Assembly (NCBI GenBank): GCA_902514295.1
Contig: CABXQE010000004.1
Span: 1-64,000 of the forward strand
DNA from: an uncultured SAR86 cluster bacterium
GTDB lineage: Bacteria; Pseudomonadota; Gammaproteobacteria; Magnimaribacterales; Magnimaribacteraceae
Length of the DNA stretch: 64,000 nucleotides
Direction: 5' to 3'
Part shown: piece after piece, positions 1 to 64,000 of the stretch
How positions within the stretch are numbered: the stretch's first letter is position 1
How the letters are laid out: the number at the start of each line of letters is the position of its first letter
Program-made: the position numbers and the translations under genes
Notes under the pieces: model-generated
Told to the model about the DNA's origin: nothing
Databases searched by the model: none
The model's input: the letters and a program-made list of their open reading frames with translations, nothing else

Positions 1-2107
1 CAGGCAGCTGAGAAACAGAAGCCCATCTTAAATACTTTTTATCAGTAACATTTTCTATGGCAAACCTGAACTCAAGATTGTCATTAGGAACATAAGAGGT
101 AAATATATCTAAAAGAGCGAAACCAGAAGTTTGTACTCTCGGCCAACAGTCATTATTTAGGCAGACTTCTTCTAAGTTATCTTTGCTTTTGCCGGATAAA
201 GTTAACAAAGCTTGTAAGGACAATTTATCATTTGTAGGATACCAATTTAAGCCAAATATTAACTCTTTTGGATCAACTTCAGGTAAAGGGTGTCTTTCAT
301 TACCTTCAAATAAATCACCAGAACTTATCGCTATAGCTAATTTAAGCGAAAGCTGTTCAGTCAGTGATCTTTCGTAATCGAATTCAATACCTCTAATCTC
401 TACATTCTCAGCATTTTGATATTGATATATTCCTAGACCTCTATTAAAACCAATAGCCTCAGGGTGTATGAACCCATTAACTTCGCTCTTATATAGCGCC
501 AATTCCCAAGAGTCTTTCTCTCTAGAGCCCCTTAAGCCCATCTCAAGAGTGTCACTTTCTTCAGACTCTAGATTGGGATTAGGAATTACTGTGTAGAAAT
601 ATAGATAATTAGTGAAAACAGTATTAGAAGACTCATAGTCTGGTGCTTTAAAACCTTCTGCGTACTGTATAAAACCCGTTAGGTTTTCTGAAAGATCTTT
701 AAGGTAGCCTAATTTAAATGAGAGCGCACTATCTTCAGTGTTGTTAATTTGGTAGTTAAGAATGTTGGCGTTGGTCAAAAGGATATCCGGGCTTACATTT
801 AACTCATAATCATCATATCTAAAACCTATATTTAAAACTGAACTATCAGAAAAGTTGAATCTATCATTAAAAAATACGGCTTTTCTTTTTGTTTCTGAGT
901 CAGGGAAGGTTTTGTTAGGGTAAATTTCGCCATCAACTATATTTGTAGGAATGCCTGTTAAAAGGTTAATTTCAGTTAGCATTCTAGGTCTTTCTGTTTC
1001 TGTGTCCTCAATATCTATTCCATAAACCATTTGGTGATTACCTATTGATTTGAATGCCTCAAAAGTAAACCCATCAATAGATTGATTAAAATCAAAGTCT
1101 CTAATCCTCATTGTTGGAGTAGGAGCTGCCTGCATGCCTCCAAAAAATGAAACTTGATTCTGAATTGTTATTTGGCTTTGTTCGGTTTCTTGAGCGTAAT
1201 AACTTAAGCTAGCTGCATCATATAAGCTATTCTGATTAGAGACCTCTAAAGTAACACTGAGCCTTTCTCTTAAACCTTCGTCGTCTCCAGAAGATGAGGA
1301 AATTGATCGAGGAGCAGGAAAATATATAAATCCTTTTTCTGAATTAATTGCCCATTCACTTTCCCACTCTTGCAGATCAGCTATAAAAGTTAATTTACTT
1401 TCATTTGAAAGATTCACATTTAGTTTTACAAAAATACTTTGTTGGTCTCCTTCCATGGGGTTTGACTTGAGGGAGAAGTCTTCGTGTAATTTAGTTTCTT
1501 CTAAAGACCTATTCACTAGCTGAATCAGGCCGCTAGTATTTTCTTTATCGTAAGCTGCGAGTAGATTAACTTTTTCTTGTTTATTCTTTTCAATATAGTT
1601 AGTAGTTATTGATAAATATTTTCCATCATCCACTAGGTCAGTCGGATCTTTTGTAAAATAAGCTATTGTTCCTGCGAGGCCATCTGATCCATATTCAACA
1701 GAACTAGGACCTTTCATTATCTCTACCTTTTTTAAAAGATCTACATCTACAGTGTCTCTGCCATATCCCGTATACGAGTCTGAAATTCTAATACCATCTA
1801 TTAAGAAGATCGCTCCACCATGAATACCTCTAACGTGAACATCTTCTGTTAGTGACCTTCCGTACTGGCTTTCATTGTGGGCACTTACTCCTGGAATATA
1901 TCTAACGATTTGCTCTAAACTATTTACCATTTGAGCTTCTAATTCCTCAGAAGATATTGACTCTACAGAACCTATTACATCAGAAGCCAAGGTGGGTATC
2001 CTAGAAGCTATTACAATTATCTCTTCTGTTTCATCGGGCTCATATGAAAAAGTATAACTTGAACTAAAGAAAAGAATGACTAACAACACTCGTCGAATAT
2101 TTTTCAT
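1..2107 (-). CDS. TonB-dependent receptor, heme/hemoglobin type (3' end outside window)
   Basis: Outer-membrane receptor expected to import heme or another iron chelate using TonB energy. About 702 residues are visible, translated from ATG at 2107; the frame is still open at base 1, so some 25-35 C-terminal residues are missing. An N-terminal signal peptide (MKNIRRVLLVILFF...) is followed by a TonB box (EEIIVIAS), a plug domain (DVHVRGIHGGAIFLIDGIRI, KGPSSVEYGSDGLAGTI) and a beta-barrel. FKAP and NPNL motifs match the FRAP/NPNL signatures of hemoglobin/heme receptors, but the histidine usually found between them is absent. It is divergent from a membrane protein at 2229. A GC-only palindrome lies in its leader. 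Family assignment is strong; the ligand is inferred. Confidence 0.9.
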   Translation of the reverse strand, partial: MKNIRRVLLVILFFSSSYTFSYEPDETEEIIVIASRIPTLASDVIGSVESISSEELEAQMVNSLEQIVRYIPGVSAHNESQYGRSLTEDVHVRGIHGGAIFLIDGIRISDSYTGYGRDTVDVDLLKKVEIMKGPSSVEYGSDGLAGTIAYFTKDPTDLVDDGKYLSITTNYIEKNKQEKVNLLAAYDKENTSGLIQLVNRSLEETKLHEDFSLKSNPMEGDQQSIFVKLNVNLSNESKLTFIADLQEWESEWAINSEKGFIYFPAPRSISSSSGDDEGLRERLSVTLEVSNQNSLYDAASLSYYAQETEQSQITIQNQVSFFGGMQAAPTPTMRIRDFDFNQSIDGFTFEAFKSIGNHQMVYGIDIEDTETERPRMLTEINLLTGIPTNIVDGEIYPNKTFPDSETKRKAVFFNDRFNFSDSSVLNIGFRYDDYELNVSPDILLTNANILNYQINNTEDSALSFKLGYLKDLSENLTGFIQYAEGFKAPDYESSNTVFTNYLYFYTVIPNPNLESEESDTLEMGLRGSREKDSWELALYKSEVNGFIHPEAIGFNRGLGIYQYQNAENVEIRGIEFDYERSLTEQLSLKLAIAISSGDLFEGNERHPLPEVDPKELIFGLNWYPTNDKLSLQALLTLSGKSKDNLEEVCLNNDCWPRVQTSGFALLDIFTSYVPNDNLEFRFAIENVTDKKYLRWASVSQLP

Positions 2108-2133
2108 AAATTTGATTCCCTCTTTTTTAGTTC

Positions 2134-2143
2134 AGCGCGCGCT
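2134..2143. promoter_or_regulatory. GC palindrome in receptor leader
   Basis: AGCGCGCGCT is a perfect 10-bp palindrome standing out in AT-rich surroundings. It lies just downstream of a TATAAT-like -10 box for the minus-strand receptor (complement of 2154-2159) and 27 bases upstream of its start codon. It could be an operator; no regulator is identified. Confidence 0.3.
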
Positions 2144-2148
2144 AAAGG

Positions 2149-2177
2149 TTGGCATTATAGATTAAAATCCTTATTAT
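2149..2177 (+). promoter_or_regulatory. Putative sigma-70 promoter for the gene at 2229
   Basis: TTGGCA (2149-2154), a 17-base spacer and TATTAT (2172-2177) form a plausible promoter. Transcription would start near 2184, giving a leader of about 45 bases that contains the 10-bp direct repeat at 2198-2217. It overlaps the divergent receptor promoter. Confidence 0.4.
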
Positions 2178-2197
2178 AAAAGCTTCTAAGAAGAAAA

Positions 2198-2217
2198 TTT
2201 GAGACATTTTGAGACAA
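2198..2217. repeat. Tandem 10-bp direct repeat (TTTGAGACAW x2)
   Basis: TTTGAGACAT (2198-2207) is followed at once by TTTGAGACAA (2208-2217), eleven bases before the ATG at 2229. The one-helical-turn period fits a regulator binding two adjacent half-sites, but may be chance. Confidence 0.4.
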
Positions 2218-2228
2218 ATATTTAAATA

Positions 2229-2855
2229 ATGCCGAAGCTTTATAACGCAAAAAAACTTGGTAAAGGCCTGAAGATTGGCCTTAGAGAGCTGAATGGCGCT
2301 GAATGGTTTGCAGATATGACTTTGGATGCTGATAAGAGAACCTGTAGGAAGATAAACGTGCCGTTTTTACCTGAAGATGAAAGAAATATTCTGCTGGCGG
2401 AAAATAAAGCTAAAAGGTTATTTGAAGAACTATTACTAGAAAGATTTAATGAAAGTAATCAAAAAATCAATGTTCCTAGCTGGCAAACAAAGTTCTTTTC
2501 TTTGTCTCTAATTTTATTGTGGATTACTGGAATGTTGTGGCTCACATTAGATTTTATGGATTTAAATTCTTTTGGGCAAACTCAAGTTCTAATTTTACAT
2601 GGAGCTCTAATAATTCCTGCGTTGGTTAGCTTAGGGGTCTTGATTGTCTCTCACATACCGGAGGGGTGGGAACCAACTAAAAGAAGAAAGTCTGGGTACT
2701 TATTAAGCTTTATTATGCTTTTTCTGGTAATTAGCGGTTTTGTTTTATTTTATGAAGATTCTTTTATGAATGAGCTTAGTTATTCTCATTCATTGACTGG
2801 TTTATTTTTAGTCCCTTTAATTTTTTGGCACTTTAAAAAGAAATCTACTTCTTAG
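2229..2855 (+). CDS. Four-helix membrane protein with paired histidines, possible b-type cytochrome
   Basis: I do not recognise a named family with certainty. The 208-residue protein has a charged cytosolic N-terminal part of about 87 residues, then four predicted membrane helices (about 89-110, 120-142, 157-176, 188-201). Histidines H124 and H142 lie at the two ends of helix 2 and H187 and H201 at the two ends of helix 4, an arrangement suited to two bis-histidine hemes across the membrane as in b-type cytochromes or ferric reductases. It is divergent from a heme-type TonB-dependent receptor, which supports a role in iron or heme handling. The heme idea is inference from histidine placement only. 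Confidence 0.6.
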   Translation: MPKLYNAKKLGKGLKIGLRELNGAEWFADMTLDADKRTCRKINVPFLPEDERNILLAENKAKRLFEELLLERFNESNQKINVPSWQTKFFSLSLILLWITGMLWLTLDFMDLNSFGQTQVLILHGALIIPALVSLGVLIVSHIPEGWEPTKRRKSGYLLSFIMLFLVISGFVLFYEDSFMNELSYSHSLTGLFLVPLIFWHFKKKSTS

Positions 2856-2859
2856 TAAT

Positions 2860-3273
2860 CTAGAGATCTCCTTTTGCTCTAACCTCACTTTGATCTATGG
2901 TGAATTGCTTGCCATACCTTGCTTCAAGTTTCTTTTGATTTTCCATTATCACTTCAACAGGATCTAGTCCCAATGACATACAGGCCGTAACCCAATACCA
3001 CATAATGTCTCCAAGCTCTCTTTTCATATGAAAAATATTGTCTTCATCAGCAGGTTTACCTTGAAGGACCATCTTTTTAACAATTTCAACAAACTCCCCA
3101 GCTTCGCTGCCTAGACCTAGAGCCCCAGTTAGAAGTCGGGGCACATCTATGTCAGAGTTATCTTGAATATTGTCCAATGACTCTTTAAGTTTTTCTATTT
3201 TTAGGCTTGGATCGCTCGTAACTTTGGTTACAAAATCACAGTAAACATTAAAAAATTCTGTTGCTCCTTTCAT
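2860..3273 (-). CDS. MazG-like nucleotide pyrophosphohydrolase
   Basis: 137-residue all-alpha NTP pyrophosphatase-like protein, expected to hydrolyse (d)NTPs to monophosphates. The metal-binding pattern EXXE (E57, E60 in SEAGEFVE) followed 26 residues on by EXXD (E86, D89 in RELGDIMW) is the MazG/dUTPase-like signature, and the C-terminal part (DPVEVIMENQKKLEARYG) is typical of single-domain MazG-like proteins. It is much shorter than two-domain E. coli MazG. It is convergent with the gene at 2229 and divergent from uvrD, fitting a house-cleaning role next to a repair gene. The substrate cannot be told from sequence. Confidence 0.85.
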   Translation of the reverse strand: MKGATEFFNVYCDFVTKVTSDPSLKIEKLKESLDNIQDNSDIDVPRLLTGALGLGSEAGEFVEIVKKMVLQGKPADEDNIFHMKRELGDIMWYWVTACMSLGLDPVEVIMENQKKLEARYGKQFTIDQSEVRAKGDL

Positions 3274-3343
3274 CCTTTCATCATACCTAAAGTATTAAAA
3301 AATGAAAAAGGATTTACCCTTCATTCTTAGTTAAAATAGTCGA

Positions 3344-5509
3344 GTGGATGTATCTGAAATATTTGAATCTTTAAACGAGCCTCAAAGACAAGCTGTAACT
3401 TCAGATTCTAAAAATTTATTAGTCTTAGCGGGAGCTGGCTCAGGCAAAACAAGAGTAATCGCCCATAGAGTTGCTTGGCTTATAAAGGCAAATAGTATTA
3501 ATCCACATTCAATTTTAACTGTAACCTTTACCAATAAAGCTGCACGTGAGATGCGAGGGCGTATAGAAGGGATTGTGGAGCAAGAGATGGGTAATTTTTG
3601 GTGTGGGACTTTTCATGGTATCTCACATAGACTTTTAAGGACTCATTGGGAAGAGGCAGGCCTAAGAAGAGAGTTCGCTATTTTAGATTCTGAAGATCAA
3701 TATAGAGTAATAAAGAGAGTAAGTAAGTCTATTGGTTTGGACGACACTAAATGGCCACCGAGACAAATTCAATGGTTCATCAATAAACAGAAAGACGAAT
3801 GCAGAAGATCTAAGGATGTTGAGACCTCAGACGATTACTTTGCAGAAAAGATGAACGAGGCTTATAGGGCTTATGAAGAATTGTGTGAAAGAGAAAGTCT
3901 AGTAGATTTCGGAGAATTGCTCTTAAGGACTTATCTACTTTTAAAATCTAATCAAGATGTTTTGGGTCATTATAAGAAGAGATTTAGACACATACTTGTC
4001 GATGAGTTTCAGGATACCAACGAAGTTCAATATCAATTCTTAAAATTATTATGTGAAGGCACTGGTCACATTATGTCTGTAGGAGACGATGACCAATCAA
4101 TATATGGATGGAGAGGTGCAAAGAGTGAAAATATAAATCGTTTTACCAAAGATTATAAAAACACTGAAATAATTAGATTAGAGCAGAATTACAGGTCTAG
4201 CTCAGTCATTTTGGGGGCTGCAAACGCAGTTATAAAAAATAACCAAGGCAGGATGGGTAAAGAATTATGGACCGATCAAAAAGAAGGAGAGCCTATATCT
4301 ATATATTCAGCTTATAACGAAGATGATGAAGCAAGATATGTTGTTGGAAGTATCCAGAATTGGATGGAACAAGGAAGGGACTTAAGTGAGGTAGCCATCC
4401 TTTATCGATCAAATGCTCAATCTAGAGCTCTAGAAGAGGCAATATTAAGAGAAGGCTTGGCTTATAGAATATACGGCGGTTTAAGATTCTACGAACGAGC
4501 TGAAATAAAAAATGCAATGAGCTATTTAAGACTTGTGTTTGGAAGGGAGGATGACGCTGCTTTTGAACGGGTGATCAACATACCTCCAAGGGGTATAGGG
4601 GCCAAAACTTTAGACATAATTCGATCAAGAGCTCAGAACATTGAGTCTTCGCTTTGGAAAGCCTGTGAAGATTTAATAGCAACGGATGGATTAACTCCTA
4701 GAGCAAGTCAGTCAGTCCAAGGCTTTATGTCAGACTTTGAAGATTTAGAAACAGAAACAAAGGACCTCACTTTGCGAGATCTTGTAGATCATGTTATTCA
4801 GAGGAGCGGATTAATTGAGTATCATAAAAAAGAAGCAGGTGAAAAAGGAAGAACCAGAGTAGAGAACTTGGCTGAACTAGTTACCGCAGCTTCAGATTTT
4901 GAGCCAGAACCTCTGGATGAAACAGAAGCAGTCCCCCTTAAATTATTTATAGATCATGCAGCTTTAGATGCAGGAGAGACTCAAGCATCTGACCATGAAT
5001 CAGCCATTCAGCTTATGACTCTTCATTCCGCTAAAGGTCTAGAATTCCCTCTTGTTTTTATAACAGGCTTTGAAGAGGGCCTTTTCCCACACAAGTTATC
5101 TATTGAAGAGGCTGATCAGCTTCAAGAAGAAAGAAGGCTTTGTTATGTTGGAATGACAAGATCTATGGAAAGGCTTTTTATAGTGCATGCAGAAATGCGA
5201 AACCTCCACGGAACAGAAACTTTTAACCCACCGTCTAGATTCCTAAGAGAAATTCCTGCAGAACTGACACTCGAGGTCAGAACTGGCGGAAGTATCCCCA
5301 GAAGAAACGCCTCAACAGGTAGAGTATCTAAAGGTGAAGTTCCTGATACTGAATTCAAACTAGGCCAAAGAGTTTTCCACGAAGTCTTTGGTGAGGGTAT
5401 TATTTTGAACTATGAAGGACAAGGATCAAATGCCAGAGTAGAAGTAAATTTTGATTCAAGTAAGACTAAGTGGCTGATGGTTTCTTACGCTAAACTGCAG
5501 AACATATAA
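3344..5509 (+). CDS. uvrD: DNA helicase II UvrD
   Basis: 3'-5' superfamily 1 DNA helicase acting in nucleotide excision and mismatch repair. At 721 residues it matches the usual UvrD length. Visible motifs: Q-motif NEPQRQAV (11-18), Walker A AGAGSGKT (29-36), motif II VDEFQDTN, motif III GDDDQSIYGWRGA, motif IV LEQNYRSS, motif V LMTLHSAKGLEFPLVF and motif VI EERRLCYVGMTR. A Tudor-like C-terminal segment (LGQRVFHEVFGEGIIL) follows, as in UvrD and PcrA. The start is GTG at 3344, which reads directly into the family N-terminus (MDVSEIFESLNEPQRQAV). A lipoprotein gene follows after 11 bases. Rep is the main alternative, but the Tudor-like tail favours UvrD. Confidence 0.96.
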   Translation: MDVSEIFESLNEPQRQAVTSDSKNLLVLAGAGSGKTRVIAHRVAWLIKANSINPHSILTVTFTNKAAREMRGRIEGIVEQEMGNFWCGTFHGISHRLLRTHWEEAGLRREFAILDSEDQYRVIKRVSKSIGLDDTKWPPRQIQWFINKQKDECRRSKDVETSDDYFAEKMNEAYRAYEELCERESLVDFGELLLRTYLLLKSNQDVLGHYKKRFRHILVDEFQDTNEVQYQFLKLLCEGTGHIMSVGDDDQSIYGWRGAKSENINRFTKDYKNTEIIRLEQNYRSSSVILGAANAVIKNNQGRMGKELWTDQKEGEPISIYSAYNEDDEARYVVGSIQNWMEQGRDLSEVAILYRSNAQSRALEEAILREGLAYRIYGGLRFYERAEIKNAMSYLRLVFGREDDAAFERVINIPPRGIGAKTLDIIRSRAQNIESSLWKACEDLIATDGLTPRASQSVQGFMSDFEDLETETKDLTLRDLVDHVIQRSGLIEYHKKEAGEKGRTRVENLAELVTAASDFEPEPLDETEAVPLKLFIDHAALDAGETQASDHESAIQLMTLHSAKGLEFPLVFITGFEEGLFPHKLSIEEADQLQEERRLCYVGMTRSMERLFIVHAEMRNLHGTETFNPPSRFLREIPAELTLEVRTGGSIPRRNASTGRVSKGEVPDTEFKLGQRVFHEVFGEGIILNYEGQGSNARVEVNFDSSKTKWLMVSYAKLQNI

Positions 5510-5520
5510 TAAGGAAAATT

Positions 5521-6618
5521 ATGAAAAAATTATTTGTAACGACTTTTCTTTCCGCAACCTTAATCTCTTGTTCAAATGAACAGGTTTCTGTGGAAGAAGG
5601 CTCTTGTTTCTCTAACGGTACCAGTACTTATCAATGGACTATGGTTACTACTTGGCCCAAGAATTTTCCTGGTTTAGGACTGGCACCTGAGAACTTCTCA
5701 AAGTACATAGAAGAGATGACTTGCGGCCGAATGAAGATAAAGGTTTATGGTGCTGGAGAATTTGTTCCCGCTATGGGAGTTTTTGATGCAGTTTCTCAAG
5801 GGAACGTTCAATTAGGGCATGGAGCTTCTTATTATTGGACTGGAAAGGTTAAATCTTCTCAATTTTTCACAGCAGTACCTTTTGGACTAACAGCTCAAGA
5901 AATGAACGGATGGCTTCATTACGGCGGTGGCCTTGAGCTTTGGCAAGAAGCCTATGAGCCATTTAATCTAATACCTTTAGCTGGAGGAAATACAGGTGTA
6001 CAAATGGCCGGATGGTTTAAAAAAGAAATCAATTCTTTAGATGATTTAAAGGGCCTAAAAATGAGAATACCCGGATTAGCGGGAGAGATCTTTACAAGAG
6101 CTGGAGCCGAGACAGTTACTCTACCAGGCAATGAAATATTTTTATCCTTACAACAAGGAGTGGTCGATGCTGCAGAGTGGGTAGGCCCTTATAATGACCT
6201 TACGTTCGGGTTTCATCAGGTAGCTGATTATTACTATTATCCTGGATGGCATGAACCCGGCTCAACACTTGAAATTATTATCAACAAAGACGCTTATAAT
6301 TCGTTGCCTGAAGATTTAAAGGCAATTATTAAATATGCAGCGAGAGCATCCAATCAAGAAATGTTGGATGAATACACTGCTAGAAATAACAAGGCTCTTA
6401 ATGAGTTAATTGAGAAACACAATATAGAATTAAAGAAAATACCGGATACGGTCCTTGTTGAATTAAAGAGAATCACTGACGAGGTAATGGAAGATTTTAT
6501 AGCTGACGATGAAATGGCTCAGAAAGTATATAAATCTTATAAAGAGTTTAAGGAACAGGTTATCAATTACCACCGCATTTCTGAGAAGGCTTACATAGAT
6601 ACCAGGGAACTTGATTAA
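5521..6618 (+). CDS. TRAP transporter substrate-binding lipoprotein (DctP/TakP type)
   Basis: Extracytoplasmic binding subunit that delivers an organic acid to a TRAP permease. The 365-residue protein begins with a lipoprotein signal (lipobox LISC, Cys17), so it is probably membrane-anchored. The segments TWPKNFPGLG, AVSQGNVQLGHGASYYWTGK, LKMRIPGLAGEIF and VVDAAEWVGPYND resemble the TakP/SmoM branch, which binds 2-oxo acids and related compounds. It starts 11 bases after uvrD and converges with its likely permease genes dctM and dctQ on the other strand; usually all three are co-directional. The precise substrate is unknown. Confidence 0.9.
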   Translation: MKKLFVTTFLSATLISCSNEQVSVEEGSCFSNGTSTYQWTMVTTWPKNFPGLGLAPENFSKYIEEMTCGRMKIKVYGAGEFVPAMGVFDAVSQGNVQLGHGASYYWTGKVKSSQFFTAVPFGLTAQEMNGWLHYGGGLELWQEAYEPFNLIPLAGGNTGVQMAGWFKKEINSLDDLKGLKMRIPGLAGEIFTRAGAETVTLPGNEIFLSLQQGVVDAAEWVGPYNDLTFGFHQVADYYYYPGWHEPGSTLEIIINKDAYNSLPEDLKAIIKYAARASNQEMLDEYTARNNKALNELIEKHNIELKKIPDTVLVELKRITDEVMEDFIADDEMAQKVYKSYKEFKEQVINYHRISEKAYIDTRELD

Positions 6619-6674
6619 CAGCCTGTACTCAGATCTTCCTGAAGGTTATTTGAGTTGTAGATTTATTTAACTAA

Positions 6675-8045
6675 TTATCCGTAAACTGCGTTAGGGAGTG
6701 CAGTTACTAATTCAGGGAAGATAGCTAATGTAATTAGTAGGGCAATTTGTATGAGTATGAAAGGTATAACCCCTTTATATATGGCTTGGGTAGGCAAGGT
6801 GTCAGGTGCAACCCCTCTTAGGTAGAAGAGCGCAAACCCAAATGGTGGAGTTAGGAATGAAGTTTGAAGGTTTATCGCAATCATTATTCCCAACCATATA
6901 GGGTCAATTCCCAGCATTAACAAAGCAGGACCTACTATCGGAACAACCACAAGAGTAATTTGTATAAAATCTAATATGAAACCTAGTAAGAAGATGATAA
7001 TCATCACTACCAATACTGCCCCAAAAACACCTCCTGGCAGCTGAGTGAATATACTGGTAATTAAATCATCCCCACCAAACCCTCTAAAGACTAAAGAAAA
7101 TATAGACGATCCTAGAAGGATCATAAACACCATGGCAGTAATTTCAGTAGTAGTTTCTACCGCATCTTTCAAATTTCTCCAAGTAAGGCTACTTTTACTC
7201 AAGGCCAAAAGAAGTCCACCAAAAGCCCCAACGCCTGCAGCTTCTGTCGGAGTAGCAATGCCTAGAAGTATAGAGCCTAAAACGGAAGTAATTAATACAA
7301 AGGGAGGTAGCAAAGAAGTTATAAGTATTTTCCATCTATTTTTTACAATCTTAACCTCTTGAGCGGGGGCCATACTAGGGGAAATATAAGCTCTAATAGC
7401 AACATAAGCAGCGTAGCAAAATACAAGTATGAGACCTGGAACGATTGCGCCCATAAACAGGTCTCCAACTGAAACAGTTCTTGCTGAAAAGTTTCCTATG
7501 CTAAGTTGAGATTGTTGGTAAGAGGCAGATAAAACATCTCCTAATATAACCAAGGCAATTGAAGGAGGGATTATTTGACCTAATGTACCGGTAGCACAAA
7601 TAGTGCCTGCAGCAAGGCTTTGATCATAATTTCTAGAGAGCATAATTGGTAAGGAAATAAGACCCATTGCTATAACAGTTGCACCTACTATTCCAGTACT
7701 GGCAGCTATCAAAGCTCCAACAAATATTACTGAAATAGCCAAACTTCCTCTGAAGCCACCAATTATTTCTGCCATGTTGCTGAGAAGGTCTTGAGCAAGG
7801 TTAGACTTTTCTAACAAGACACCCATAAAAACAAACAAGGGCACGGCAACCAACGTCATGTTTGTCATGTCTCCATAAAGTCTATTAGGTATTGCTCCTA
7901 AGAATGCACTTTCAAAAGTATTTGTTACTATTCCGAGACCTGCAAAGATAAGGGCCGTGCCAGCTAACGAGAAAGCAACTGGAAATCCTGCCAATAAAAC
8001 TAAGCATATAACGCCAAACATTAATAATGGAATTAACTCAACCAT
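6675..8045 (-). CDS. TRAP transporter large permease subunit (DctM)
   Basis: 456-residue inner-membrane protein with about 12 hydrophobic helices, the sodium-coupled translocation subunit of a tripartite TRAP carrier. Family features include the N-terminal FPVAFSLAGTALIFAGLG, the region VPLFVFMGVLLEKSNLAQDLL, the central GILGQIIPPS-like loop (TLGQIIPPSIALVILGDV) and the repeat-related ATPTEAAGVGAFGGL. It overlaps the upstream small subunit gene by 8 bases, so the two are translationally linked. The partner binding protein is probably the convergent gene at 5521. Confidence 0.93.
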   Translation of the reverse strand: MVELIPLLMFGVICLVLLAGFPVAFSLAGTALIFAGLGIVTNTFESAFLGAIPNRLYGDMTNMTLVAVPLFVFMGVLLEKSNLAQDLLSNMAEIIGGFRGSLAISVIFVGALIAASTGIVGATVIAMGLISLPIMLSRNYDQSLAAGTICATGTLGQIIPPSIALVILGDVLSASYQQSQLSIGNFSARTVSVGDLFMGAIVPGLILVFCYAAYVAIRAYISPSMAPAQEVKIVKNRWKILITSLLPPFVLITSVLGSILLGIATPTEAAGVGAFGGLLLALSKSSLTWRNLKDAVETTTEITAMVFMILLGSSIFSLVFRGFGGDDLITSIFTQLPGGVFGAVLVVMIIIFLLGFILDFIQITLVVVPIVGPALLMLGIDPIWLGIMIAINLQTSFLTPPFGFALFYLRGVAPDTLPTQAIYKGVIPFILIQIALLITLAIFPELVTALPNAVYG

Positions 8046-8535
8046 CTTTTATAGTTATTAATGATTTAAAAATTTCAGATAAGCTTTGAAACCCAAGCAG
8101 AACTGCTAAAGCAATGAGTAAAGATTTTTGTACGTAGACAAAAGGCAGGCCATCAGGCTCTGCAGACACCTCCATAATTCTCCAAGAGAATTCGACGTAA
8201 CCCCAAGAGGAGAAAAGAATCATCCAGCAAACAGGCTGTAAAAATATAATGTTCCCTAATAAGTCAACCCAAGCTTTTCTTAAATCTGAAAAGTCCCTAT
8301 AAAAGATATCTACCCTTACGTGAGCCCCTCTCTTTAGAGCAAAAGCAGATCCTAGAAGAAACAATCCTCCGTGGAGATAAAGGACTACGTCTTGAAGTAA
8401 AACAGATCCCATATCTAAGCCATAGCGCATTACGACTACAATACAGGTTACCAAAACCATAACAGCTACAAACCAAGAACATATCTTTCCGGTTAACTCA
8501 GAAAAGGAATCAAGGTTTTTACTAATTTTGTGCAA
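8038..8535 (-). CDS. TRAP transporter small permease subunit (DctQ)
   Basis: 165-residue membrane protein with four helices; DctQ forms the scaffold for DctM. The typical segment GSAFALKRGAHVRVDIFYRDFSDLRKAWVDL (about residues 61-91) is the DctQ hallmark (around a GAHVRVD core). The gene precedes dctM with an 8-base overlap. It starts at ATG 8535, 54 bases from the divergent acyl-CoA dehydrogenase start at 8590, so promoters for both must lie in that short gap. Confidence 0.9.
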   Translation of the reverse strand: MHKISKNLDSFSELTGKICSWFVAVMVLVTCIVVVMRYGLDMGSVLLQDVVLYLHGGLFLLGSAFALKRGAHVRVDIFYRDFSDLRKAWVDLLGNIIFLQPVCWMILFSSWGYVEFSWRIMEVSAEPDGLPFVYVQKSLLIALAVLLGFQSLSEIFKSLITIKDG

Positions 8536-8589
8536 TGTTTAAAGTTTATAGTTAGTTAATATTTGAATTATAATTATGGGGAGGTATTT

Positions 8590-9801
8590 ATGAATTTACA
8601 ATTTACACAAGAAGAGCTCGATTTTCAAAAGGAAGTTAGAGATTGGATTAAAGAAAATTATCCTGATGACATGAAAGAGAGGTATATGAATGCCCCTAAT
8701 GGTCATGTAACTAAAGAAGAGCATGTAAAGTGGCAGCAAGCTTTATACTCAAAAGGATGGGCAGGTATAAATTGGCCTAAAGAGTATGGCGGTGCATCTT
8801 TTACTGCTTCTCAAAAGTATCTTTTTAGTAAAGAAATGGCATCAGCAAGGGCACCAGGGTTTACCGCCTTTGGTATCTCCATGGTATCTCCTGTAATAAT
8901 GGCTTTTGGAACAGACGTACAAAAGAAAAAATATCTTCCAGATATTTTATCTTCCAAGGTATGGTGGTGTCAGGGATATTCGGAGCCAGGATCAGGTTCT
9001 GATCTTGCGTCGCTCAAGACCAAAGCTGAAGACAAGGGTGACTATTATTTAGTTAATGGTGCTAAAACCTGGACTACTATGGCCCAGCATGCAGATATGA
9101 TCTTTTGTTTGGTTAGAACAAGCCAGGAAGATATAAAGCAAAAAGGTATCTCCTTCTTACTTATTGATATGCATTCTGAAGGCATTGAGGTTCAACCTAT
9201 AGACACTTTAGATAATACGCCAATAGGGCATCATGAAGTAAATACTGTCTTCTTTACAGATGTAAAAGTTCCGAAAGAAAATCTTATTGGAGAAGAAGGT
9301 AAGGGTTGGACTTACGCAAAGTATCTACTTGAATTTGAGAGAGGGAATGGTTATTCCTCTGAACTATACCAACAACTTCAACAATTAAAGGCAAAGGCAG
9401 AAACAGAAGATGCCAGTGGATGTAAGTTATCTGAAGATAAGAACTTTATGGAATCAATTGCTAAATTAGAAGTGCAAATCAACGCGATGGAAGCAACTGA
9501 ACTCAGAATATTAGGTAGTTTAACTGCTGGTCAAAATGTAGGACCTGAATCTTCGCTTCTTAAAACAAGAGGTACTGAGATAGGTCAGGCTATAACTGAG
9601 TTAGCTGTTGAATTAGTAGGTTATTACGGTATTCCTTTTAATAATCCAGGACCAGAAATTGGTAATAATGAGCCCGCCATAGGAAGTAAGTTTGCCAATA
9701 CCGCTGCTCCTAGATATTTCAATTATAGAAAAGCTAGTATTTATGCTGGATCAAATGAGGTCCAAAGAAATATAATGGCGAAGCTAGTTTTAGGTTTATA
9801 A
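8590..9801 (+). CDS. Acyl-CoA dehydrogenase family protein
   Basis: FAD-dependent alpha,beta-dehydrogenation of an acyl-CoA is the expected reaction. I place the start at ATG 8590 (MNLQFTQEELDF, 403 residues) because a GGGAGG ribosome site precedes it; an in-frame ATG at 8563 lacks one. The FAD-binding segment WCQGYSEPGSGSDLASLKT and the C-terminal YAGSNEVQRNIMAK are characteristic. In the latter, alanine occupies the place of the catalytic glutamate of medium-chain enzymes (YEGT), as in many bacterial FadE-like paralogues acting on unusual or bulky substrates. yaaA begins directly after its stop codon. The substrate is unknown. Confidence 0.92.
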   Translation: MNLQFTQEELDFQKEVRDWIKENYPDDMKERYMNAPNGHVTKEEHVKWQQALYSKGWAGINWPKEYGGASFTASQKYLFSKEMASARAPGFTAFGISMVSPVIMAFGTDVQKKKYLPDILSSKVWWCQGYSEPGSGSDLASLKTKAEDKGDYYLVNGAKTWTTMAQHADMIFCLVRTSQEDIKQKGISFLLIDMHSEGIEVQPIDTLDNTPIGHHEVNTVFFTDVKVPKENLIGEEGKGWTYAKYLLEFERGNGYSSELYQQLQQLKAKAETEDASGCKLSEDKNFMESIAKLEVQINAMEATELRILGSLTAGQNVGPESSLLKTRGTEIGQAITELAVELVGYYGIPFNNPGPEIGNNEPAIGSKFANTAAPRYFNYRKASIYAGSNEVQRNIMAKLVLGL

Positions 9802-10572
9802 ATGATTGCACTCATCGCCCCAGCAAAAAGATTAGATTATGATTCTGATTTATCCGTAGAAGACTTTTCTATTGCTGAACACTTGAAAGAAAGTAAGGAA
9901 CTTATAAAAGAATTACAAAAGAAAAGCCCAGAAGACCTTTCTTCCTTGATGGGCCTTAGTGTAAACCTTTCCATGCTTAATTTTGAAAGAAACATGAATT
10001 GGCAAGTTCCTAAAAAGCCTTCCAATGAAGTCAGACAAGCTATATTTGCTTTTAAAGGTGATGTTTACGTTGGGCTTGATTCAGAAACTCTAAGCAAATC
10101 AGATATTAAATACGCTCAAAAGAATCTTGCTATTTTGTCTGGGCTTTATGGTCTGTTAAAGCCTTTAGATCTTATGTATCCCTACAGACTTGAAATGGGA
10201 ACTAAAATGAAAAATGAAAAAGGCAAAAACCTATACGAGTTTTGGGGAAATAAAATCACAGAAAGTATTAATGTGCTTGCAAAAAAGAATAATTCAAAGG
10301 GCATAATAAATTTAGCTTCAGTAGAATATTTCACTTCAGTAAAAACAGAAAACCTAGACCTGCCTGTCTATAGTCCAGTCTTTAAAGATTTTAAAAATGG
10401 CAAATATAAAATTATTAGTTTTTTTGCAAAGAAAGCGCGAGGATCTATGGCTAGGTTTGTAATTCAAAACAAGATTAAAAAACCTGAAGATCTAAATAAG
10501 TTTAATTTAGACGGTTATAAGTACAGTAAAAAAGACTCTACCGAGTATTCGCCTGTATTTCTAAGAAATTAA
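9802..10572 (+). CDS. yaaA: YaaA family peroxide-stress protein
   Basis: 256-residue cytosolic protein of the YaaA (DUF328) family, which in E. coli limits free iron and protects DNA and proteins under hydrogen peroxide stress. Conserved stretches include IALIAPAKRLDY at the N-terminus, LSGLYGLLKPLDLMYPYRLEMGT in the middle and FAKKARGSMARFVI near the C-terminus. Length equals the family norm. It begins on the base after the acyl-CoA dehydrogenase stop, so translational coupling is likely; its own stop abuts the stop of the convergent isomerase gene. Confidence 0.93.
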   Translation: MIALIAPAKRLDYDSDLSVEDFSIAEHLKESKELIKELQKKSPEDLSSLMGLSVNLSMLNFERNMNWQVPKKPSNEVRQAIFAFKGDVYVGLDSETLSKSDIKYAQKNLAILSGLYGLLKPLDLMYPYRLEMGTKMKNEKGKNLYEFWGNKITESINVLAKKNNSKGIINLASVEYFTSVKTENLDLPVYSPVFKDFKNGKYKIISFFAKKARGSMARFVIQNKIKKPEDLNKFNLDGYKYSKKDSTEYSPVFLRN

Positions 10573-11424
10573 TTAAGAAGGTATTTCGCCATCTAGATAT
10601 TTCCTTCTAGGTAGCATGTCTTCAAATTCAGGATCTTTCTTATCTGCTTTAGCTTTAAAAGCCGCTGACATTTCATCGCCGATACCCATTGCGTTATTCC
10701 ATAAGGCTATGTGATTTAGTGACTCTTCTACCGTATGATCTCTGCCATAGTTTAGAGATTCTTTGGATCCGGCTATAGCAAGCGGTCCTTTAGAAGCAAT
10801 TTCTTTAGCAACCTCCATAACAGCTGTCATCATCTCGTCTTTGGTATCAAAAACTTTATTCACCAAACCGTGCTGCAAGGCTTCTTCAGGCATAAATCTT
10901 CTTCCTGTATAGGCCAGTTCTCTAACTATGCCTTCAGGAACAAGCCTAGGTATTCTTTGTAATGTTCCTACATCTGCCGCCATTCCAATATTTATTTCTT
11001 GGATACAAAAGAAAGCATCTTTAGTGCAGTAACGAAGGTCAGTTGCTGTGGCTAGATCTACACCTCCACCTATACAGGCACCTTGTATGGCAGAGATTAC
11101 AGGCATCCTTGCTTTTTCAAGACAAGTTATGGTGTGTTGTAGGTCTAAAGTCACTCTATAGGCAGATTCGCTCCTCATTCCGTTATGTGCGTTCGGAGGA
11201 GAGTCAGATGGAGCAAAATTTGCTAGATCCATACCGGCACAGAAATGTTTTCCTTCTCCAGAGAGCACTATTACTCTCGCAGAAGCATTGTCAGAAAGGT
11301 CTTCTACTAAGTGAGGCAATTCAGACCAGAAAGCCTTGTTCATGGAATTGAAATCATCCGGTCTATTCATTTTAACGTGTGCAATCTTGTCCTTAATTTC
11401 TACATCAAAACAGCTGTAATCCAT
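10573..11424 (-). CDS. Enoyl-CoA hydratase/isomerase, delta(3,5)-delta(2,4)-dienoyl-CoA isomerase type
   Basis: Crotonase-fold enzyme of 283 residues. The oxyanion-hole segments SGEGKHFCAGMDLANF and IQGACIGGGVDLATATD are clear. The segment EINIGMAADVGTLQRIPRL, with the acidic Glu and Asp positions, and the later NYGRDHTVEESLNHIALWN closely follow eukaryotic ECH1, which shifts 3,5-dienoyl-CoA to 2,4-dienoyl-CoA in unsaturated fatty-acid breakdown. This sub-family call rests on motif likeness from memory. A 55-residue ORF ends 14 bases before its ATG on the same strand, and an AAGGAG site lies between them. Confidence 0.9.
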   Translation of the reverse strand: MDYSCFDVEIKDKIAHVKMNRPDDFNSMNKAFWSELPHLVEDLSDNASARVIVLSGEGKHFCAGMDLANFAPSDSPPNAHNGMRSESAYRVTLDLQHTITCLEKARMPVISAIQGACIGGGVDLATATDLRYCTKDAFFCIQEINIGMAADVGTLQRIPRLVPEGIVRELAYTGRRFMPEEALQHGLVNKVFDTKDEMMTAVMEVAKEIASKGPLAIAGSKESLNYGRDHTVEESLNHIALWNNAMGIGDEMSAAFKAKADKKDPEFEDMLPRRKYLDGEIPS

Positions 11425-11438
11425 AATAAACTCCTTAT

Positions 11439-11606
11439 TTAAGTAGACCCTGTAATATTTATTATCTCGTCCACTTTTTCTTGTAATTCATCAACTAAAT
11501 CAAACGCCTTATTGTGAGGCAATACGACTTTCCTGTCTCTACTCAATAATTCAAGTCCTTTTTTTAGCTCTTGAGCGTTTTGTTTTAATTTTTCGTTATT
11601 TTCCAT
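11439..11606 (-). CDS. Small 55-residue hypothetical protein
   Basis: Translation from ATG at 11606 gives a short, charged, mostly helical protein (MENNEKLKQNAQELKKGLEL...VDELQEKVDEIINITGST) with heptad-like leucine spacing, suggesting a coiled coil. No signal peptide or cysteine is seen and I do not recognise a family. It ends 14 bases upstream of the dienoyl-CoA isomerase gene on the same strand and probably shares its transcript. The pattern of charged and hydrophobic residues looks like real coding sequence, but its short length leaves room for doubt. Confidence 0.5.
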   Translation of the reverse strand: MENNEKLKQNAQELKKGLELLSRDRKVVLPHNKAFDLVDELQEKVDEIINITGST

Positions 11607-11665
11607 ATTAATCTTTCATGTGAGATATTTGTGAGCTATTGTAGAAGAAAAGACTTTTTTGACAA

Positions 11666-12478
11666 ATGAAAGAATCGCAATTGGTAGAATTAATAGATGG
11701 AGCTTTAGAGGTAGCCGATAGAGCTTCTCAGAAAGTTTTAGAAATTTATCATTCAGAAGACTTTAAATTTGAGAGCAAGCAAGATGGTTCCCCTGTAACT
11801 GAGGCAGATATAGCTTCTCATCAAATTCTAAATACAGGCCTTATTAAGTTAAATAATAATATTCCTATTTTGTCTGAAGAAGGAAATGCCAATGCTAAAC
11901 AAGATGAGAGTTTATTTTGGTTGATAGATCCGCTTGATGGGACTAAGGAATTTATTAATAGAAACGGAGAATTTACTGTAAATATAGCTCTAATTGAGCA
12001 GGGAGTTCCTATTTTAGGAGTAGTCTTCTCGCCAGCGGTGGAAGAAAATTTTTTCGGCGCAATTAATATAGGGGCATATAAAGTTAAAGGAACAGAAAGA
12101 ACAAATATCTCGCCTAAAAAACAAAAAGAAGATGAATGCCATGTGACTCTAAGTAAGAGCCATAAAAGTAAAGACGATGAATGGTTTATTGACGAGTGCA
12201 AAAAGCGTTTTGGTGTTGTGCATGAAATTCCTACAGGCAGTTCATTAAAACTATGCAAGGTAGCTGAAGGAAAAGCAGATATTTATTCCAGATTGGGGCC
12301 TACTTATCAATGGGACATTGCAGCAGGACAGGCGGTGGTTGAATCTGCTGGCGGAGTTGTAAATGATTTATCAGGTAGCCCGTTGAGTTACAAATTTGAC
12401 CCTGAACTAAAGAACCCCCATTTTTATTGCGCAGGCGATAGAGAATTCCATTGGTCGGAGTTGTTTAAAGAGAATTAA
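11666..12478 (+). CDS. cysQ: 3'(2'),5'-bisphosphate nucleotidase CysQ
   Basis: Cytosolic or membrane-associated magnesium phosphatase that removes 3'-phosphoadenosine 5'-phosphate formed in sulfate assimilation. The 270-residue protein has the lithium-sensitive phosphatase motifs: SEEGNA, DPLDGTKEFI and WDIAAGQAVVESAGG. Length is slightly above E. coli CysQ (246). The last four bases (TTAA) are shared with the convergent oxidoreductase gene, whose stop codon uses three of them. An inositol monophosphatase is the alternative, but the DPLDGTKEF form favours CysQ. Confidence 0.92.
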   Translation: MKESQLVELIDGALEVADRASQKVLEIYHSEDFKFESKQDGSPVTEADIASHQILNTGLIKLNNNIPILSEEGNANAKQDESLFWLIDPLDGTKEFINRNGEFTVNIALIEQGVPILGVVFSPAVEENFFGAINIGAYKVKGTERTNISPKKQKEDECHVTLSKSHKSKDDEWFIDECKKRFGVVHEIPTGSSLKLCKVAEGKADIYSRLGPTYQWDIAAGQAVVESAGGVVNDLSGSPLSYKFDPELKNPHFYCAGDREFHWSELFKEN

Positions 12479-13437
12479 CCTAAAGAGAGAACAAGTTTCC
12501 CAATATTTTGATTATCTTCCATAATCTGATGGGCTTTTTCAGTTTCCGATATATCTAAAACTTCATGAATTACAGGTTTTATTTGATTTGATTCAATAAA
12601 AGGCCAAACTTTCTCATGCAGTTCATTCATAACTATTTTTTTGAGCTCTTCACTTCTGGCCCTAATAGTGGACCCTATAATCCTCTGCCTTTTCATCATT
12701 AGATGGCCTAAGTTTATATTTGCCTCCATTCCACCCATTAACCCTATGATAATTAATCTTCCTTCAAGACCTAACATCTTTAAGTTGTCTTCAAAATAAT
12801 TTGCACCTACCGGGTCTAATATTATGTCGAATCCTTCAGGGACCCAACTTTGAACTTCACTAAACATTTTATCGCCTCTAACTGCACCTCCAGAAGCACC
12901 TAAGTTCATACAATACTTGATTTTTTCCTCATTACCCGCAGTTACAAAACTTTCACAGTTAAATGCTTTACAAAGCTGAATACCTGCAGTGCCGATTCCA
13001 CTTGCTCCAGCATGAAATAAAACCTTGTTGTTGTTTGTTAAATTACCTTCGATAAAAAGATTTAACCAGCAAGTGGCGTAAACCTCAGGAAGAGAGGAAG
13101 CTTCCTCCCAGTTTAGATTGGTAGGCTTTGGTATGGCTTGGAATTCTGGGCAAGCAACGTATTCCGCGTAACCTCCTCCCGCAAGAAGTGCGCAAACTTC
13201 ATCACCAACCCTTCTTGATGTTACCTTTTTACCAACGGCATCAACAATTCCGCTGCATTCTAACCCCAATATCTCGCTAGCCCCAGGAGGAGGAGGGTAA
13301 AGCCCTTTCTTCTGCATTAAATCTGCACGATTAACCGCAGTAGACTTAACTTTGATAAGAATATCATAAGGTCCAACTAATGGCATTTCCGCTTCATGCA
13401 GAGCTACTTTGCCGTCAATAACTTCTATAGATTTCAT
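12475..13437 (-). CDS. NAD(P)H quinone oxidoreductase, zinc-independent MDR family
   Basis: 320-residue medium-chain dehydrogenase/reductase of the zeta-crystallin/PIG3 type. The N-terminal GroES-like domain holds VNRADLMQKKGLYPPPPGAS and LGLECSGIVDAVG; the nucleotide-binding loop is HAGASGIGTAGIQLCKAF. The cysteine and histidine ligands of zinc alcohol dehydrogenases are absent. The RADLMQKKGLYPPPPGAS form is typical of bacterial PIG3-like quinone reductases. It reads away from rpoH and its stop overlaps that of cysQ by four bases. The physiological acceptor is unknown. Confidence 0.9.
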   Translation of the reverse strand: MKSIEVIDGKVALHEAEMPLVGPYDILIKVKSTAVNRADLMQKKGLYPPPPGASEILGLECSGIVDAVGKKVTSRRVGDEVCALLAGGGYAEYVACPEFQAIPKPTNLNWEEASSLPEVYATCWLNLFIEGNLTNNNKVLFHAGASGIGTAGIQLCKAFNCESFVTAGNEEKIKYCMNLGASGGAVRGDKMFSEVQSWVPEGFDIILDPVGANYFEDNLKMLGLEGRLIIIGLMGGMEANINLGHLMMKRQRIIGSTIRARSEELKKIVMNELHEKVWPFIESNQIKPVIHEVLDISETEKAHQIMEDNQNIGKLVLSLG

Positions 13438-13532
13438 CCGAGATATTATAGTTTTTCACTAATATTAATGGGAAATTTTTAAAATTTTTGCTCCATTTTA
13501 AAGTTATTGGTTTTTTACAAAATTGGTTAAAT

Positions 13533-13562
13533 TTGCATCAATATTCACTAAAACTGTAGAAT
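13533..13562 (+). promoter_or_regulatory. Putative rpoH promoter with very short leader
   Basis: TTGCAT (13533-13538), an 18-base spacer and TAGAAT (13557-13562) resemble a sigma-70 promoter. Transcription would begin near 13569, only about five bases before the rpoH ATG at 13574, and no ribosome site is seen there. A more upstream promoter may exist. Confidence 0.35.
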
Positions 13563-13573
13563 TCACTTAAATT

Positions 13574-14467
13574 ATGGCAAAAAAGGAAATAAAAAAGGAA
13601 AAAATACCAGGTACAGGCCTCCAAGGGATGGAAGCATTGACACCTGGAGGCGACCTGCAAGCCTACATAAATTCTGCGCACAGCATCGGGGTACTAACGC
13701 CCGAAGAAGAAAAGAAGCTGGCTGAAGATTTGTACTATAGAAACGACCTAGATGCCGCAAGAAAGCTAGTTTTAGCCCACTTAAGGTTTGTTATTTATAT
13801 TGCTAAAAGTTATTCAGGTTATGGCCTATCTGAAGCAGACCTGATTCAAGAGGGGAACATAGGCCTTATGAAGGCTATTAGAAAATTTAACCCTGAAATG
13901 GGAGTCAGAGTGGTTTCTTTTGCTGTCCACTGGGTAAAGGCTGAAATTCATGAATATGTTCTAAAGAATTGGAAAATAGTAAAAATAGCTACCACAAAAG
14001 CACAGAGAAAATTATTTTTTAATCTTCGAGGGAAGAAAAAAGGACTGGAATGGTTTACTGAAGAAGAAATAGAACAAGTCGCTAAAGATTTAGGGGTTAA
14101 ACCTTCAGAAGTAAGGGAAATGGAAAAAAGACTTAGTGGGTCAGATATGTCCTTCGATCCTTTATCTGAGTCTGATGACGACGAAGCTTCTTTTGCTCCT
14201 TCTCAATATTTAGAAGATGAAGAAGCAGACCCTGCAGATATATTTGAAAACCGATCGCATAGTGAAGAAAGCACTTCTCAACTTTATGAGGCCATTAATC
14301 AACTGGATGATAGAAGTAGAGACATACTCCAAGACAGATGGCTAGCCGATGAAAAGATGACACTTCATGATTTAGCTGAGAAATATGAAATCTCGGCTGA
14401 AAGAGTGAGGCAAATTGAAAAGAATGCCATGAAAAAAGTTAAGCAGTCTATTGCCTCAGGTCTTTAG
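13574..14467 (+). CDS. rpoH: RNA polymerase heat-shock sigma factor RpoH (sigma-32)
   Basis: 297-residue group 3-like sigma factor directing heat-shock transcription. Region 2 is clear ([61 protein letters not shown]), followed by the sigma-32-specific RpoH box QRKLFFNLR. Region 4 ends with [27 protein letters not shown], a helix-turn-helix for the -35 element. The segment between regions 2 and 4 is rich in Asp, Glu and Ser. A normal length and all motifs indicate a functional gene. trmB follows without any gap. Confidence 0.96.
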
Positions 14468-15130
14468 GTGACCTTTAACAGCAAGCCTAAAAGTTTTGTA
14501 ACTAGGCAGGGGAGAATAACTGCTAACCAAAAAAAGGCGCTTGATTCATTTTGGAATCAGTACATCATCTGTGAGCTTTCTGAAATACAAGAATTTATCC
14601 GAGGAAGCTATTCTTTATTGGACATAGGGTTTGGTGCTGGAGAAACATTAGTCAGCATAGCTCAAAAAAAGAAAGACATAAGTTTGCTAGGGGCAGAAGT
14701 CTATTTATCTGGCATAGGTAATGTTTTGAGCAAGGCTGATAAGTTTAATTTAGACAATATAAGAATTGTTAGTGAAGACGCAGAAGACTTACTTCAAAAT
14801 AAGATACCTGATAGCAGCTTTGACGCCATTATTATGTTTTACCCCGATCCATGGCCCAAAAGAAGACATCACAAAAGAAGGTTAATTAAAAAAGAGTTTA
14901 TAGAGTTGCTAAATAAGAAGTTAAAGCCTAAAGGAGTTTTTTATTTTAAGACAGACTGGAAAGATTATTTTGATAAGGTTAATTATTTATTTGAAGGCCC
15001 AAATTGGGAAGAATTAAATGTAAGAGATCTTGAAAAGCATTTAAGAGACATTCCTCCAACATCTTTTGAAAAGAAAGCAATACAAGCAAATAGATCTTTA
15101 AATACAAAGATAGTAAAGAAAGTTAATTAA
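14468..15130 (+). CDS. trmB: tRNA (guanine-N7-)-methyltransferase TrmB
   Basis: SAM-dependent methylation of G46 in the tRNA variable loop. The 220-residue protein has the SAM-binding segment LLDIGFGAGETLVSIAQKK and the family signature FYPDPWPKRRHHKRRL. The start is GTG at 14468, the base directly after the rpoH stop codon, and reads into MTFNSKPKSFVTRQGRIT, the usual N-terminus. Co-transcription with rpoH is likely. The 3' end overlaps the convergent rdgB gene by 8 bases. Confidence 0.95.
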   Translation: MTFNSKPKSFVTRQGRITANQKKALDSFWNQYIICELSEIQEFIRGSYSLLDIGFGAGETLVSIAQKKKDISLLGAEVYLSGIGNVLSKADKFNLDNIRIVSEDAEDLLQNKIPDSSFDAIIMFYPDPWPKRRHHKRRLIKKEFIELLNKKLKPKGVFYFKTDWKDYFDKVNYLFEGPNWEELNVRDLEKHLRDIPPTSFEKKAIQANRSLNTKIVKKVN

Positions 15131-15707
15131 TCAAAGAAGGCAACATATCTTTTATTACCTCAAAAGCCTTAGATCTATGACTTATTTTATTCTTTTCATC
15201 CTTCTCCATTTCGGCTAAATGCAAGTTATACTTTGGTAAAAGAAATATAGGGTCATAACCAAAACCCCTTTCTCCCTTAAATTCTTCAGCAATCTCACCC
15301 TCTAAAGTGCCTTCTGCAAAAACTGTTTCTCCTTCATTAAACCCTAACAAACAGCACTTGAATCTTGCTGTTCTACTTTCTTTTGTGACACTGGTCATGT
15401 GGTTTAATAATTTCTTGCAATTATCTAGGTCTGAGCCAGAAGAAGAGTACCTAGCAGAATAAACTCCCGGATTTCCATTTAGAGCATCTACCTCCAAGCC
15501 TGAATCATCTGCAAGCGCAGGCATTTGGAAATATTCAGAAACATATCTTGCTTTGATGAGCGCATTTTCTTTAAACGTTTCTCCTGTTTCTTCAGGCATT
15601 TCCTGCAATTCTCCAGGAATAGCGATGAATTCAAAATCCATCCCTTTAGAAAGTTGCTGGAACTCTTTAAGTTTTCCCTGATTTTGGGTGGCCAATATAA
15701 TTTTCAC
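15123..15707 (-). CDS. rdgB: dITP/XTP pyrophosphatase RdgB (HAM1 family)
   Basis: Cytosolic enzyme that hydrolyses non-canonical purine nucleoside triphosphates. The 194 residues contain all family motifs: ATQNQGKLKEF at the N-terminus, ENALIKARY, LADDSGLEVDALNGNPGVYSARY, GFGYDPIFLLP and SHRSKA near the C-terminus. It overlaps the upstream metW by four bases and forms the tail of a metX-metW-rdgB unit. A second house-cleaning gene (MazG-like) lies near the left end of the window. Confidence 0.96.
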   Translation of the reverse strand: MKIILATQNQGKLKEFQQLSKGMDFEFIAIPGELQEMPEETGETFKENALIKARYVSEYFQMPALADDSGLEVDALNGNPGVYSARYSSSGSDLDNCKKLLNHMTSVTKESRTARFKCCLLGFNEGETVFAEGTLEGEIAEEFKGERGFGYDPIFLLPKYNLHLAEMEKDEKNKISHRSKAFEVIKDMLPSLIN

Positions 15708-16291
15708 TTAGAGATCTTATATATCGCCGAAGCTCCAAATAGGTTAGGCCAAGCTCTGGTAAAGACGTTCGAGTGACCAGATGAATTGAATGATATTTTT
15801 TGTGTTATTTGAATTGACGTTTCAGAACAAAGTAACTCGAAATCTTCCAAGGTGCAAAGATGGATATTTGGAGTATCAAACCAACTTTCAGGCAATGGAT
15901 CAGTTATAGGCATTTTGCCGGTTAACAGAAGACTAAGCCTCGTTCTCCAATGACCAAAGTTAGGAATAGTCACTATGCAATCATTTCCTATCCTAGTAAT
16001 TTCTTGTAAAGCTTTTCTTGGGTCTTTTAAGACCTGTATAGTTTGACTCATTATGACTACATCAAAGCTGTTATCTATAAAATTATCCAAGCCCTCATCA
16101 ATATTCTGCTCAATTACATTGATTCCACTGGCTACACACTCATTAATGTTTGAACCGTCTATTTCAACTCCCACTGCCTTGATATCTTTTGAAGAGATTA
16201 GGTCTAATAATATTTCTCCTTTACCGCACCCTAGATCTAAGACCGAGGAGTTCTGAGTGACCCAATTATTTATAATTTCCAGAGTCTTCAT
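15704..16291 (-). CDS. metW: Methionine biosynthesis protein MetW
   Basis: 195-residue class I methyltransferase-fold protein that accompanies MetX; MetW is thought to support the homoserine acyltransferase. The SAM-binding-like motif VLDLGCGKGEILLDL lies near residue 16, and the family segments QNIDEGLDNFIDNSFDVVIMSQTIQVL and ITIPNFGHWRTRLSLLLTGKMP are well kept. Its ATG follows the metX stop codon with no gap. It should fall under the SAM-responsive leader ahead of metX. Confidence 0.94.
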   Translation of the reverse strand: MKTLEIINNWVTQNSSVLDLGCGKGEILLDLISSKDIKAVGVEIDGSNINECVASGINVIEQNIDEGLDNFIDNSFDVVIMSQTIQVLKDPRKALQEITRIGNDCIVTIPNFGHWRTRLSLLLTGKMPITDPLPESWFDTPNIHLCTLEDFELLCSETSIQITQKISFNSSGHSNVFTRAWPNLFGASAIYKISK

Positions 16292-17404
16292 TTAATTTCC
16301 TAAAAATGCGGTTAATGCGCTTACGTATCTATCTTCAGCAAAGAGAAATGAGTCATGCCCATGTGATGATTCTATCTCTAGGTAAGTGGTGTCTTTTTCT
16401 GCAGCCAACAAAGCATTTACTATTTCCTTAGATCTTTCAGGTGAAAATCTCCAATCACTTGAAAATGAAATAACCATAATTTTAGCCTTTATGGTTTCAA
16501 ATGCTTTAACCAAATCACCTTTATAATTTTCTGCTGGGTCATAATAGTCTAAAAGTTTTGTCATCAAGAGATAGGTGTTTGCATCAAAAGACTCTGAAAA
16601 TACATCGCCTTGATGTCTAAGGTAACTTTCAACTTCAAACTCAACATCAAAACCAAAATTTAATTTTCCTTCTTTAAGTTCTCTTCCAAATTTATCTCGC
16701 ATAGCTTCGTCAGATAGGTAAGTTATATGACCTACCATCCTGGCCAATCTAAGACCTGTTTTTGGAGATTTCTCTGAATCAAGGTACTTGCCTTCTTGGA
16801 AATCTGGATCAGTGATAATTGCTTGTCTAGCAACTTCATTAAAAGCTATGTTTTGTGCACTAAGTTTAGGAGCTGCAGCAATTACTGCTGCCTTGGAGAT
16901 TCTGTCAGGGAACAAACGGCACCATTCAAGAGCCTGCATCCCTCCAAGACTACCTCCAATGGCTGCATGCCAACATTTTATATTTAAATGATCAGCTAGC
17001 TGCGCCTGGCTGTTAACCCAGTCCTTTACCGTAATCACTGGAAAATCAGGCCCATAATATCTCTGGGTTTCAGGGTCAACAGAAGAAGGACCAGTGGAGC
17101 CATGACACCCACCAATATTATTTGGGCAAACCACAAAGAATTTATTTGTGTCTATTGCTTTGCTAGGGCCTATTAAGGCATCCCACCATCCAAGTCTCTC
17201 ATTCTCATCTTTATAATAACCAGCAGCATGATGATTCCCGCTTAAGGCGTGGCATATTAAGATAGCGTTAGAGGCATCAGAATTTAACTCTCCATACGTT
17301 TCATAAGTTAGCTCTATATTTTTAAGGGTTTTACCGCATTCAAGCAATAGATCACTAGGCAACTTAAATATTTGCTCTGTTACTTTTCCTACACTTTCAG
17401 TCAT
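16292..17404 (-). CDS. metX: Homoserine O-acyltransferase MetX
   Basis: Alpha/beta-hydrolase-fold enzyme that acylates homoserine (acetyl or succinyl donor) in the first committed step of methionine synthesis. The 370 residues include [14 protein letters not shown], the nucleophile elbow [12 protein letters not shown] and the C-terminal catalytic histidine region SSHGHDSFL. Acetyl and succinyl specificities evolve in this family, so the donor is not assigned. The ATG at 17404 directly follows the U-tract of a terminator hairpin, and no ordinary ribosome site is visible; a SAM-sensing leader lies upstream. metW is fused end-to-start downstream. Confidence 0.96.
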
Positions 17405-17436
17405 AAAAAAACCTGTTGGCTCAAGCTAACAGGTTT
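17405..17436 (-). terminator. Intrinsic terminator abutting the metX start codon
   Basis: On the minus strand a 12-bp hairpin (AACCTGTTAGCT / AGCCAACAGGTT with one G-U pair, two-base loop) is followed by seven T residues and then the metX ATG at once. It would stop transcription before metX or hide the start region. Its outer 5' bases (17433-17436) can pair instead with 17461-17468, so the two structures compete. Confidence 0.8.
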
Positions 17437-17495
17437 AATTCAATGCATTAGCTGTATTTCAATTAAACGCCCGCAAGCTGTCTCAAATCGGCGAA
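17437..17495 (-). promoter_or_regulatory. SAM-II/SAM-V class riboswitch aptamer ahead of metX
   Basis: Minus-strand RNA with stem CGCC (17490-17493) / GGCG (17468-17471) closing a loop GAUUUGAGACAGCUUGCG, followed by an A/U-rich linker and the strand ACAGCUAAUGCAUUG. The order GAUUU...UUGC in the loop and AGCUAA downstream matches the pseudoknot core of SAM-II, and more loosely SAM-V, riboswitches, recalled from the published consensus. The 3' strand lies before the terminator at 17405-17436. Position ahead of metX is the classic SAM-II location. Class II versus V cannot be settled here. Confidence 0.75.
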
Positions 17496-17519
17496 GTAAC
17501 AATTATATTGAAAGTTTAA

Positions 17520-18095
17520 TTAGAAGCCAACTGATAGCCAGACTGGTAGGCCTGATTCTACGGCAAATTGAATAAATATTGCTTGAAAGAAATTTAATAA
17601 AATAAAAGCAAAGATTGGTGAGAAGTCTAAACCACCCATAGGAGGAAGGAAGATCCTAAATGGTTTAAAAAGCTTATCCGACATTTGTCTAATTAAGACA
17701 ATTGCAGGATGAAAGTTATCTCCAGCAACCCAGCTTAGTATTATTCCTCCTAACATTATCCACCAAGCCATCTTCAGAATTAATAAAATTACAGAATAAG
17801 TAGACCAAATTAGTATCTTGATTGTCTCGTAATCTAAAGATCCTGCCATAGCGGCTAAATAAAAAGCTCCAGCTTGAACAAATAGTGCAACTAAAAAAGA
17901 AGACATGTCTAGACTATAAATAGGCTTGATCACAGATCTTAAAATTTGACTAGGAAAATCCACAGCTTTGATGATTCCTTGAACAAGAGGGTTGTAGTAA
18001 TCAACCTTTAGCAATCTAAATAAAAAATTAAACACAACCCCTATGGTAAAAATATCCATCAAAGCTTTAAATAAGAAAAAGGTTGCTTCAGACAT
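17520..18095 (-). CDS. yggT: YggT family membrane protein
   Basis: 191-residue inner-membrane protein with two YGGT repeats, each a pair of helices (about residues 12-60 and 105-175); segments VDFPSQILRSVIKPIY and LSWVAGDNFHPAIVLIRQMSDKLFKPFRIFLPP are typical. The family has a poorly defined role in osmotic stress tolerance and envelope function. The gene follows proC with a one-base gap, the conserved yggS-proC-yggT order of gammaproteobacteria. The metX leader starts right after its stop codon. Confidence 0.92.
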   Translation of the reverse strand: MSEATFFLFKALMDIFTIGVVFNFLFRLLKVDYYNPLVQGIIKAVDFPSQILRSVIKPIYSLDMSSFLVALFVQAGAFYLAAMAGSLDYETIKILIWSTYSVILLILKMAWWIMLGGIILSWVAGDNFHPAIVLIRQMSDKLFKPFRIFLPPMGGLDFSPIFAFILLNFFQAIFIQFAVESGLPVWLSVGF

Positions 18096-18096
18096 C

Positions 18097-18912
18097 TCAA
18101 TTATCTCCTAATTCTTTAGATTTATTTGCGGCTGCTTCTATGGCTTCAATTATGGTCTTTTTCATGCCATTTTTTTCAAATTCTTCTATTGCTCTTTGAG
18201 TCACTCCGCCAGGCGAGGTAACATTTTCTCTTAGCTTTTCAGGTGAATTTTCGTTCATTAAGGCTAATTTTGCAGATCCAGCTATCATTGACGCAATCAT
18301 GTTTTTCTTCGTTTCTTCATCCATTTCCATTTCACTGGAAGAATCTAACAATGACTCAATTAAGTAGAACACGTAAGCAGGACCAGACCCTATCAAAGCA
18401 GTGTAAAGGTCCATTTCTCTTTCTTGTATGTATACCACTTCACCAACACAACTAAACAGATCTTCTGCGTTTTGTTGGTCATCACCGGTTGCATTTTTGT
18501 TTAGACTAATCGCTGTAACACCACTTCCTATGCTTGCTGGGGTATTTGGCATAGCCCTTATAATCCTCTGTTCAGAAGATAAAATGGTTTCAATGTCTGC
18601 AATCTTAAATCCAGACGCTACGGAAATTAATAGCACTTCCTCGGAAGAGATATTTTTATACTCTTCTAAAACAGTTTTAAGAATATTCGGCTTGACTGCA
18701 AAAATGAGGACTTCACTTTCTTTAAATACTAATTCATTATTATTTGAAGTTTTAACACCAAAGTTATCTGATAAAAAATCTAAATGATTCTTTCCAGGTG
18801 AGCTAGCAATGATATTCTCTGGTTTGAAACCTGCACTGATCATTCCAGAAATTAAGGCAGAGGCCATATTGCCTGCTCCAATAAATCCCACCCTTTTATC
18901 CATAACTTTCAT
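18097..18912 (-). CDS. proC: Pyrroline-5-carboxylate reductase ProC
   Basis: Last step of proline synthesis: NAD(P)H reduction of 1-pyrroline-5-carboxylate. The 271-residue protein has the N-terminal dinucleotide loop GFIGAGNMASALISGM, IIRAMPNTPASIGSG, and the signature GSGPAYVFYLIESL with the C-terminal TSPGGVTQRAIEEFEKNG. The chosen ATG (18912) overlaps the yggS stop codon as ATGA, so the two are coupled; an internal ATG three codons later is also possible. Confidence 0.96.
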   Translation of the reverse strand: MKVMDKRVGFIGAGNMASALISGMISAGFKPENIIASSPGKNHLDFLSDNFGVKTSNNNELVFKESEVLIFAVKPNILKTVLEEYKNISSEEVLLISVASGFKIADIETILSSEQRIIRAMPNTPASIGSGVTAISLNKNATGDDQQNAEDLFSCVGEVVYIQEREMDLYTALIGSGPAYVFYLIESLLDSSSEMEMDEETKKNMIASMIAGSAKLALMNENSPEKLRENVTSPGGVTQRAIEEFEKNGMKKTIIEAIEAAANKSKELGDN

Positions 18913-19583
18913 TTCCTTGCTCCAAATATGCCTGTTCCTATTCTTAGTATTGTAGCTCCTTCTTGAATAGCCACTAAATAATCCGAAGACATACCCATCG
19001 AAAGTGTGTCAAGTTCTGGGAATTTAGATTTAAGAGAATCTAATTTAAGCTTTAGATCAGAAAAAACTTCTGACTGCTCTTCAGCAGCGTGCCTTGGCTT
19101 AGGGATAATCATTAAGCCCCTAGTTTTTATATTTTTTAGAGAAGTTAGACTTGTTAAAAAGTCATCTATTTCTTCTTTAAGAATTCCTGACTTAGTCTCC
19201 TCATTATCAATATTAACTTGTAAACATATGTTAAGTGGCCCTCTAGAAGAAGGTCTTGCATCATTAAGCTTTTCTGCAATTTTTAGACTATCTACTGTGT
19301 GAACCCAATCAAAGAGACGGGCAATTTTTTTTGTTTTCTTAGTTTGTATAGACCCAATAAAGTGCCAGATAATATTTTTTTCTATCTTACTTATCTTTGT
19401 TTCGGCTTCCTGGAGATAGTTCTCGCCGAAATGAAACACACCGTTTTCATATGCTTGTTCTATTTGCTCAACCGTCTGTGATTTGCTTGCACCCATAAGG
19501 ATAATTTCCTCTGGATTGCGGCAAGCATTCATACAAGCCTGACTTATATCGTTTTTTATAAGCTTAATATTATCGCTTAGCAC
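18909..19583 (-). CDS. yggS: PLP homeostasis protein YggS
   Basis: 224-residue single-domain PLP-binding protein of the alanine racemase-like barrel fold (PLPBP/YBL036C), which maintains pyridoxal phosphate balance and is not itself an enzyme of known activity. The PLP-lysine region is MGASKSQTVEQIEQAYENGV followed by HFGENYLQEAETK, and the C-terminal SMGMSSDYLVAIQEGATILRIGTGIFG binds the phosphate. It leads the yggS-proC-yggT cluster and starts two bases after argS ends. Confidence 0.94.
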   Translation of the reverse strand: MLSDNIKLIKNDISQACMNACRNPEEIILMGASKSQTVEQIEQAYENGVFHFGENYLQEAETKISKIEKNIIWHFIGSIQTKKTKKIARLFDWVHTVDSLKIAEKLNDARPSSRGPLNICLQVNIDNEETKSGILKEEIDDFLTSLTSLKNIKTRGLMIIPKPRHAAEEQSEVFSDLKLKLDSLKSKFPELDTLSMGMSSDYLVAIQEGATILRIGTGIFGARK

Positions 19584-19585
19584 TT

Positions 19586-21337
19586 TTACATTGCTTCTGG
19601 TGAGCTGACTCCTAGAATTTCTAGTCCATTAAATATTACTTGCTTAACACCCTTGAGAAGAAACATTCTCGAAATCATGAGGCTACTATCCTCAATTATG
19701 AACTTTTCATTGTTGTAATAGCTATGAAATAAACTTGCTAAGTCCTTAAGGTAATAGCAAATTAAATGGGGGTCATTTGATTTTGCAGCTTTTTCTATAA
19801 GGGCGGGGAAGGTGGCTAAATGTTTCTGAATTTCTATTTCCTTTTCAGCAATAAGCAGCGAAAGGTCAACCTTTTCATGGCCTTCTTCAAGGTCGTATTC
19901 CACTTTATTAAATACACTACATATTCTTGCGTGCGCATATTGAATGTAATAAAGAGGGTTATCTTTAGATTGTTCTTTTGCAAGCTCTAGGTCGAATTCT
20001 AAATGTTGATCGGCCTTCCTGTTTATGTAAAAGAAGCGTGCTGCTTCTGCTGTAACCTCATTCATGAGCTCATTTAGGGTTATAAAATCACCACTTCTTG
20101 TAGACATAGAAATCTTTTCTCCATTCCTAACAAGGTTTGCAAACTGTATAAACACAACTTCAAGTTTGTTTGTGTCCCTACCAGACGCTTCCATAGCTGC
20201 TCTAACCCTTGGTAAATATCCGTGGTGATCAGAACCCCATATGTTAATTATTCTGTCATATGATCTATTGTATTTATCTAGGTGATAGGCCACATCGGAA
20301 GAAAAATAAGTATGATCACCATTACTTCTTTGCAGAACACGATCTTTGTCATCTTTTAATTTAGATGATTTAAACCAAATTGCGCCGTCTTTCTCATAAA
20401 CAAAGTCATTTGAACTTAAGTCTGATATGCCTTTATCAACTTTACTAGGCTTACCCTTTTCTTCGATGTAGAGAGACGATTCAAAGAACCATAAATTATG
20501 CTCAACTCCAAAATTGATTAGATCAGACTTAATAATGTTTAACATATTATCTAAAGCAAAAGATCTAATTTCAGAAAATCCTTCTCCTAAGGTTTTTTGC
20601 ATGAAAGAAATTAAAGAGTCGATGTCTTTTTCATCTTCTTGTAATTCGAGTATTGGCAAGATATTGTCACGGTCATTATCTGAAAGTAGATATTTGTCTT
20701 TATTTTCTTTAAAGAGCTCTTGGGCAATTAATTTAATGTAGTCTCCTTGGTAACCCAAAGGACTCATAGATATATTTTTACTTGAGTTTTGTAGATATCT
20801 TAGCCAAACGCTTACAGATAAAATACTCATCTGCCTTCCATAATCATTCACATAGTATTCTTCATCAACTTTATGTCCTGCAGCCTTTAAAAGACTTGCC
20901 AAGACTGAACCAAATACCGCCCCTCTTCCATGACCCACGTGCAAAGGGCCTGTTGGGTTACTAGAAACATATTCGATTAGGACTTTGCCCACTTTCTTCT
21001 TGTTATGGCCATATTTTTCTTTCTCTGCATCTATATTTTTTAGAATCTCTGCATGAGTAGCTTCAGAAACGAAGAAATTTATAAACCCAGGTCCAGCGAC
21101 CTCTACCCTTAAAACTTCATCATCTAATGGGAAGTCTTTAGATATTTGCTCTGCTAAATTCTTGGGGTTTTCAGATAGATCTTTGGCAAGCATCATGGCT
21201 ATATTGCTTGCATAATCACCATGTTCTTTGTCTTTATTTTCTTGTAGTCTTATTTTGTAGTTTACATCACCAACATCGGAACTCTTTATGAGCTCATCAA
21301 CGATTAATGTAAGTTGGTTAATTATTTTTTGTTGCAT
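19586..21337 (-). CDS. argS: Arginyl-tRNA synthetase
   Basis: Class Ia synthetase of 583 residues charging tRNA-Arg. The N-terminal additional domain is followed by the HIGH-type motif SNPTGPLHVGHGRGAV, the central IINIWGSDHHGYLPRVRAAM, and an EKISMSTRSGDF segment in the KMSKS position (Arg enzymes usually have a degenerate form). The C-terminal DALR domain (YIQYAHARICSVFNKV...) recognises the anticodon. Length agrees with the family. It begins nine bases after efp ends. Confidence 0.97.
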   Translation of the reverse strand: MQQKIINQLTLIVDELIKSSDVGDVNYKIRLQENKDKEHGDYASNIAMMLAKDLSENPKNLAEQISKDFPLDDEVLRVEVAGPGFINFFVSEATHAEILKNIDAEKEKYGHNKKKVGKVLIEYVSSNPTGPLHVGHGRGAVFGSVLASLLKAAGHKVDEEYYVNDYGRQMSILSVSVWLRYLQNSSKNISMSPLGYQGDYIKLIAQELFKENKDKYLLSDNDRDNILPILELQEDEKDIDSLISFMQKTLGEGFSEIRSFALDNMLNIIKSDLINFGVEHNLWFFESSLYIEEKGKPSKVDKGISDLSSNDFVYEKDGAIWFKSSKLKDDKDRVLQRSNGDHTYFSSDVAYHLDKYNRSYDRIINIWGSDHHGYLPRVRAAMEASGRDTNKLEVVFIQFANLVRNGEKISMSTRSGDFITLNELMNEVTAEAARFFYINRKADQHLEFDLELAKEQSKDNPLYYIQYAHARICSVFNKVEYDLEEGHEKVDLSLLIAEKEIEIQKHLATFPALIEKAAKSNDPHLICYYLKDLASLFHSYYNNEKFIIEDSSLMISRMFLLKGVKQVIFNGLEILGVSSPEAM

Positions 21338-21346
21338 TATCAGATT

Positions 21347-21910
21347 TTATTTTCTGCCTTGATATTCACCGTTTCTAGTGTCTACAGTGATTGTTTCTCC
21401 TTCGGATACAAATAAAGGGACTTTAACTGTCGCTCCAGTAGATAAGGTGGCTGGTTTACTTCCACCTGTTGCCGTATCTCCCTTAACCCCTGGGTCTGTT
21501 TGAGCAACAACTAAGTCAACGAAAGTTGGAGCCACAACTGACATGGGCTTTTCATCCCAAAGCAACACCTTACAAATATCTTCTTCTGTAATCCATTGGT
21601 CAAGCTCCCCGACTACTTCAGAAGAAATTTCTATTTGTTCATAGTTTTCAGGATGCATAAAATACCAAGATTGGCCATCACTATATAAAAATTGCATATC
21701 TAGCTCTTCAACATCAGCGGCTTCAACAGATTCACCCACTTTGCAGGTTTTTTCTCCAACTCGACCCGTTAAATAGTTTCTGAATTTAATTTTGCTAAAT
21801 GCTTGACCCTTGCCAGGCTTATTGAATTCCTCTTCAATAATTACACAAGGATCATTATCAATAAGGATTTTTAGACCTACTCTAAAGTCGCTAGTGGAAT
21901 AAGATACCAA
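21347..21910 (-). CDS. efp: Translation elongation factor P
   Basis: 187-residue ribosome-binding factor that relieves stalling at polyproline stretches. KOW-like domain I contains the tip loop NKPGKGQAFSKIKFRNYLTG, whose lysine (PGKG) is the site for beta-lysylation in EpmA/EpmB organisms; no epmA or epmB is in the window. The C-terminal motif ends with GETITVDTRNGEYQGRK. A short gap separates it from psd upstream and argS downstream on the same strand. Confidence 0.96.
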   Translation of the reverse strand: MVSYSTSDFRVGLKILIDNDPCVIIEEEFNKPGKGQAFSKIKFRNYLTGRVGEKTCKVGESVEAADVEELDMQFLYSDGQSWYFMHPENYEQIEISSEVVGELDQWITEEDICKVLLWDEKPMSVVAPTFVDLVVAQTDPGVKGDTATGGSKPATLSTGATVKVPLFVSEGETITVDTRNGEYQGRK

Positions 21911-21918
21911 GTTATCAC

Positions 21919-22755
21919 CTATAGATTTTTTAGATTAATTAATTTTGATCCAAATTTTACAGTCTTATTAGTCGTCAAGGAATTTAAATCTAACTTAGAG
22001 GAATCCTCAATAATTAGTATTACTGTTGAACCCATTCTGAAGTGGGCAAGCTCTTGTCCTTTCAAGGCATGCTTTTTGGCTTCTAGTGGTCCTATATTCC
22101 ATTCATTTACGTAATCCTTTCTTGTTTTAGATCCAGGATCAGACCAAAAAGGAACAATGCTTCCCACAATTGAAGCACCTACGGACACTAGAGAATAAGA
22201 AACTAAGCTGCTTTCAATTTTCATTACAGCCCTTTCATTTCTGATATAAAGATATGGAATATTCGCTTGGGCTTTTTTATTAACACTAAATAACGATTTC
22301 CCTATATGGCTTGTTGATGAGATTAAACCCCCATAAGGGCAATGTATTCTATGATAATCTGTCGGAGCTAAATAAATTGTAATGAAATATTGTTTAGTGA
22401 CTTCAACTCTTTCAGATTTCTCCCCCAGTAGTTCCGAAACAGGATACCTATGCCTCTTTGCTTGAATTAGCAAATTATTCTCCACAATCCCATGATCCAT
22501 GATTGTTCCATCCACTGGAGAAACAATAGTAAGCTCGGAATTTTCTATTGGCCTGGCGTCCTTTTTTAATTCTCTTATAAAAAATGAGTTGTAAGTTGGG
22601 AAGTCTTTAATATCAGATACAAGACACTCTTCCAGCTTGGGTTTGTAAAGGCTAATGAATGCATTGATAAGAAAGTCTTTTATAACTTTATTTTTTGAGT
22701 TGGCGAAAAAGGCCATTACTCTTGTCAAAATTAAGTGTGGAATAAAATTATGCAT
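21919..22755 (-). CDS. psd: Phosphatidylserine decarboxylase
   Basis: Inner-membrane enzyme making phosphatidylethanolamine; the precursor cleaves itself within an LGST-like motif to form a pyruvoyl group. Here the motif is MGSTVILI near residue 244 of 278, so the alpha chain would start at the serine. Upstream family segments are NSFFIRELKKDARPIE, SPVDGTIMDHG and YLAPTDYHRIHCPYGG (catalytic Asp and His region). Met replaces the usual Leu of LGST, a mild change. Neighbours efp and a membrane protein read in the same direction. Confidence 0.95.
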   Translation of the reverse strand: MHNFIPHLILTRVMAFFANSKNKVIKDFLINAFISLYKPKLEECLVSDIKDFPTYNSFFIRELKKDARPIENSELTIVSPVDGTIMDHGIVENNLLIQAKRHRYPVSELLGEKSERVEVTKQYFITIYLAPTDYHRIHCPYGGLISSTSHIGKSLFSVNKKAQANIPYLYIRNERAVMKIESSLVSYSLVSVGASIVGSIVPFWSDPGSKTRKDYVNEWNIGPLEAKKHALKGQELAHFRMGSTVILIIEDSSKLDLNSLTTNKTVKFGSKLINLKNL

Positions 22756-22779
22756 TAAATTTATATAGTAATTTAGCTT

Positions 22780-23502
22780 TCATTGATTATGAATCGCTTC
22801 TCTATTCAAAGCTCTCCTTGTGTTTTCTGGGATAACAACCCTATGCATTAGAAATACTATGGTTAATGGCCCAATAAGGCTCCATACGCCACCGGTAGCG
22901 CCAGTGCTTAATAAGAAGAGCCCGAAGAAAAATTTTAGATTGCCAAAGTATTGTGGGTGCATCGCAAGCTCTGAAAGCCCTTTTATGGGGTAGCTTTCTT
23001 CAGATTCTGATTGGCTATTAGATTTAAGATAATCAAACATGCCAAAAATACATATGATTAAGGAAATATAATCCACCCAGTCAAAAGACGAAGGACCAGA
23101 AAGAAAGTTAAGAGAAACTACCGAGCTGAAACATACTATCTGAAGTAAAGAAACATAGAAAATCATCAATATAATGCTCTTAAACTCCTTATTTATAACG
23201 ACATTTTTAAATTTGTTTAAAAAATTAGAAAGTAACCCAAGTTTTAAAGCTTGATTAAGATAAAAGCTTTTTAGGATCCAGGCAGTTAAAAGTAAATTCC
23301 CAAGAATTTGTCGATTAGATAAATAAGCCACCTCATTAATTTGTTGAAGCGCTAGGGCCAACCAGACACTAAATAATATTGGAAGGAAGAAGAATCTTAT
23401 AAAAAGCTTAGGGCTTTTTTTATTTACGCTAAAAAAAAGCAAAATAAAATGACTAAAGCTGTTAAATATAAAAATTATTAAGAAGAATTGAAAAAGAGAC
23501 AT
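22780..23502 (-). CDS. Multi-helix membrane protein, distant DUF1295-like
   Basis: 240-residue hydrophobic protein with about six to seven helices. The C-terminal part ELAMHPQYFGNLKFFFGLFLLS resembles the RHPNYFGE segment of DUF1295/steroid-reductase-like proteins (compare the clear member at 40733), but the usual Arg is replaced by Met and the acidic Glu by Asn, so catalytic function may be lost or altered. It lies upstream of psd on the same strand with 24 bases between. Function is not known; the family link is tentative. Confidence 0.65.
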   Translation of the reverse strand: MSLFQFFLIIFIFNSFSHFILLFFSVNKKSPKLFIRFFFLPILFSVWLALALQQINEVAYLSNRQILGNLLLTAWILKSFYLNQALKLGLLSNFLNKFKNVVINKEFKSIILMIFYVSLLQIVCFSSVVSLNFLSGPSSFDWVDYISLIICIFGMFDYLKSNSQSESEESYPIKGLSELAMHPQYFGNLKFFFGLFLLSTGATGGVWSLIGPLTIVFLMHRVVIPENTRRALNREAIHNQ

Positions 23503-23615
23503 ATTATTACTTATTTGAATAACTTAATTTGCATTGCATTGGTCCATGATTCTCTCTATAGTTTACTATTTCGCAAACGGGGAGAGTAAAAAAAGAGTTG
23601 AAAATTATTACTTTT

Positions 23616-23643
23616 TTGCTAGTTTGCGTTAGGTAATTATAGA
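23616..23643 (+). promoter_or_regulatory. Putative promoter of the Ton operon
   Basis: TTGCTA (23616-23621), a 16-base spacer and TATAGA (23638-23643) precede an AGGAG ribosome site (23660-23664) and the ATG at 23672. An inverted pair CGCAAAC / GTTTGCG brackets the region upstream. No clear Fur box is seen in the 169-base gap. Confidence 0.35.
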
Positions 23644-23671
23644 ATTTTAAAAGTAAATTAGGAGATACGCT

Positions 23672-24436
23672 ATGAAGCGTCTTTGTAAAATAGTTTTCCT
23701 TACAGCAGCATTAATCAATCCTGCTTTTATGTATACCGATCAAATCAAACCGCTATTAGATGTTGCCGGAGATAGACAGAAGGCTGAGAAGGCTTCTCAA
23801 GCTAAGATAGATCAAATGGATGAGCAAACTTCAGTAATTATTAGTGAATATAAGACTGTAAGTAAACAAATAGAAGGCCTAAGGGTTTATAACGCTCAAA
23901 TGAGGTTTCAAATCCAACGCCAAGAAGATCGTCTTAAAGAAATAGATAAAACTTTAAAAGAAGCTCAGATTATGCAAAGGCAAGTACCACCCTTCACAAG
24001 AAGAATGCTTTCTGGCGTAGAAAAATCTATTGAATTAGACATGCCTTTCCATCTAGCTGAGAGGAAAGAAAGAATGGCGTTTGCTAAAGCAGCTTTAGAC
24101 AATCCTACTGTGTCGCCTGCAGAAGGCTTAAGACAAGTTTTAGAGGCTTTTAATGTCGAAGCAGAATACGGAAGGAAAATAGATACTTATAAAGACAGCA
24201 TCGTTATAGACGGAGAGTTAAAAGAAGGAAATATATTAAGAGTCGGAAGACTGGCAATGATTTTCCAGACAGCTGATGAAGAAGAAACACACGCATGGAA
24301 TAATTCCACAAGGTCATGGGAGGAGCTAGATAATAGTTATAGAAATCCAACCAGAAAAGGTATAAGGATAGCTGCTAAGCTAGCGACCGTTGATTTAATG
24401 GAATTACCGCTACAACCTGCTACGGAGGTTAACTAA
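23672..24436 (+). CDS. DUF3450 periplasmic coiled-coil protein of the Ton operon
   Basis: 254 residues with an N-terminal signal sequence (MKRLCKIVFLTAALINPAFM), then a long predicted coiled coil (about 30-115) and a C-terminal domain typical of DUF3450. Members occur as the first gene of TonB2-type clusters in Vibrio and other marine gammaproteobacteria, where they are thought to assist the energy transducer in the periplasm. It carries a good AGGAG site and leads a co-directional block of six genes; the next starts one base after its stop codon plus a spacer (24438). Role beyond the cluster link is inferred. Confidence 0.85.
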   Translation: MKRLCKIVFLTAALINPAFMYTDQIKPLLDVAGDRQKAEKASQAKIDQMDEQTSVIISEYKTVSKQIEGLRVYNAQMRFQIQRQEDRLKEIDKTLKEAQIMQRQVPPFTRRMLSGVEKSIELDMPFHLAERKERMAFAKAALDNPTVSPAEGLRQVLEAFNVEAEYGRKIDTYKDSIVIDGELKEGNILRVGRLAMIFQTADEEETHAWNNSTRSWEELDNSYRNPTRKGIRIAAKLATVDLMELPLQPATEVN

Positions 24437-24437
24437 A

Positions 24438-25844
24438 ATGAAAAATATCAAATTATTTATACTTCTATTGGCTTTGGGTTCTATCCCGACTTATTTAACA
24501 GCAGCAGATGAAGCCCCTGCTGAAGAAGAATCAAAAGCTGCTGCACCTTCAAACCCTCAAGAATTACTTGAAGTAGTTAGAAGAGGCCAATATGCGGATA
24601 CTCAAGAACAAAGAGACAGGGAAGCCCGTTTCAGGAACGAAAAAAACAAGCAAGCAAAAATGCTTTCTGATGCAAAGGCCGAAAGAGCAAGGTTAGAGAA
24701 AGAAGCCGCTCGATTAGAACAAAAATTTGAAGCCAATGAAGCTCTTTTGGTAGTTGCTGAAGAGCAATTGAGAGAAAGACTAGGTTCTTTGAATGAAATC
24801 TTTGGTCACTTAGCTGGTAATACTACTGAAGCAAGAAACATAATGGAGCAATCCTTAACAGCTGCTCAATTCGGCAAGGATAGAGAAAACTTTATGACCA
24901 GACTAGGTTCAAAGATGAACGAAGGCATAAAATTGGCTTCTATAGAAGAACTTGAAACTCTTTGGTATGAATTACAAAGAGAGATCAATGCTTCTGGTGA
25001 AGTGGTTAAGTTTACTGCTGATGTTATAAGCACTGACGGAAATGTTGAAAGTAGAGAAGTTGTTAGAGTTGGTAACTTTAATGCGGTTTCTGACGGACAA
25101 TACCTGAGTTATTCTCCTTCTAGAGGCATGTACTCTGAATTACCTTCACAACCGGCTGGAAGATATACATCAACTACTTCAGATATTTTGTCTGAAGGTT
25201 CTTTCCCAGTTCAATTCGCTGTTGACCCTACGGGGCCTCAAGGTGGATCGTTGTTGCTAAGTTTAATTTCTATGCCTAGTACTGCACAAAGAATGACCCT
25301 AGGAGGACCTGTGGGAACCATAATTATGGTAATAGGGGTACTTGCAACGCTCTTATTCTTTTGGAGGTTCTATGAATTGTGGGGTATGAGAGCAGGAGTT
25401 CGAGCGCAAGCAGGATCAGAAGCTTTATCTGATGATAATGCCTTAGGAAGAATCTTAAAGATTGCTGAAGAAGACAAGAATGCTGATACAGAGACCTTAG
25501 AACTTAAGATGGCAGAACAAATCTTAAAAGAGAGACCAACGATTGAAGGTCTTAATTGGGTTCTTAAGATAGTTTCAGTTGTAGCTCCTTTAATGGGTCT
25601 ATTTGGAACCATTATTGGAATGATTGAGACTTTTACTATGATCACTTTATTTGGAACAGGAGACCCTAAAACAATGGCTAGTGGTATTTCAGTGGCTCTT
25701 GTAACGACATGGCTAGGATTGATGGTAGCCATACCGACTACGTTTATGTATGCCACAGTAAATAATTTTGCTAAGGGTATTTTAGGAACTATAGAAGAGT
25801 CTAGTACCGGAATGGCTGCTAAACGTTCTGAAGGAAAGGCTTAA
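24438..25844 (+). CDS. MotA/TolQ/ExbB proton channel protein with periplasmic extension (TtpC-like)
   Basis: 468 residues: signal peptide, a long Glu/Lys/Arg-rich coiled coil (about 45-125), a periplasmic middle domain, a membrane helix (GTIIMVIGVLATLLFFWRFY) and then an ExbB-type channel domain (VAPLMGLFGTIIGMIETF, ISVALVTTWLGLMVAIPTTFMY). This fusion matches TtpC, the fourth component needed by TonB2 systems in Vibrio. A GGAGG ribosome site precedes the ATG. Together with the DUF3450 protein it should link the periplasm to the exbB-exbD-tonB genes that follow. Confidence 0.9.
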   Translation: MKNIKLFILLLALGSIPTYLTAADEAPAEEESKAAAPSNPQELLEVVRRGQYADTQEQRDREARFRNEKNKQAKMLSDAKAERARLEKEAARLEQKFEANEALLVVAEEQLRERLGSLNEIFGHLAGNTTEARNIMEQSLTAAQFGKDRENFMTRLGSKMNEGIKLASIEELETLWYELQREINASGEVVKFTADVISTDGNVESREVVRVGNFNAVSDGQYLSYSPSRGMYSELPSQPAGRYTSTTSDILSEGSFPVQFAVDPTGPQGGSLLLSLISMPSTAQRMTLGGPVGTIIMVIGVLATLLFFWRFYELWGMRAGVRAQAGSEALSDDNALGRILKIAEEDKNADTETLELKMAEQILKERPTIEGLNWVLKIVSVVAPLMGLFGTIIGMIETFTMITLFGTGDPKTMASGISVALVTTWLGLMVAIPTTFMYATVNNFAKGILGTIEESSTGMAAKRSEGKA

Positions 25845-25865
25845 TAAGAAAAGAATATTTAAATT

Positions 25866-26390
25866 ATGTTTTTTTTCTACGACGCTTCAGATGCTTTATT
25901 TGCATTTATGCAAAGAGGTGGAGACACACTCTATTTAATAGGATTGTTGGCATTTGTAATGTGGTTCCTAATCTTTGAAAGGATGTGGTTCTATTTTTTT
26001 ACTCATGGTAACCATATAGCTGAAGCAGTTTCCCAGTGGGAAGGAAGGGCAGATAAGCTCTCCTGGAATTCTGTAGCAATAAGAGACATGCTAATTTCTG
26101 AGAACACTAATCGTATAGATCAGAACCTCGATTTAATTAAGATGTGTGTAGGAATAGCTCCTCTATTTGGTTTATTTGGAACAATCACAGGCATGATAGA
26201 AGTTTTCCACTTACTTGCTGTAACCGGTGGAGGAGATGCTAAAGCTATGGCTGGAGGTGTCTCAAGATCTACTATTCCAGCAATGGCCGGACTAGCAGTT
26301 GCCTTAACAGGAACCTTCGCTAATCAATATTTAGTTAATAGAGCTCAAAAAGAAAAAGACTTACTAGTAGACCATTTAGTAGCAGAATAA
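25866..26390 (+). CDS. exbB: Biopolymer transport protein ExbB
   Basis: 174-residue inner-membrane proton channel subunit that energises TonB with ExbD. Three helices are visible; the conserved channel segment CVGIAPLFGLFGTITGMIEVFHLLAVTGGGDAKAMAGGVSRSTIPAMAGLAVALTGTF is that of the short ExbB2 class (given here as its key parts: GLFGTITGMI, AKAMAGGVS, TIPAMAGLAVAL). It is shorter than classical ExbB, lacking an N-terminal extension. It lies 21 bases after the TtpC-like gene and 12 before exbD. Confidence 0.93.
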   Translation: MFFFYDASDALFAFMQRGGDTLYLIGLLAFVMWFLIFERMWFYFFTHGNHIAEAVSQWEGRADKLSWNSVAIRDMLISENTNRIDQNLDLIKMCVGIAPLFGLFGTITGMIEVFHLLAVTGGGDAKAMAGGVSRSTIPAMAGLAVALTGTFANQYLVNRAQKEKDLLVDHLVAE

Positions 26391-26402
26391 TGAGGATAAA
26401 TT

Positions 26403-26813
26403 ATGAGAAGATCACCAATTAGTAGTGCAGTAGCGGAAGAAGAAGATATTAATTTAACGCCCATGTTGGACGTTGTCTTTATTCTTTTGATTTTCTTTAT
26501 CGTAACTGCAAATTTTATTAAAGAGCCTGGACTAGAAGTTAACCGACCTGACGCTGAGACCTCAAATATTCAAGAAAATGCAGCAATCCTAATTGCTATA
26601 GGAGCTACTAATGACATATGGATTGATGGACGTAGAGTTGATGTAAGACAGGTTAAAGCAAATATAACTAAGCTTTTAGCGGATAACCCTCAAGGAACTG
26701 TAGTTATTCAGGCTGACGAAAAAGCGCAGGCTGATGCAATTATCCAAGTCATGGATCAATCAAGAGAAGCTGGAGTGTATGCTATCTCTTTAGCCTCTGA
26801 ACCCAAGTTTTAG
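26403..26813 (+). CDS. exbD: Biopolymer transport protein ExbD
   Basis: 136-residue inner-membrane protein with one N-terminal helix and a periplasmic domain. The segment EEDINLTPMLDVVFILLIFFIV contains the essential membrane aspartate (PMLDVVF) that carries protons with ExbB. The periplasmic part ends with VVIQADEKAQADAIIQVMDQSREAGV, typical of ExbD/TolR. A GAGGA site precedes the ATG. It is followed six bases later by the tonB gene. Confidence 0.94.
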   Translation: MRRSPISSAVAEEEDINLTPMLDVVFILLIFFIVTANFIKEPGLEVNRPDAETSNIQENAAILIAIGATNDIWIDGRRVDVRQVKANITKLLADNPQGTVVIQADEKAQADAIIQVMDQSREAGVYAISLASEPKF

Positions 26814-26819
26814 ATATTT

Positions 26820-27461
26820 ATGGGATTCTTAGCTGAACAGAACTTTAAAATGCTTGGATCCACCATGGGCGGATCTTTAATTTTAACAGTACTCATTTTC
26901 TTTGGAATGCAGATGTTAATAGATCCGGGTGACGTGTCTCTAGATACAGAATCTTTTAAAATAGCTGACGTTACAATGCCTGAAAGAGAATTAGAACTTC
27001 TTATGGACATGGAAAGGCCTCAGGAAGACGAGCCTCCCCCAGAAACCATGCCCCCAGAATTTGATATGACACCCCCTGCCGAAGTAGATAGTTCGGCCGC
27101 TAGACCAAATCTTGGCTTTAAAGGCAAAAAGGCAGGTGTTTTTGCGGACGGCTCATACGTGCCCATCTTCCAAGTACCTCCGGTGTACCCAAGAAGGGCC
27201 TTAGAAAGAGGTATAGAGGGCTGTGTGATGCTTAAGTTTACGGTTACAAAAGTTGGGTCGACAAGAGATCCTATGGTTGAATGGGCAGTACCCCCCGGAA
27301 TTTTTGATAGAGCTGCTATGCGATCTGCTTTAAAGTATAAATATAAACCTCAAATTAGGGATGGAGAGGCAATAGAGGTCGCTAATGTTAGAACGGTTGT
27401 TATTTTTAAAATAGAAGATGCAAATAAATCAATGGATTATGTTCCTGAAGGATGCGATTAA
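26820..27461 (+). CDS. tonB: TonB energy transducer
   Basis: 213 residues with an N-terminal membrane helix (LILTVLIFFGMQMLI), a short proline- and glutamate-rich periplasmic linker (PQEDEPPPETMPPEF) and a C-terminal TonB domain beginning PPVYPRRALERGIEGCVMLKFTV and ending NVRTVVIFKIE. The linker is much shorter than in E. coli TonB, as in TonB2 proteins helped by TtpC. It would contact the TonB box of outer-membrane receptors such as that at the left edge of the window. The following TPR gene begins inside or just after its 3' end. Confidence 0.93.
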   Translation: MGFLAEQNFKMLGSTMGGSLILTVLIFFGMQMLIDPGDVSLDTESFKIADVTMPERELELLMDMERPQEDEPPPETMPPEFDMTPPAEVDSSAARPNLGFKGKKAGVFADGSYVPIFQVPPVYPRRALERGIEGCVMLKFTVTKVGSTRDPMVEWAVPPGIFDRAAMRSALKYKYKPQIRDGEAIEVANVRTVVIFKIEDANKSMDYVPEGCD

Positions 27462-27466
27462 TAGTT

Positions 27467-28927
27467 ATGAATAATATAAGTTTCCCGATAAAAGTTTTAT
27501 TAATTTCAGCAGTTATAAGTTTGTTGCCTGTTGCTGTAGGTGTTTCGCCTTTAGATTACAAAGGAAGCTCTATAGAGGCAGCTGATGAAAAGAAAGAGAA
27601 GAAAAAAAGAAGAAGAACCAAACTTCCAAGCAAAAAAGCACAAAGAATTCTTCAAAGTCTTCAGCCCTTGCTCGAAGCTGAACAATGGAACGAGGCTTTA
27701 CTTGCTTTAACGCCTATAGCAAACCCTGAATCTAAGTTTACAGGAACCGACAGATCAAAGATGTTCTATTATCAGGGGTATATCTACTTTTCTATGGAAG
27801 AATTCGATAGAGCAGTAGTTGCGTATAAGAATTTGATTGCTGAGCCCGATTCTAACGATCAAGAGAGATTAGGGGCACTTTATTCTTTATCCCAACTTGC
27901 TTATATAGATGAAGACTACGGAAAATCTATAGACTATTTATTACAGTGGTTTGATTTAGAGGAAATTCCAAGCTCTGATGCTTATGCACTTTTGTCGATG
28001 ACTTACTATCAGTTAGAAGAGTTTGTTAATTCTCAGAAAAATATTGATATAGCCATAGAGATGCAAGAAGCTAGAGATATTCCTATCAAAGTAGCTGTTT
28101 TAGACGATGAAGGAAATGAAACTGGAGAAATGATAGAGACTGGCGAAACAGTAAAGGGTATAGCTAAGGAAAATCATTACTTACTTAAAATGGCTCTTTA
28201 TAGCGAGCTAAAAAAAGATCTATATGTATTACCTATAGTTGAAAAATTAGCTCAAAATTATCCTAAGAAAAAATACTGGACACAGCTTTCAGCATTATAT
28301 GGACAAGAAGACAGACAATTAGATCAAATGGGAGCTCTTGAAGCAGCCTATGACGATAGGTTGCTTGATAAACAAAGAGAATTTACTGCACTATCTCAAC
28401 TTCTATTTATGTTTGAGAATCCAAGAAAGGCAGCGAAGGTTATAGAGGATGGGATAAATCAAGGCATTGTCAAAAAAGAAGAGAAAACTTTAAAGGCAGC
28501 AGCACAATATTGGCACGCCTCTAGAGAACTAGAAAGAGCTAAGCCTTACTATCAGAAAGCAGCCAATGCTTCAAAGGAGGGAGAACTATACATATTCCTG
28601 GGTCAGGTTCTTTTTAGCCTGGATGAGTTCTCGAAAGCTGAATCTGCTATAAGATCAGGAATCAAGAAAGGTAAATTGAAAGATGAAGCAGCAGCTCATA
28701 TGTTGCTTGGCCAGATCAATTTTGAGAACCAGAAATGGGAAACTGCTATTGCATCTTTTAGAAAGTGTATTGACGTAGCCGAAAGACAATACGACGATAA
28801 AAAGAAGAAGCAAAAAGAGAAGAAAAAGAAAGTGCAAGACCAGGCCAGGAAATGGGTTACCTATACTGAAGGCGAAGAGGAAAGGGTAGAGGCCTTAATA
28901 CTTAAGAAAAGAGCTTTAGGAATTTAA
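27467..28927 (+). CDS. TPR-repeat periplasmic protein of the Ton operon
   Basis: About 486 residues from ATG 27467 (MNNISFPIKVLLISAVISLLP, a signal peptide); an in-frame ATG at 27452 overlaps the tonB end and is also possible. After a Lys/Arg-rich stretch come several TPR-like helical pairs, for example KMFYYQGYIYFSMEEFDRAVVAYKNLI and LYIFLGQVLFSLDEFSKAESAIRSG. Such proteins close TonB2-type operons in marine gammaproteobacteria and probably help assemble the complex. The strongly basic and acidic C-terminal segment is unusual. Its stop shares four bases (TTAA) with the convergent folA. Confidence 0.85.
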   Translation: MNNISFPIKVLLISAVISLLPVAVGVSPLDYKGSSIEAADEKKEKKKRRRTKLPSKKAQRILQSLQPLLEAEQWNEALLALTPIANPESKFTGTDRSKMFYYQGYIYFSMEEFDRAVVAYKNLIAEPDSNDQERLGALYSLSQLAYIDEDYGKSIDYLLQWFDLEEIPSSDAYALLSMTYYQLEEFVNSQKNIDIAIEMQEARDIPIKVAVLDDEGNETGEMIETGETVKGIAKENHYLLKMALYSELKKDLYVLPIVEKLAQNYPKKKYWTQLSALYGQEDRQLDQMGALEAAYDDRLLDKQREFTALSQLLFMFENPRKAAKVIEDGINQGIVKKEEKTLKAAAQYWHASRELERAKPYYQKAANASKEGELYIFLGQVLFSLDEFSKAESAIRSGIKKGKLKDEAAAHMLLGQINFENQKWETAIASFRKCIDVAERQYDDKKKKQKEKKKKVQDQARKWVTYTEGEEERVEALILKKRALGI

Positions 28928-29403
28928 TCTTTTAAATACTCTACAAACGAGTATTCAATTCCATTCTCCATAGAGTTAATTCTAGATTTTTCAATCCATT
29001 GTTGTTCTCTCCATTCTGGAAAGAAGGTATCGGCCCCTTCCACAGTAATATTTATTTCTGTAATAAGTAATTTGTTTGCTAATGGAAGAAATTCTTTATA
29101 AATACTTTCTCCTCCAATAACACTTATCTTACTAGAAGTTTTCTTTGCTTCTTTAATAGCACCTTCAACATCTAAAACCTCTATGACTCCCTCTCTATTA
29201 GCCGGAGATTTAGTCATTACTATGTTTTTCCTGTTAGGTAGAGGTTTGCCTATTGAATCAAAGGTTGATCTTCCCATGATCATTGCAGTATTTAGAGTAT
29301 TCTTTTGAAAGTACTGCAGGTCTTCTTTTATGTGCCAAGGTATCTTTCCTTCTTTTCCTATAGCCAAATTTTTATCTACTGCTGCTATTAGAAATATCTC
29401 CAT
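28924..29403 (-). CDS. folA: Dihydrofolate reductase
   Basis: 159 residues, the normal length, reducing dihydrofolate with NADPH. The N-terminal IAAVDKNLAIGKEGKIPWHIKEDLQYFQKNT contains the catalytic acidic residue region (WHIKEDL), followed by IMGRSTFDSIGKPLPNRKNIVMTK and SVIGGESIYKEFLPLANKLLITEI. The start codon overlaps the thyA stop as TAATG, tying it to thyA, whose product dihydrofolate it recycles. Confidence 0.96.
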   Translation of the reverse strand: MEIFLIAAVDKNLAIGKEGKIPWHIKEDLQYFQKNTLNTAMIMGRSTFDSIGKPLPNRKNIVMTKSPANREGVIEVLDVEGAIKEAKKTSSKISVIGGESIYKEFLPLANKLLITEINITVEGADTFFPEWREQQWIEKSRINSMENGIEYSFVEYLKD

Positions 29404-30308
29404 TACACGGCAATTGGTGCTGATATAAAGGGGTGAGGGTCGTATTCTGTCAATTCAAAATCATTTATATCAAATTCAAATAGGCTTCTTGTATTATTTT
29501 TAATCTTTAACTGGGGTAAGGGGTGAGGGTCTCTACTTAATTGCTCATTTACTTGCTCTAAATGGTTTAAATAAATATGTGTATCTCCAAAAGAGTGTAC
29601 AAACTCTCCAGGTTCAAGACCGGTCACTTTAGCAATCATTAAGGTCAATAGGGCATAAGAAGCAATATTATAAGGAACACCAAGGAATACATCCGCGCTT
29701 CTTTGGTATAGCTGACAAGAAAGCCTGCCATTACTTACATAAAACTGAAAAAGGGTGTGGCAAGGAGGCAGCCCTGATTTAATCATTACCGGAATATCCT
29801 TAGGGTTCCACGCTGAAACTATCAACCTCCTAGAATCAGGATTGCTTTTGATGTCTTCTGTTACCTGTCTAAGTTGGTCTACTCCTTCAAAATCTCTCCA
29901 CTGTTTGCCATACACAGGTCCTAGATCGCCGTATTTACGAGCAAACTCCTCGTCTATCACAATCTTTTCGACAAAAGTTTTCATCATCTCTTTCCATTCC
30001 TTGGAATGCATAGTGTATTTTTCTGCCTGACCAGTAACATTGAGCCAACTCTGAAATGGCCAATCATTCCAAATATTTACTCCGTTTAGGACTAGATATC
30101 TTATGTTCGTATCTCCCTTAATAAACCAGAGTAATTCATGAATAATAGAGTCTAAGTTGACTTTCTTGGTTGTCATTAGAGGGAAGCCATCATGCAAGTT
30201 AAATCTCATTTGATGACCAAAGATGCTGATAGTACCGGTTCCAGTTCTATCTTCTTTTTTTATTCCTGTTTCTTTTATTAGCTTAAGTAAATCAAGATAT
30301 TGTTTCAT
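29403..30308 (-). CDS. thyA: Thymidylate synthase
   Basis: 301 residues; converts dUMP to dTMP using methylenetetrahydrofolate. The catalytic cysteine lies in [17 protein letters not shown], followed by [26 protein letters not shown], the folate and dUMP binding segment. It is longer than the 264-residue E. coli enzyme because of an insertion near residues 90-120 ([22 protein letters not shown]), seen in some other ThyA proteins. Its start overlaps the lgt end by 17 bases and its stop overlaps folA. ThyX is excluded by the motifs. Confidence 0.96.
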
Positions 30309-31083
30309 TTTTAAAACTTTTATTAAGGTGTGAATAATAAATTAGAAAAATGCCTAAGGCCATCATTGGTAGGCAAAGAATCTGGCCTCTAGTTATGAAG
30401 TCAAATGCAACAAAACCGATGTGAGCGTCCGGGGTTCTAAAAAATTCAGTTATAAATCTTACCACTCCATAACCAATTAAAAAGTAACCTGATATGTTCA
30501 TGGTAGGTTTGGGTTTTCTGGATACCCAGATGAGGAAAACAAATAAGATTACGCCTTCTGCAAAGGCTTGGTACAGTTGAGAAGGATGTCTTAAAAGTCC
30601 TAATGGGTCAGATGGGAATATTATTCCCCAGGTGGAATCTGTAGGCCTTCCTAAGAGCTCAGAGTTTAAGAAATTCCCAACTCTTACCAATCCAAGTCCT
30701 GGCGGTATGCAGGGAGCTATAATGTCCATTAACCAAAAAAACTTAATACCCCACCTTGTAGACAACACATAACAAGCAAGCAGTACGCCCATAAGGCCGC
30801 CGTGAAAAGACAGACCGCCTTGCCATATATAAAAAATAGAAAAAGGGTCAGAGAGCAACTGTTCTGTTCCATAGAAGAGCATGTATCCACACCTTCCTCC
30901 TATGATTGCACCCATTATTCCATAAAACATAAGGTCACTAATTTTTTCTGAGCTTAGATCTTTAGATCTTTTGGTAAGTAAATAATAAATTGTAAAAAAA
31001 GCAGCAATCCAAGTTAATGAATACCATCTTATGGCAAGAGGTCCTATTTGGAGGGCTATTGGATCTATTTCAGGTAAGATCAT
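30292..31083 (-). CDS. lgt: Prolipoprotein diacylglyceryl transferase
   Basis: Inner-membrane enzyme that attaches diacylglycerol to the lipobox cysteine of lipoproteins, such as the TRAP binding protein in this window. 263 residues with about seven helices. Conserved: [25 protein letters not shown] with the essential His, and the signature [20 protein letters not shown]. It overlaps thyA by 17 bases downstream and the symporter gene by four bases upstream. Confidence 0.95.
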
Positions 31084-32831
31084 GAAGGTTTTCTTATCAT
31101 ATCTACCATGTCGTAAACTTCTTTAGGCGGTTGTTTAGTTAAAGATGAAATAGTTATAGCAAGAACAAAGTTAATCAACATACCAATGCTTCCTATACCT
31201 TCTGGAGATATAGACATTAACCAATATTCTTCAACATTAAGACTAGGGTTAATAAACTTAAAGTAAATAATATATGTCGCTGTAAATATTAAACCTCCTA
31301 GCATGCCAGCTATAGCTCCTTCTTTGTTGAGCCTTTTATAAAAGATCCCTAAAAACAAAGCAGGAAAGAAGGTGGCGGCTGCCAATCCAAAAGCAAAGGC
31401 TACCACTTGGGCTACAAAGGCAGGAGGATATATTCCAAAGACTCCTGCTATACCTATAGCTATAGCAGCAGAAATCCTAGCGTATTTTAATTCTAGCCTC
31501 TCGGTAATATGAGGCATGTAGGTTTTCTTTAATAAGTCATGGGAAATGGAAGATGAGATAACCAATAAAAGACCAGCAGCTGTAGAGAGTGCTGCAGCAA
31601 GACCACCTGCGGCTACTAAAGCGATAACCCATCCAGGTAATTGAGCTATTTCGGGGTTAGCTAAAACAATAATATCTCTATCTATGTAAACTTCATTTGA
31701 GTTGTCTTGGTTAGGATTGTTTTCTAGTAATCTTTCACCATGTTTGCCTCTATTTTCTGAATATTTAGGTTTTGTTCCTTCTAAAGCATTTCCTGAAGAA
31801 TACCTTATTGCCCCATCATCATTCTTGTCTTGCCAGGCAATTAATCCAATCTCTTCCCAGTTCTTAAACCACTTCGGAGCAGTTGAGTAGCTCTGGTCTT
31901 GTATTGAGTCTATCAGGTTCATTCTTGCAAAAGCAGACACAGCTGGAGCGGTTGTGTATAAGAGAGCAATAAATATAAGGGCATAACCTGCAGATTTTCT
32001 GGCATCCCCTACGCTCGGGACTGTAAAGAATCTTACAATTACATGCGGCAGGCCGGCTGTTCCAAACATTAAAGCGGCTGTTATGCAAAATATGTCTATA
32101 TTGCTTTTGACATTTTTAGTATATTCAGTGAAACCTAATTCAAGTGTTACTTGATCCAGCTTATCTAATAGAAAGGTAGAGCTATCGACCAAGGTGCTTC
32201 CGAATCCTATTTGGGGAATAGCATTTCCAGTCATAAGGATTGATATAAATATTGCCGGAACGAGGTAAGCAAAGATAAGGACACAATATTGCGCTACTTG
32301 TGTGTAGGTAATTCCTTTCATGCCACCTAAAACAGCGTAGAAAAAAACTATCGCCATCCCAACAATAACTCCAGTTTCAATATCAACTTCTAAGAATCTA
32401 GAGAAAACTATTCCTACTCCTCGCATTTGCCCTGCGATATAAGTGAAAGAAATAAAAATTAAACAAAGCACTGCCACCTTTCTAGCAAACGATGAGTAAT
32501 ACCTTTCTCCTATAAAGTCAGGAACGGTAAACTTGCCGAATTTCCTTAAATAGGGCGCTAAAAGTAATGCCAGTAATACGTATCCTCCAGTCCATCCCAT
32601 AAGATATACGGACCCATCTTTCCCTAAAAAAGCAATTAAACCTGCCATTGATAAAAATGAAGCCGCCGACATCCAGTCGGCCGCAGTAGCCATCCCGTTG
32701 GCCACCGGATGAACACCTTTTCCTGCTACATAAAAATCATTGGTTGATTGAGCCTTAGACCAGATTGCTATACCAATATATAAGGCAAAAGAAAGACCTA
32801 CGAAAAGATATGTTAATAGCTGGACACTCAT
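31080..32831 (-). CDS. Sodium/solute symporter large subunit (SSS family, DUF4212-partnered)
   Basis: 583-residue inner-membrane symporter with about 13 helices. The N-terminal NDFYVAGKGVHPVANGMATAADWMSAASFLSMAG and the central GTAGLPHVIVRFFTVPSVGDARKSAGY belong to the acetate/propionate-like branch of the sodium/solute symporters. An insertion of about 70 polar residues (near 315-395) lies between helices. It follows a small DUF4212 protein, overlapping by four bases, the fixed partner of the VC_2705-type symporters. The substrate is unknown; a short-chain carboxylate is an inference. Confidence 0.9.
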   Translation of the reverse strand: MSVQLLTYLFVGLSFALYIGIAIWSKAQSTNDFYVAGKGVHPVANGMATAADWMSAASFLSMAGLIAFLGKDGSVYLMGWTGGYVLLALLLAPYLRKFGKFTVPDFIGERYYSSFARKVAVLCLIFISFTYIAGQMRGVGIVFSRFLEVDIETGVIVGMAIVFFYAVLGGMKGITYTQVAQYCVLIFAYLVPAIFISILMTGNAIPQIGFGSTLVDSSTFLLDKLDQVTLELGFTEYTKNVKSNIDIFCITAALMFGTAGLPHVIVRFFTVPSVGDARKSAGYALIFIALLYTTAPAVSAFARMNLIDSIQDQSYSTAPKWFKNWEEIGLIAWQDKNDDGAIRYSSGNALEGTKPKYSENRGKHGERLLENNPNQDNSNEVYIDRDIIVLANPEIAQLPGWVIALVAAGGLAAALSTAAGLLLVISSSISHDLLKKTYMPHITERLELKYARISAAIAIGIAGVFGIYPPAFVAQVVAFAFGLAAATFFPALFLGIFYKRLNKEGAIAGMLGGLIFTATYIIYFKFINPSLNVEEYWLMSISPEGIGSIGMLINFVLAITISSLTKQPPKEVYDMVDMIRKPS

Positions 32832-33091
32832 TGATCTGAATCTTCTTCTTGAGATATTTTTTTATCTAATTTCTGCATTAAATACACATAAACAAATATT
32901 AGTATTACAAAAATATAAATACTTCCTTGTTGAGCAAACCAGAAACCTAGTTTAAAACCTCCTATCTTTATCTGATCGAGAAAATCAGAAAATAAAATTC
33001 CGAATCCGAAGGACACTAAAAACCAAATGATTAAAAGTACGGATACTATTTTTAAATTAGAATTCCAATATTCTTTATTTCTTTTATCCAT
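32828..33091 (-). CDS. DUF4212 small subunit of sodium/solute symporter
   Basis: 87-residue protein with two helices (about 15-37 and 48-70) and the typical YWNSNLKIVSVLLIIWFLVSFGFG and GFKLGFWFAQQGSIYIFVILIF segments of DUF4212. These proteins occur directly ahead of a matching symporter and are thought to form part of the transporter. The gene starts right after the TSUP gene stop and overlaps the symporter start by four bases. Confidence 0.9.
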   Translation of the reverse strand: MDKRNKEYWNSNLKIVSVLLIIWFLVSFGFGILFSDFLDQIKIGGFKLGFWFAQQGSIYIFVILIFVYVYLMQKLDKKISQEEDSDQ

Positions 33092-33877
33092 TTATCTCAT
33101 TAAAAGATTTAAGGCCATTATCATAACCAAAAATGCAAAAGCTATTCTTAGTTTTTTTTGCTTCATCCTGTGCGCGATATTCACTCCAAATTTTGCTGTA
33201 AGAGAACTCATTACTCCGACAATAATAGTAGCAGGAAGGTAAACATAGCCAATTGAATAATCAGGTAAATTGTTCTCATTCAAACCCACTATCATGTAAG
33301 AAATAGAACCAGAAATAGCAATTGGAATGCCGCAAGCTGCAGAGGTCCCTATGGCATTCATCATTTTCAGTCCTCTGTGATAAAAATAGGGGACTGAAAA
33401 TATCCCTCCACCAATACCAAAGACTCCTGAAAGCCAGCCAATTCCACCACCAGCAATAAATGGACCTATTAAATTTGTTTGAGGATTTTGAGGCGGAGGA
33501 GGAAATTCAAAGATTAGTTGAACTGAAGCTACCACCAGAAATAATGCCACCAATCCTTGCAAAGTATCACTTTCTATAAACCCCGCAGTGATTCCACCTA
33601 ACGCTGATCCTATAATAATACTAGGGGCAACGACTCTTATTAATTTCCAGTCAACGGCATCTTTTATATTATGAGAAAACGTTGAAGAAATAGAGCTAAA
33701 AATGATAACTCCTAACGAACTGCCCAACACCATGTGTGCTAAAATGCCTTCTTCAAAGCCTAGGTACGAAAAAATAAAGAAGAAAGTTGGAATTATAATA
33801 ATTCCGCCACCAATACCAAATAATCCAGCTAAAACACCAGAGAATGTGCCGAGCAAAAAGTATAAGAAGATTTCCAA
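33092..33877 (-). CDS. TSUP family sulfite exporter TauE/SafE-like permease
   Basis: 261-residue inner-membrane protein with about eight helices and two internal repeats; the segment GLFGIGGGIIIIPTFFFIF near the N-terminus and GVFGIGGGIFSVPYFYH near the middle are the duplicated TSUP signatures. Family members export sulfite, sulfoacetate or other organosulfur compounds, or take some up; the substrate here is unknown. It appears to be the first gene of an operon with the DUF4212/symporter pair, lgt, thyA and folA. Confidence 0.9.
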   Translation of the reverse strand: MEIFLYFLLGTFSGVLAGLFGIGGGIIIIPTFFFIFSYLGFEEGILAHMVLGSSLGVIIFSSISSTFSHNIKDAVDWKLIRVVAPSIIIGSALGGITAGFIESDTLQGLVALFLVVASVQLIFEFPPPPQNPQTNLIGPFIAGGGIGWLSGVFGIGGGIFSVPYFYHRGLKMMNAIGTSAACGIPIAISGSISYMIVGLNENNLPDYSIGYVYLPATIIVGVMSSLTAKFGVNIAHRMKQKKLRIAFAFLVMIMALNLLMR

Positions 33878-33918
33878 AAACTTATTTTATCATTAACCAA
33901 GCTATCCATTAGAAGTTT

Positions 33919-34695
33919 ATGTGCTTAATAGCTTTATCAGTAAAAAAGGAATTGGATTGGAAAGGGAAAGAGGCTCACTTCTTTACTCTAGTGGCCAATA
34001 GAGATGAATATCATGAAAGGCCAACCACTCACCTTCATTGGTGGAAAGGCGATGAAATCTTGGCTGGTAGGGATGATCTTGCCGGAGGGACTTGGTTAGG
34101 ATTTAGCAAATCTGGAAGGTTTGCAGCTTTAACTAACTTTAAAGAAAATACTTCAAAGAATTTTAAGCTCTCTAGAGGCTTATTAGTAACAGATTTTTTA
34201 GAATCTAATCAGTCTGCTAAATTATATTTAGAGGATTTAAATGGACAAGATTACGCAGGTTTTAATCTGATAGTTGGAGATAAGAATGGGTTATTTTATT
34301 ACTGCAATAGGTCTGAAGGTATATATCTTATTCCTGAGGGCACTCATGCTTTAGGAAATTTAACCCTGAACAATAACACTGCCAAAATTGACTCAGTTAA
34401 AATAGATCTTGAAGAACTTTCTCTTTCTGAATTCAGAACTCAATTTGCTTTAGACATGATGAAAAAAGAATATGGGAAATTACATGAGAAGTCTAAAGAG
34501 GAATTGAAGCCAAAAGAAGGGATAGAGATACCTTATAGGTTTATTAGGTCCACTATTTATGGAACAAGATGCACGAGCGTTTGTAGAACATTACCTAATG
34601 GCGATATCAAATTTTGCGAACAATCTTATTCAGAAGAGGGGGTTGAAGGCAAAAGGAAAGAATTTACTTTTAATATTAAGCCTTTCGATGTCTAA
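33919..34695 (+). CDS. NRDE (TANGO2-like) family protein
   Basis: 258-residue protein beginning MCLIALSVKK and carrying the signature ANRDEYHERPTTHLHWW, with LAGRDDLAGGTWLGFSKSGRFAALTNF following. The Cys2 residue may serve as an N-terminal nucleophile after removal of Met, as suggested for this fold. The family is linked to heme trafficking in recent work on TANGO2/HRG-9, but the bacterial role is unclear. It overlaps the convergent rppH by 20 bases. Confidence 0.9.
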   Translation: MCLIALSVKKELDWKGKEAHFFTLVANRDEYHERPTTHLHWWKGDEILAGRDDLAGGTWLGFSKSGRFAALTNFKENTSKNFKLSRGLLVTDFLESNQSAKLYLEDLNGQDYAGFNLIVGDKNGLFYYCNRSEGIYLIPEGTHALGNLTLNNNTAKIDSVKIDLEELSLSEFRTQFALDMMKKEYGKLHEKSKEELKPKEGIEIPYRFIRSTIYGTRCTSVCRTLPNGDIKFCEQSYSEEGVEGKRKEFTFNIKPFDV

Positions 34696-35179
34696 CAAAG
34701 TCATTGTAATGAGGTAAAAAACTAGTAAGAACCTTTCTGTAAGTATTTTTCTTAAATTCTACTCCATCATTAACTGGGAACCAGTAACTTGCCCAAGTCC
34801 AATCAGTAAATTCAACAGGCGATGAGGCATTAAGATTAATTTTACTATCCTCGCAGAGAATCTCTGCTAAAAACCACTTTTGTGTTTGACCAATAAATTT
34901 ACTATTTTTAAATCTAAAATATTTAGGAATTCTATGTTCGGGAACTTTATAATCAAACCAGTCCTCGCTTTCTTTTAAGATCCTAAGATCTTCTTTTTTT
35001 AGCCCAACCTCTTCTTGCGTCTCTCTATAAATTGCTTCTACAGTACTCTCTCCATTATCTAGACCTCCTTGAGGGAATTGCCATCCATATCCATCTTTTC
35101 TTCTGCACCATAGGACTTTCCCCATCCTATTAACAATAATAATGGCAACATTAGGTCTGTAATTTTCTTTATTTTCCAC
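34676..35179 (-). CDS. rppH: RNA pyrophosphohydrolase RppH
   Basis: 167-residue Nudix hydrolase that removes pyrophosphate from 5' ends of mRNA to start decay. The Nudix box is GGLDNGESTVEAIYRETQEEVGL (Gly and REXQEEVG residues intact), preceded by YRPNVAIIIVNRMGKVLWCRR and YGWQFPQGG as in RppH. C-terminal QKWFLAEILCEDSKINLN also fits. It is convergent with the NRDE gene, overlapping by 20 bases, and divergent from the HAD phosphatase gene. Confidence 0.95.
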   Translation of the reverse strand: MENKENYRPNVAIIIVNRMGKVLWCRRKDGYGWQFPQGGLDNGESTVEAIYRETQEEVGLKKEDLRILKESEDWFDYKVPEHRIPKYFRFKNSKFIGQTQKWFLAEILCEDSKINLNASSPVEFTDWTWASYWFPVNDGVEFKKNTYRKVLTSFLPHYNDFVRHRKA

Positions 35180-35240
35180 TTTAATTAATTATAGATAGAT
35201 TTCTTCTAAACTATAATAGACCTATATTTATTTCTAAGTT

Positions 35241-35897
35241 ATGAAATTAGTTTTATTTGATCTAGATGACACTCTTTTGGCAGGAGACACTGAAGGCGAG
35301 TGGGTGAAATTCATGATAGATAACGGAATAGTTAAGGACGAATCTTTCTTAGAAAAGATGGCTATTTTTACAGGCAATTATAGAAATGGAAGGCTAGATA
35401 TTTTTGAGTACTCTAACTTTTTATTAGGTCCTTTATGTGGAATAAATGAGGTGGATTTTAAGGAAAAGGTGGAGAAATTCGCCAAAACAGTTGTCGAAAA
35501 ACTGTCTGATGTCACCACACACAATTTACTCAATAGGCATTCTTCTGATGAATGCGTAATAACTTCAGGCACTTTATCCTTTTTAGTAAAAGAGATTTCT
35601 AAAGAACTGGGTGTGGAGCATTGTTTTGGCACAGATGCAGAAATTATCAGCGGATCTTATACAGGAAAAGTTTTTGGACACCCTAATTTTTCTGAAGAGA
35701 AGGTTAAGAGAATTAAACGCTGGATAGGAGGTAGATCTTTTGAAGATATATACGCTTATTCTGACTCTATACACGACTTGGCTTTGTTAGAATTTTCTAA
35801 TTTTCCAATAGCAGTAAATCCTGATATGCAATTACTGGAAATAGCTAAACAAAGAGATTGGAATATAGACACATCTAGACTATCAGGTAAGTTTTAA
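35241..35897 (+). CDS. HAD-IB family phosphatase (SerB-like)
   Basis: 218-residue cytosolic haloacid dehalogenase-fold phosphatase. Motif I is FDLDDTLLAGDTEGEW, motif II ITSGTLSFLV, and motif III lies around YAYSDSIHDLALLEF, with a conserved Lys upstream (EEKVKRIKRW). The layout is that of subfamily IB, which includes phosphoserine and related small-phosphate phosphatases. The substrate cannot be deduced. A 232-base gene-free stretch follows. Confidence 0.88.
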   Translation: MKLVLFDLDDTLLAGDTEGEWVKFMIDNGIVKDESFLEKMAIFTGNYRNGRLDIFEYSNFLLGPLCGINEVDFKEKVEKFAKTVVEKLSDVTTHNLLNRHSSDECVITSGTLSFLVKEISKELGVEHCFGTDAEIISGSYTGKVFGHPNFSEEKVKRIKRWIGGRSFEDIYAYSDSIHDLALLEFSNFPIAVNPDMQLLEIAKQRDWNIDTSRLSGKF

Positions 35898-36129
35898 CCT
35901 TCAAAGAGTTGAGATATACCTAAAATTTTTCTCTCCAAAAAAACTATCTAGTAATAATCTTTGATTTTATCCACTAAAATTGTGGATAAGTTTGTTAACT
36001 GATTGCCAGATGTTAGGTAAAAGAAGGGGAGCTCAAAATTGGTTAAAATTTGAACAATTTCTTTTTTATCTGTTAACGAATACTTGACGATGATAATATC
36101 GTCTCGGTTTTAAAAAACTATGATTTAAA
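35898..36129. other. Gene-free intergenic stretch with an inverted DnaA-box-like pair
   Basis: No ORF is supported in these 232 bases. It contains TTATCCAC (35967-35974) and GTGGATAA (35982-35989) as an inverted pair seven bases apart, two GTTAAC sites and, near 36086-36103, GACGAT-GATAAT-ATCGTC with 6-bp arms. These may be regulatory sites for the following aminotransferase or replication-linked protein-binding sites. Confidence 0.5.
35967..35989. promoter_or_regulatory. Inverted DnaA-box-like pair
   Basis: The minus strand of 35981-35989 reads TTATCCACA, the perfect consensus DnaA box, and the plus strand 35967-35975 reads TTATCCACT, one mismatch. The arms can also fold as an 8-bp hairpin with a seven-base loop. 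No T-tract follows, so a terminator is unlikely. Confidence 0.5.
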
Positions 36130-37332
36130 ATGGAATATTTGTCACTATTCGAAGAGCTAAAGGTTAGAAAAATGAGTCTTGATCTGACTCGAGGTAAGCC
36201 TGCTGCAGATCAATTAGATCTTTCTTCCTCGCTAGATTCAATAAAGATTGATATATACGATTTTGATGAAGTAGATATAAGAAATTATGGTCTAGTAAAA
36301 GGCTTATCTGAATGTAGAGATTTAGGTTCTAACATATTGGGTTGTGACAAAGAGTATATATGGGCTGGAGGAAATAGCAGTCTTACTCTAATGTCCCAAT
36401 ACCTTTCTTATTTATGTATTCAGGGGGTTGGGGATGGGCCTTGGTCTTCCGAAGAGAGAGTTTCTATTCTTTGTCCAGTTCCTGGATACGATAGACACTT
36501 TGTTTTGAGTGAAAATTTAGGATTAAACATGATTCCTGTTCCGTTAGATGGTTATGGACCTGATCTAAACGTAATTAGGTCTTATGTTGAATCAGATGAT
36601 TCTATTAGAGGTATTTGGTGTGTTCCAAAGCATTCTAATCCCTCAGGTGAGACTTACAGCAGAGCCACAATTGAAGGATTGATAGATATATTTAGTAATA
36701 CCAGGAAAAATAGCAGGATTTTCTGGGACAACGCTTATGCCATTCATGATTTTGAAGATTCCGAGCCTTTAGAAGACATTTTTTCTATTGCAAAAGATAA
36801 AGAAAATGAAGATTTAATTGTTGGTTTTGGTTCTACATCTAAAATAACCTACGCTGGAGCAGGAATTGGTTTTATGGCTTTATCAAAATCTAATCAGGAA
36901 TCATTTTTACCTTTTTATTCAGCTTTAATCATAGGCCCTGACAAAATAAATCAGATTAGGCATGTTAAGTTTTTCCAAGAAAATGACTTAATGAACCACA
37001 TGAGTATGCACGCAGACTTAATTCGGCCTAAGTTTGAACTAGTCCAGAAATGGCTTCATGGACAAGATTATGGTTCTTGGACAAAACCTACCGGAGGGTA
37101 CTTTGTCTTATTAAAGACAGATCCAGGTCTTGCAAAAAGAATAATATCTTTAGCTTCTGAATTAGGACTTAAGTTAACCCCTGCTGGATCTACTCATCCT
37201 TATAGTGTAGATCCTGAAGATCAATATATTAGGATCGCGCCAACAGCGTGCTCAATCGAAGAGTTAGATTCGGCAATGGAGATATTAGTTTGCTGCCTTG
37301 GTTTAGCTTATCAAGAAAACGAAAGGAATTAA
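36130..37332 (+). CDS. PLP-dependent aminotransferase, class I/II (PF12897-like)
   Basis: 400-residue fold-type I PLP enzyme. The N-terminal MSLDLTRGKPAADQLDLS is typical of the aminotransferase subgroup sometimes called MocR-type or alanine/aspartate aminotransferase-like, and GFGSTSKITYAGAGIGFMALS holds the PLP-binding lysine. No DNA-binding domain is attached, so this is an enzyme and not a MocR regulator. CVPKHSNPSGETYS and FWDNAYAIHDF are the expected cofactor contacts. The substrate pair is unknown. The stop shares TTAA with convergent hspQ. Confidence 0.88.
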   Translation: MEYLSLFEELKVRKMSLDLTRGKPAADQLDLSSSLDSIKIDIYDFDEVDIRNYGLVKGLSECRDLGSNILGCDKEYIWAGGNSSLTLMSQYLSYLCIQGVGDGPWSSEERVSILCPVPGYDRHFVLSENLGLNMIPVPLDGYGPDLNVIRSYVESDDSIRGIWCVPKHSNPSGETYSRATIEGLIDIFSNTRKNSRIFWDNAYAIHDFEDSEPLEDIFSIAKDKENEDLIVGFGSTSKITYAGAGIGFMALSKSNQESFLPFYSALIIGPDKINQIRHVKFFQENDLMNHMSMHADLIRPKFELVQKWLHGQDYGSWTKPTGGYFVLLKTDPGLAKRIISLASELGLKLTPAGSTHPYSVDPEDQYIRIAPTACSIEELDSAMEILVCCLGLAYQENERN

Positions 37333-37661
37333 TTTTTACTATTTTCTAGTATTTCGTAAGAATCTCCATCAAATCCACCAAAAAAAACAGGCACATCAGG
37401 ATGTTCTACGGGTATATTACTGTTATCAACTAATAAATTTTGTTGAGAAACATAGGCTGAATAAAAGACTTGATCATTTTCTGCAAATACATGGTAGAAG
37501 GGTTGGTCTTTTTTGGGTCTTATAGCTGCAGGAATAGATTTATACCATTCTTCGGTGTTATTAAATTCAGGATCAACATCGTAAATAACTCCTCTAAAAT
37601 CAAGGTATTTATGCTTAACCACCTGACCTAAGGAGTAAGCTGTTTCTACTGTCTTTTTCAT
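37329..37661 (-). CDS. hspQ: Heat shock protein HspQ
   Basis: 110-residue cytosolic protein of the HspQ/YccV family, a Lon specificity factor and binder of unstable DnaA in E. coli. YSLGQVVKHKYLDFRGVIYDVDPEFNNTEEWY (near the N-terminus) and YHVFAENDQVFYSAYVSQQNLL are characteristic. It lies four bases inside the convergent aminotransferase end and overlaps the start of the upstream flavoprotein gene's end by four bases. Heat-shock control by RpoH is likely but not shown. Confidence 0.93.
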   Translation of the reverse strand: MKKTVETAYSLGQVVKHKYLDFRGVIYDVDPEFNNTEEWYKSIPAAIRPKKDQPFYHVFAENDQVFYSAYVSQQNLLVDNSNIPVEHPDVPVFFGGFDGDSYEILENSKN

Positions 37662-38872
37662 ATAATTAAGTCGTTTAGATTTTTAGATTGATTAAGAATA
37701 TCATCAGAACTTATTTTAACTTTATTTTCAACTAACTTTCTACAAATTAAGAACTCTTTTGGGTTGTTGACAGCATCAACCGCTATAAGTTCTTCTCCTT
37801 TTAAGTAAAAAAGCATAAATTTAGACTCTTCCTGATTGCCTCTTATCAGAACTTCGTCATGATCTCCAGATAAACCTACTATTTGTAGTTTATGGTCGTA
37901 TTGATCAGACCAAAACCAAGGTATTTGATTATAAGCAGTCCTGTTTCCCATAACGGATGTAGCTACAGTTTTAGATTGCTCCATGGCGTTATGAACAGAT
38001 TCTAGTCTCAGCCTACGATTAAGTTTTTCATTTGGGTGGTTGGTGCAATCTCCACAAGCAAATATTTTTGAATCTTCAGTTTGTCCATATTCGTTTACGG
38101 AAATGCCATTGTCACAATTCAATTCAGACTCTTCAGCTAATTCGATATTAGGAATAACTCCTGCACCTATCACTAATATATCTGCTTGAATAGATGAACC
38201 ACCAGAACAAATAACTTGCTCAACTGCCTTGTCTCCATCAACTTTTTCTAAGCTCTCATTAAGAATAAAATCCACTCCATTCTTTGAATGAAGTTCTTGA
38301 TAATAGTCAGAAATAATAGGGTCCACAGTTCTATTCATTACCCTATCTGCCATCTCTATGACTGTAATTTTGGTATCAAATTCTGTAGCTACTGCCGCAA
38401 CTTCTAGTCCTATGTAACCTGCTCCAACTATTACTAGGTTTTTGCTCTTTAGCAATCCATCTTTAAGTGATTCAGCATCGTCAATTCCTCTTAAGTAATT
38501 TATTCCTTCAAGATCTGATCCAGGAAATTTTAGTTTTCTTACTCTACTGCCTGTAGCTAATACCAGTTTGTCGTAACTAATAGATTTATCATCAGATAAA
38601 TGAACAAGGCACTTATCTCGATCTATATTTTTGGCTGTAACACCTAACTTGAGTTGTATAGAATTTTCCTGAAAGAATTCAATTTTTTTTAAATATAATC
38701 TATCACTTCCAGTTGAGCCACTTAGGAATCCTTTTGACAGTGGAGGGCGTTGATAGGGGAGGTGGTTTTCTTCTCCTACTAAAGTTATAGAGCCTGAATA
38801 GCCCTCTTTTCTTAAAGAGGCAATACACTGAATTGCTGCTTGTCCTCCACCAACTACTACTAATTCTTCCAT
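37658..38872 (-). CDS. FAD-dependent ferredoxin/rubredoxin reductase-like oxidoreductase
   Basis: 404-residue flavoprotein with FAD-binding VVVGGGQAAIQCIASLRKEGYSG at the N-terminus, PYQRPPLSKGFL, the NAD-binding LVIVGAGYIGLEVAAVATEF near residue 145 and IFACGDCTNHPN before the reductase C-terminal domain (PWFWSDQYDHKLQIVGL). This is the family of CamA, AlkT and rhodocoxin reductases that pass electrons to ferredoxin or rubredoxin partners for oxygenases. A rubredoxin gene lies at 60964, but a link is only a guess. Repeated sites lie in its upstream gap with the monooxygenase gene. Confidence 0.9.
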   Translation of the reverse strand: MEELVVVGGGQAAIQCIASLRKEGYSGSITLVGEENHLPYQRPPLSKGFLSGSTGSDRLYLKKIEFFQENSIQLKLGVTAKNIDRDKCLVHLSDDKSISYDKLVLATGSRVRKLKFPGSDLEGINYLRGIDDAESLKDGLLKSKNLVIVGAGYIGLEVAAVATEFDTKITVIEMADRVMNRTVDPIISDYYQELHSKNGVDFILNESLEKVDGDKAVEQVICSGGSSIQADILVIGAGVIPNIELAEESELNCDNGISVNEYGQTEDSKIFACGDCTNHPNEKLNRRLRLESVHNAMEQSKTVATSVMGNRTAYNQIPWFWSDQYDHKLQIVGLSGDHDEVLIRGNQEESKFMLFYLKGEELIAVDAVNNPKEFLICRKLVENKVKISSDDILNQSKNLNDLII

Positions 38873-38891
38873 AAACTAAAAAGTTCTCGAT

Positions 38892-38938
38892 TAATTGATC
38901 AATTATGAATAAAGTCTACAACTAATTTATCAATTATG
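38892..38938. repeat. Direct repeat in divergent intergenic region
   Basis: TAATTGATCAATTATG (38892-38907) and TAATTTATCAATTATG (38923-38938) differ at one position and start 31 bases apart, three turns of helix. The core ATTGATCAAT of the first copy is a palindrome. They lie between the divergent flavoprotein (38872) and monooxygenase (38949) genes and look like operator copies. Confidence 0.5.
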
Positions 38939-38948
38939 GAGAAATAAA

Positions 38949-39230
38949 ATGATAGGAATAGTGGCTACTTTAAAAATAAAAGAAGGCTCAGGAAGTGAAT
39001 TTGAAGCTGTAGCAAGTCAACTTGTTGAAAAGGTAAACGCCAATGAAGATGGTGTTGTTTACTATGATTTATTTAAACAAGACGAAACGACTTATGTTTT
39101 CTTAGAAAAATATAAAGATCAAGAAGCACAAGATGCGCACGGGAAAACAGATTACTTTAGAGAATTAGGCGCACAAATGGGACCGTTTATGGCAGGTGCT
39201 CCTGAGATCAAAGTTCTTCAGGCCGTATAG
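38949..39230 (+). CDS. Putative quinol monooxygenase (ABM domain)
   Basis: 93-residue dimeric alpha+beta barrel protein of the antibiotic biosynthesis monooxygenase (YgiN-like) family. Segments IGIVATLKIKEGSGSEFEAVASQLVEKVNANEDGVVYYDLFKQDE and TYVFLEKYKDQEAQDAHGKTDYF (split around position 55) fit well. YgiN in E. coli is a quinol monooxygenase; function of this copy is not established. A GGAG ribosome site precedes the ATG. The upstream gap holds a 16-base direct repeat shared with the divergent flavoprotein gene. Confidence 0.87.
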   Translation: MIGIVATLKIKEGSGSEFEAVASQLVEKVNANEDGVVYYDLFKQDETTYVFLEKYKDQEAQDAHGKTDYFRELGAQMGPFMAGAPEIKVLQAV

Positions 39231-39232
39231 TT

Positions 39233-40291
39233 TTAGCCAAGGTGAGGTTTAGATAGATATTCTCTAGACCTCATTTCTACTAACCTGCTTAGAGTTCTCT
39301 TGTAGGGTTCAATTAATTTCTTACCCTTATATAAATCTTCTAGTGCTACCTCTGAAGACAAAATCAGGTTTACTTTTCGTTCATAGCATTCGTCTATAAG
39401 AGCAATGAACCGTCTAGCTGCATCTTCATTGTCAGTTGTAAAGATAGGTAAATCAGATACAAAGACGGTGTGAAATTCTGCGCATATCTCAATGTAATCT
39501 TTAGCACTTCTAGGCCCTTCGCATAATTCTTTAAAATTGAACCAAACTGAGCCTTTCGCTTTCTTTAGAGTCTTTATCTTTCTTCCTAGAATTTCCACTT
39601 CTCCATTTTCTTTGTAATCGTTTCCTGTTAAATCCGAGAAGCTCTTAGAAAGCCTTTCTTTATTTACATCATCTTTTGAAATTATAAATATTTCTAATTG
39701 CTCTAGAGTTCTTAGTCTGTAATCTTGAAGCGAATCTAACTCATAAATTTCACAATTTTCTTTTAAGGATTCAATAGCCGGGAAAAACCTATCTCTATGC
39801 AGTCCATTCTCATATAAATCATTTGGGTGAGTATTGGATGTGGCTATAAGGGTTACTTCGTTTTCAAATAGTTTAGTAATAAACCTTCCTAATAACATGG
39901 CATCACCGATATCTTCTACATAGAATTCATCAAAACACAGGATGTCGGTAGATTTAGATATTTCTTTAGCGGCAACTTGTAAGGGGTCTTCCTGACCCGA
40001 TAATTTTTCTAAGTCTTCATGTAACCCTTTCATAAATCTATGGAAATGCAGTCTTTTTTTCTTTTTGGTATCTAAATTTTCAAAGAAAATATCCATTATT
40101 TGAGTTTTTCCCCTGCCTACATCACCTCTTATGTACAGGCCTTTAGTGGTTTTATTCGAAAACCAACTCCTAGAGTTTGAAGTAATGCCTTTCGTCATAT
40201 CATCAAGTTTTTTCAATAAATCTAATTGTTTATCGTCAAAACTCAGATGACCAGAATCGACCATCTCCATATACACTTCAGAAGGGTTCAA
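39233..40291 (-). CDS. zapE: Cell division ATPase ZapE (AFG1 family)
   Basis: 352-residue cytosolic AAA-like ATPase. The P-loop reads GDVGRGKTQIMDIFFENL near residue 54; Walker B is ILCFDEFYVEDIGDAMLLGRF, and an Arg finger region follows (ATSNTHPNDLYENGLHRDRFFPAI). ZapE of E. coli affects Z-ring stability and is AFG1-related; the length is slightly under that of E. coli ZapE (375). The gene is six bases downstream of the GFA-like gene on the same strand. Confidence 0.94.
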   Translation of the reverse strand: MNPSEVYMEMVDSGHLSFDDKQLDLLKKLDDMTKGITSNSRSWFSNKTTKGLYIRGDVGRGKTQIMDIFFENLDTKKKKRLHFHRFMKGLHEDLEKLSGQEDPLQVAAKEISKSTDILCFDEFYVEDIGDAMLLGRFITKLFENEVTLIATSNTHPNDLYENGLHRDRFFPAIESLKENCEIYELDSLQDYRLRTLEQLEIFIISKDDVNKERLSKSFSDLTGNDYKENGEVEILGRKIKTLKKAKGSVWFNFKELCEGPRSAKDYIEICAEFHTVFVSDLPIFTTDNEDAARRFIALIDECYERKVNLILSSEVALEDLYKGKKLIEPYKRTLSRLVEMRSREYLSKPHLG

Positions 40292-40297
40292 AGGCTT

Positions 40298-40720
40298 TTA
40301 TGCAAAATCAGGATTATGAGTAAAAGTATGTATATCTTCATCTACAGGAGACCATGGGCTAGCAGAAGAGCTAAAGAAATTAGAATCTGCAGACACCCAT
40401 AAAGAATCATCTAAGCTCCCTGCTTTGATAAACTTTATACCGGGGTTCTCTTCCACAAAAGAGATCAGTGGTGAACCGCAATTTTCGCAGAAGCCTCTGG
40501 ATATATGAGAACCCGCACTGCCGGTTACACTGTAATTTTTTATGTCTCCTTGGATTTCAATTGATTCTGCAGGAATAAGCAGAATTGTAGCTTTACCACT
40601 TCCTGTACTTTTTTGGCAGTCTTTACAGTGGCAGTGATGGGCACTTACTACATCGGATTGATTAAATTCGTAACTAACTGCTCCGCACAGACATCCGCCT
40701 TTTTGAGTTGTTTCACTCAT
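40298..40720 (-). CDS. GFA family zinc protein
   Basis: 140-residue protein of the glutathione-dependent formaldehyde-activating enzyme family (CENP-V/GFA), likely binding two zinc ions. Zinc ligands: GGCLCGAVSYEF (CXC), HHCHCKDCQKSTG and GFCENCGSPL. No glutathione-binding claim can be made for this copy. It precedes zapE with six bases between, and follows the DUF1295 gene, which begins on the same strand upstream with a 12-base spacer. Confidence 0.92.
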   Translation of the reverse strand: MSETTQKGGCLCGAVSYEFNQSDVVSAHHCHCKDCQKSTGSGKATILLIPAESIEIQGDIKNYSVTGSAGSHISRGFCENCGSPLISFVEENPGIKFIKAGSLDDSLWVSADSNFFSSSASPWSPVDEDIHTFTHNPDFA

Positions 40721-40732
40721 ATTTTTCTCCTT

Positions 40733-41602
40733 CTATTTACTCGGTTTTTTCATTATCAAGACCGATGTTTTCTCAAGATAGTTCATGTAATCTGGGTCCG
40801 ATCCCCATTTCTTAATAGCTCTATTTTCTAAAAGATTTACTCCGCTAATCTTAGTTAATAAAACGTAAACAAATATAGGAGATATAAGGGTACACAATTG
40901 CCAGCCACTTAAGACAGGATAAGCAATTAAAGTTACTCCAACCCATAGCATTATTTCACCAAAATAATTTGGGTGGCGTGACCACGCCCACAAACCATTG
41001 GTAATAAATTCTTTTTCCTTTGAGGTATCTTTTTTGAAATCTCTTTTTTGTTTATCGGCAATAATTTCTATCGAAAAACCTGTTATCCATAATAATGTAC
41101 CAATCAAGGCGGGCCACCCTAAAGCTACCGTCGTGTTTGATGTTATGGCCGCTAATCCAGCTGCCATAGTAATAAAGACCCAGCAACCTCCTATAGTCCA
41201 AGTCATCAAATACCATACAAATTGAGTTTTCATAATGGTGAACCTTTTGTCTTTGCCATCTTTCTTTACTCTTAAGTAAAGAAAGGATCCAAGTCTAACT
41301 GCCCATACCATTATTAAGATGCCAATTAAAATATCACGAGGATCTGAAGATGGGTTTAAGTAGAACCCTAGCGATATTGCTGTTAAGTAAGAAATTGAAC
41401 CCGTCAGGTCAAAATAGTGTTCTGTCTGACTGATGAAAGAAGGTATGAAGATAATCCAATGCAGTGCATAGCTCACGCAAGCACAAAGAGCGAAAAGGGA
41501 AAATCCATTAATCTCTGTAGAGCCTTGGCTTCCAGCCAAACCAATTAGATAACCAATCAAAATTGAAGCTAGTATCGCTGGAATAGTAATTGTTTTTTTC
41601 AT
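40733..41602 (-). CDS. DUF1295 membrane protein (steroid-reductase-like)
   Basis: 289-residue protein with about eight helices. The signature GLWAWSRHPNYFGEIMLWVGVTLIAYPV near residue 214 belongs to DUF1295, distantly related to steroid 5-alpha-reductases and isoprenylcysteine methyltransferases. The C-terminal ENRAIKKWGSDPDYMNYLEKTSVLIMKKP is also conserved. Substrate unknown; a role in lipid or quinone modification is a guess. A second, degenerate-looking relative is at 22780. Confidence 0.9.
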   Translation of the reverse strand: MKKTITIPAILASILIGYLIGLAGSQGSTEINGFSLFALCACVSYALHWIIFIPSFISQTEHYFDLTGSISYLTAISLGFYLNPSSDPRDILIGILIMVWAVRLGSFLYLRVKKDGKDKRFTIMKTQFVWYLMTWTIGGCWVFITMAAGLAAITSNTTVALGWPALIGTLLWITGFSIEIIADKQKRDFKKDTSKEKEFITNGLWAWSRHPNYFGEIMLWVGVTLIAYPVLSGWQLCTLISPIFVYVLLTKISGVNLLENRAIKKWGSDPDYMNYLEKTSVLIMKKPSK

Positions 41603-41736
41603 CGTTTCCTTATTTCTAATTTAAATGTTCATTAGAAGAAACAATATTACAGTTTTCAAGTTATTTCTTTATAAGTTTATGCAAATAGAATGAAATTAAG
41701 TTAATCTTACAAACAATTCAAAACATGGAGTTAAGT

Positions 41737-42099
41737 ATGACAACATTAATAATTTTAACCGCGACACTTTATTTGGTAGGAATATTCACGCAGGTATTAC
41801 TGAATCAAAATAACTTAAACTTTTTACTTGGAAACAGAGAAGGTAAGGTTGAAGAAAGCGCTATGGTAGGAAGAACCAGAAGAGCAAATAACAACTTATT
41901 AGAGAGCCTTCCGGTCTTCTTCGTATTAGCAGTCCTGTCTCTCATGTTAGAAGTAGATAACTATAATTTAGCCATGTATTGGCTAGGATTAAGGTTTCTT
42001 TACTTCTTAACTTATGTGTTTGGACTTGCTTACGTCAGAACATTGCTTTGGTTTGGAGCTCTGGTTTGTCTAATCATGATGGGTGTAGCTCTAATATAA
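41737..42099 (+). CDS. MAPEG family membrane protein
   Basis: About 120 residues with four helices. I choose ATG 41737 (MTTLIILTATLYLVG) because a GGAG site sits six bases upstream; an ATG at 41725 lacks one. RTRRANNNLLESLPVFFVLAVLSLML contains the MAPEG-type RXXRAXXN..E...F motif (glutathione-dependent eicosanoid metabolism family). Bacterial members are usually glutathione transferase-like membrane proteins of unknown substrate. Confidence 0.9.
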   Translation: MTTLIILTATLYLVGIFTQVLLNQNNLNFLLGNREGKVEESAMVGRTRRANNNLLESLPVFFVLAVLSLMLEVDNYNLAMYWLGLRFLYFLTYVFGLAYVRTLLWFGALVCLIMMGVALI

Positions 42100-42114
42100 T
42101 TCGCTAGTTAATCA

Positions 42115-42894
42115 ATGAGCTATTTTCTTTCTAAAGAAGAAAGTAATTTCTATGAAGATGAAGGCTACTTAGTAAGGGAAAATCAATTTTCAATTAACGA
42201 AGTAAATGCCTTAAGGCATGCCTTGGAAAGGGCAGTTAATAAAGCACAAGAAAAGTCCTCAGGTGGGAAGGCTTATTATTTGGATAAAAAGAAATTTGTA
42301 GATGTAGACTACATGACTCTTCAGTACGAGCCACAATCCGAAGACAATATACTGAAAGTTATTGAACCAGCTCATTTTTTGGATAAGGAACTTTATTCTC
42401 TTACTCAAGATACGAGAATAACTGATCCAGTAAGATCTATCCTTGAAGAAGATGAAATTTCTCTTTGGACAGATAAATTGAATCTAAAGCGACCAGGAAG
42501 GGGATCAGGATTTGGCTGGCATCAGGACTCTCCTTACTGGGTTCATGACAGCAATAACGTAGATTTACTTCCTAATGTTTACTTATCTTTAGATAACGCT
42601 GATGAGAATAATGGTTGTTTTAGGGTTATAAGGGCGAGCCACAAAGAAGGGTGTTTGCCTGGCACTTCAAATGGCACTCAACTGGGAGGTTTTTATACAG
42701 ACCCAAATTATTTCAATGAAGCAGATGCAGTTGATTTTAATATAAAGGCTGGTTCTTTAGTTTTTTTTAATCAACACATTGTTCATGGTTCAGGGCCTAA
42801 CCTATCGGACCAACAAAGAAGGGCTTATATCATAACTTATCAACCGAAAGACCAGCCAATGCTTAAATCAGGAATGGTAAATAATATCAATTAA
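42115..42894 (+). CDS. Phytanoyl-CoA dioxygenase (PhyH) family protein 1
   Basis: 259-residue Fe(II)/2-oxoglutarate oxygenase. Iron ligands appear as HQD in FGWHQDSPYW and the distal His in FNQHIVHGSGPN, followed by RRAYIITYQP with the 2-oxoglutarate-binding Arg. The HXD motif is canonical, unlike the third PhyH protein at 47677. Start at ATG 42115 reads straight into SYFLSKEESNFYEDEGYLV, typical of the family. The stop shares TTAA with the convergent MATE gene. The hydroxylated substrate is unknown. Confidence 0.93.
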   Translation: MSYFLSKEESNFYEDEGYLVRENQFSINEVNALRHALERAVNKAQEKSSGGKAYYLDKKKFVDVDYMTLQYEPQSEDNILKVIEPAHFLDKELYSLTQDTRITDPVRSILEEDEISLWTDKLNLKRPGRGSGFGWHQDSPYWVHDSNNVDLLPNVYLSLDNADENNGCFRVIRASHKEGCLPGTSNGTQLGGFYTDPNYFNEADAVDFNIKAGSLVFFNQHIVHGSGPNLSDQQRRAYIITYQPKDQPMLKSGMVNNIN

Positions 42895-44240
42895 TCTTTT
42901 TGTCTCCATGCCCCAAGCTTTATTGAGAAGAAGATCATCAAGCCGAAGACTGCCATAGCTAAAGCAGAGGAAAGAAATACACCCTCAATACCAAAAGAGA
43001 GCCAATAAACGGAGAGGCCTCCCCCGATGCTTGCAATAGCAAACCTAGCTACGGTAGCAATTATTGGCCATTTCATTGCATTGGCTCCTTGTGAAGCAAA
43101 ATACAAAGAAAGACCAATTCCTTGAAAAATATAAAAAGGTCCAACTATTTGAATATATTCTTTTGTTACTAGGTAAGCCTTTGGATCATCAGTAAAGAAG
43201 CCTATCCAAAGATCGGGAAACAATGCAAGGATAACTCCTATAAATGCAGAAATAATTCCTGCAGATAAGCCTCCAGATATACCCACTTTTTCTGCCCTTT
43301 CAATATTTTTTGCACCTATATTTGCACCAACGATCGCTGTCATAGCGGTGCCAACTCCAAATATTAGTGGAATCATTAAAAATTCTACTCTTGAGCCTAT
43401 GCCGTATCCAGCAAGTGCCTCGGTACCGAATTGGCCAACCAATCCCGTTAAAACTAGAATCGTCCCGACAGTAAAAAGAGGTGAAAGTGAACCTGGAATC
43501 GCCACTTCAAAGATATTATTAAATAAATCTTTAGATAATATGAATTGATGTAATTGAAGCCTGGCAATTACTGATTTACTCAAAATCTTTAAGAGAATTA
43601 CTGACACCATCAAAGAAGCACTAATAAGAGTGGCTACGGCTGCTCCGGGAACGCCTAACTTAGGAAAACCATACCAACCAAGAATGAAGCACCCGGAAAG
43701 GAAAACTTGTATAAAAGACGCAATAATCATAAGGGTAGCGGGGAACTTCATGTCACCCATCCCTCTTAAGACAGCACTCAAGGTTCCAGAAAGCCATAGC
43801 AGGACTCCGCCATAAAAGAGAATTGTGCAATAAGCGAGAGACTCGCTTAGGATCTCATTCTTACCTCCAAGTAACATCAATAGACTTTCTCCAAACAAGA
43901 CGAACAAAGATAAAAATATTAAAGCTCCACCAACAGAAATAATTATTGCATGCCAAATTAGCTTCTCTGCTTTATCTATATCATTAGCCCCTAGGCTCCT
44001 TGAGATAGCAGAGGTTATTGCACCTCCTAAGGCTCCGCCAGACATAGTTTGAGTAATCATTAAGAGGGGGAAGGCCAAAGCCACCGCAGCGAGTGATGAA
44101 GTTCCTAATTTACTGATAAACCAAACCTCAGTTAGCACAACGATGGATTGAATGAAAAAGGCAATAGTATTTGGAGCGGACATTCTTACCAGTAATGGCA
44201 TTACTGGGTCATTAAGAAACTCTTGGGTTCTTTTATCCAA
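42891..44240 (-). CDS. MATE family multidrug/sodium efflux transporter
   Basis: 449-residue inner-membrane protein with 12 helices in two related halves; PMLVRMSAPNTIAFFIQSIV-like N-terminus, SGGALGGAITSAISRSLGANDIDKAEKLIWHA in the first half and GVGTAMTAIVGANIGAKNIERAEKVGISGG in the second are the duplicated MATE signatures. Exports cationic drugs or metabolites in exchange for Na+ or H+. The substrate is not predictable. The gene overlaps the preceding PhyH gene's stop by four bases. Confidence 0.93.
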   Translation of the reverse strand: MDKRTQEFLNDPVMPLLVRMSAPNTIAFFIQSIVVLTEVWFISKLGTSSLAAVALAFPLLMITQTMSGGALGGAITSAISRSLGANDIDKAEKLIWHAIIISVGGALIFLSLFVLFGESLLMLLGGKNEILSESLAYCTILFYGGVLLWLSGTLSAVLRGMGDMKFPATLMIIASFIQVFLSGCFILGWYGFPKLGVPGAAVATLISASLMVSVILLKILSKSVIARLQLHQFILSKDLFNNIFEVAIPGSLSPLFTVGTILVLTGLVGQFGTEALAGYGIGSRVEFLMIPLIFGVGTAMTAIVGANIGAKNIERAEKVGISGGLSAGIISAFIGVILALFPDLWIGFFTDDPKAYLVTKEYIQIVGPFYIFQGIGLSLYFASQGANAMKWPIIATVARFAIASIGGGLSVYWLSFGIEGVFLSSALAMAVFGLMIFFSIKLGAWRQKD

Positions 44241-44262
44241 AAAAATTTTCCTTAATTTTTTA

Positions 44263-45156
44263 TTATCTTTTTTTTGTAGATTCTTTTACTAAGTTTTCTG
44301 GACTTGCCAGAGCAGAATATTTGTCTTGAGTGTTACTAAATATCTTTTCGGGAGTTACGGATTCTAATTTCCCATCTTGTTTTTCGGGGTCAGTGTAGAA
44401 ACCCATTACATACCCTCCTTTAGAATAACCTATAAGAGACCTTAATTCAGGAGATAACTCTTTGGCTATCTCTGGAGGGCAGGATAAATATTGATTTTCT
44501 TGTTGCCTGATCCAACCTGGAGCGTAATGTATAAAGATTCCTGATCTTATATCATCAGAAGTGTTATCTCCGCCACCATGCAGTACTGATCCTGTGTAAA
44601 TTAACACTGATCCTTTCTTCATCTCTGCATAAGCTATTTCATCTTCTAGAGGCTGTCTTTTGGCATCCCATTTATGAGATCCAGGAACAAGCTGAGTAGC
44701 TCCATTCTCATAAGTAAAGTCGCTTGCAGCCCAAACAACAGCAAATTGAGTCTCAATCTTTCTAGAAATATAGCCTCCCCAAAGCCCCCTATCTCTATGA
44801 AGGATTTGTTTGGTTTCACCAGGACCAATACTGATTAAAGAAGTGAAATGCAATTGATAATTATCGCAATGAGGTTTCAAGAATTCAGAAGCAAGTGAAT
44901 TTATTTTTTCATGCATGGCAAGATCACGGCATCCATGAGATCTGGCTATTAATGCACCAACTCTACTTGTTTTAAATCCTGTAAAATCATCGGCCCCTTT
45001 AAGGTTTCCTTTTATAAAGGGATCTAACTCTTCTAATATTTTATCTATTTTAGTTCCAGGAATTACATCATCAACAATAACTGCTGCATCTTCTTCAATG
45101 ATTCTAAGAGCCTCTTCATCCGAAGTATCAATAGATATATGTTTAACTTCCGCCAT
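44263..45156 (-). CDS. Phytanoyl-CoA dioxygenase (PhyH) family protein 2
   Basis: 297-residue Fe(II)/2-oxoglutarate oxygenase with HRD ligands in KQILHRDRGLWGG, the distal His in VLHGGGDNTSDD and the Arg of DIRSGIFIHYAPGW. It is a clear relative of the protein at 47677: both share the segment QENQYL and a following EL..LIGY pattern, suggesting gene duplication. It lies 23 bases beyond MATE on the same strand. The substrate is unknown. Confidence 0.92.
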   Translation of the reverse strand: MAEVKHISIDTSDEEALRIIEEDAAVIVDDVIPGTKIDKILEELDPFIKGNLKGADDFTGFKTSRVGALIARSHGCRDLAMHEKINSLASEFLKPHCDNYQLHFTSLISIGPGETKQILHRDRGLWGGYISRKIETQFAVVWAASDFTYENGATQLVPGSHKWDAKRQPLEDEIAYAEMKKGSVLIYTGSVLHGGGDNTSDDIRSGIFIHYAPGWIRQQENQYLSCPPEIAKELSPELRSLIGYSKGGYVMGFYTDPEKQDGKLESVTPEKIFSNTQDKYSALASPENLVKESTKKR

Positions 45157-45195
45157 TTTTATTAGTAAAGCTCTATTAAAACTCTAGTATGGCAG

Positions 45196-45404
45196 TTAAA
45201 GAAGTACTTCGTCACCTTTTTTTGTACACACATCAAATTCGTTATTTTTTAATTCATCATCTTGTTTTGTTGATAAGAAGTATTTAATTAATTCTTTTAT
45301 TTCGTTGGGTTTAGTTTTTTATCCAGCCACGGATTAATCAGTACACCAAAACCATCTTCCTCAATAAACCAAGTTTTATAATCGTCTGCTTTTACAACTC
45401 TCAT
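45196..45404 (-). pseudogene. Frameshifted mini-gene after pip (69-residue ancestor)
   Basis: On the minus strand an ATG at 45404, six bases after the pip stop, opens MRVVKADDYKTWFIEEDGFG VLINPWLDKK-type sequence that stops at 45297. The -1/+2 frame continues with a matching PNEIKELIKYFLSTKQDDEL...KKGDEVLL and stops at 45196. One A missing from an A6 run would account for it: restoring A7 yields a smooth 69-residue protein. The N-terminal part resembles the beginning of metallo-beta-lactamase-like hydrolases, tentatively. It may be real decay, a programmed shift, or a homopolymer sequencing error. Confidence 0.55.
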
Positions 45405-45410
45405 GGAGTT

Positions 45411-46382
45411 TTAAGATTTACGTTCTTTAGAGAATTTATTCGTAGCTTCTATTAATAGGTGTGTGATTTCCTTTTCAAATGCAGAGTGACCTGAAAAAGG
45501 AGCAATCTTTAAATCAGCCTCGGGCCACCTTGAATGTAATTCGTAGGCTGTTGTGGGTGGGCAAACTACGTCATACCTACCCTGGACAATTACGGTTGGG
45601 ATATCTCTAATTATGCCTATATTATCTAGAAGTTGGTTCTCATGCTCCAAGAAGCCTTTATTAACAAAGTAATGATTTTCAATTAGGGCAAAGGCTAGAG
45701 CGAATTCACTGTTCACTGAATCTTTCACAGCCTCTGGGTTATGATTAATAAAGCTAGTGGAAGCTTCCCATTTAGACCATGCCTTAGCAGCAGATAATTT
45801 TTTTTCTTCGTCTTTTCCATTAAATATATGCCTATATGCCTCAATGAGATCGTGTCTCTTATCTTCAGGAATTTCTTTTATAAAACCTTGCCAAGCTTCA
45901 GGGTATATTTCACTTGCTCCATATTGGTAAAACCATTGAAGTTCTTTTTGCCTTAGCATGAAGATTCCTCTGAGAACGAGTTCCGTAACTCTGTCTGGGT
46001 GACTCTGGGCATAAGCAAGAGCGAGTGTACTACCCCAAGAACCTCCAAATACAAGCCATTTCTTAATATCCAATTCTTTTCTAATTGATTCCACATCTTC
46101 AACAAGATGCCAAGTAGTATTATCTTCTAAACAAGTATGAGGTATGCTTTTACCACAGCCCCTTTGATCAAAAAGGATGATCCTGTATCTTTTTGGATCA
46201 AAAAATCTCCTTGATAGTTTTCCTGCTCCTCCTCCAGGCCCACCGTGAAGGAAAATGGCTGGTTTACCCTTAGGGTTGCCACATTGCTCATAGTAAATGC
46301 TATGCATTCCTTTTTCTAAATAGCCACTATCAAAAGGTTCAATTTGAGGAAATAGTTTTTTCGTTTTATTTAAAAATTTCAT
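45411..46382 (-). CDS. pip: Proline iminopeptidase
   Basis: 323-residue alpha/beta hydrolase removing N-terminal proline from peptides. HGGPGGGAGKLSRRFFDPKRYRIILFDQRGCGKS (long, key residues HGGPG and DQRGCGKS), nucleophile GGSWGSTLALAYAQ, acid residue in GRYDVVCP and His in SGHSAF form the catalytic set. Length agrees with the family. The following mini-ORF begins six bases after its stop. Its leader faces a 204-base gap that holds the SAM-II riboswitch of the divergent methyltransferase gene. Confidence 0.94.
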   Translation of the reverse strand: MKFLNKTKKLFPQIEPFDSGYLEKGMHSIYYEQCGNPKGKPAIFLHGGPGGGAGKLSRRFFDPKRYRIILFDQRGCGKSIPHTCLEDNTTWHLVEDVESIRKELDIKKWLVFGGSWGSTLALAYAQSHPDRVTELVLRGIFMLRQKELQWFYQYGASEIYPEAWQGFIKEIPEDKRHDLIEAYRHIFNGKDEEKKLSAAKAWSKWEASTSFINHNPEAVKDSVNSEFALAFALIENHYFVNKGFLEHENQLLDNIGIIRDIPTVIVQGRYDVVCPPTTAYELHSRWPEADLKIAPFSGHSAFEKEITHLLIEATNKFSKERKS

Positions 46383-46454
46383 AATGTAATTTTGATATAA
46401 AAAGTTATTAACCTATAAAGCCCTTTACATACATTTATTATTCTATTTTAATAC

Positions 46455-46508
46455 AAGAGTCGGGATTTGGTCCTATTGCAACGACTTTTAAAGAAAAGCT
46501 AAAACGGA
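46455..46508 (+). promoter_or_regulatory. SAM-II riboswitch aptamer ahead of the homocysteine methyltransferase
   Basis: Stem AGUCG (46458-46462) / CGACU (46482-46486), extendable to about eight pairs, closes a loop containing GGGAUUUGGUCCUAUUGCAA, followed by an A-rich strand AAAGAAAAGCUAAAACGG. Stem position, GAUUU, UAUUGCAA and AGCUAAAA match the known SAM-II consensus closely, and the UCC/GGA pseudoknot pairing is possible. A SAM-II element ahead of a betaine-homocysteine methyltransferase gene is known from marine SAR11 bacteria, where it is followed by a second aptamer; no second aptamer is clear here. Confidence 0.85.
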
Positions 46509-46535
46509 AACAGGAATTCCGGGGTTTAACTAAAG

Positions 46536-46567
46536 CTAAGAAGGTCATCTTAATGATGATCTATTCT
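46536..46567 (+). other. Hairpin between riboswitch and start codon
   Basis: AAGAAGGUCAUC UUAAU GAUGAUCUAUUCUU can form about a 12-bp stem with a UA bulge. It lies after the SAM-II aptamer and before the AGAGGA ribosome site. No U-tract follows, so it is not a classic terminator; it may be part of the expression switch. Confidence 0.45.
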
Positions 46568-46586
46568 TAAAAGAGGATAAAGAAAA

Positions 46587-47645
46587 ATGAAAAGAACATT
46601 AATAGAAAGATTGGATCAAGGCCCTGTAATTTGTGCTGAAGGTTTCTTGTTCGAAGTTGAAAAAAGAGGTTATTTGGCATCTGGAGAATTTGTCCCAATG
46701 GTTTCTTTAGAACATCCTGAAGCTCTTGAAAATTTACATAAAGATTTTCAACATGCTGGTTCAGATATTGTTGAGGCTTTTACTTACAACGGTCACAGAG
46801 AAAAAATGCGTGTAATCGGGAAAGAGGAACTCCTAGAGCCACTTAATAGAGCAGCCCTTAAGATAGCAAAGAAAGTTGCTGACAATCCTGTGGATGGAGG
46901 AGAGCCAAATTTAATGGCAGGAAATATTTCGAATTCAAATATATGGAAAGAGGGTGACAATGAATCAAAAATAGAAGTCCATAGAATGTTTAGTGAGATG
47001 GTTGAGTGGGCGGTCGACGAAGGAGCAGACATATTAATTGGCGAAACCTTTTATTACGCTGAAGAAGCATATACAGCTTTAGATATTATTCAAAAGGCTG
47101 GATTACCATCGGTAATCACAATTGCTCCTATGGGTGTAAATTCAATGATGGATGGAGTTTCTGTTTTAGATACGATGAAAGAATTAGAACAAAGAGGAGC
47201 TGATGTGGTCGGCATGAATTGTTTTAGAGGTCCTGAAACCATGATGCCTTATCTTAGAGAAGCAAGAAAAATTCTTAAATGTCATATGGCTGCTCTTCCA
47301 ATACCGTATAGGACTTCAGAAGAAAACCCAACCTTCTTTAATTTACCTGACGATAGTTCTTGTACTTGTCCCGCTCCACATGGAAGAACTTTTCCTACAG
47401 CTTTAGACCCGCTTTATTGTAATAGATATGAGATCCAAGAATTTGGAAAAGAGGCTTCTAAATTAGGGATAAACTATCTAGGAGTTTGTTGTGGTGCAAC
47501 ACCTATGCATATAAGAGAAGTTGCTGAAGCAGCAGGTTTAACAGTCCCAGCAAGTAAATATAGAGAAAAAATGGAAAATCATTTTATGTACGGTTCTAAT
47601 GAAAGAACGGCAGAACATATGCAGGATTTTGGAGACAAAGCTTAG
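46587..47645 (+). CDS. Betaine-homocysteine S-methyltransferase-like enzyme
   Basis: 352-residue zinc methyltransferase of the homocysteine S-methyltransferase family, converting homocysteine to methionine with a methyl donor such as betaine. EGFLFEVEKRGYL near the start, DIVEAFTYNGHREKM and ADILIGETFYYAEEAYTALD follow the BHMT barrel. Zinc ligands: NCFRGPE and the paired cysteines in GVCCGATPMHIREVAEAAG. The SAM-II leader suggests methionine-repressed expression, in parallel with metX. A gamma-type cobalamin-independent MetE/MetH role is not implied. The gene ends 11 bases before the displaced tRNA-Phe fragment. Confidence 0.9.
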   Translation: MKRTLIERLDQGPVICAEGFLFEVEKRGYLASGEFVPMVSLEHPEALENLHKDFQHAGSDIVEAFTYNGHREKMRVIGKEELLEPLNRAALKIAKKVADNPVDGGEPNLMAGNISNSNIWKEGDNESKIEVHRMFSEMVEWAVDEGADILIGETFYYAEEAYTALDIIQKAGLPSVITIAPMGVNSMMDGVSVLDTMKELEQRGADVVGMNCFRGPETMMPYLREARKILKCHMAALPIPYRTSEENPTFFNLPDDSSCTCPAPHGRTFPTALDPLYCNRYEIQEFGKEASKLGINYLGVCCGATPMHIREVAEAAGLTVPASKYREKMENHFMYGSNERTAEHMQDFGDKA

Positions 47646-47656
47646 AAGGGGAAACT

Positions 47657-47682
47657 AACCACCGACACAAGGATTTTCAGTC
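47657..47682 (-). repeat. Displaced tRNA-Phe 3' segment (26-bp direct repeat)
   Basis: The 26 bases AACCACCGACACAAGGATTT...CAGTC are identical to 48870-48895 inside tRNA-Phe (anticodon loop through T-loop). The next bases (T-arm side) match the tRNA partially (about 9 of 13), as if decayed. The stop codon of the PhyH gene at 47677 lies inside the repeat. It brackets a 1.2-kb segment with the intact tRNA, as after integration at a tRNA gene. Confidence 0.85.
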
Positions 47683-48480
47683 ATCTTGCAGAAAGAAGTG
47701 TTTTGGATTTATCGAGAATCCTAATCCGCCATAAGCTCTATAGCCAATTAGTTCAGCAAGATCCTTAGGAAGTTTTTTTACGTCTTCTGAAGGTACGTCT
47801 AGATATTGATTTTCTTCCTGACGCAACCAACCTAGAGAGTAACTAAGAATGACTCCATATCTCCAGTCATTAGAAACATTAGCTCCTGCACCGTGCAGAG
47901 TTCCTCCCAACCAATACAAGACTGACCCTGCAGGCATTTCTGCCGGTAGTATCTCTTCATCTTTCGGCTTTCTATCTTTCTCCCATGTGTGACTACCTGG
48001 TACAAGCAAGGTAGCTCCGTTGTCGGCACGAAAGTCAGTTATTGCCCACATACTTGCAACAATTAGATTCGGTCGCGGAACATCAAAAAATGGGAATGGG
48101 TCTTCCTCTCTATGCAATATTTGTTTTCGGGAACCAGGACCAACTTCCACAGCGGCACTTACATGGAGTTGATAACCGCAGTTTGAGTTAGGTAATAAAA
48201 AATGGTCACAAATGTCCGTAGACATTTTATCGATTGCTAGTTTTCCAGTAGTTTCAGATAAAGCGACCAAGGCGCTCATTCGTTTAGTATTTCCTGGATA
48301 GAAGGCCTCAGGATCATCAACTTCTGCAGGGGACGTTTCCATCGCTGGTTCTAGCTCTGTTTTAACTTTCTCTCTCGTATCTTCGGATATGGCATTTTGT
48401 ACAACTAAACAACCGGATTCTGAAAGACTTTCTATTTTATCCTGAGTTTTATCAGTTATATCTAAGATAGGTATTTCCAT
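47677..48480 (-). CDS. Phytanoyl-CoA dioxygenase (PhyH) family protein 3 with HXE motif
   Basis: 267-residue Fe(II)/2-oxoglutarate oxygenase-like protein. The first ligand motif is HRE (KQILHREEDPFPF) where the relatives at 42115 and 44263 have HQD and HRD; the distal His (TLHGAGANVSND) and Arg (WRYGVILSYSLGW) are kept. Asp-to-Glu exchange keeps a carboxylate ligand but could change activity. Relative to protein 2 it shares LVPGSH, QEENQYL and ELIGY segments. It fills most of the small segment between tRNA-Phe and its displaced 3' copy, and its stop codon TGA is formed by the repeat. Confidence 0.9.
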   Translation of the reverse strand: MEIPILDITDKTQDKIESLSESGCLVVQNAISEDTREKVKTELEPAMETSPAEVDDPEAFYPGNTKRMSALVALSETTGKLAIDKMSTDICDHFLLPNSNCGYQLHVSAAVEVGPGSRKQILHREEDPFPFFDVPRPNLIVASMWAITDFRADNGATLLVPGSHTWEKDRKPKDEEILPAEMPAGSVLYWLGGTLHGAGANVSNDWRYGVILSYSLGWLRQEENQYLDVPSEDVKKLPKDLAELIGYRAYGGLGFSINPKHFFLQDD

Positions 48481-48567
48481 GTTTACTATTTGAAGTTTTG
48501 ACTTAACGTCAGGCTACAGAGTAATCTGTAAGTTAGCAATATTAAAAGATTAACTTGGAGGAGATTT

Positions 48568-48828
48568 ATGAGATATATTATTTTAATATCAGTTCTAATC
48601 ACTTCTTTATCAGTTTCATCAGCTGCTAGATGGGAAGATAAAGGATGTGGAAGAATAGAAGCAGGAGTAGGGCAACTTATAGCTGCCAGTGAAAGCATGA
48701 GAGGTCTTTCTGAGGGCGCGGGTAAAGATGGTGACTCAGGAGCAGAGAAAGAATTAAGGGAAATGCAGCTTTTCTTTCTTGAGTCCGCCGGGCATTGGTC
48801 AACCATATACTCTTCATTTTGTAAGTAA
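48568..48828 (+). CDS. Small secreted protein (86 residues)
   Basis: I do not recognise this protein. A strong GGAGGAG site precedes the ATG. A signal peptide (MRYIILISVLITSLSVSSAA) is followed by a short mature part of about 66 residues with two cysteines (near residues 27 and 85) that might form a disulfide, rich in Gly, Ser and Glu. It lies between the divergent PhyH gene and tRNA-Phe, inside the tRNA-bracketed segment. The good ribosome site and export signal support a real gene. Confidence 0.75.
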   Translation: MRYIILISVLITSLSVSSAARWEDKGCGRIEAGVGQLIAASESMRGLSEGAGKDGDSGAEKELREMQLFFLESAGHWSTIYSSFCK

Positions 48829-48848
48829 AAAACAAAAGGGCTGTTAAG

Positions 48849-48924
48849 TGGTGCCCAGAGGTGGAATCGAACCACCGACACAAGGATTTTCAGTCCTTTG
48901 CTCTACCGACTGAGCTATCTGGGC
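48849..48924 (-). tRNA. tRNA-Phe (GAA)
   Basis: 76 bases including encoded CCA. Acceptor stem GCCCAGA/TCTGGGC, D-arm, anticodon arm GGACTGAAAATCC with anticodon GAA, and T-arm GGTTCGATTCC fold as normal. Its 3' half is duplicated at 47657-47682. The small secreted-protein gene (stop near 48828) is convergent from the other side. Confidence 0.98.
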
Positions 48925-48973
48925 CATAAGGTTTGAGGATTGTATACAAATAATTGAAACAAAAGAATAGGTT

Positions 48974-49243
48974 TTATTCAGGCGGTCTATAGCCACTAGG
49001 TTTTGCATAGTCCTCACCTGATAAAAATAATTCCATTTGTTTATTCAACCAATTCCTCGATTCTCTATCTGCTAGATTTAGTTGTCCTTCGTTTATTAAC
49101 ATCTTTTGATGTTCTAACCATTCATCCCATGCCTTTTGAGAGACGTTATTAAATAGGTCTTCTCCTTTAGGGCCGGGAAAAGGAGGTTTTTTCATTCCGT
49201 CTAATTCTTCTTTATACTTTCTACAGGTTACTTTTTTAGGCAT
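48974..49243 (-). CDS. yggX: Probable Fe(2+)-trafficking protein YggX
   Basis: 89-residue cytosolic protein that protects iron-sulfur clusters against oxidants. The single conserved Cys7 lies in VTCRKYKEEL, followed by MKKPPFPGPKGEDLFNNVSQKAWDEWL and LNLADRESRNWLNKQMELFLSGEDYAKPSGYRPP, which is the family pattern. It abuts mutY (start 49243/49244) on the same strand, the usual mutY-yggX pairing. Confidence 0.95.
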   Translation of the reverse strand: MPKKVTCRKYKEELDGMKKPPFPGPKGEDLFNNVSQKAWDEWLEHQKMLINEGQLNLADRESRNWLNKQMELFLSGEDYAKPSGYRPPE

Positions 49244-50281
49244 TTATATAACTTTCTCGATTATTTTAGCTACAGGAGCTGGCGTTCCTACTGATTTTAA
49301 ATCATTTACATTAAACCACATTTGATTATTTCCTAGTTTTTTTGAAAAGTCAGATTCAAATTTTAAAATGAGACTGTCAATATCTAAGTTGTAGTGGCTA
49401 AAGCTATGTTTGATTTTTAGTTTATCTTTTGAAATTAGATCGGATTCTTTCATTAGGTTCTTAGAATAATCGTCTCTCAGTTCAGTTTCTTCAAATTCTA
49501 AGAAAGTCCAAAGACCACGCCAAACACCTTTTTTATCTTTTTGCTGTAACGCAAATCTACCTTCTTGATCCACGGCCACTAGCCAGTAGAGAGTCTTTTG
49601 AGGCTTTTCTTTTCTCTTCATTTTTGCTGGTATTGATTCCGTTAGGGCATATTTATTAGCTAGACAATGTTTGCTCTGTGGGCACGAGAAGCAAGTTGGA
49701 TTTTTTTTCTTACAAACAAGAGCACCTAAATCCATTATGGCTTGCGTATGAATATTGAAATTGGATTTTGGTAATACCTTTTCAGCTAATAACCATAACT
49801 CTTTTTGAGTTGATGATTTAGATAAGTTTTCCTCAATTTTGAAATATCTAGATAAAACTCTCTTAACATTTCCATCTAAAATAGGAGCTTTTAGCCCATA
49901 ACCTATTGATCGGATTGCTCCAGCTGTAGACCTACCTATCCCGGGTAAAGAGACTAATTCCTCTATCGACTTTGGAAGTTTAGATTTAAATTCAGTTTTA
50001 ATTAATTTTGCAGATTTAAGAATATTCCTGGCTCTTGAGTAGTAGCCTAGTCCTGACCAGTAACTCAATACCTCATCTTCTGTGGAGTTTGCTAACGAAT
50101 CTACATTAGGGAATCTCTGAATGAATTTTAAGAAAAAGGGTGTTGCAGTAGAAACTTGCGTTTGCTGTAACATAATTTCTGAAATCCAGACCTTGTAAGG
50201 AGTAATATTTTGCTGCCAAGGTAAGTCTTTTCTTCCTTCGTCTTTGTGCCAATCAAGGAGCCTTTTGCTGAATGCAGACAT
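49244..50281 (-). CDS. mutY: A/G-specific adenine glycosylase MutY
   Basis: 345-residue base-excision enzyme removing A opposite 8-oxoG. The helix-hairpin-helix segment [21 protein letters not shown] leads to the catalytic Asp in [11 protein letters not shown]; the catalytic Glu lies in [12 protein letters not shown]. An iron-sulfur cluster motif C-X6-C-X2-C-X5-C ([17 protein letters not shown]) and a C-terminal Nudix-like domain ([21 protein letters not shown]) complete the enzyme. Its start is 82 bases from hisB. Confidence 0.96.
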
Positions 50282-50362
50282 AGAAATTATTATGCTTCTT
50301 CTAGCTTAGATGAACAAGTTAACTATATTGGATATAATGCGCGCCCTAAATTGATATACGTA

Positions 50363-50950
50363 ATGAGAGAAGCAAAAGTAAATAGAGGCACTTCAGAAAC
50401 TGAAGTGAATGTTGAATTAAATCTAGATGGAACTGGAAAGACCGATCTTTCTACAGGTTTACCTTTTCTAGAGCACATGCTTGACCAGATTGGTCGACAT
50501 GGCATGGTCGACCTAAAAGTTACAGCAAAAGGTGATTTACATATCGATGATCACCACACTATCGAAGATATAGGAATAACTTTAGGCGAAGCTTTAAATA
50601 AGGCCGTAGGAGATAAAAAGGGGATTAAAAGGTATGGCCATTCTTACGTGCCACTTGATGAGGCTCTTTCTAGAGTAGTTTTAGACTTCTCTGGAAGACC
50701 TGGATTACACATGAAAGTAGATTTTGTTAAGGATACTGTTGGAGGCATAGACGTGAACATGTTTGAGCATTTCTTTCAGTCTTTATGTAATCATGCTTTT
50801 TTAACTCTACATATAGAAAACTTTACAGGAGACAATACTCATCATCAGATTGAAACAATTTTTAAAGCATTTGGAAGGGCTTTACGCATGGCTTTAGAGA
50901 TTGATTCAAGACAAGGCGATGAAATTCCTTCTACCAAAGGTTCTTTATAA
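50363..50950 (+). CDS. hisB: Imidazoleglycerol-phosphate dehydratase HisB
   Basis: 195 residues from ATG 50363 ([19 protein letters not shown]), the canonical single-function IGPD N-terminus. An upstream in-frame ATG at 50246 would add residues overlapping mutY and is rejected. Metal-binding [14 protein letters not shown] and the later [15 protein letters not shown] are clear, as is [14 protein letters not shown]. No fused phosphatase domain exists. It begins a hisB-hisH-hisA-hisF block for histidine synthesis. Confidence 0.95.
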
Positions 50951-50968
50951 CAACTTCCTATAGAAAAT

Positions 50969-51580
50969 ATGACCAAGATAGCTGTAATTGATTATGGCAT
51001 GGGAAATTTGCACTCAGTTAGCAAAGCCTTAGAAGAAGTTGCCACTACTGAAGAAATTATAGTTACCTCTGATCCTGAGACTATTAAGAGAGCAGATAAA
51101 ATAGTCCTACCTGGAGTTGGCGCTATTAAAGATTGCCTAGAGGCCTTTTCTGATGATTTAAGAAGTGTGACTTTAGAGCTAATTAGAGATAAACCCACTT
51201 TGGCCATATGTGTCGGAATGCAAATGTTGCTAGAGAGTAGCGAAGAGAACGGCGGAGTAAAGTGTTTGAATGTTCTTGATGGGAGAATAGTCAAAATACC
51301 TGCTTCAAAAGATATAAAGATTCCTCATATGGGGTGGAATAAAATTAATTTCTTATCAGATCATTTTTTATGGAGCAATATCCCTAACAATAGCTTTTTT
51401 TATTTCGTTCATAGTTATTGTTGTTTATCTTCTTGTGATGCCATTTCCGAAACTACTCACGGCGCTAATCTCATTTCTGCGTTGGGCAAAGACAATATCT
51501 TTGCTGTTCAATTTCACCCCGAGAAAAGCCAGAATCTTGGATTACAACTATACAAAAACTTTCTAGATTGGAGCGTTTAA
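50969..51580 (+). CDS. hisH: Imidazole glycerol phosphate synthase subunit HisH
   Basis: 203-residue glutamine amidotransferase supplying ammonia to HisF. Catalytic Cys in LAICVGMQMLLE, His-Glu in AVQFHPEKSQN, oxyanion PGVGAIKDC. DYGMGNLHSV near the start is standard. It lies 18 bases after hisB and four bases before hisA. Confidence 0.96.
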   Translation: MTKIAVIDYGMGNLHSVSKALEEVATTEEIIVTSDPETIKRADKIVLPGVGAIKDCLEAFSDDLRSVTLELIRDKPTLAICVGMQMLLESSEENGGVKCLNVLDGRIVKIPASKDIKIPHMGWNKINFLSDHFLWSNIPNNSFFYFVHSYCCLSSCDAISETTHGANLISALGKDNIFAVQFHPEKSQNLGLQLYKNFLDWSV

Positions 51581-51584
51581 GGTC

Positions 51585-52313
51585 ATGATTGTAATACCTG
51601 CAATTGATTTAAAAGATGGGAAATGTGTTCGTCTTAAAGAAGGGAAAATGGATGAAGTAACTATTTTTTCTGATGATCCTCTTCAAACTTCCTCAGCCTG
51701 GTTCTCACAAGGAGCGGAACTTCTTCATATAGTTGATCTGGACGGTGCCGTACTAGGGAAACCAATAAATGATGAAATAATCTTGTCTATTGCCAAAGAA
51801 TTCTCTAATAAGAAAATACAGGTAGGAGGAGGGATTAGAGACTATTCTTCAGCTACCCACTACATAGAGAATGGTATTTCAAAAGTCATAATGGGAACCG
51901 CTGCAGTGAAAGATCCAGAAATGTTAAGAGAATTCTGTAATGAATACCCGGGAAAATTAATCTTAGGTGTCGATAGTTTAGATGGTTATGTGAAGACAGA
52001 CGGATGGATTCAATCCAGCAAGTTAAGACCTGAAGAATTAGTTAAAAATTTTGAAGATATTAAACTTGCAGGACTCATTTACACGGATATCTCAAGAGAC
52101 GGGATGATGTCTGGACCCAATATTGAAGCCACTTTATCTTTATCTAATAAAACTGATTTACCTGTTATAGCTTCAGGAGGAGTATCCAGCTTAGATCACA
52201 TTAAAGAATTATCATCTTCTTCCAGAATTAATGGAGTTATTTGTGGAAGGGCCTTGTATGAAGAAGAATTCACTTTAAAAGAAGCCATGAATGCGGCCAA
52301 TCAACCCTCATGA
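51585..52313 (+). CDS. hisA: 1-(5-phosphoribosyl)-5-[(5-phosphoribosylamino)methylideneamino]imidazole-4-carboxamide isomerase HisA
   Basis: 242-residue TIM-barrel isomerase of histidine synthesis. Catalytic Asp near the start ([14 protein letters not shown]) and Asp in [16 protein letters not shown], with the phosphate loops GGGIRDY and ASGGVSS. Starts four bases after hisH and overlaps hisF by four bases. Confidence 0.96.
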
Positions 52314-53077
52314 CTGTAGCTAAAAGAATAATTCCCTGTCTCGACGTAGATAAAGGAAGGGTTGTTAAGGGAGTAAATTTTGTCAATATACAGGATGCAG
52401 GTGATCCTGTTGAGATAGCTAAGAGATACGACGATCAAGGGGCCGACGAATTAACTATGCTTGATATAACAGCAAGCAACGAGACCAGAGAAACTACTTA
52501 TAAAACTGTTGAAAGCATAGCTGGACAGGTTTTTATTCCTCTGACGGTTGGAGGAGGTGTTAGAACCACAAAAGATATTAAAAGGTTATTAAGATCAGGT
52601 GCAGATAAAGTAAGCATAAATACCGCAGCTGTAAACAATCCGGATTTTATAAAAGAAGCTGCGGATAAGTTTGGATCACAATGCATAGTAGTTGCAGTTG
52701 ATGCAAAGGCTACAGACGAAACATTTAGCTCGTGGGAAGTAGTAACTTATGGAGGCAGAGAAAGAACAGGAATAAATGTTATCGAGTGGGTGAATACCGT
52801 CAAAGAGTATGGAGCGGGAGAGATATTATTAACCAGCATGGACAGAGACGGAACCAAAGAAGGATTTGATAACAAGCTTACAAAATCTGTTTCTTCATCT
52901 GTTTCTATACCTATTATTGCTTCAGGAGGAGTGGGTACCCTGCAACATTTGGTTGACGGAATTAAGAAAGGCGGAGCAGAAGCAGTTTTAGCAGCCAGTA
53001 TTTTCCATTTTTCAGAATTCACCGTTCAAGAAGCTAAACAAGCCATGCTAGAATCGGGATTAGAAGTTAGGAATTAG
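52310..53077 (+). CDS. hisF: Imidazole glycerol phosphate synthase subunit HisF
   Basis: 255-residue TIM-barrel cyclase that, with HisH, forms IGP and AICAR. Catalytic Asp residues in [18 protein letters not shown] and [16 protein letters not shown]; phosphate loops [11 protein letters not shown] and ASGGVGT. Its start overlaps hisA by four bases, and its TAG shares four bases with the convergent gpmA stop. Confidence 0.97.
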
Positions 53078-53682
53078 TCCAATCTTTCTATCTTATTTTC
53101 TTCAAATTTATAAACCAGAGGAACCCCAGTGGATATTTCTAATTCAACTATTTCTTCAGAGCTAATTTCTTCTAATTCCATTACAAGGGCCCTGAGAGAG
53201 TTGCCGTGAGCCGCCACTAGAATATTTAAACCTTCTATTAATTCAGGGATTATATTTTCTTTAAAATAAGGAAGGACCCTTTCCGCTGTATCTTTCAAAC
53301 TTTCACCACCAGGAGGAGGAACGTCAAATGATCTTCTCCATACATGAACTTGATCCTCTCCCCATTTTTTTCTAGCTTCGTCTTTGTTTAATCCGGCTAA
53401 ATCACCATAATTCCTTTCATTTAAACTCACGTCTTTTATGACTTCAATAGAGGGAATATCCATTTGTTCTAGGATAATCCTTCCCGTATCTTGAGCTCTA
53501 AATAGGTCAGAGGTAAACATCTTGTCAAAACTATAACCAGCTTCTTTTAATTCCTTCCCAGCCTTTATAGCTTCATCCACTCCTCTTGGAGTTAACTTAG
53601 GATCTTTCCACCCAGTAAATAAATTTTTTTCATTCCATTCACTTTGACCATGCCGGACTAATACTAAATAAGAGGATTTCAT
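53074..53682 (-). CDS. gpmA: 2,3-bisphosphoglycerate-dependent phosphoglycerate mutase
   Basis: About 202 residues from ATG 53682 ([25 protein letters not shown]); a TTG four codons earlier is a weaker start. RHG of the phospho-His catalytic motif, [14 protein letters not shown], and the second catalytic His in [12 protein letters not shown] are intact. Shorter than E. coli GpmA (250) but within the range of short bacterial dPGM proteins. Located convergent with hisF, outside any glycolytic cluster. Confidence 0.92.
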
Positions 53683-53742
53683 TATGTTTATCAATTTTAA
53701 ATACTTATTTTAACTTAGGAATCTATATAATCTCGTTTCAAG

Positions 53743-54165
53743 ATGGAAAAATTTCTAATATTTATAGGTGAGAACTTTATGGCAGTTCTCCTCCTAATTT
53801 CTTTAATTGTAATCTTGGTTTTTTATGAAAGGAAGAAGGGTGGAACTAAGATCGATGCTTCTGAGTTAACTAGATTGATTAACAAGGAAGAACCTTATGT
53901 TTTTGACTTAAGAAGCTCTTCAGAATTTGATTCAGGCACTGTTTCTGGAGCGATAAATATTCAATCAACTGATTTAGTAAAAGGTAATGCTCAGTTCAAA
54001 GTAAAAGAAGAAGATAAGATTGTTCTTATCTGTAAAACAGGAAGTAATTCTAGTACTGCCGCCGGAACCCTTAAGAAAGAGGGATATACAAACGTTAGTG
54101 TTTTAGCAGGTGGGATGATGGGATGGGTTCAAGGTGGAATGCCTCTTGCTAAGAAGCAAAGTTAA
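53743..54165 (+). CDS. Membrane-anchored rhodanese-like protein
   Basis: 140 residues: an N-terminal membrane helix (MAVLLLISLIVILVFY), then one rhodanese domain with FDLRSSSEFDSGTVSGAINI and catalytic Cys in LICKTGSNSST. Resembles YibN, often next to gpmI or secB in gammaproteobacteria. Reaction partner unknown. Ends four bases from the convergent ntrC stop. Confidence 0.88.
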   Translation: MEKFLIFIGENFMAVLLLISLIVILVFYERKKGGTKIDASELTRLINKEEPYVFDLRSSSEFDSGTVSGAINIQSTDLVKGNAQFKVKEEDKIVLICKTGSNSSTAAGTLKKEGYTNVSVLAGGMMGWVQGGMPLAKKQS

Positions 54166-54168
54166 ACC

Positions 54169-55551
54169 TCAGTTTTCTATACCTAGCTCCTTAATTTTTC
54201 TAGAGAGAGTATTTCGTCCCCATCCAAGTAACTCAGCAGCCTCTTTCTTCTTTCCTTTAGTTTTATTCAAAGCAACTTTTATTAAAGTTCTTTCAAATTC
54301 TGGCCCAACTTCTTCCAATAGATTCTTATTGCCATTTTCTAAATAATTTTCTGACCATGACCTAAGGACTACTTTCCAGTTATTTTCTTCCTCAGCGTTC
54401 TCCAATTTTAATTCATCAGGCAAATCCTCTAATTTAACTTCTTTGGTAGGTGACATTACGGTTAGCCACCTGCAAGTATTCTCAAGTTGCCTAACGTTCC
54501 CAGGCCAAGAAAGTGTTTTAAAATAATTTTCTACTTCTTCAGACAAATATTTTTTTTCCTCTTTCAACTCTTCAGAAGATTCTTTAAAGAAATGTTTAGC
54601 TAATTCAGGTATGTCTTCTTTCCTTTCATTAAGTTTCGGAAGTGAGAGCTTAATGACGTTCAATCTATGGAATAAATCTTCTCTAAAGTCTCCACTCTTC
54701 ACCAATTCTTCAAGATTCTGATGTGTTGCAGTAATTATCCTTACATCTACTTTAATTGGTTCTCTGCCACCAACGCGGTAGAATTCTCCATTTGATAAAA
54801 CTCTTAAAAGTCGAGTTTGGGTCTCGAGTGGCATGTCTCCAATTTCATCAAGAAATAAAGTCCCACTATTCGCTTGTTCAAATCTTCCTATTCTCTTTTC
54901 ATCTGCTCCAGTAAATGCACCTTTTTCGTGACCAAATAACTCTGCTTCTAATAGATCTTTAGGAATATCAGCCATATTTAATGCAATAAATGCGTTGTCT
55001 TTTCTAGGGCTATGTTGAAATAAAGCTTTAGCTACTAGCTCTTTACCTGTTCCTGATTGTCCCATTAGCAGAACAGTAGAGGTTGAGTTAGAAAGTTTGC
55101 CTATTGCTCTAAAAACTTCTTGCATCGCTGGGGCTTCGCCAATTATTTCTGCTCGTGATTCAGAGTCCTCTTCTATTTCTGAGGTATCTTTCGAGGTTGC
55201 TCTTTGGACCATAGAGACTGCTTCTTCAATATCAAAAGGTTTGGGAAGATATTCCCACGCTCCATGTTCATAGGACTCTACGGCACTCTGTAGATCAGAA
55301 TGGGCAGTCATAATAATAATAGGAATTTCAGGTCTAAGTTCTCTAACCTCATCAAGTAGGTCAATTCCACTTTTACCAGGCATTTTTATGTCAGTGAGGA
55401 TTAGACTAGGGTTTTCAGTTTCTAATTTTTTTATAACCTTGCTGGCAGAATCAAAGGTTTCAACTTCTATTCCATTTTCAGATAGACCTCTTTCTAGAAC
55501 CCACCTAATAGACTCGTCGTCATCAACTACCCAGATACCGCCTTTATCCAT
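54169..55551 (-). CDS. ntrC: Nitrogen regulation response regulator NtrC
   Basis: 460-residue sigma-54-dependent activator. Receiver phospho-acceptor Asp54 ([12 protein letters not shown]), Walker [14 protein letters not shown], sigma-54 contact [10 protein letters not shown], Walker [12 protein letters not shown], and C-terminal Fis-type helix-turn-helix ([21 protein letters not shown]). Slightly shorter than E. coli NtrC. Overlaps ntrB by eight bases; regulated by NtrB phosphorylation in the known family. Confidence 0.95.
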
Positions 55552-56638
55552 TTGCTATTTTTATAACTTCTTCTTCTGAAGTCATTATAGGTATATTTAT
55601 AAAGAATTCTGTCTTATTTGGTCTGCTGTTATAGTGAATATTTCCTTTATGTTGAGAGATTATTCCTTGTGTTATGGAGAGACCCAATCCAGTACCTTTA
55701 TCTTTTCCTGTGATCATAGGAAAGAAGATAGAATCTCTGATTTCTTTTGAAATCCCTGGTCCATTATCGATAACAGATATTTTGCAAACAGTGGCTTTTC
55801 TGTCTTTCTGAATTATCTCGCCATGAGAGATACGGGTTATTATTTCAATCTTAGGAGATGCTGTATTAGATTCCATTAGTGCATCTCTGGCATTTTTAAC
55901 CAAATTAAGAATACTGTTTTCTATTAGGTAACTATCTATAAAGAGTTCAGGAATACTAGGATCGAAATCTTTAAGAACTTTAATATTTTTGTATGTCGAT
56001 TCTTTTTCAATCAAATTAATTACATTTTCAATTGGGTAATGAATATTTTGCCATTTGAAGTCTGGCTTCTGATTAGGTCCTAAAATGCTGTCAACCAATG
56101 CAGTCAGTCTATCCGTTTGCTTGATAATAATATCGGTGTATTCCATTTGTTGAATGTCTTTAAGTTTATTGCTCAAAAGCTGAGCAGATCCTCTTATTCC
56201 GCTTAAGGGATTTTTTATTTCGTGGGCCATTCCTCTAACAAAATCTTGAGAGATTTGTTGGTTAGATTGCATCCTGTATCTTTCAATTAGCTCCGAAGAG
56301 GCTTCTTTATTAATTATTTCAATTAACAGGCCATCTTGTGAGCCTTCCAAGATTGGATGAATGCTGTAGTCGCATAAAACCTTTTTCCCTTTCTTTAAAT
56401 GAAGAAGAGCGTCTATCTTAGTAAAACCTCTATGCTCTTTTAGTGAGTTCTTGAAGTCTTTAAAGCTATCAGGTTCTTCATAAAAAACCTGGTCAATCTT
56501 AGTTCCTATAGCTGACATTTCGCTGGTATCAAGAAAAGATAAGGCAGAAGAGTTAATAGATAAAATCTCCAAAGAACGATCAAGAATGATTATTCCTGTA
56601 TTGAGATCAGATAAATATGTTTTATTGAATGAATCCAC
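55544..56638 (-). CDS. ntrB: Nitrogen regulation sensor kinase NtrB
   Basis: 364 residues from GTG 56638 (MDSFNKTYLSDL). A PAS-like sensor domain is followed by the H-box RGMAHEIKNPLSGIRGSAQLL (phospho-His), N-box NLVKNARDAL, G1 VIDNGPGI and G2 GTGLGLSITQGI. Cytosolic, as in family NtrB. A strong 12-bp hairpin lies between it and the upstream glnII gene. No ordinary ribosome site is visible before the GTG. Confidence 0.93.
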   Translation of the reverse strand: MDSFNKTYLSDLNTGIIILDRSLEILSINSSALSFLDTSEMSAIGTKIDQVFYEEPDSFKDFKNSLKEHRGFTKIDALLHLKKGKKVLCDYSIHPILEGSQDGLLIEIINKEASSELIERYRMQSNQQISQDFVRGMAHEIKNPLSGIRGSAQLLSNKLKDIQQMEYTDIIIKQTDRLTALVDSILGPNQKPDFKWQNIHYPIENVINLIEKESTYKNIKVLKDFDPSIPELFIDSYLIENSILNLVKNARDALMESNTASPKIEIITRISHGEIIQKDRKATVCKISVIDNGPGISKEIRDSIFFPMITGKDKGTGLGLSITQGIISQHKGNIHYNSRPNKTEFFINIPIMTSEEEVIKIANG

Positions 56639-56644
56639 GGAGTA

Positions 56645-56675
56645 AATATCTGGAGGGCTATAACCTCCAGATATT
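56645..56675 (-). other. Perfect 12-bp hairpin between glnII and ntrB
   Basis: AATATCTGGAGG / CCTCCAGATATT, a perfect inverted repeat with a seven-base loop. Neither strand has a following T-tract, so it is not a standard terminator. It may reduce ntrBC expression relative to glnII or protect the mRNA end. Confidence 0.6.
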
Positions 56676-56695
56676 AAACAAAGAATAATACAAAA

Positions 56696-57664
56696 TTACG
56701 CCGTCAGAGTTCCAACTATATGGGTAATTATCTTATAAGGGTCTGCGTTTGATGCCGGTCTTCTATCTTCAAGATAACCATTCCAATTATGCTCAACAGT
56801 GTAAATAGGAATCCTAATACTAGCTCCTCTATCGCTAACTCCATAAGAAAATTGGTTTATGCTTTGAGTCTCATGCTTTCCAGTTAATCTCATATCATTG
56901 TCTGATCCATAGGAGGCAATGCCTTCGTCATGAACTGCACCAAGTTTTTCACACATAGAGTTAAAGAGTTCTTCTGATCCAGATGAGCGCATTTCTTCGT
57001 TTGAAAAATTTGTATGCATTCCAGATCCGTTCCAGTCACCAGTTTTAGGTTTAGGATGAATATTCACACAAACACCAAATTCTTCAGCTACTTTGTGTAG
57101 TAAATAACGGCTAACCCAAAGGTCATCGCCAGCTTTTATTCCTTTACCCAGGCATTGATATTCCCATTGCCCAAGAGCTACCTCTGCGTTTGTTCCTGTT
57201 AATTCAATACCAGCATCTAAACAAGCATCTAGATGTGCATCAGATATTTCTCTTCCAACCACATTATTGCTCCCCACACCACAGTAGTAGTCTCCTTGAG
57301 GTCTAGGAGTTCCTTCTTCCCACCCTAAAGGATTTCCTTTATTGTCCGTAAAGAAATACTCTTGCTCAAAACCAAACCACCATTCATCAGTTACCACTGC
57401 CTCAGCTGCTGCTCTTGTATTAGAAGGATGAACTTCATGTTCTCCGGTGTGAACTTGACACATTACTAGAGATCCATCATTAGTTGGGTTCTCATATTGT
57501 TCTACGGGCAACAATAGGCAGTCAGAATTCCCTCCTTCTGCTTGTTGTGTAGACGATCCATCAAAAGACCATTCTGGTGGCTCTCCATCGGTTACTTTGA
57601 CCTTACTTCTTAAAGAGGGCTCAGGCTGAAATCCATCAAGCCATATATATTCATATTTATTCAT
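56696..57664 (-). CDS. glnII: GSII-type (eukaryote-like) glutamine synthetase
   Basis: 322 residues, far shorter than GSI (about 470) and matching GlnII of rhizobia and eukaryotic GS. YIWLDGFQPEPSLRSK and WSFDGSSTQQAEGGNSDC at the N-terminus, GFEQEYFF with metal-binding Glu, and NIHPKPKTGDWNGSGMHTNFS are GSII hallmarks; RPASNADPYKI ends the catalytic part. No adenylylation site is expected in this class. Directly upstream of ntrB-ntrC and preceded by NtrC-like palindromes, so nitrogen-regulated expression is likely. Confidence 0.95.
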   Translation of the reverse strand: MNKYEYIWLDGFQPEPSLRSKVKVTDGEPPEWSFDGSSTQQAEGGNSDCLLLPVEQYENPTNDGSLVMCQVHTGEHEVHPSNTRAAAEAVVTDEWWFGFEQEYFFTDNKGNPLGWEEGTPRPQGDYYCGVGSNNVVGREISDAHLDACLDAGIELTGTNAEVALGQWEYQCLGKGIKAGDDLWVSRYLLHKVAEEFGVCVNIHPKPKTGDWNGSGMHTNFSNEEMRSSGSEELFNSMCEKLGAVHDEGIASYGSDNDMRLTGKHETQSINQFSYGVSDRGASIRIPIYTVEHNWNGYLEDRRPASNADPYKIITHIVGTLTA

Positions 57665-57773
57665 TTATATTCTCCATTCTTCTTAAATAAAAAAATATAT
57701 TATCACGCAAAAGAGCTTTTATGGACATTAATTGTGCAAAAAAATAGGTATTTTATATAAAATGAACTTAATA

Positions 57774-57798
57774 AGTGCAATTGCACTATTTTAGTGCA
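57774..57798 (-). promoter_or_regulatory. NtrC-like binding sites upstream of glnII
   Basis: TGCACTA-TTT-TAGTGCA (57782-57798) is a perfect palindrome of the NtrC type, overlapping another palindrome AGTGCAATTGCACT (57774-57787); a further TGTGCA half-site lies near 57734-57739. They lie 110-134 bases before the glnII ATG, similar to the spacing of NtrC sites in E. coli glnA. The first site covers the stop codon of the upstream gene. No good sigma-54 promoter was found between. Confidence 0.65.
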
Positions 57799-58246
57799 TA
57801 TTTTCTACGACACTTAATCCATGCACCTCAGAATGGCTTAGAAATTCAGAAAGAAATATATTCCATTGAAATTTTTCGTCCTTAGTAAGCATATTTTTGT
57901 TAGGATACTTATTCCTTAACCAGAATTGTCTTTTACCGTTAAATCTTCTCACCTCAGCCATCCTAGCGTCATGGTAGACAAAGATTTCCATTTTAGTATC
58001 TTCCATATACCGCAGTAAATTAGACTTATGTAAAGTCAATTTAGAGGTGTGGAGCGATATTCTATTTATAGAGATTCTTATTTCTGAATTATTTACACCT
58101 TCAGGGATAAAAAAATTAAATTCCTCATTAATTTTATCAATAGGCAAAAGTTTAATTAACTTGAAATAGTTAATTTCATATAAACGAATTAAGTCGCTAA
58201 GACTTTTTCTAGATCTTTTTTGAGCTTGATATCTATTCTTTATCAT
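57791..58246 (-). CDS. DUF1249 family protein (YqiB-like)
   Basis: 151-residue cytosolic protein of unknown function. Segments LIRLYEINYFKLIKLLPID near the start, EIFVYHDARMAEVRRFNGKRQF and YPNKNMLTKDEKFQWNIFLSEFLSH match E. coli YqiB closely. Its stop lies in the NtrC-like palindrome ahead of glnII, and its start overlaps the AlkA-like gene by 14 bases. Function unknown. Confidence 0.9.
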   Translation of the reverse strand: MIKNRYQAQKRSRKSLSDLIRLYEINYFKLIKLLPIDKINEEFNFFIPEGVNNSEIRISINRISLHTSKLTLHKSNLLRYMEDTKMEIFVYHDARMAEVRRFNGKRQFWLRNKYPNKNMLTKDEKFQWNIFLSEFLSHSEVHGLSVVENMH

Positions 58247-58859
58247 GAGTAGACCACAATAATAACGCAGCTACAGAACGATAGGGCGACCAAGGTTCCG
58301 CTATTTCTTCTATTGTCAACTGTTTTGGCCTTTCCTTCATGCCCATTAATTTTTGTATTGCTATCATTAAACCTAAATCTGCCGCTGGCCAGACATCTAT
58401 TCTTTTTAGGCAGGCAAGTAAATAGCATTTAGCTGTCCACTCCCCCACACCTTTTATTTTGACTAACTCTTCAATTACTTCAGAATCTTTCTTTTTTTCA
58501 AGACTCTTCAAATTTAAATCCCCAACAATTATTTTATTGGCAATACCTTTGCAGTAGTTAATTTTTTGCGAACTTAGACCAGCCCCTTTAAGTTCAACTT
58601 CACTTACTTCAATAAATTTTTCAGCTGTAAAGGGCTTCACTAACTCTTTCATCCTATTAAAGATTGCCCTTGCAGATGCCACAGAGAGTTGCTGATCTAC
58701 TATCAAACCAACAAGGCCTTCAAACCCTTTTCTTTTGTTAAAAAGCTTTATCTCATAATCTTTCTCTTCAAGCACAGCCTTAAACAGTGGTTCCTTTTCA
58801 ATCAAATAGCTAAAGGCTTTCTTCAAGTTCCGTTCGTTTAATATATTTCTATCTTCCAT
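58233..58859 (-). CDS. DNA-3-methyladenine glycosylase II-like (HhH-GPD)
   Basis: 208-residue alkylated-base glycosylase without the N-terminal domain of E. coli AlkA. Key parts: GLVGLIVDQQLSVASARAIFNRM, hairpin LVKIKGVGEWTAKCYLLACLKRIDVWPAADLGL with the catalytic Asp, and C-terminal EPWSPYRSVAALLLWSTHD. Overlaps the downstream YqiB-like gene and the upstream acetyltransferase-like gene by 14 and 11 bases, so these genes probably share one transcript. Confidence 0.93.
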   Translation of the reverse strand: MEDRNILNERNLKKAFSYLIEKEPLFKAVLEEKDYEIKLFNKRKGFEGLVGLIVDQQLSVASARAIFNRMKELVKPFTAEKFIEVSEVELKGAGLSSQKINYCKGIANKIIVGDLNLKSLEKKKDSEVIEELVKIKGVGEWTAKCYLLACLKRIDVWPAADLGLMIAIQKLMGMKERPKQLTIEEIAEPWSPYRSVAALLLWSTHDKE

Positions 58860-60009
58860 ATAGCTTTGCTGTTATTTCTTTTTTGAATGGCAATAAAGCT
58901 TTTCGGTCATTGTTGTAATTTTTAACATGCGCTTGTTCCCTTACTAGAAAATCATCTATAGCTTCCCTAAACCTTTCATCTTTTATCCAGTGAGCGGAAT
59001 ATGTCTCAATAGGACAAAAACCTCTTTTTATTTTGTGCTCTCCCTGAACTCCAGGATCAAAGCAAGTTAATTTATTGTCTATACAGAACTCTACCCCTTG
59101 GTAATAACAAGTTTCAAAATGAAGAGAATCAAAATCTTCAAAACAGCCCCAATATCTACCATAAAGTTTTTTTGAATCGTAAAAATTAAGCGCACCTGCT
59201 ACATAACCCCCTTCTTCATCTTGAGCCATAACTAATAAAATATTTTCTGGAATTAATTTAGTTATCTCTTTAAAGAAATCATAATTTAAATACCCTTGCA
59301 TGCCTCTTTTCATGTATGTGAGTTGGTAGAATTGATAAAAAACTACCAGCATCTCTTCAGTAATATCTTCTCCCTTTATTTTCTTCATAGAGATACCTTG
59401 CTGAGATATCTTATCTCTTTCTTTCTTAATATTTTTTCTTTGCCTTGAAGTCATATCTTGCAAAAAATGATCAAAATCTTTGTATTCGTTATTAAACCAA
59501 TGGAAAGAATAGCTACTTCGAATGCTGAAACCTGAATTAGAGAAAGATTTTATTTCTTCTTCCTCAGCTAACAAAATATGCACACTAGAAAAATCTAATT
59601 CTTCTGAGATCTCCTTTAAGGCAGAATATAAATTCTCAATGATTTCTTGAGTCCTACCCTTTTCAGTAACCGATAATCTTGGGCCGCTAGCTGGAGTGTA
59701 TGGAATAGAGCAGACTAATTTCGGGTAGTAATTAACTCCATTTCGGTAAAAGGCATCAGCCCAGGACCAATCAAAAACAAATTCTCCTTGAGAGTCAGTC
59801 TTAATATACATTGGCATAATGGCAAGTCTTTTATTATCTTCGGAGACTATGGCATGAAATGGACTCCATCCCCTTTCTTCAGAAACACATTTATGTCTTT
59901 CAAGAGATTCAAGAAATTCGAATTTTAAAAAAGGATAGTCTGAATTGACTATCGAATTCCATTCTTCTTTCTTAATTTCATTAATACAATTGATAAACTC
60001 TATTTTCAT
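58849..60009 (-). CDS. GNAT/FemAB-like N-acyltransferase (PF04339)
   Basis: About 386 residues from ATG 60009, which overlaps the ubiA stop codon as ATGA; a further-upstream start at 60057 inside ubiA is less likely. The family pattern is seen in SVHILLAEEEE, TSRQRKNIKKERDKI, YMKRGMQGYLNYDFF and CFDPGVQGEHKIKRGF. Related proteins transfer acyl or aminoacyl groups, but the acceptor is unknown. Downstream comes the AlkA-like gene with an 11-base overlap. Confidence 0.87.
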   Translation of the reverse strand: MKIEFINCINEIKKEEWNSIVNSDYPFLKFEFLESLERHKCVSEERGWSPFHAIVSEDNKRLAIMPMYIKTDSQGEFVFDWSWADAFYRNGVNYYPKLVCSIPYTPASGPRLSVTEKGRTQEIIENLYSALKEISEELDFSSVHILLAEEEEIKSFSNSGFSIRSSYSFHWFNNEYKDFDHFLQDMTSRQRKNIKKERDKISQQGISMKKIKGEDITEEMLVVFYQFYQLTYMKRGMQGYLNYDFFKEITKLIPENILLVMAQDEEGGYVAGALNFYDSKKLYGRYWGCFEDFDSLHFETCYYQGVEFCIDNKLTCFDPGVQGEHKIKRGFCPIETYSAHWIKDERFREAIDDFLVREQAHVKNYNNDRKALLPFKKEITAKLYGR

Positions 60010-60866
60010 AAGTTTGTACCTAACAAAGAGCCAATAAATAATGAAAAACCTACCCAATTATTACTTTTAAAAGCTAAAAAACATTTACCTCTATCATAGT
60101 TTCTGACGAGTCCATATTGATAAATGATTAAAGCCAGCCAGGCTAAGCTGGATAAATAGAATAAAGGGTGCATATTTAATTCATACCCAAGCAAAGACCA
60201 AATGCCTAGTGAAATAAGATGAAAAGATATAAAAAAATGTACTACTTTATTTCCAAAAGTTAGAGCTGAAGAACGTAGTCCAACTTTAATATCATCCTCT
60301 TTATCGCTCATCGCATAAGCAGTGTCGTATGCAAGTATCCAGAAGAAACATGAAACAAATAATATCAATGAAACGGTATTTATTTTGTTTAGCTCAACTG
60401 CAGAGACCATGATGATTCCCCAAGAGAACGCCAGTCCTAAGAAAAATTGAGGTATAGCAAAGAAGCGTTTAGTTAAGGGGTAGAAAATTGCTAATCCCAG
60501 TCCAAGCAGAGCCACTTTAACGGCTAACCAATTCATCCAGATCAAAAGGCTGCAAGAAAATAATAATAGTAACAAGAACAATGTTAATGCTTCTGAGGGT
60601 TTTATAACTCCAGTAACTAAAGGTCTGTCTTTTGTTCTATCCACACTGCCATCAAATTCCATATCAAAATAATCGTTTATAACGCACCCAGCAGAACGCA
60701 TTAAGAAAGTTCCTAAAACGAAGAGTGACATTAAGAATAAATCAGGGTTACCTTTAGTTAGAACAATAAAAGCTGAGAGAGTAGGCCAAAGCAGTAACAA
60801 TGTACCAACGGGCTTGTCTGCTCGTATTAATTTATAGAATCCTAAGATTTTTTCTTTATGTTTCAT
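60006..60866 (-). CDS. ubiA: 4-hydroxybenzoate octaprenyltransferase UbiA
   Basis: 286-residue inner-membrane prenyltransferase of ubiquinone synthesis with about eight helices. The two Asp-rich motifs NDYFDMEFDGSVDRTKDRPL and DTAYAMSDKEDDIKVGLRSSA bind the prenyl diphosphate. Length typical. The downstream gene starts inside its stop. An inverted repeat lies between it and the divergent rubredoxin gene. No chorismate lyase gene ubiC is adjacent. Confidence 0.95.
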   Translation of the reverse strand: MKHKEKILGFYKLIRADKPVGTLLLLWPTLSAFIVLTKGNPDLFLMSLFVLGTFLMRSAGCVINDYFDMEFDGSVDRTKDRPLVTGVIKPSEALTLFLLLLLFSCSLLIWMNWLAVKVALLGLGLAIFYPLTKRFFAIPQFFLGLAFSWGIIMVSAVELNKINTVSLILFVSCFFWILAYDTAYAMSDKEDDIKVGLRSSALTFGNKVVHFFISFHLISLGIWSLLGYELNMHPLFYLSSLAWLALIIYQYGLVRNYDRGKCFLAFKSNNWVGFSLFIGSLLGTNL

Positions 60867-60895
60867 TCACCTTACATAGTTTTAAAAAGGTCATT

Positions 60896-60921
60896 ACTTT
60901 AGTCTAGGTAAGCACTAAAGT
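60896..60921. promoter_or_regulatory. Inverted repeat between ubiA and rubredoxin
   Basis: ACTTTAGT (60896-60903) and ACTAAAGT (60914-60921) are perfect inverted arms separated by ten bases, 18 bases centre-to-centre. It lies between divergent genes and may be an operator; no regulator is known. Confidence 0.4.
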
Positions 60922-60963
60922 TAGGTTAGAATAACGTTTTTTTAATCGCTTAAGGAGTAGAAA

Positions 60964-61128
60964 TTGAAAAAATGGGAATGTATTGTCTGTGGATTGGTCT
61001 ATGATGAAGAAGAAGGCTGGCCTGATGACGGTATAGGGCCCGGGACTAAATGGGAAGACGTGCCTGAAGACTGGGTGTGTCCTGATTGTGGCGTAGGCAA
61101 GGAAGACTTTGAAATGGTAGAAATATGA
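60964..61128 (+). CDS. Rubredoxin
   Basis: 54 residues read from TTG 60964 after an AAGGAG site. The two metal motifs [13 protein letters not shown] and [14 protein letters not shown] (each CXXCG) bind a single iron through four cysteines. A standard one-domain rubredoxin that transfers electrons, for instance to alkane hydroxylases or from a flavoprotein reductase. The next gene begins at 61125, overlapping its stop as ATGA, so the two are coupled. A reductase of the matching type is far away at 37658. Confidence 0.95.
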
Positions 61129-62387
61129 ACACTTTATCTGCTCCAGAAAACTTAACTAGAAATGTTTTGATAGGCATGGGACTTGGAGTCCTAGTTGCTT
61201 CGATTTTCTATTATTCTCCAAATCTTCTTCCCCAAACGCTATCTCTAGGAGTTGAAAAGTATGTATTTAACTTAGGAGGCCAAATCTTCAAGAACTTACT
61301 AATGTTAGTTGTTGTACCACTTGTTTTCTTTTCTTTAGTTTCTGGAATTTCCTCTTTGTCTAATATGGTTAAATTGGGGTCGATTGCCACAAAAACCATT
61401 GGACTTTATTTATTAACGACGGCGATTGCAGTCAGCTTAGCTTTATTTTTTGGGTGGGCTCTAGATCTTTCTGGTAGTTCAGGTGAAGTAGTGCCTTATA
61501 CACCACCTCCAGGTGATTCAAGTCTCTATGGAACCGTTCTAAGAATATTCCCTAATAATATGTTCGGAGCTTTTATAGAAAATAACATGCTAGGAATAGT
61601 TTTTATAAGCATCTTGTTTGGCATTGCCCTTAATCTTACTGACGATTTAACTGATGGACTCTCTAAGAGCTTTGAAAGATTTAATATAGTTTTTCTAAAA
61701 ATTGTTCTGTTAATAATGAGTTTTGCCCCGATCGGTGTCTTTTGTCTAATGGGAAGCTACGTAATGGATAAAGGGGTAGATATATTTGGTGATCTAGCGG
61801 AATACGTTCTTATATTAATATTTGTTCTGTTTTTTCATCTCATATTCACTTACTCATTAATACTTAAGTTATTCGCTAATCTTAGTCCGATAACTTTCTT
61901 TAAGAAGATGAGGAATGTCGCTTTATTTGCTTTCTCAACTTCTTCTAGTGCAGCAACTATCCCTGTAACCCTAAAAACCGTAACTGATGATTTGGGAGTC
62001 AAAAAGGATGTCTCTTCTTTCGTTGTACCTGTAGGAGCGACAATCAATATGGATGGAACTGCTATCATGCAGGGTCTTGCAACTATGTTCATTGCAAGCA
62101 CTGTTGGGGTAGATTTAACTCTAGTTCAGTATGGACAGATAGTCCTGTTGGCAATAGTTACATCAATAGGTACCGCTGCCGTTCCTTCTGCAGGAACAGT
62201 TACATTGGCCTTAATTCTTGGTTCCATAGGACTTCCTTTGGATGCAATCGGCCTGATTCTTGCAGTTGATAGGATCTTAGACATGATTCGTACTGCCGTG
62301 AATGTATGTGGAGATGCTGCTGTTTCGTGCATTGTTGGAAAATCCGAGAATGAATTTGATCAAAAAGTTTTTGATTCTAAAAATTAG
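61125..62387 (+). CDS. Dicarboxylate/amino acid:cation symporter (DAACS, GltP/DctA-like)
   Basis: 420-residue inner-membrane carrier with eight helices and two re-entrant loops. Conserved parts: [13 protein letters not shown], the serine-rich loop [26 protein letters not shown] for Na+/substrate coordination, and [23 protein letters not shown] at the C-terminus. The Asp-Arg pattern resembles glutamate/aspartate or C4-dicarboxylate transporters; the exact substrate is uncertain. It overlaps the rubredoxin gene by four bases. hppA follows after 75 bases. Confidence 0.93.
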
Positions 62388-62462
62388 TATTTTCATTAAT
62401 TTATTATTCTTGTAGACTCACGCGCTATTAACAATTAATTCCAGTATTTTTAAGGAGAAATG

Positions 62463-64000
62463 ATGATTGAAAGTTATCTTGCTATACCACCAATATTAGG
62501 AGTCTTAGGTCTATTAGTAGCCTTAGGAATATTCTTGGTTATGAACAGTTTCCCTGAAGGAGATGAAAAAGTTAAGAAAATAGGAGATCAGATCCATTTA
62601 GGTGCAATGACTTTTATGAAAACGGAGTACACATATTTAAGCATATTTGCTTTGGTGGTCATTATTTTAGTTTATTTATCATTAGGTCAAGACACAGCAT
62701 TGGCTGTATTGGCGGGAGCCTTATCATCATCTATAGCGGGTTGGATTGGTATGTACTCTGCAACCAAAGCTAATGTTAGGACTGCTACTGCTGCTTCTCA
62801 ATCTGGAGCGGAGTCTGCTCTTTCTGTAGCCTTTTATGGCGGATCTATTATGGGTCTTTGCGTGGCCTCTCTGGGCTTAATTGGGCTTGGCTCCTTGTAC
62901 TATATTCTTAGTGGTGATGCACACTCAATAGAAGGTTTTGCAATGGGTGCTTCCATAGTGGCCTTGTTTTCAAGAGTCGGAGGCGGTATTTACACTAAGA
63001 GCGCTGATGTAGGAGCTGATTTAGTTGGAAAAATAGAAGCGGGCATCCCTGAAGATGATCCCCGCAACCCAGGAGTAATTGCAGATAACGTCGGAGACAA
63101 TGTAGGAGACATCGCTGGTATGGGTTCAGATATTTTTGAATCTTACTGCGGATCGATGGTTGCTTGTATTGCTATCGCATCCACTTTTGTTATTTCATCA
63201 GAATTTTCACAAATACAGAAAGAAGGAATGATGTTCTTGCCCTTGGCTTTAGCATCAATAGGACTTATTTCGTCAATCGCAGGAATTATAATTGTTAGAT
63301 TGTTCTCAAAGTCTTCACCTGCAAGTGCCATGAGATGGGGAACAATGGGAGCTCCTTTAATTTTTATAATCGTAGCTTATTATTTAACAGGAAATTTGAT
63401 TGGAGAAGGCGGATTTAATGTGTGGTTAGCTGTTGTGTGTGGATCTGTAGGAGGAATAGCCATTGGTCTTATTACTGAATACTACACAGGATCTAAGCCT
63501 GTAGTAAAGATTGCTGAATCCGGTCAAACTGGACCTGCTACAGTGATGATTACTGGTCTATCAGTCGGTATGCAATCTGTAGTTTTACCTATTGCCTGCA
63601 TTGTTTTGATTATTTATATCTCTACTCAGCTAACCGGCCTTTATGGAGTTGGTATTGCTGCTGTTGGAATGCTTTCTACAGTTGGAATAACAATGGCCAT
63701 AGATGCATATGGGCCAGTTGCAGACAATGCTGGTGGTATTGCAGAAATGGCAGGTATGCCATCAGAAACAAGAGTTATAACGGACGAGTTAGATGAACAA
63801 GGAAATACTACTGCTGCAATAGGAAAAGGATTTGCAATAGGGGCTGCGGCGTTAGCAGCTTTGGCAATAATTGCTGCCTTTATATCTGCTGTCTCTTCTA
63901 ATAGAGAAGTACCCTTAGAGCTAATGCTTAATAATCCCACAGTTTTGATAGGCATATTTATTGGAGGGGCCATACCTTTCTTAATAGCTTCAATAACGAT
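62463..64000 (+). CDS. hppA: Membrane-bound K+-dependent-type pyrophosphatase (partial)
   Basis: Ion-pumping pyrophosphatase; about 512 residues visible, with the rest past the window. Start ATG 62463 is preceded five bases away by GGAG (an in-frame ATG one codon earlier is possible). Catalytic segment DVGADLVGKIE (about 182-192), then DDPRNPGVIADNVGDNVGDIAGMGSDIFESY. NTTAAIGKG near residue 448 has Ala and Gly at the positions that set K+ dependence, where K+-independent forms have Lys and Thr. Whether it pumps H+ or Na+ is not decided. Confidence 0.94.
   Translation, partial: MIESYLAIPPILGVLGLLVALGIFLVMNSFPEGDEKVKKIGDQIHLGAMTFMKTEYTYLSIFALVVIILVYLSLGQDTALAVLAGALSSSIAGWIGMYSATKANVRTATAASQSGAESALSVAFYGGSIMGLCVASLGLIGLGSLYYILSGDAHSIEGFAMGASIVALFSRVGGGIYTKSADVGADLVGKIEAGIPEDDPRNPGVIADNVGDNVGDIAGMGSDIFESYCGSMVACIAIASTFVISSEFSQIQKEGMMFLPLALASIGLISSIAGIIIVRLFSKSSPASAMRWGTMGAPLIFIIVAYYLTGNLIGEGGFNVWLAVVCGSVGGIAIGLITEYYTGSKPVVKIAESGQTGPATVMITGLSVGMQSVVLPIACIVLIIYISTQLTGLYGVGIAAVGMLSTVGITMAIDAYGPVADNAGGIAEMAGMPSETRVITDELDEQGNTTAAIGKGFAIGAAALAALAIIAAFISAVSSNREVPLELMLNNPTVLIGIFIGGAIPFLIASIT

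Follow-up and report, generated by a model that had tools for sequence, protein, structure and literature searches.

The window, a stretch of 64,000 nucleotides from an uncultured SAR86 cluster bacterium (contig CABXQE010000004.1), carries the genes metX and metW on its minus strand. Upstream of metX lies a leader (17493-17405, minus strand) that sits between metX and the stop codon of a YggT-like gene, which has no NCBIfam match and is named here from its sequence. Read 5′ to 3′, the order is promoter-like sequence, aptamer, linker, terminator hairpin, seven U residues and AUG (Table 1). The −35 element of the putative promoter falls inside the 3′ end of the YggT-like gene; its TATAAT is unchanged in 24 of 24 metX leaders of the clade to which this leader belongs, and transcription probably starts near 17495, a few nucleotides 5′ of P1. 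The first-pass annotation described a minus-strand core composed of a short stem, a GAUUU...UUGC loop and an AGCUAA strand, and the sequence from 17493 to 17448 agrees with that description. The bases after GCUAA read UGCAUUGAAUUAAACC: they hold no Shine-Dalgarno (SD) sequence, and the terminator comes next.

Table 1. Features of the metX locus and of the second aptamer in the window
Feature	Position	Strand	Basis or remark
Putative sigma-70 promoter TTGGCT-17-TATAAT	17502..17530	minus	10/12 consensus matches; ~1 such site expected by chance
Aptamer core, SAM-II-type: P1 CGCC/GGCG, GAUUU triplex strand, UUGC/GCUAA pseudoknot P2	17448..17493	minus	hold-out model and P1 covariation
P1 5′ strand CGCC	17493-17490	minus	sequence
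GAUUUG (GAUUU triplex strand)	17489-17484	minus	sequence
UUGC (P2 strand)	17476-17473	minus	sequence
P1 3′ strand GGCG	17471-17468	minus	sequence
AGCUAA (P2 3′ strand)	17453-17448	minus	sequence
Equivalent of A47 (SAM-II) / A50 (SAM-V), U here	17447	minus	alignment of collected aptamers
Antiterminator 5′ partner (proposed), AGCUUGCGGGCGUUUAAUU	17461..17479	minus	overlaps P2, P1 3′ strand, L3
Antiterminator 3′ partner (proposed), AAUUAAACCUGUUAGCU	17424..17440	minus	overlaps terminator 5′ arm
Intrinsic terminator hairpin and U7 tract	17405..17436 (stem 17436-17409, U7 17411-17405)	minus	sequence, predicted fold
metX start codon AUG	17404-17402	minus	directly after U7
metX, homoserine O-acyltransferase (succinyl-type by NCBIfam)	16292..17404	minus	NF047916 MetX_succinyl 610.6 bits, cut-off 560
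metW, directly downstream of metX	15704..16291	minus	TIGR02081 243.2 bits, cut-off 189.5
Second SAM-II-type aptamer with A47, UCC/GGA P2a	46456..46513	plus	RF00521 23.3 bits; R2 35.8 bits
Homocysteine methyltransferase-like gene after second aptamer	46587-47645	plus	SD-like AGAGG

The Rfam model of SAM-II (RF00521, SAM_alpha) scores the metX leader at 11.4 bits (E = 2.6; gathering threshold 36 bits), and in a scan of the whole window the sole match over threshold was a tRNA. Other Rfam models that outranked SAM_alpha on the leader, including Bp2_287 and L10 leader, were far under their own cut-offs and were taken as chance. The scan with the SAM-II and SAM-V models that had been proposed as a check thus gave no significant match, SAM_V being absent altogether, and it is a model of the relatives that rescues the leader. 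This hold-out covariance model (R2) was built from 40 aptamers with the metX-leader clade left out entirely, and its top match in the window is the metX leader (38.7 bits, E = 3.5e-9). RF00521 itself gives matches at E ≤ 0.01 in 34 of 35 SAR86-family genomes (six of them over cut-off) versus none of 14 control genomes, and metX leaders from five sister-genus genomes reach about 28–36 bits.

The conserved UUU, UUGC and GCUAA are all present in the leader, between 17489 and 17448. In an alignment of 95 aptamers all five pairs of P1 covary, and the pairs of P2 are invariant. Folding the leader, the other check that had been suggested, was uninformative: the minimum free energy of the whole leader is no better than that of shuffles (z = −0.55), as expected of a fold model that leaves out the pseudoknot. 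The leader is kept in 36 of 101 relatives. Within the clade the aptamer has a pairwise identity of 96%, and the figures for the gap between promoter and aptamer and for the opening 60 nt of metX are 55% and 60%; judged by these identities the aptamer is under strong constraint and is not drifting. Conserved relatives, the hold-out match and P1 covariation together make the identification firm at the level of sequence: the aptamer is of SAM-II type, not SAM-V. We regard the metX leader as almost certainly a riboswitch of the SAM-II class that carries its own transcription stop, and infer that it binds SAM.

The same core is found 5′ of metY in the same genome and 5′ of the homocysteine methyltransferase-like gene in the window. 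One further R2 match in the window (33676-33710, plus strand; 18.4 bits, E = 0.0026) spans 35 nt only and is probably due to chance. Elsewhere in SAR86, SAM-II-like aptamers lie 150–200 nt 5′ of genes for OmpW-like outer-membrane proteins (~205–217 aa, named from sequence) at eight loci in several families, and some of these adjoin a second aptamer 5′ of metY. Other apparent SAR86 targets, at seven loci and also named from sequence, include TonB-dependent receptors, an alkane-monooxygenase-like protein, a carbonic anhydrase, a peroxiredoxin and an MmuM-like methyltransferase.

The terminator had been described as a 12-bp hairpin with seven U residues followed directly by AUG. The U tract and its junction with the start codon are as described; the stem comprises 9 bp plus two inner G-C pairs across a mismatch, with a predicted energy of −11.7 kcal/mol. 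A generic consensus terminator scan did not list this hairpin. A terminator follows the aptamer in 28 of 31 SAR86 metX leaders and in 35 of 48 metY leaders. Nothing other than U separates stem from AUG in 20 of the 28 terminator-bearing metX leaders of SAR86 and in 13 of 74 other metX leaders; a terminator abutting the start codon is therefore a recurrent layout. The lack of a ribosome site before the AUG, pointed out in the first-pass annotation, turns out to be ordinary: an SD-like motif precedes 13 of the 55 genes in the window, so a start without one is commonplace here, and none of the 28 SAR86 metX leaders with a terminator has such a motif. An SD hidden in the 3′ arm of the terminator (AGGU before the U tract) was considered and set aside; it is possible, but sister genera do not keep the spacing, and most genes here start without an SD.

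The closeness of hairpin and start codon raises the question of whether control is mainly translational, with the hairpin barring ribosome entry and termination secondary. The hairpin ends 4 nt from the AUG, and three species with a broken U tract (UUUAAUU) nonetheless keep it, with the one compensatory change seen in the terminator (G-C to U-A, in these three close relatives). In those species the sequence suggests that termination has been lost or that control is translational, and the retention of the hairpin despite the broken tract hints that it might also hinder initiation. For the clade at large, however, we think translational control unlikely to be the main mode: the U7 tract is unbroken in 17 of 20 distinct clade leaders, the metY relatives carry a separate SD 3′ of the terminator, and the majority of SAM-II switches are described as transcriptional.

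Control by transcription termination is the reading we prefer. The alternative stem proposed in the first-pass annotation (17468-17461 with 17440-17433) exists, but is just part of a longer possible helix, 17479-17461 with 17440-17424, that overlaps the terminator 5′ arm. This duplex has a predicted energy of −13.9 kcal/mol, and only 2 of 200 shuffles are as good; the proposed switch is plausible, with an antiterminator longer than had been envisaged. Across the metX clade, pairing of the terminator arm with the 5′ half of the aptamer (AGCUUGCGGGCGUUUAAUU) has a median energy of −12.5 kcal/mol and is significant against shuffled arms in 17 of 19 leaders (p ≤ 0.05), versus −5.3 kcal/mol and 4 of 19 for pairing with the P2 3′ strand. 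In metY leaders the preference is reversed: pairing with the P2 3′ strand (GCUAAAnAGG with CCUGUUUAGC) has a median of −13.4 kcal/mol and is significant in 33 of 35, as against −8.3 kcal/mol and 12 of 35 for the 5′ half.

Predicted nascent structures agree with 5′-half wiring in the metX clade and 3′-strand wiring in metY leaders, although the stability of the nascent fold does not exceed that of shuffles (z = −0.50). Within the clade 94.7% of cells in the 5′-half helix are paired, with no compensatory change among these related sequences. In betaproteobacterial metX leaders neither the 5′-half nor the 3′-strand antiterminator was significant as tested, and we propose no wiring for them. These models make it probable that in the metX clade the antiterminator partner has changed from the 3′ strand of the aptamer to its 5′ half. 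Either wiring, as modelled, would make aptamer and antiterminator mutually exclusive, so that a bound ligand would promote termination and the switch would be of the OFF kind.

The unusual feature of the leader, overlooked in the first-pass annotation, is the loss of a contact base. In SAM-II, A47 makes two hydrogen bonds to the amino-acid end of SAM and has been called completely conserved (PMC3764141). Our collection of 213 aptamer cores comprises 105 of SAR86 and 108 of other proteobacteria. Directly after GCUAA, 191 of them have A, 21 have U and one has C, and all 22 cores without A are metX leaders of the window's genus and one other (g6). The MetX proteins of these two genera group as a single clade (ultrafast bootstrap 95, SH-aLRT 94); the 22 leaders share one origin and come close to a single evolutionary observation. 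A pattern search of 369 sampled Gammaproteobacteria genomes returned 28 sites with A, in 27 genomes, and one without, which is the metX leader described here. The replacement of A47, with the probable change of antiterminator partner, is the new element at this locus, an unusual natural variant of SAM-II in one SAR86 clade.

Uracil displays its donor and acceptor groups in an inosine-like order, and poorer SAM binding with U47 would therefore be expected unless the geometry has changed. In SAM-V, replacing the equivalent A50 with purine weakened binding and replacing it with inosine reduced binding severely (PMC6061858); given this effect and the loss of the A47 contact, SAM binding by the metX leader is not assured. 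The base that contacts adenine (U44) and those that contact the sulfonium (U11 and U21) are retained. SAM recognition in the U47 clade is probably altered or weaker. As for P2a, two weak pairs could form in 8 of 14 distinct clade sequences, but not in the leader described here. An extension of P2 by C-G and G-C pairs, with base 47 bulged, is possible in all 14; the pairs never vary, and we offer the bulged extension only as a suggestion from sequence. The U also creates a two-codon frame within the leader, AUG-CAU-UGA (17449-17441, minus strand), which is found in most clade members; one has ACG, four have no near stop and one has CGU for CAU.

Loss of A47 might also mean a different ligand. 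Such an aptamer would keep adenosine and sulfonium recognition but differ in how it reads the amino-acid end of the ligand, and metX would answer to another SAM-related metabolite through the same terminator read-out. That 22 species share a pyrimidine at a direct-contact position, with the rest of the pocket invariant, speaks for such a change, and known aptamers have ligand-changed variants, such as the SAM-I variants that sense spermidine (PMC10853860). Those variants show that a SAM aptamer can change, take an altered ligand and still have a terminator read-out; they belong, however, to another aptamer class and to other genes, and the metX leader itself offers no evidence of a changed ligand. 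Its target, metX-metW, is the same as in relatives with A47, ligand changes usually being accompanied by gene changes, and the retained adenine and sulfonium contacts also count against the idea, which we hold to be quite improbable.

Without A47 and a consistent C-G P2a, the aptamer could instead be a relic that binds no ligand, followed by a hairpin that acts as a constitutive attenuator or as the terminator of the YggT-like gene. There is little to recommend this reading given an aptamer identity of 96% set against 55–60% in the flanks. The hairpin as a terminator of the upstream gene is likewise disfavoured, since genera that differ in their upstream sequence still have the element before metX, and the promoter-like TATAAT lies between that gene and the aptamer. 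That the leader is a SAM-V riboswitch is the least credible reading of all: it lacks a consistent G-C P2a, as SAM-V did when first described, and SAR11, like SAR86, is a streamlined marine lineage, but RF01826 is over cut-off in none of the 35 family genomes, is absent at E ≤ 0.1 from this genome and at E ≤ 10 from the matches to the leader (searches on which we reject SAM-V membership), the nearest relatives score as SAM-II, and what comes after the aptamer is a terminator, not an SD.

We therefore return to the metX leader as a SAM OFF switch of SAM-II type that works by transcription termination, with recognition altered or weakened in the U47 clade, and consider this the likely state of affairs. 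RNA polymerase would start just 5′ of P1. When SAM is plentiful it would bind and lock the P1/P2 pseudoknot, leaving the downstream strand available for the terminator hairpin; transcription would then stop in the U tract just before the metX AUG. When SAM is scarce, 17479-17461 is predicted to pair with 17440-17424 in the nascent RNA, the terminator would be blocked and metX-metW would be made. The clade aptamer, with U in place of A47 and without the 3′-strand antiterminator of its relatives, would have switched its pairing partner.

The first-pass annotation considered the combination of aptamer and terminator noteworthy, and was undecided between SAM-II and SAM-V. The aptamer and its terminator are there, SAM-V is not, and the arrangement itself is familiar. 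SAM-II elements that precede methionine genes, with the promoter immediately ahead of P1 and the terminator following P2, were reported in 2005 (PMC1273637); a 2007 paper remarked on SAM-II terminators in alpha- and betaproteobacteria (PMC2258182), the published architecture being that of an OFF switch; and SAM-II with a terminator has been studied in Sinorhizobium meliloti (PMC9373788). Promoter, aptamer, terminator and met gene, in this order, constitute the classic SAM-II arrangement, and are ordinary for the family.

The metX leader shares with SAM-II (RF00521; for example the element of S. meliloti metZ and of A. tumefaciens metA) the H-type pseudoknot with its GAUUU/UUGC/GCUAA core, the promoter just 5′ of P1, the intrinsic terminator and the association with methionine genes. 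It departs from SAM-II in having U for A47 and no consistent P2a, in scoring far under the Rfam cut-off, and in a terminator arm that is predicted to pair with the 5′ half of the aptamer and not with the P2 3′ strand; unlike most relatives, it also has an L3 two nucleotides longer. SAM-V (RF01826; for example SAR11 metY and bhmT) resembles it in ligand pocket geometry, as judged from published structures, and apparently in the lack of a stable P2a, but is translational, occludes the SD and has a P3.

A third point of comparison is the betaproteobacterial metXZ element, to which Leyn et al. (2014) assigned no ligand; SAM_alpha was found in the same study in Rhizobiales and Rhodobacterales only (PMC4239095). 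Like the leader described here, it is a pseudoknot-capable metX/metZ leader followed by a terminator, but it keeps A47. In Burkholderiales and Neisseriales, metX leaders share this aptamer core, A47 included; RF00521 scores in betaproteobacteria, at sites that probably correspond to these leaders, peak at about 30 bits, under threshold. From these sequences we infer that the Burkholderiales and Neisseriales metX leaders are the metXZ element, and that this is the same as the SAM-II element; a Bordetella sequence was listed as SAM-II by Corbino et al. in 2005 (PMC1273637). In the open-access literature, which defines the scope of our search, we found no paper joining SAR86 with SAM-II.

Together these comparisons suggest that annotation at the Rfam threshold overlooks metX-type SAM-II switches in SAR86 and Burkholderiales. 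They also suggest that, within one aptamer family, the antiterminator can move from the 3′ strand of the pseudoknot to the 5′ strand. A47 has been treated as indispensable, yet more than 20 SAR86 species of one clade hold a pyrimidine there in an otherwise fixed pocket. The U47 clade is thus a test, ready-made in nature, of the contacts that a compact SAM aptamer requires and of whether it is the affinity or the ligand that has shifted.

Follow-up and report, generated by a model that had tools for sequence, protein, structure and literature searches.

Among the systems closest to the locus described here are the cis-mobilizable elements (CIMEs; PMC5704250), for instance the ssrA islands of Dehalococcoides that lack an integration module (PMC3146451). 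These elements are bounded by attL and attR sites derived from the end of an RNA gene and are devoid of integrase and transfer genes; in Dehalococcoides they form tandem arrays beside integrase-bearing islands that use the same target. Islands of the Islander collection of tRNA and tmRNA genes (PMC4383910) possess a regenerated tRNA gene and a displaced 3' fragment. Their sizes peak at 13.6 and 40 kb, and anticodon-centred sites (subsite A) are among the commonest subsites of tRNA islands. In the Methylophilaceae, which are streamlined aquatic bacteria, additive flexible genomic islands reflect serial insertions at one gene, tRNA-Lys(CTT), that are marked by recurring 20-bp tRNA ends (PMC10872708). 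The same paper describes tycheposons, cargo elements of marine bacteria, as units of 4-200 kb with a tRNA border and a tyrosine recombinase. Integron gene cassettes are single-gene units at one chromosomal site that depend for their movement on an enzyme encoded elsewhere.

SAR86 bacteria are among the most abundant uncultured bacteria of the ocean and have streamlined genomes. We analyzed a window of 64,000 bp from contig 4 of a SAR86 genome (G000; about 1.23 Mb, 79% complete), in which an intact tRNA-Phe gene and a displaced copy of its 3' half bracket PhyH1, a gene for a predicted dioxygenase. About 200 SAR86 genomes served as the comparison set (199 for the PhyH1 search). As a caveat, the assemblies derive from single cells or metagenomes, and contigs break at the repeat in G002, G007, G021 and G050.

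As in CIMEs, both att sites of the PhyH1 cassette appear to be retained, in the form of tRNA-Phe and the displaced fragment, and integration and transfer genes are absent, since only PhyH1 and a resident small gene lie between the repeats. CIME-type accretion with an element that has the same att site would be compatible with the tandem fragments of G160 and the serial insertions of G004. Unlike CIMEs, the cassette consists of one gene on about 0.9 kb at a tyrosine-type anticodon-loop site, and the same compact unit occurs in different families and not just as a product of local decay. With the Islander set it has in common an intact tRNA gene, a displaced 3' fragment in the same orientation and the anticodon-loop crossover of subsite A, but a matching integrase, which other islands at this site do encode, is missing from the interval in the window, and the cassette lies far below both size peaks (PMC4383910). 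The Methylophilaceae islands differ from it in their target, since tRNA-Phe is used here, and by the anticodon-loop crossover and a single-gene unit that can be traced across families. Of the features by which PMC10872708 describes tycheposons, the PhyH1 cassette has the tRNA border, but neither the recombinase nor the size. The likeness to integron cassettes, with movement apparently by a non-encoded enzyme, is an analogy only: a tRNA gene is targeted, a tRNA half serves for recombination, and in place of attI/attC insertion every PhyH1 cassette seen sits at tRNA-Phe.

A displaced 3' half of tRNA-Phe in the window

The intact tRNA-Phe(GAA) gene was located by ARAGORN at positions 48849-48924 on the minus strand; its 3' half marks the attL side of the insertion. 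Its anticodon loop (t32-38) corresponds to positions 48887-48893, and its 76 nt are identical in most relatives. On the attR side, a displaced fragment (t30-t68) occupies positions 47644-47682 of the minus strand as a direct repeat in the same orientation, with 35 of 39 positions identical to the tRNA and a start-to-start distance of 1213 bp. The initial annotation had proposed, from this stretch alone, an exact recurrence of the anticodon-to-T-loop part about 1.2 kb away, followed by a decayed T-arm. Both statements hold: the exact core of the fragment comprises 26 bp (47657-47682; t30-t55), while past t55, in comparison with the intact junction of genome G005, there are substitutions in the T-arm and no acceptor strand. 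A chance repeat is ruled out, since 26 bp is the longest word that the 3 kb downstream of tRNA-Phe have in common with the tRNA, and in 300 first-order shuffles the longest common word did not exceed 13 bp (mean 8.4).

The displaced fragment is directly abutted by the stop codon of a homocysteine S-methyltransferase-type gene (BHMT; PF02574), which occupies positions 46587-47645 of the plus strand. The conserved flank 5' of tRNA-Phe is yggX (48974-49243, minus strand; PF04362), which is found beside tRNA-Phe in most of the family. No integrase open reading frame was found in the window interval between tRNA-Phe and the fragment, as the initial annotation had stated. The only PF00589 matches in the 79% complete G000 genome are two proteins of 303 and 314 amino acids that look like the chromosomal XerC and XerD recombinases.

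PhyH1 terminates within the tRNA sequence

PhyH1 (47677-48480, minus strand) encodes a predicted Fe(II)/2-oxoglutarate dioxygenase of 267 amino acids (PF05721, E=3e-27); its score of 96.6 bits, compared to a curated cut-off of 22, places it in the PhyH family. The closest solved structures are those of fungal dioxygenases, e.g., TlxJ and PrhA. In all five cassette copies and in a homologue from G090, the metal-binding motif aligns as HRE and not as HxD, the family norm. HRD is present in PhyH2, a diverged resident paralogue (44263-45156, minus strand; 37% amino acid identity) outside the insertion.

The final Asp codon of PhyH1 and its stop (GAC-TGA) lie inside tRNA sequence. The TGA at positions 47677-47679 equals t33-t35 of the displaced fragment, so that one repeat does supply the stop codon of the oxygenase gene, as first noted. 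The G090 homologue (69% amino acid identity) is non-mobile and is found away from any tRNA-Phe gene; it has a longer C-terminus and its own stop codon, and its neighbours, named from their N-termini, are probably a polA-like gene and a gene for an engB/yihA-like GTP-binding protein. The cassette-borne PhyH1 looks as though cutting and joining had taken place at its 3' end. Upstream of PhyH1, sequence comparison delineated a leader (48481-48540, minus strand; right boundary approximate). Its homologue in G018, G012 and G160 is a leader of 81 bp that separates PhyH1 from tRNA-Phe; the tRNA-proximal ~35 bp are missing in G000. The dN/dS values of the window PhyH1 against the other copies (0.16-0.19) indicate purifying selection on the cassette. 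As a candidate for phage or plasmid cargo, PhyH1 was set aside after searches of viral sequences, with no relative in IMG/VR and a single distant hit among phage genomes.

Empty and occupied sites within the genus

An empty site is present in G005 (single cell AG-343-L05), where only a few bases separate the BHMT stop codon (BHMT-TAGAAG) from the intact tRNA-Phe, and a similar adjacency is found in a SAR86B genome (L047). G002 carries the same PhyH1 and fragment as the window, and its contig stops inside the small gene. G004 differs in its cargo, which consists of two GFO/IDH/MocA oxidoreductase genes and lies behind a fragment that is exact over 45 nt. Beyond the fragment of this newer island lies a remnant of the PhyH1 leader, and two successive insertions must therefore have occurred there. 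Between the leader remnant and the tRNA-Phe fragment, BHMT codons 89-109 recur in inverted orientation as a copy of 63 bp (G004:C23; L036:7119-7181), which resembles, by analogy, filler DNA at a repair junction. A different insert of 0.6 kb is present in G001; the decayed fragment there is a weak match only, and we make no claim for it.

This comparison of the interval among relatives, which the initial annotation had called for, yielded an empty site as well as different cargo at the same site elsewhere. Together with the recurrence of the cassette in further genera and beyond the family, these data strongly support insertion at the 3' end of the tRNA gene.

Divergence of the PhyH1 cassette and of its neighbors

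In G018 and G012 (genus g2) and in G160 (family f2), PhyH1 starts 81 bp from the 3' end of tRNA-Phe, and a remnant of its C-terminal part is found at a contig end in G007 (genus g3). PhyH1 of G018, G012 and G160 is 93-94% identical to the window copy at the amino acid level, with an identity at fourfold sites of 0.87-0.90 (about 0.89). The corresponding comparisons of core genes (yggX and mutY for g2 and g3, PhyH2 for G160) gave only 53-65% amino acid identity and 0.26-0.42 at fourfold sites. Judged from these identities, PhyH1 is far less diverged than the neighboring core genes, and the cassette of about 0.9 kb has therefore moved horizontally between SAR86 genera and families. Since the genes around tRNA-Phe differ in family f2, the common location cannot be attributed to recombination via core genes on either side.

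The second gene between the repeats (48568-48828, plus strand), in the 3' flank of tRNA-Phe, encodes a protein of 86 amino acids with an N-terminal signal-like stretch and without a match in Pfam, PHROG or NCBIfam. Its orthologues are 91% (G003) and 63-64% (G012 and G018) identical, and its fourfold-site identity between genera g1 and g2 (0.38-0.39) is like that of yggX. The initial annotation had treated PhyH1 and this gene as one island that was inserted as a unit, and both do lie between the repeats in G000 and, up to the contig end, in G002. We regard joint insertion as improbable, however, because the small gene diverges like core genes and, in G003, adjoins tRNA-Phe without PhyH1, without the repeat and without BHMT; in G012 and G018 it is located just outside the bracketed cassette. 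Only PhyH1 can be kept as inserted cargo, and the small gene is, by these comparisons, an older resident of the locus. Since in G000 it sits between PhyH1 and tRNA-Phe, one more rearrangement after the insertion is needed.

A tRNA-Phe hotspot across SAR86

Displaced 3' halves are present downstream of tRNA-Phe in 11 of the family's 35 genomes and in 9 of the 26 genomes of g18, a genus from another family, one of them with two halves in tandem; G160 has tandem fragments. Exact identity to the tRNA starts at t26-t32 in 20 of the 23 copies examined. The three exceptions start at t35, t36 and t45 and have mismatches just 5' of these points. None of the 23 fragments is identical to the tRNA 5' of t26, most are exact through t76, and the sequence to the left of the fragment boundary varies among elements. 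The boundaries thus coincide with the anticodon loop (t32-38) or immediately precede it, and the crossover therefore falls there. Such a pattern would be expected if the far copy were the chromosomal 3' half and the sequence to its left came from the element.

The intervals between tRNA and fragment measure about 0.3-4.7 kb in islands without an integrase and reach 8.5-9.5 kb in those with one. The island in the window, described at first as far smaller than usual, lies far below the Islander size peaks, but its size is unexceptional within the tRNA-Phe hotspot. In G022 (L182:608-949, tRNA on the minus strand), only about 0.2 kb separate tRNA-Phe from the displaced copy, and the flanks beyond the two are alike over more than 40 bp; the interval represents either an almost empty element or a tandem duplication. 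A search of IMG/VR with a 34-mer of tRNA-Phe retrieved one contig with several tRNA genes, which is uninformative.

Two further observations concern other tRNA genes. A survey of G000, made with a T-arm pattern only, revealed a second mini-island (G000:C11:18462-20407; L272:6463-8408) in which tRNA-Lys(CTT) has a displaced copy 1.85 kb downstream. The repeat (73 nt, 92%) extends past the tRNA end, and the interval holds a MORN-repeat gene and small open reading frames, with no integrase. In G002:C85 (L236), an integrase-like frame of 410 amino acids adjoins tRNA-Arg(TCT), pointing to another tRNA target in the genus.

Integrases at the same site

None of the PhyH1 copies among the 199 SAR86 genomes is accompanied by an integrase. 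The tRNA-Phe site also hosts a family of tyrosine integrases of 489-494 amino acids, encoded there in G021, G056 and G133, which represent three families. The G021 protein (489 amino acids) possesses a PF00589 domain and an arm-binding domain. Its relative in G056 (58% identical) is located in a 9.5-kb island of a single-contig genome, and that in G133 (45%) in an 8.5-kb island and contains one in-frame TAA. No member of this family was detected in the 79% complete G000 assembly at E<=1e-30. The integrase could not be equated with a known phage or plasmid enzyme, since all hits were below 60% identity and none was from IMG/VR. The 9.5-kb island of G056 (G056:C1; L259) also encodes many small proteins of membrane or secreted type and a protein of 465 amino acids for which no Pfam match was convincing.

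Several integrase-less islands have direct repeats resembling arm sites at both ends, e.g., TAGTGTTCAT in G159 and G192; repeated arm-type sites common to both ends of the PhyH1 cassette were not found. Some of the integrase-less tRNA-Phe islands carry C5 methyltransferases and other genes. C5-cytosine methyltransferases are encoded in those of G166 and G192 (L265 and L269), the former also with an endonuclease VII-like gene, and these two are possible defence islands. In the simplest reading, small islands would be mobilised in trans by integrases of the 489-494-residue family.

Origin of the PhyH1 cassette

The interval is probably a non-autonomous, att-flanked cassette of a single gene, similar to a CIME, that was inserted site-specifically into a tRNA-Phe hotspot used throughout SAR86. 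For tyrosine recombinases, the seven-base anticodon loop is the usual overlap region. A very small element without an integrase would insert into the SAR86 tRNA-Phe gene by a crossover in these seven bases; the replacement 3' half that it brings would keep tRNA-Phe intact, and the original half would be displaced to the BHMT side and decay there. The cargo is PhyH1 alone, its 3' end fused to the tRNA from which it takes its last codon and stop. An integrase of the 489-494-amino-acid type would move the cassette in trans, or in cis within a tandem array, and in G000 a later rearrangement would have brought the older small-protein gene to its place on the tRNA side of PhyH1. The repeat, the empty site, the recurrence, the boundaries and the horizontal transfer are shown by the sequences. 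We infer the mobilising integrase because PhyH1 copies lack one while this integrase family occupies the same site in three families, and we do likewise for the route between cells and the order of the last rearrangement. Against this explanation count the location of the small gene on the tRNA side of PhyH1, left unexplained by one simple insertion, the lack of an integrase in or near any PhyH1 copy, and the lack of common arm-type repeats at the cassette ends.

A duplication of the tRNA 3' half in tandem, with no mobile element and PhyH1 as an ordinary resident, would likewise yield a displaced fragment, and the flanks in G022 that are alike beyond the tRNA would suit it; we consider it highly improbable in view of the empty site and the other cargo in congeners, and because PhyH1 occupies this site in distant genera, the other genes of which have diverged much further. 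Homologous recombination, in which tRNA-Phe sequence at both ends lets imported DNA recombine with the resident tRNA without any integrase today, draws on a tRNA-Phe that is nearly invariant across SAR86, on at least 45 bases common to fragment and tRNA and on a cassette without a nearby integrase. Yet even islands that differ in their cargo have crossover boundaries concentrated at the anticodon loop, integrases exist at the same site, and arm-like repeats flank both ends of some integrase-less islands (G159 and G192), so that we hold this route to be unlikely.

Somewhat less doubtful is an origin by decay, in which deletion in place stripped an integrase island of several kb at tRNA-Phe of its integrase and most of its cargo and left PhyH1 with its att halves, now immobile. 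Larger integrase-bearing islands do exist at the site (G056 and G133), the window fragment has a decayed T-arm, the cassette is truncated at its right end, and decay to CIMEs is a textbook route (PMC5704250). PhyH1 is, however, equally compact and has the same two ends in G018, G012 and G160, up to two families apart, at a fourfold-site identity of ~0.9. Repeated independent deletion to identical ends is unlikely, and the small form itself must therefore have travelled, although the copy in the window may now be immobile. To about the same limited degree we entertain a wider extension of the cassette model, in which the SAR86 tRNA-Phe gene would act as an integron-like docking platform. A tyrosine integrase, resident or visiting, would work in trans to capture single genes or small sets, each with just a tRNA half for attachment, and would shuffle them throughout the order. 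Recombination of its 3' end with the anticodon loop could then turn a chromosomal gene such as PhyH1 into a cassette.

Implications for SAR86

The architecture of the locus fits cis-mobilizable elements and additive tRNA islands (PMC5704250, PMC3146451, PMC10872708). Unusual features are its one-gene scale of about 0.9 kb, the absence of an integrase from all copies and the compact form itself, which can be shown to have moved across families. The att scar can be used to find cassettes without integrases, which island finders that require an integrase or several kb would miss. A hotspot with turnover of small cargo at one tRNA gene, including single genes and restriction-modification genes, would help to explain how SAR86 bacteria gain functions, and such gain would need no visible prophages or conjugative elements.
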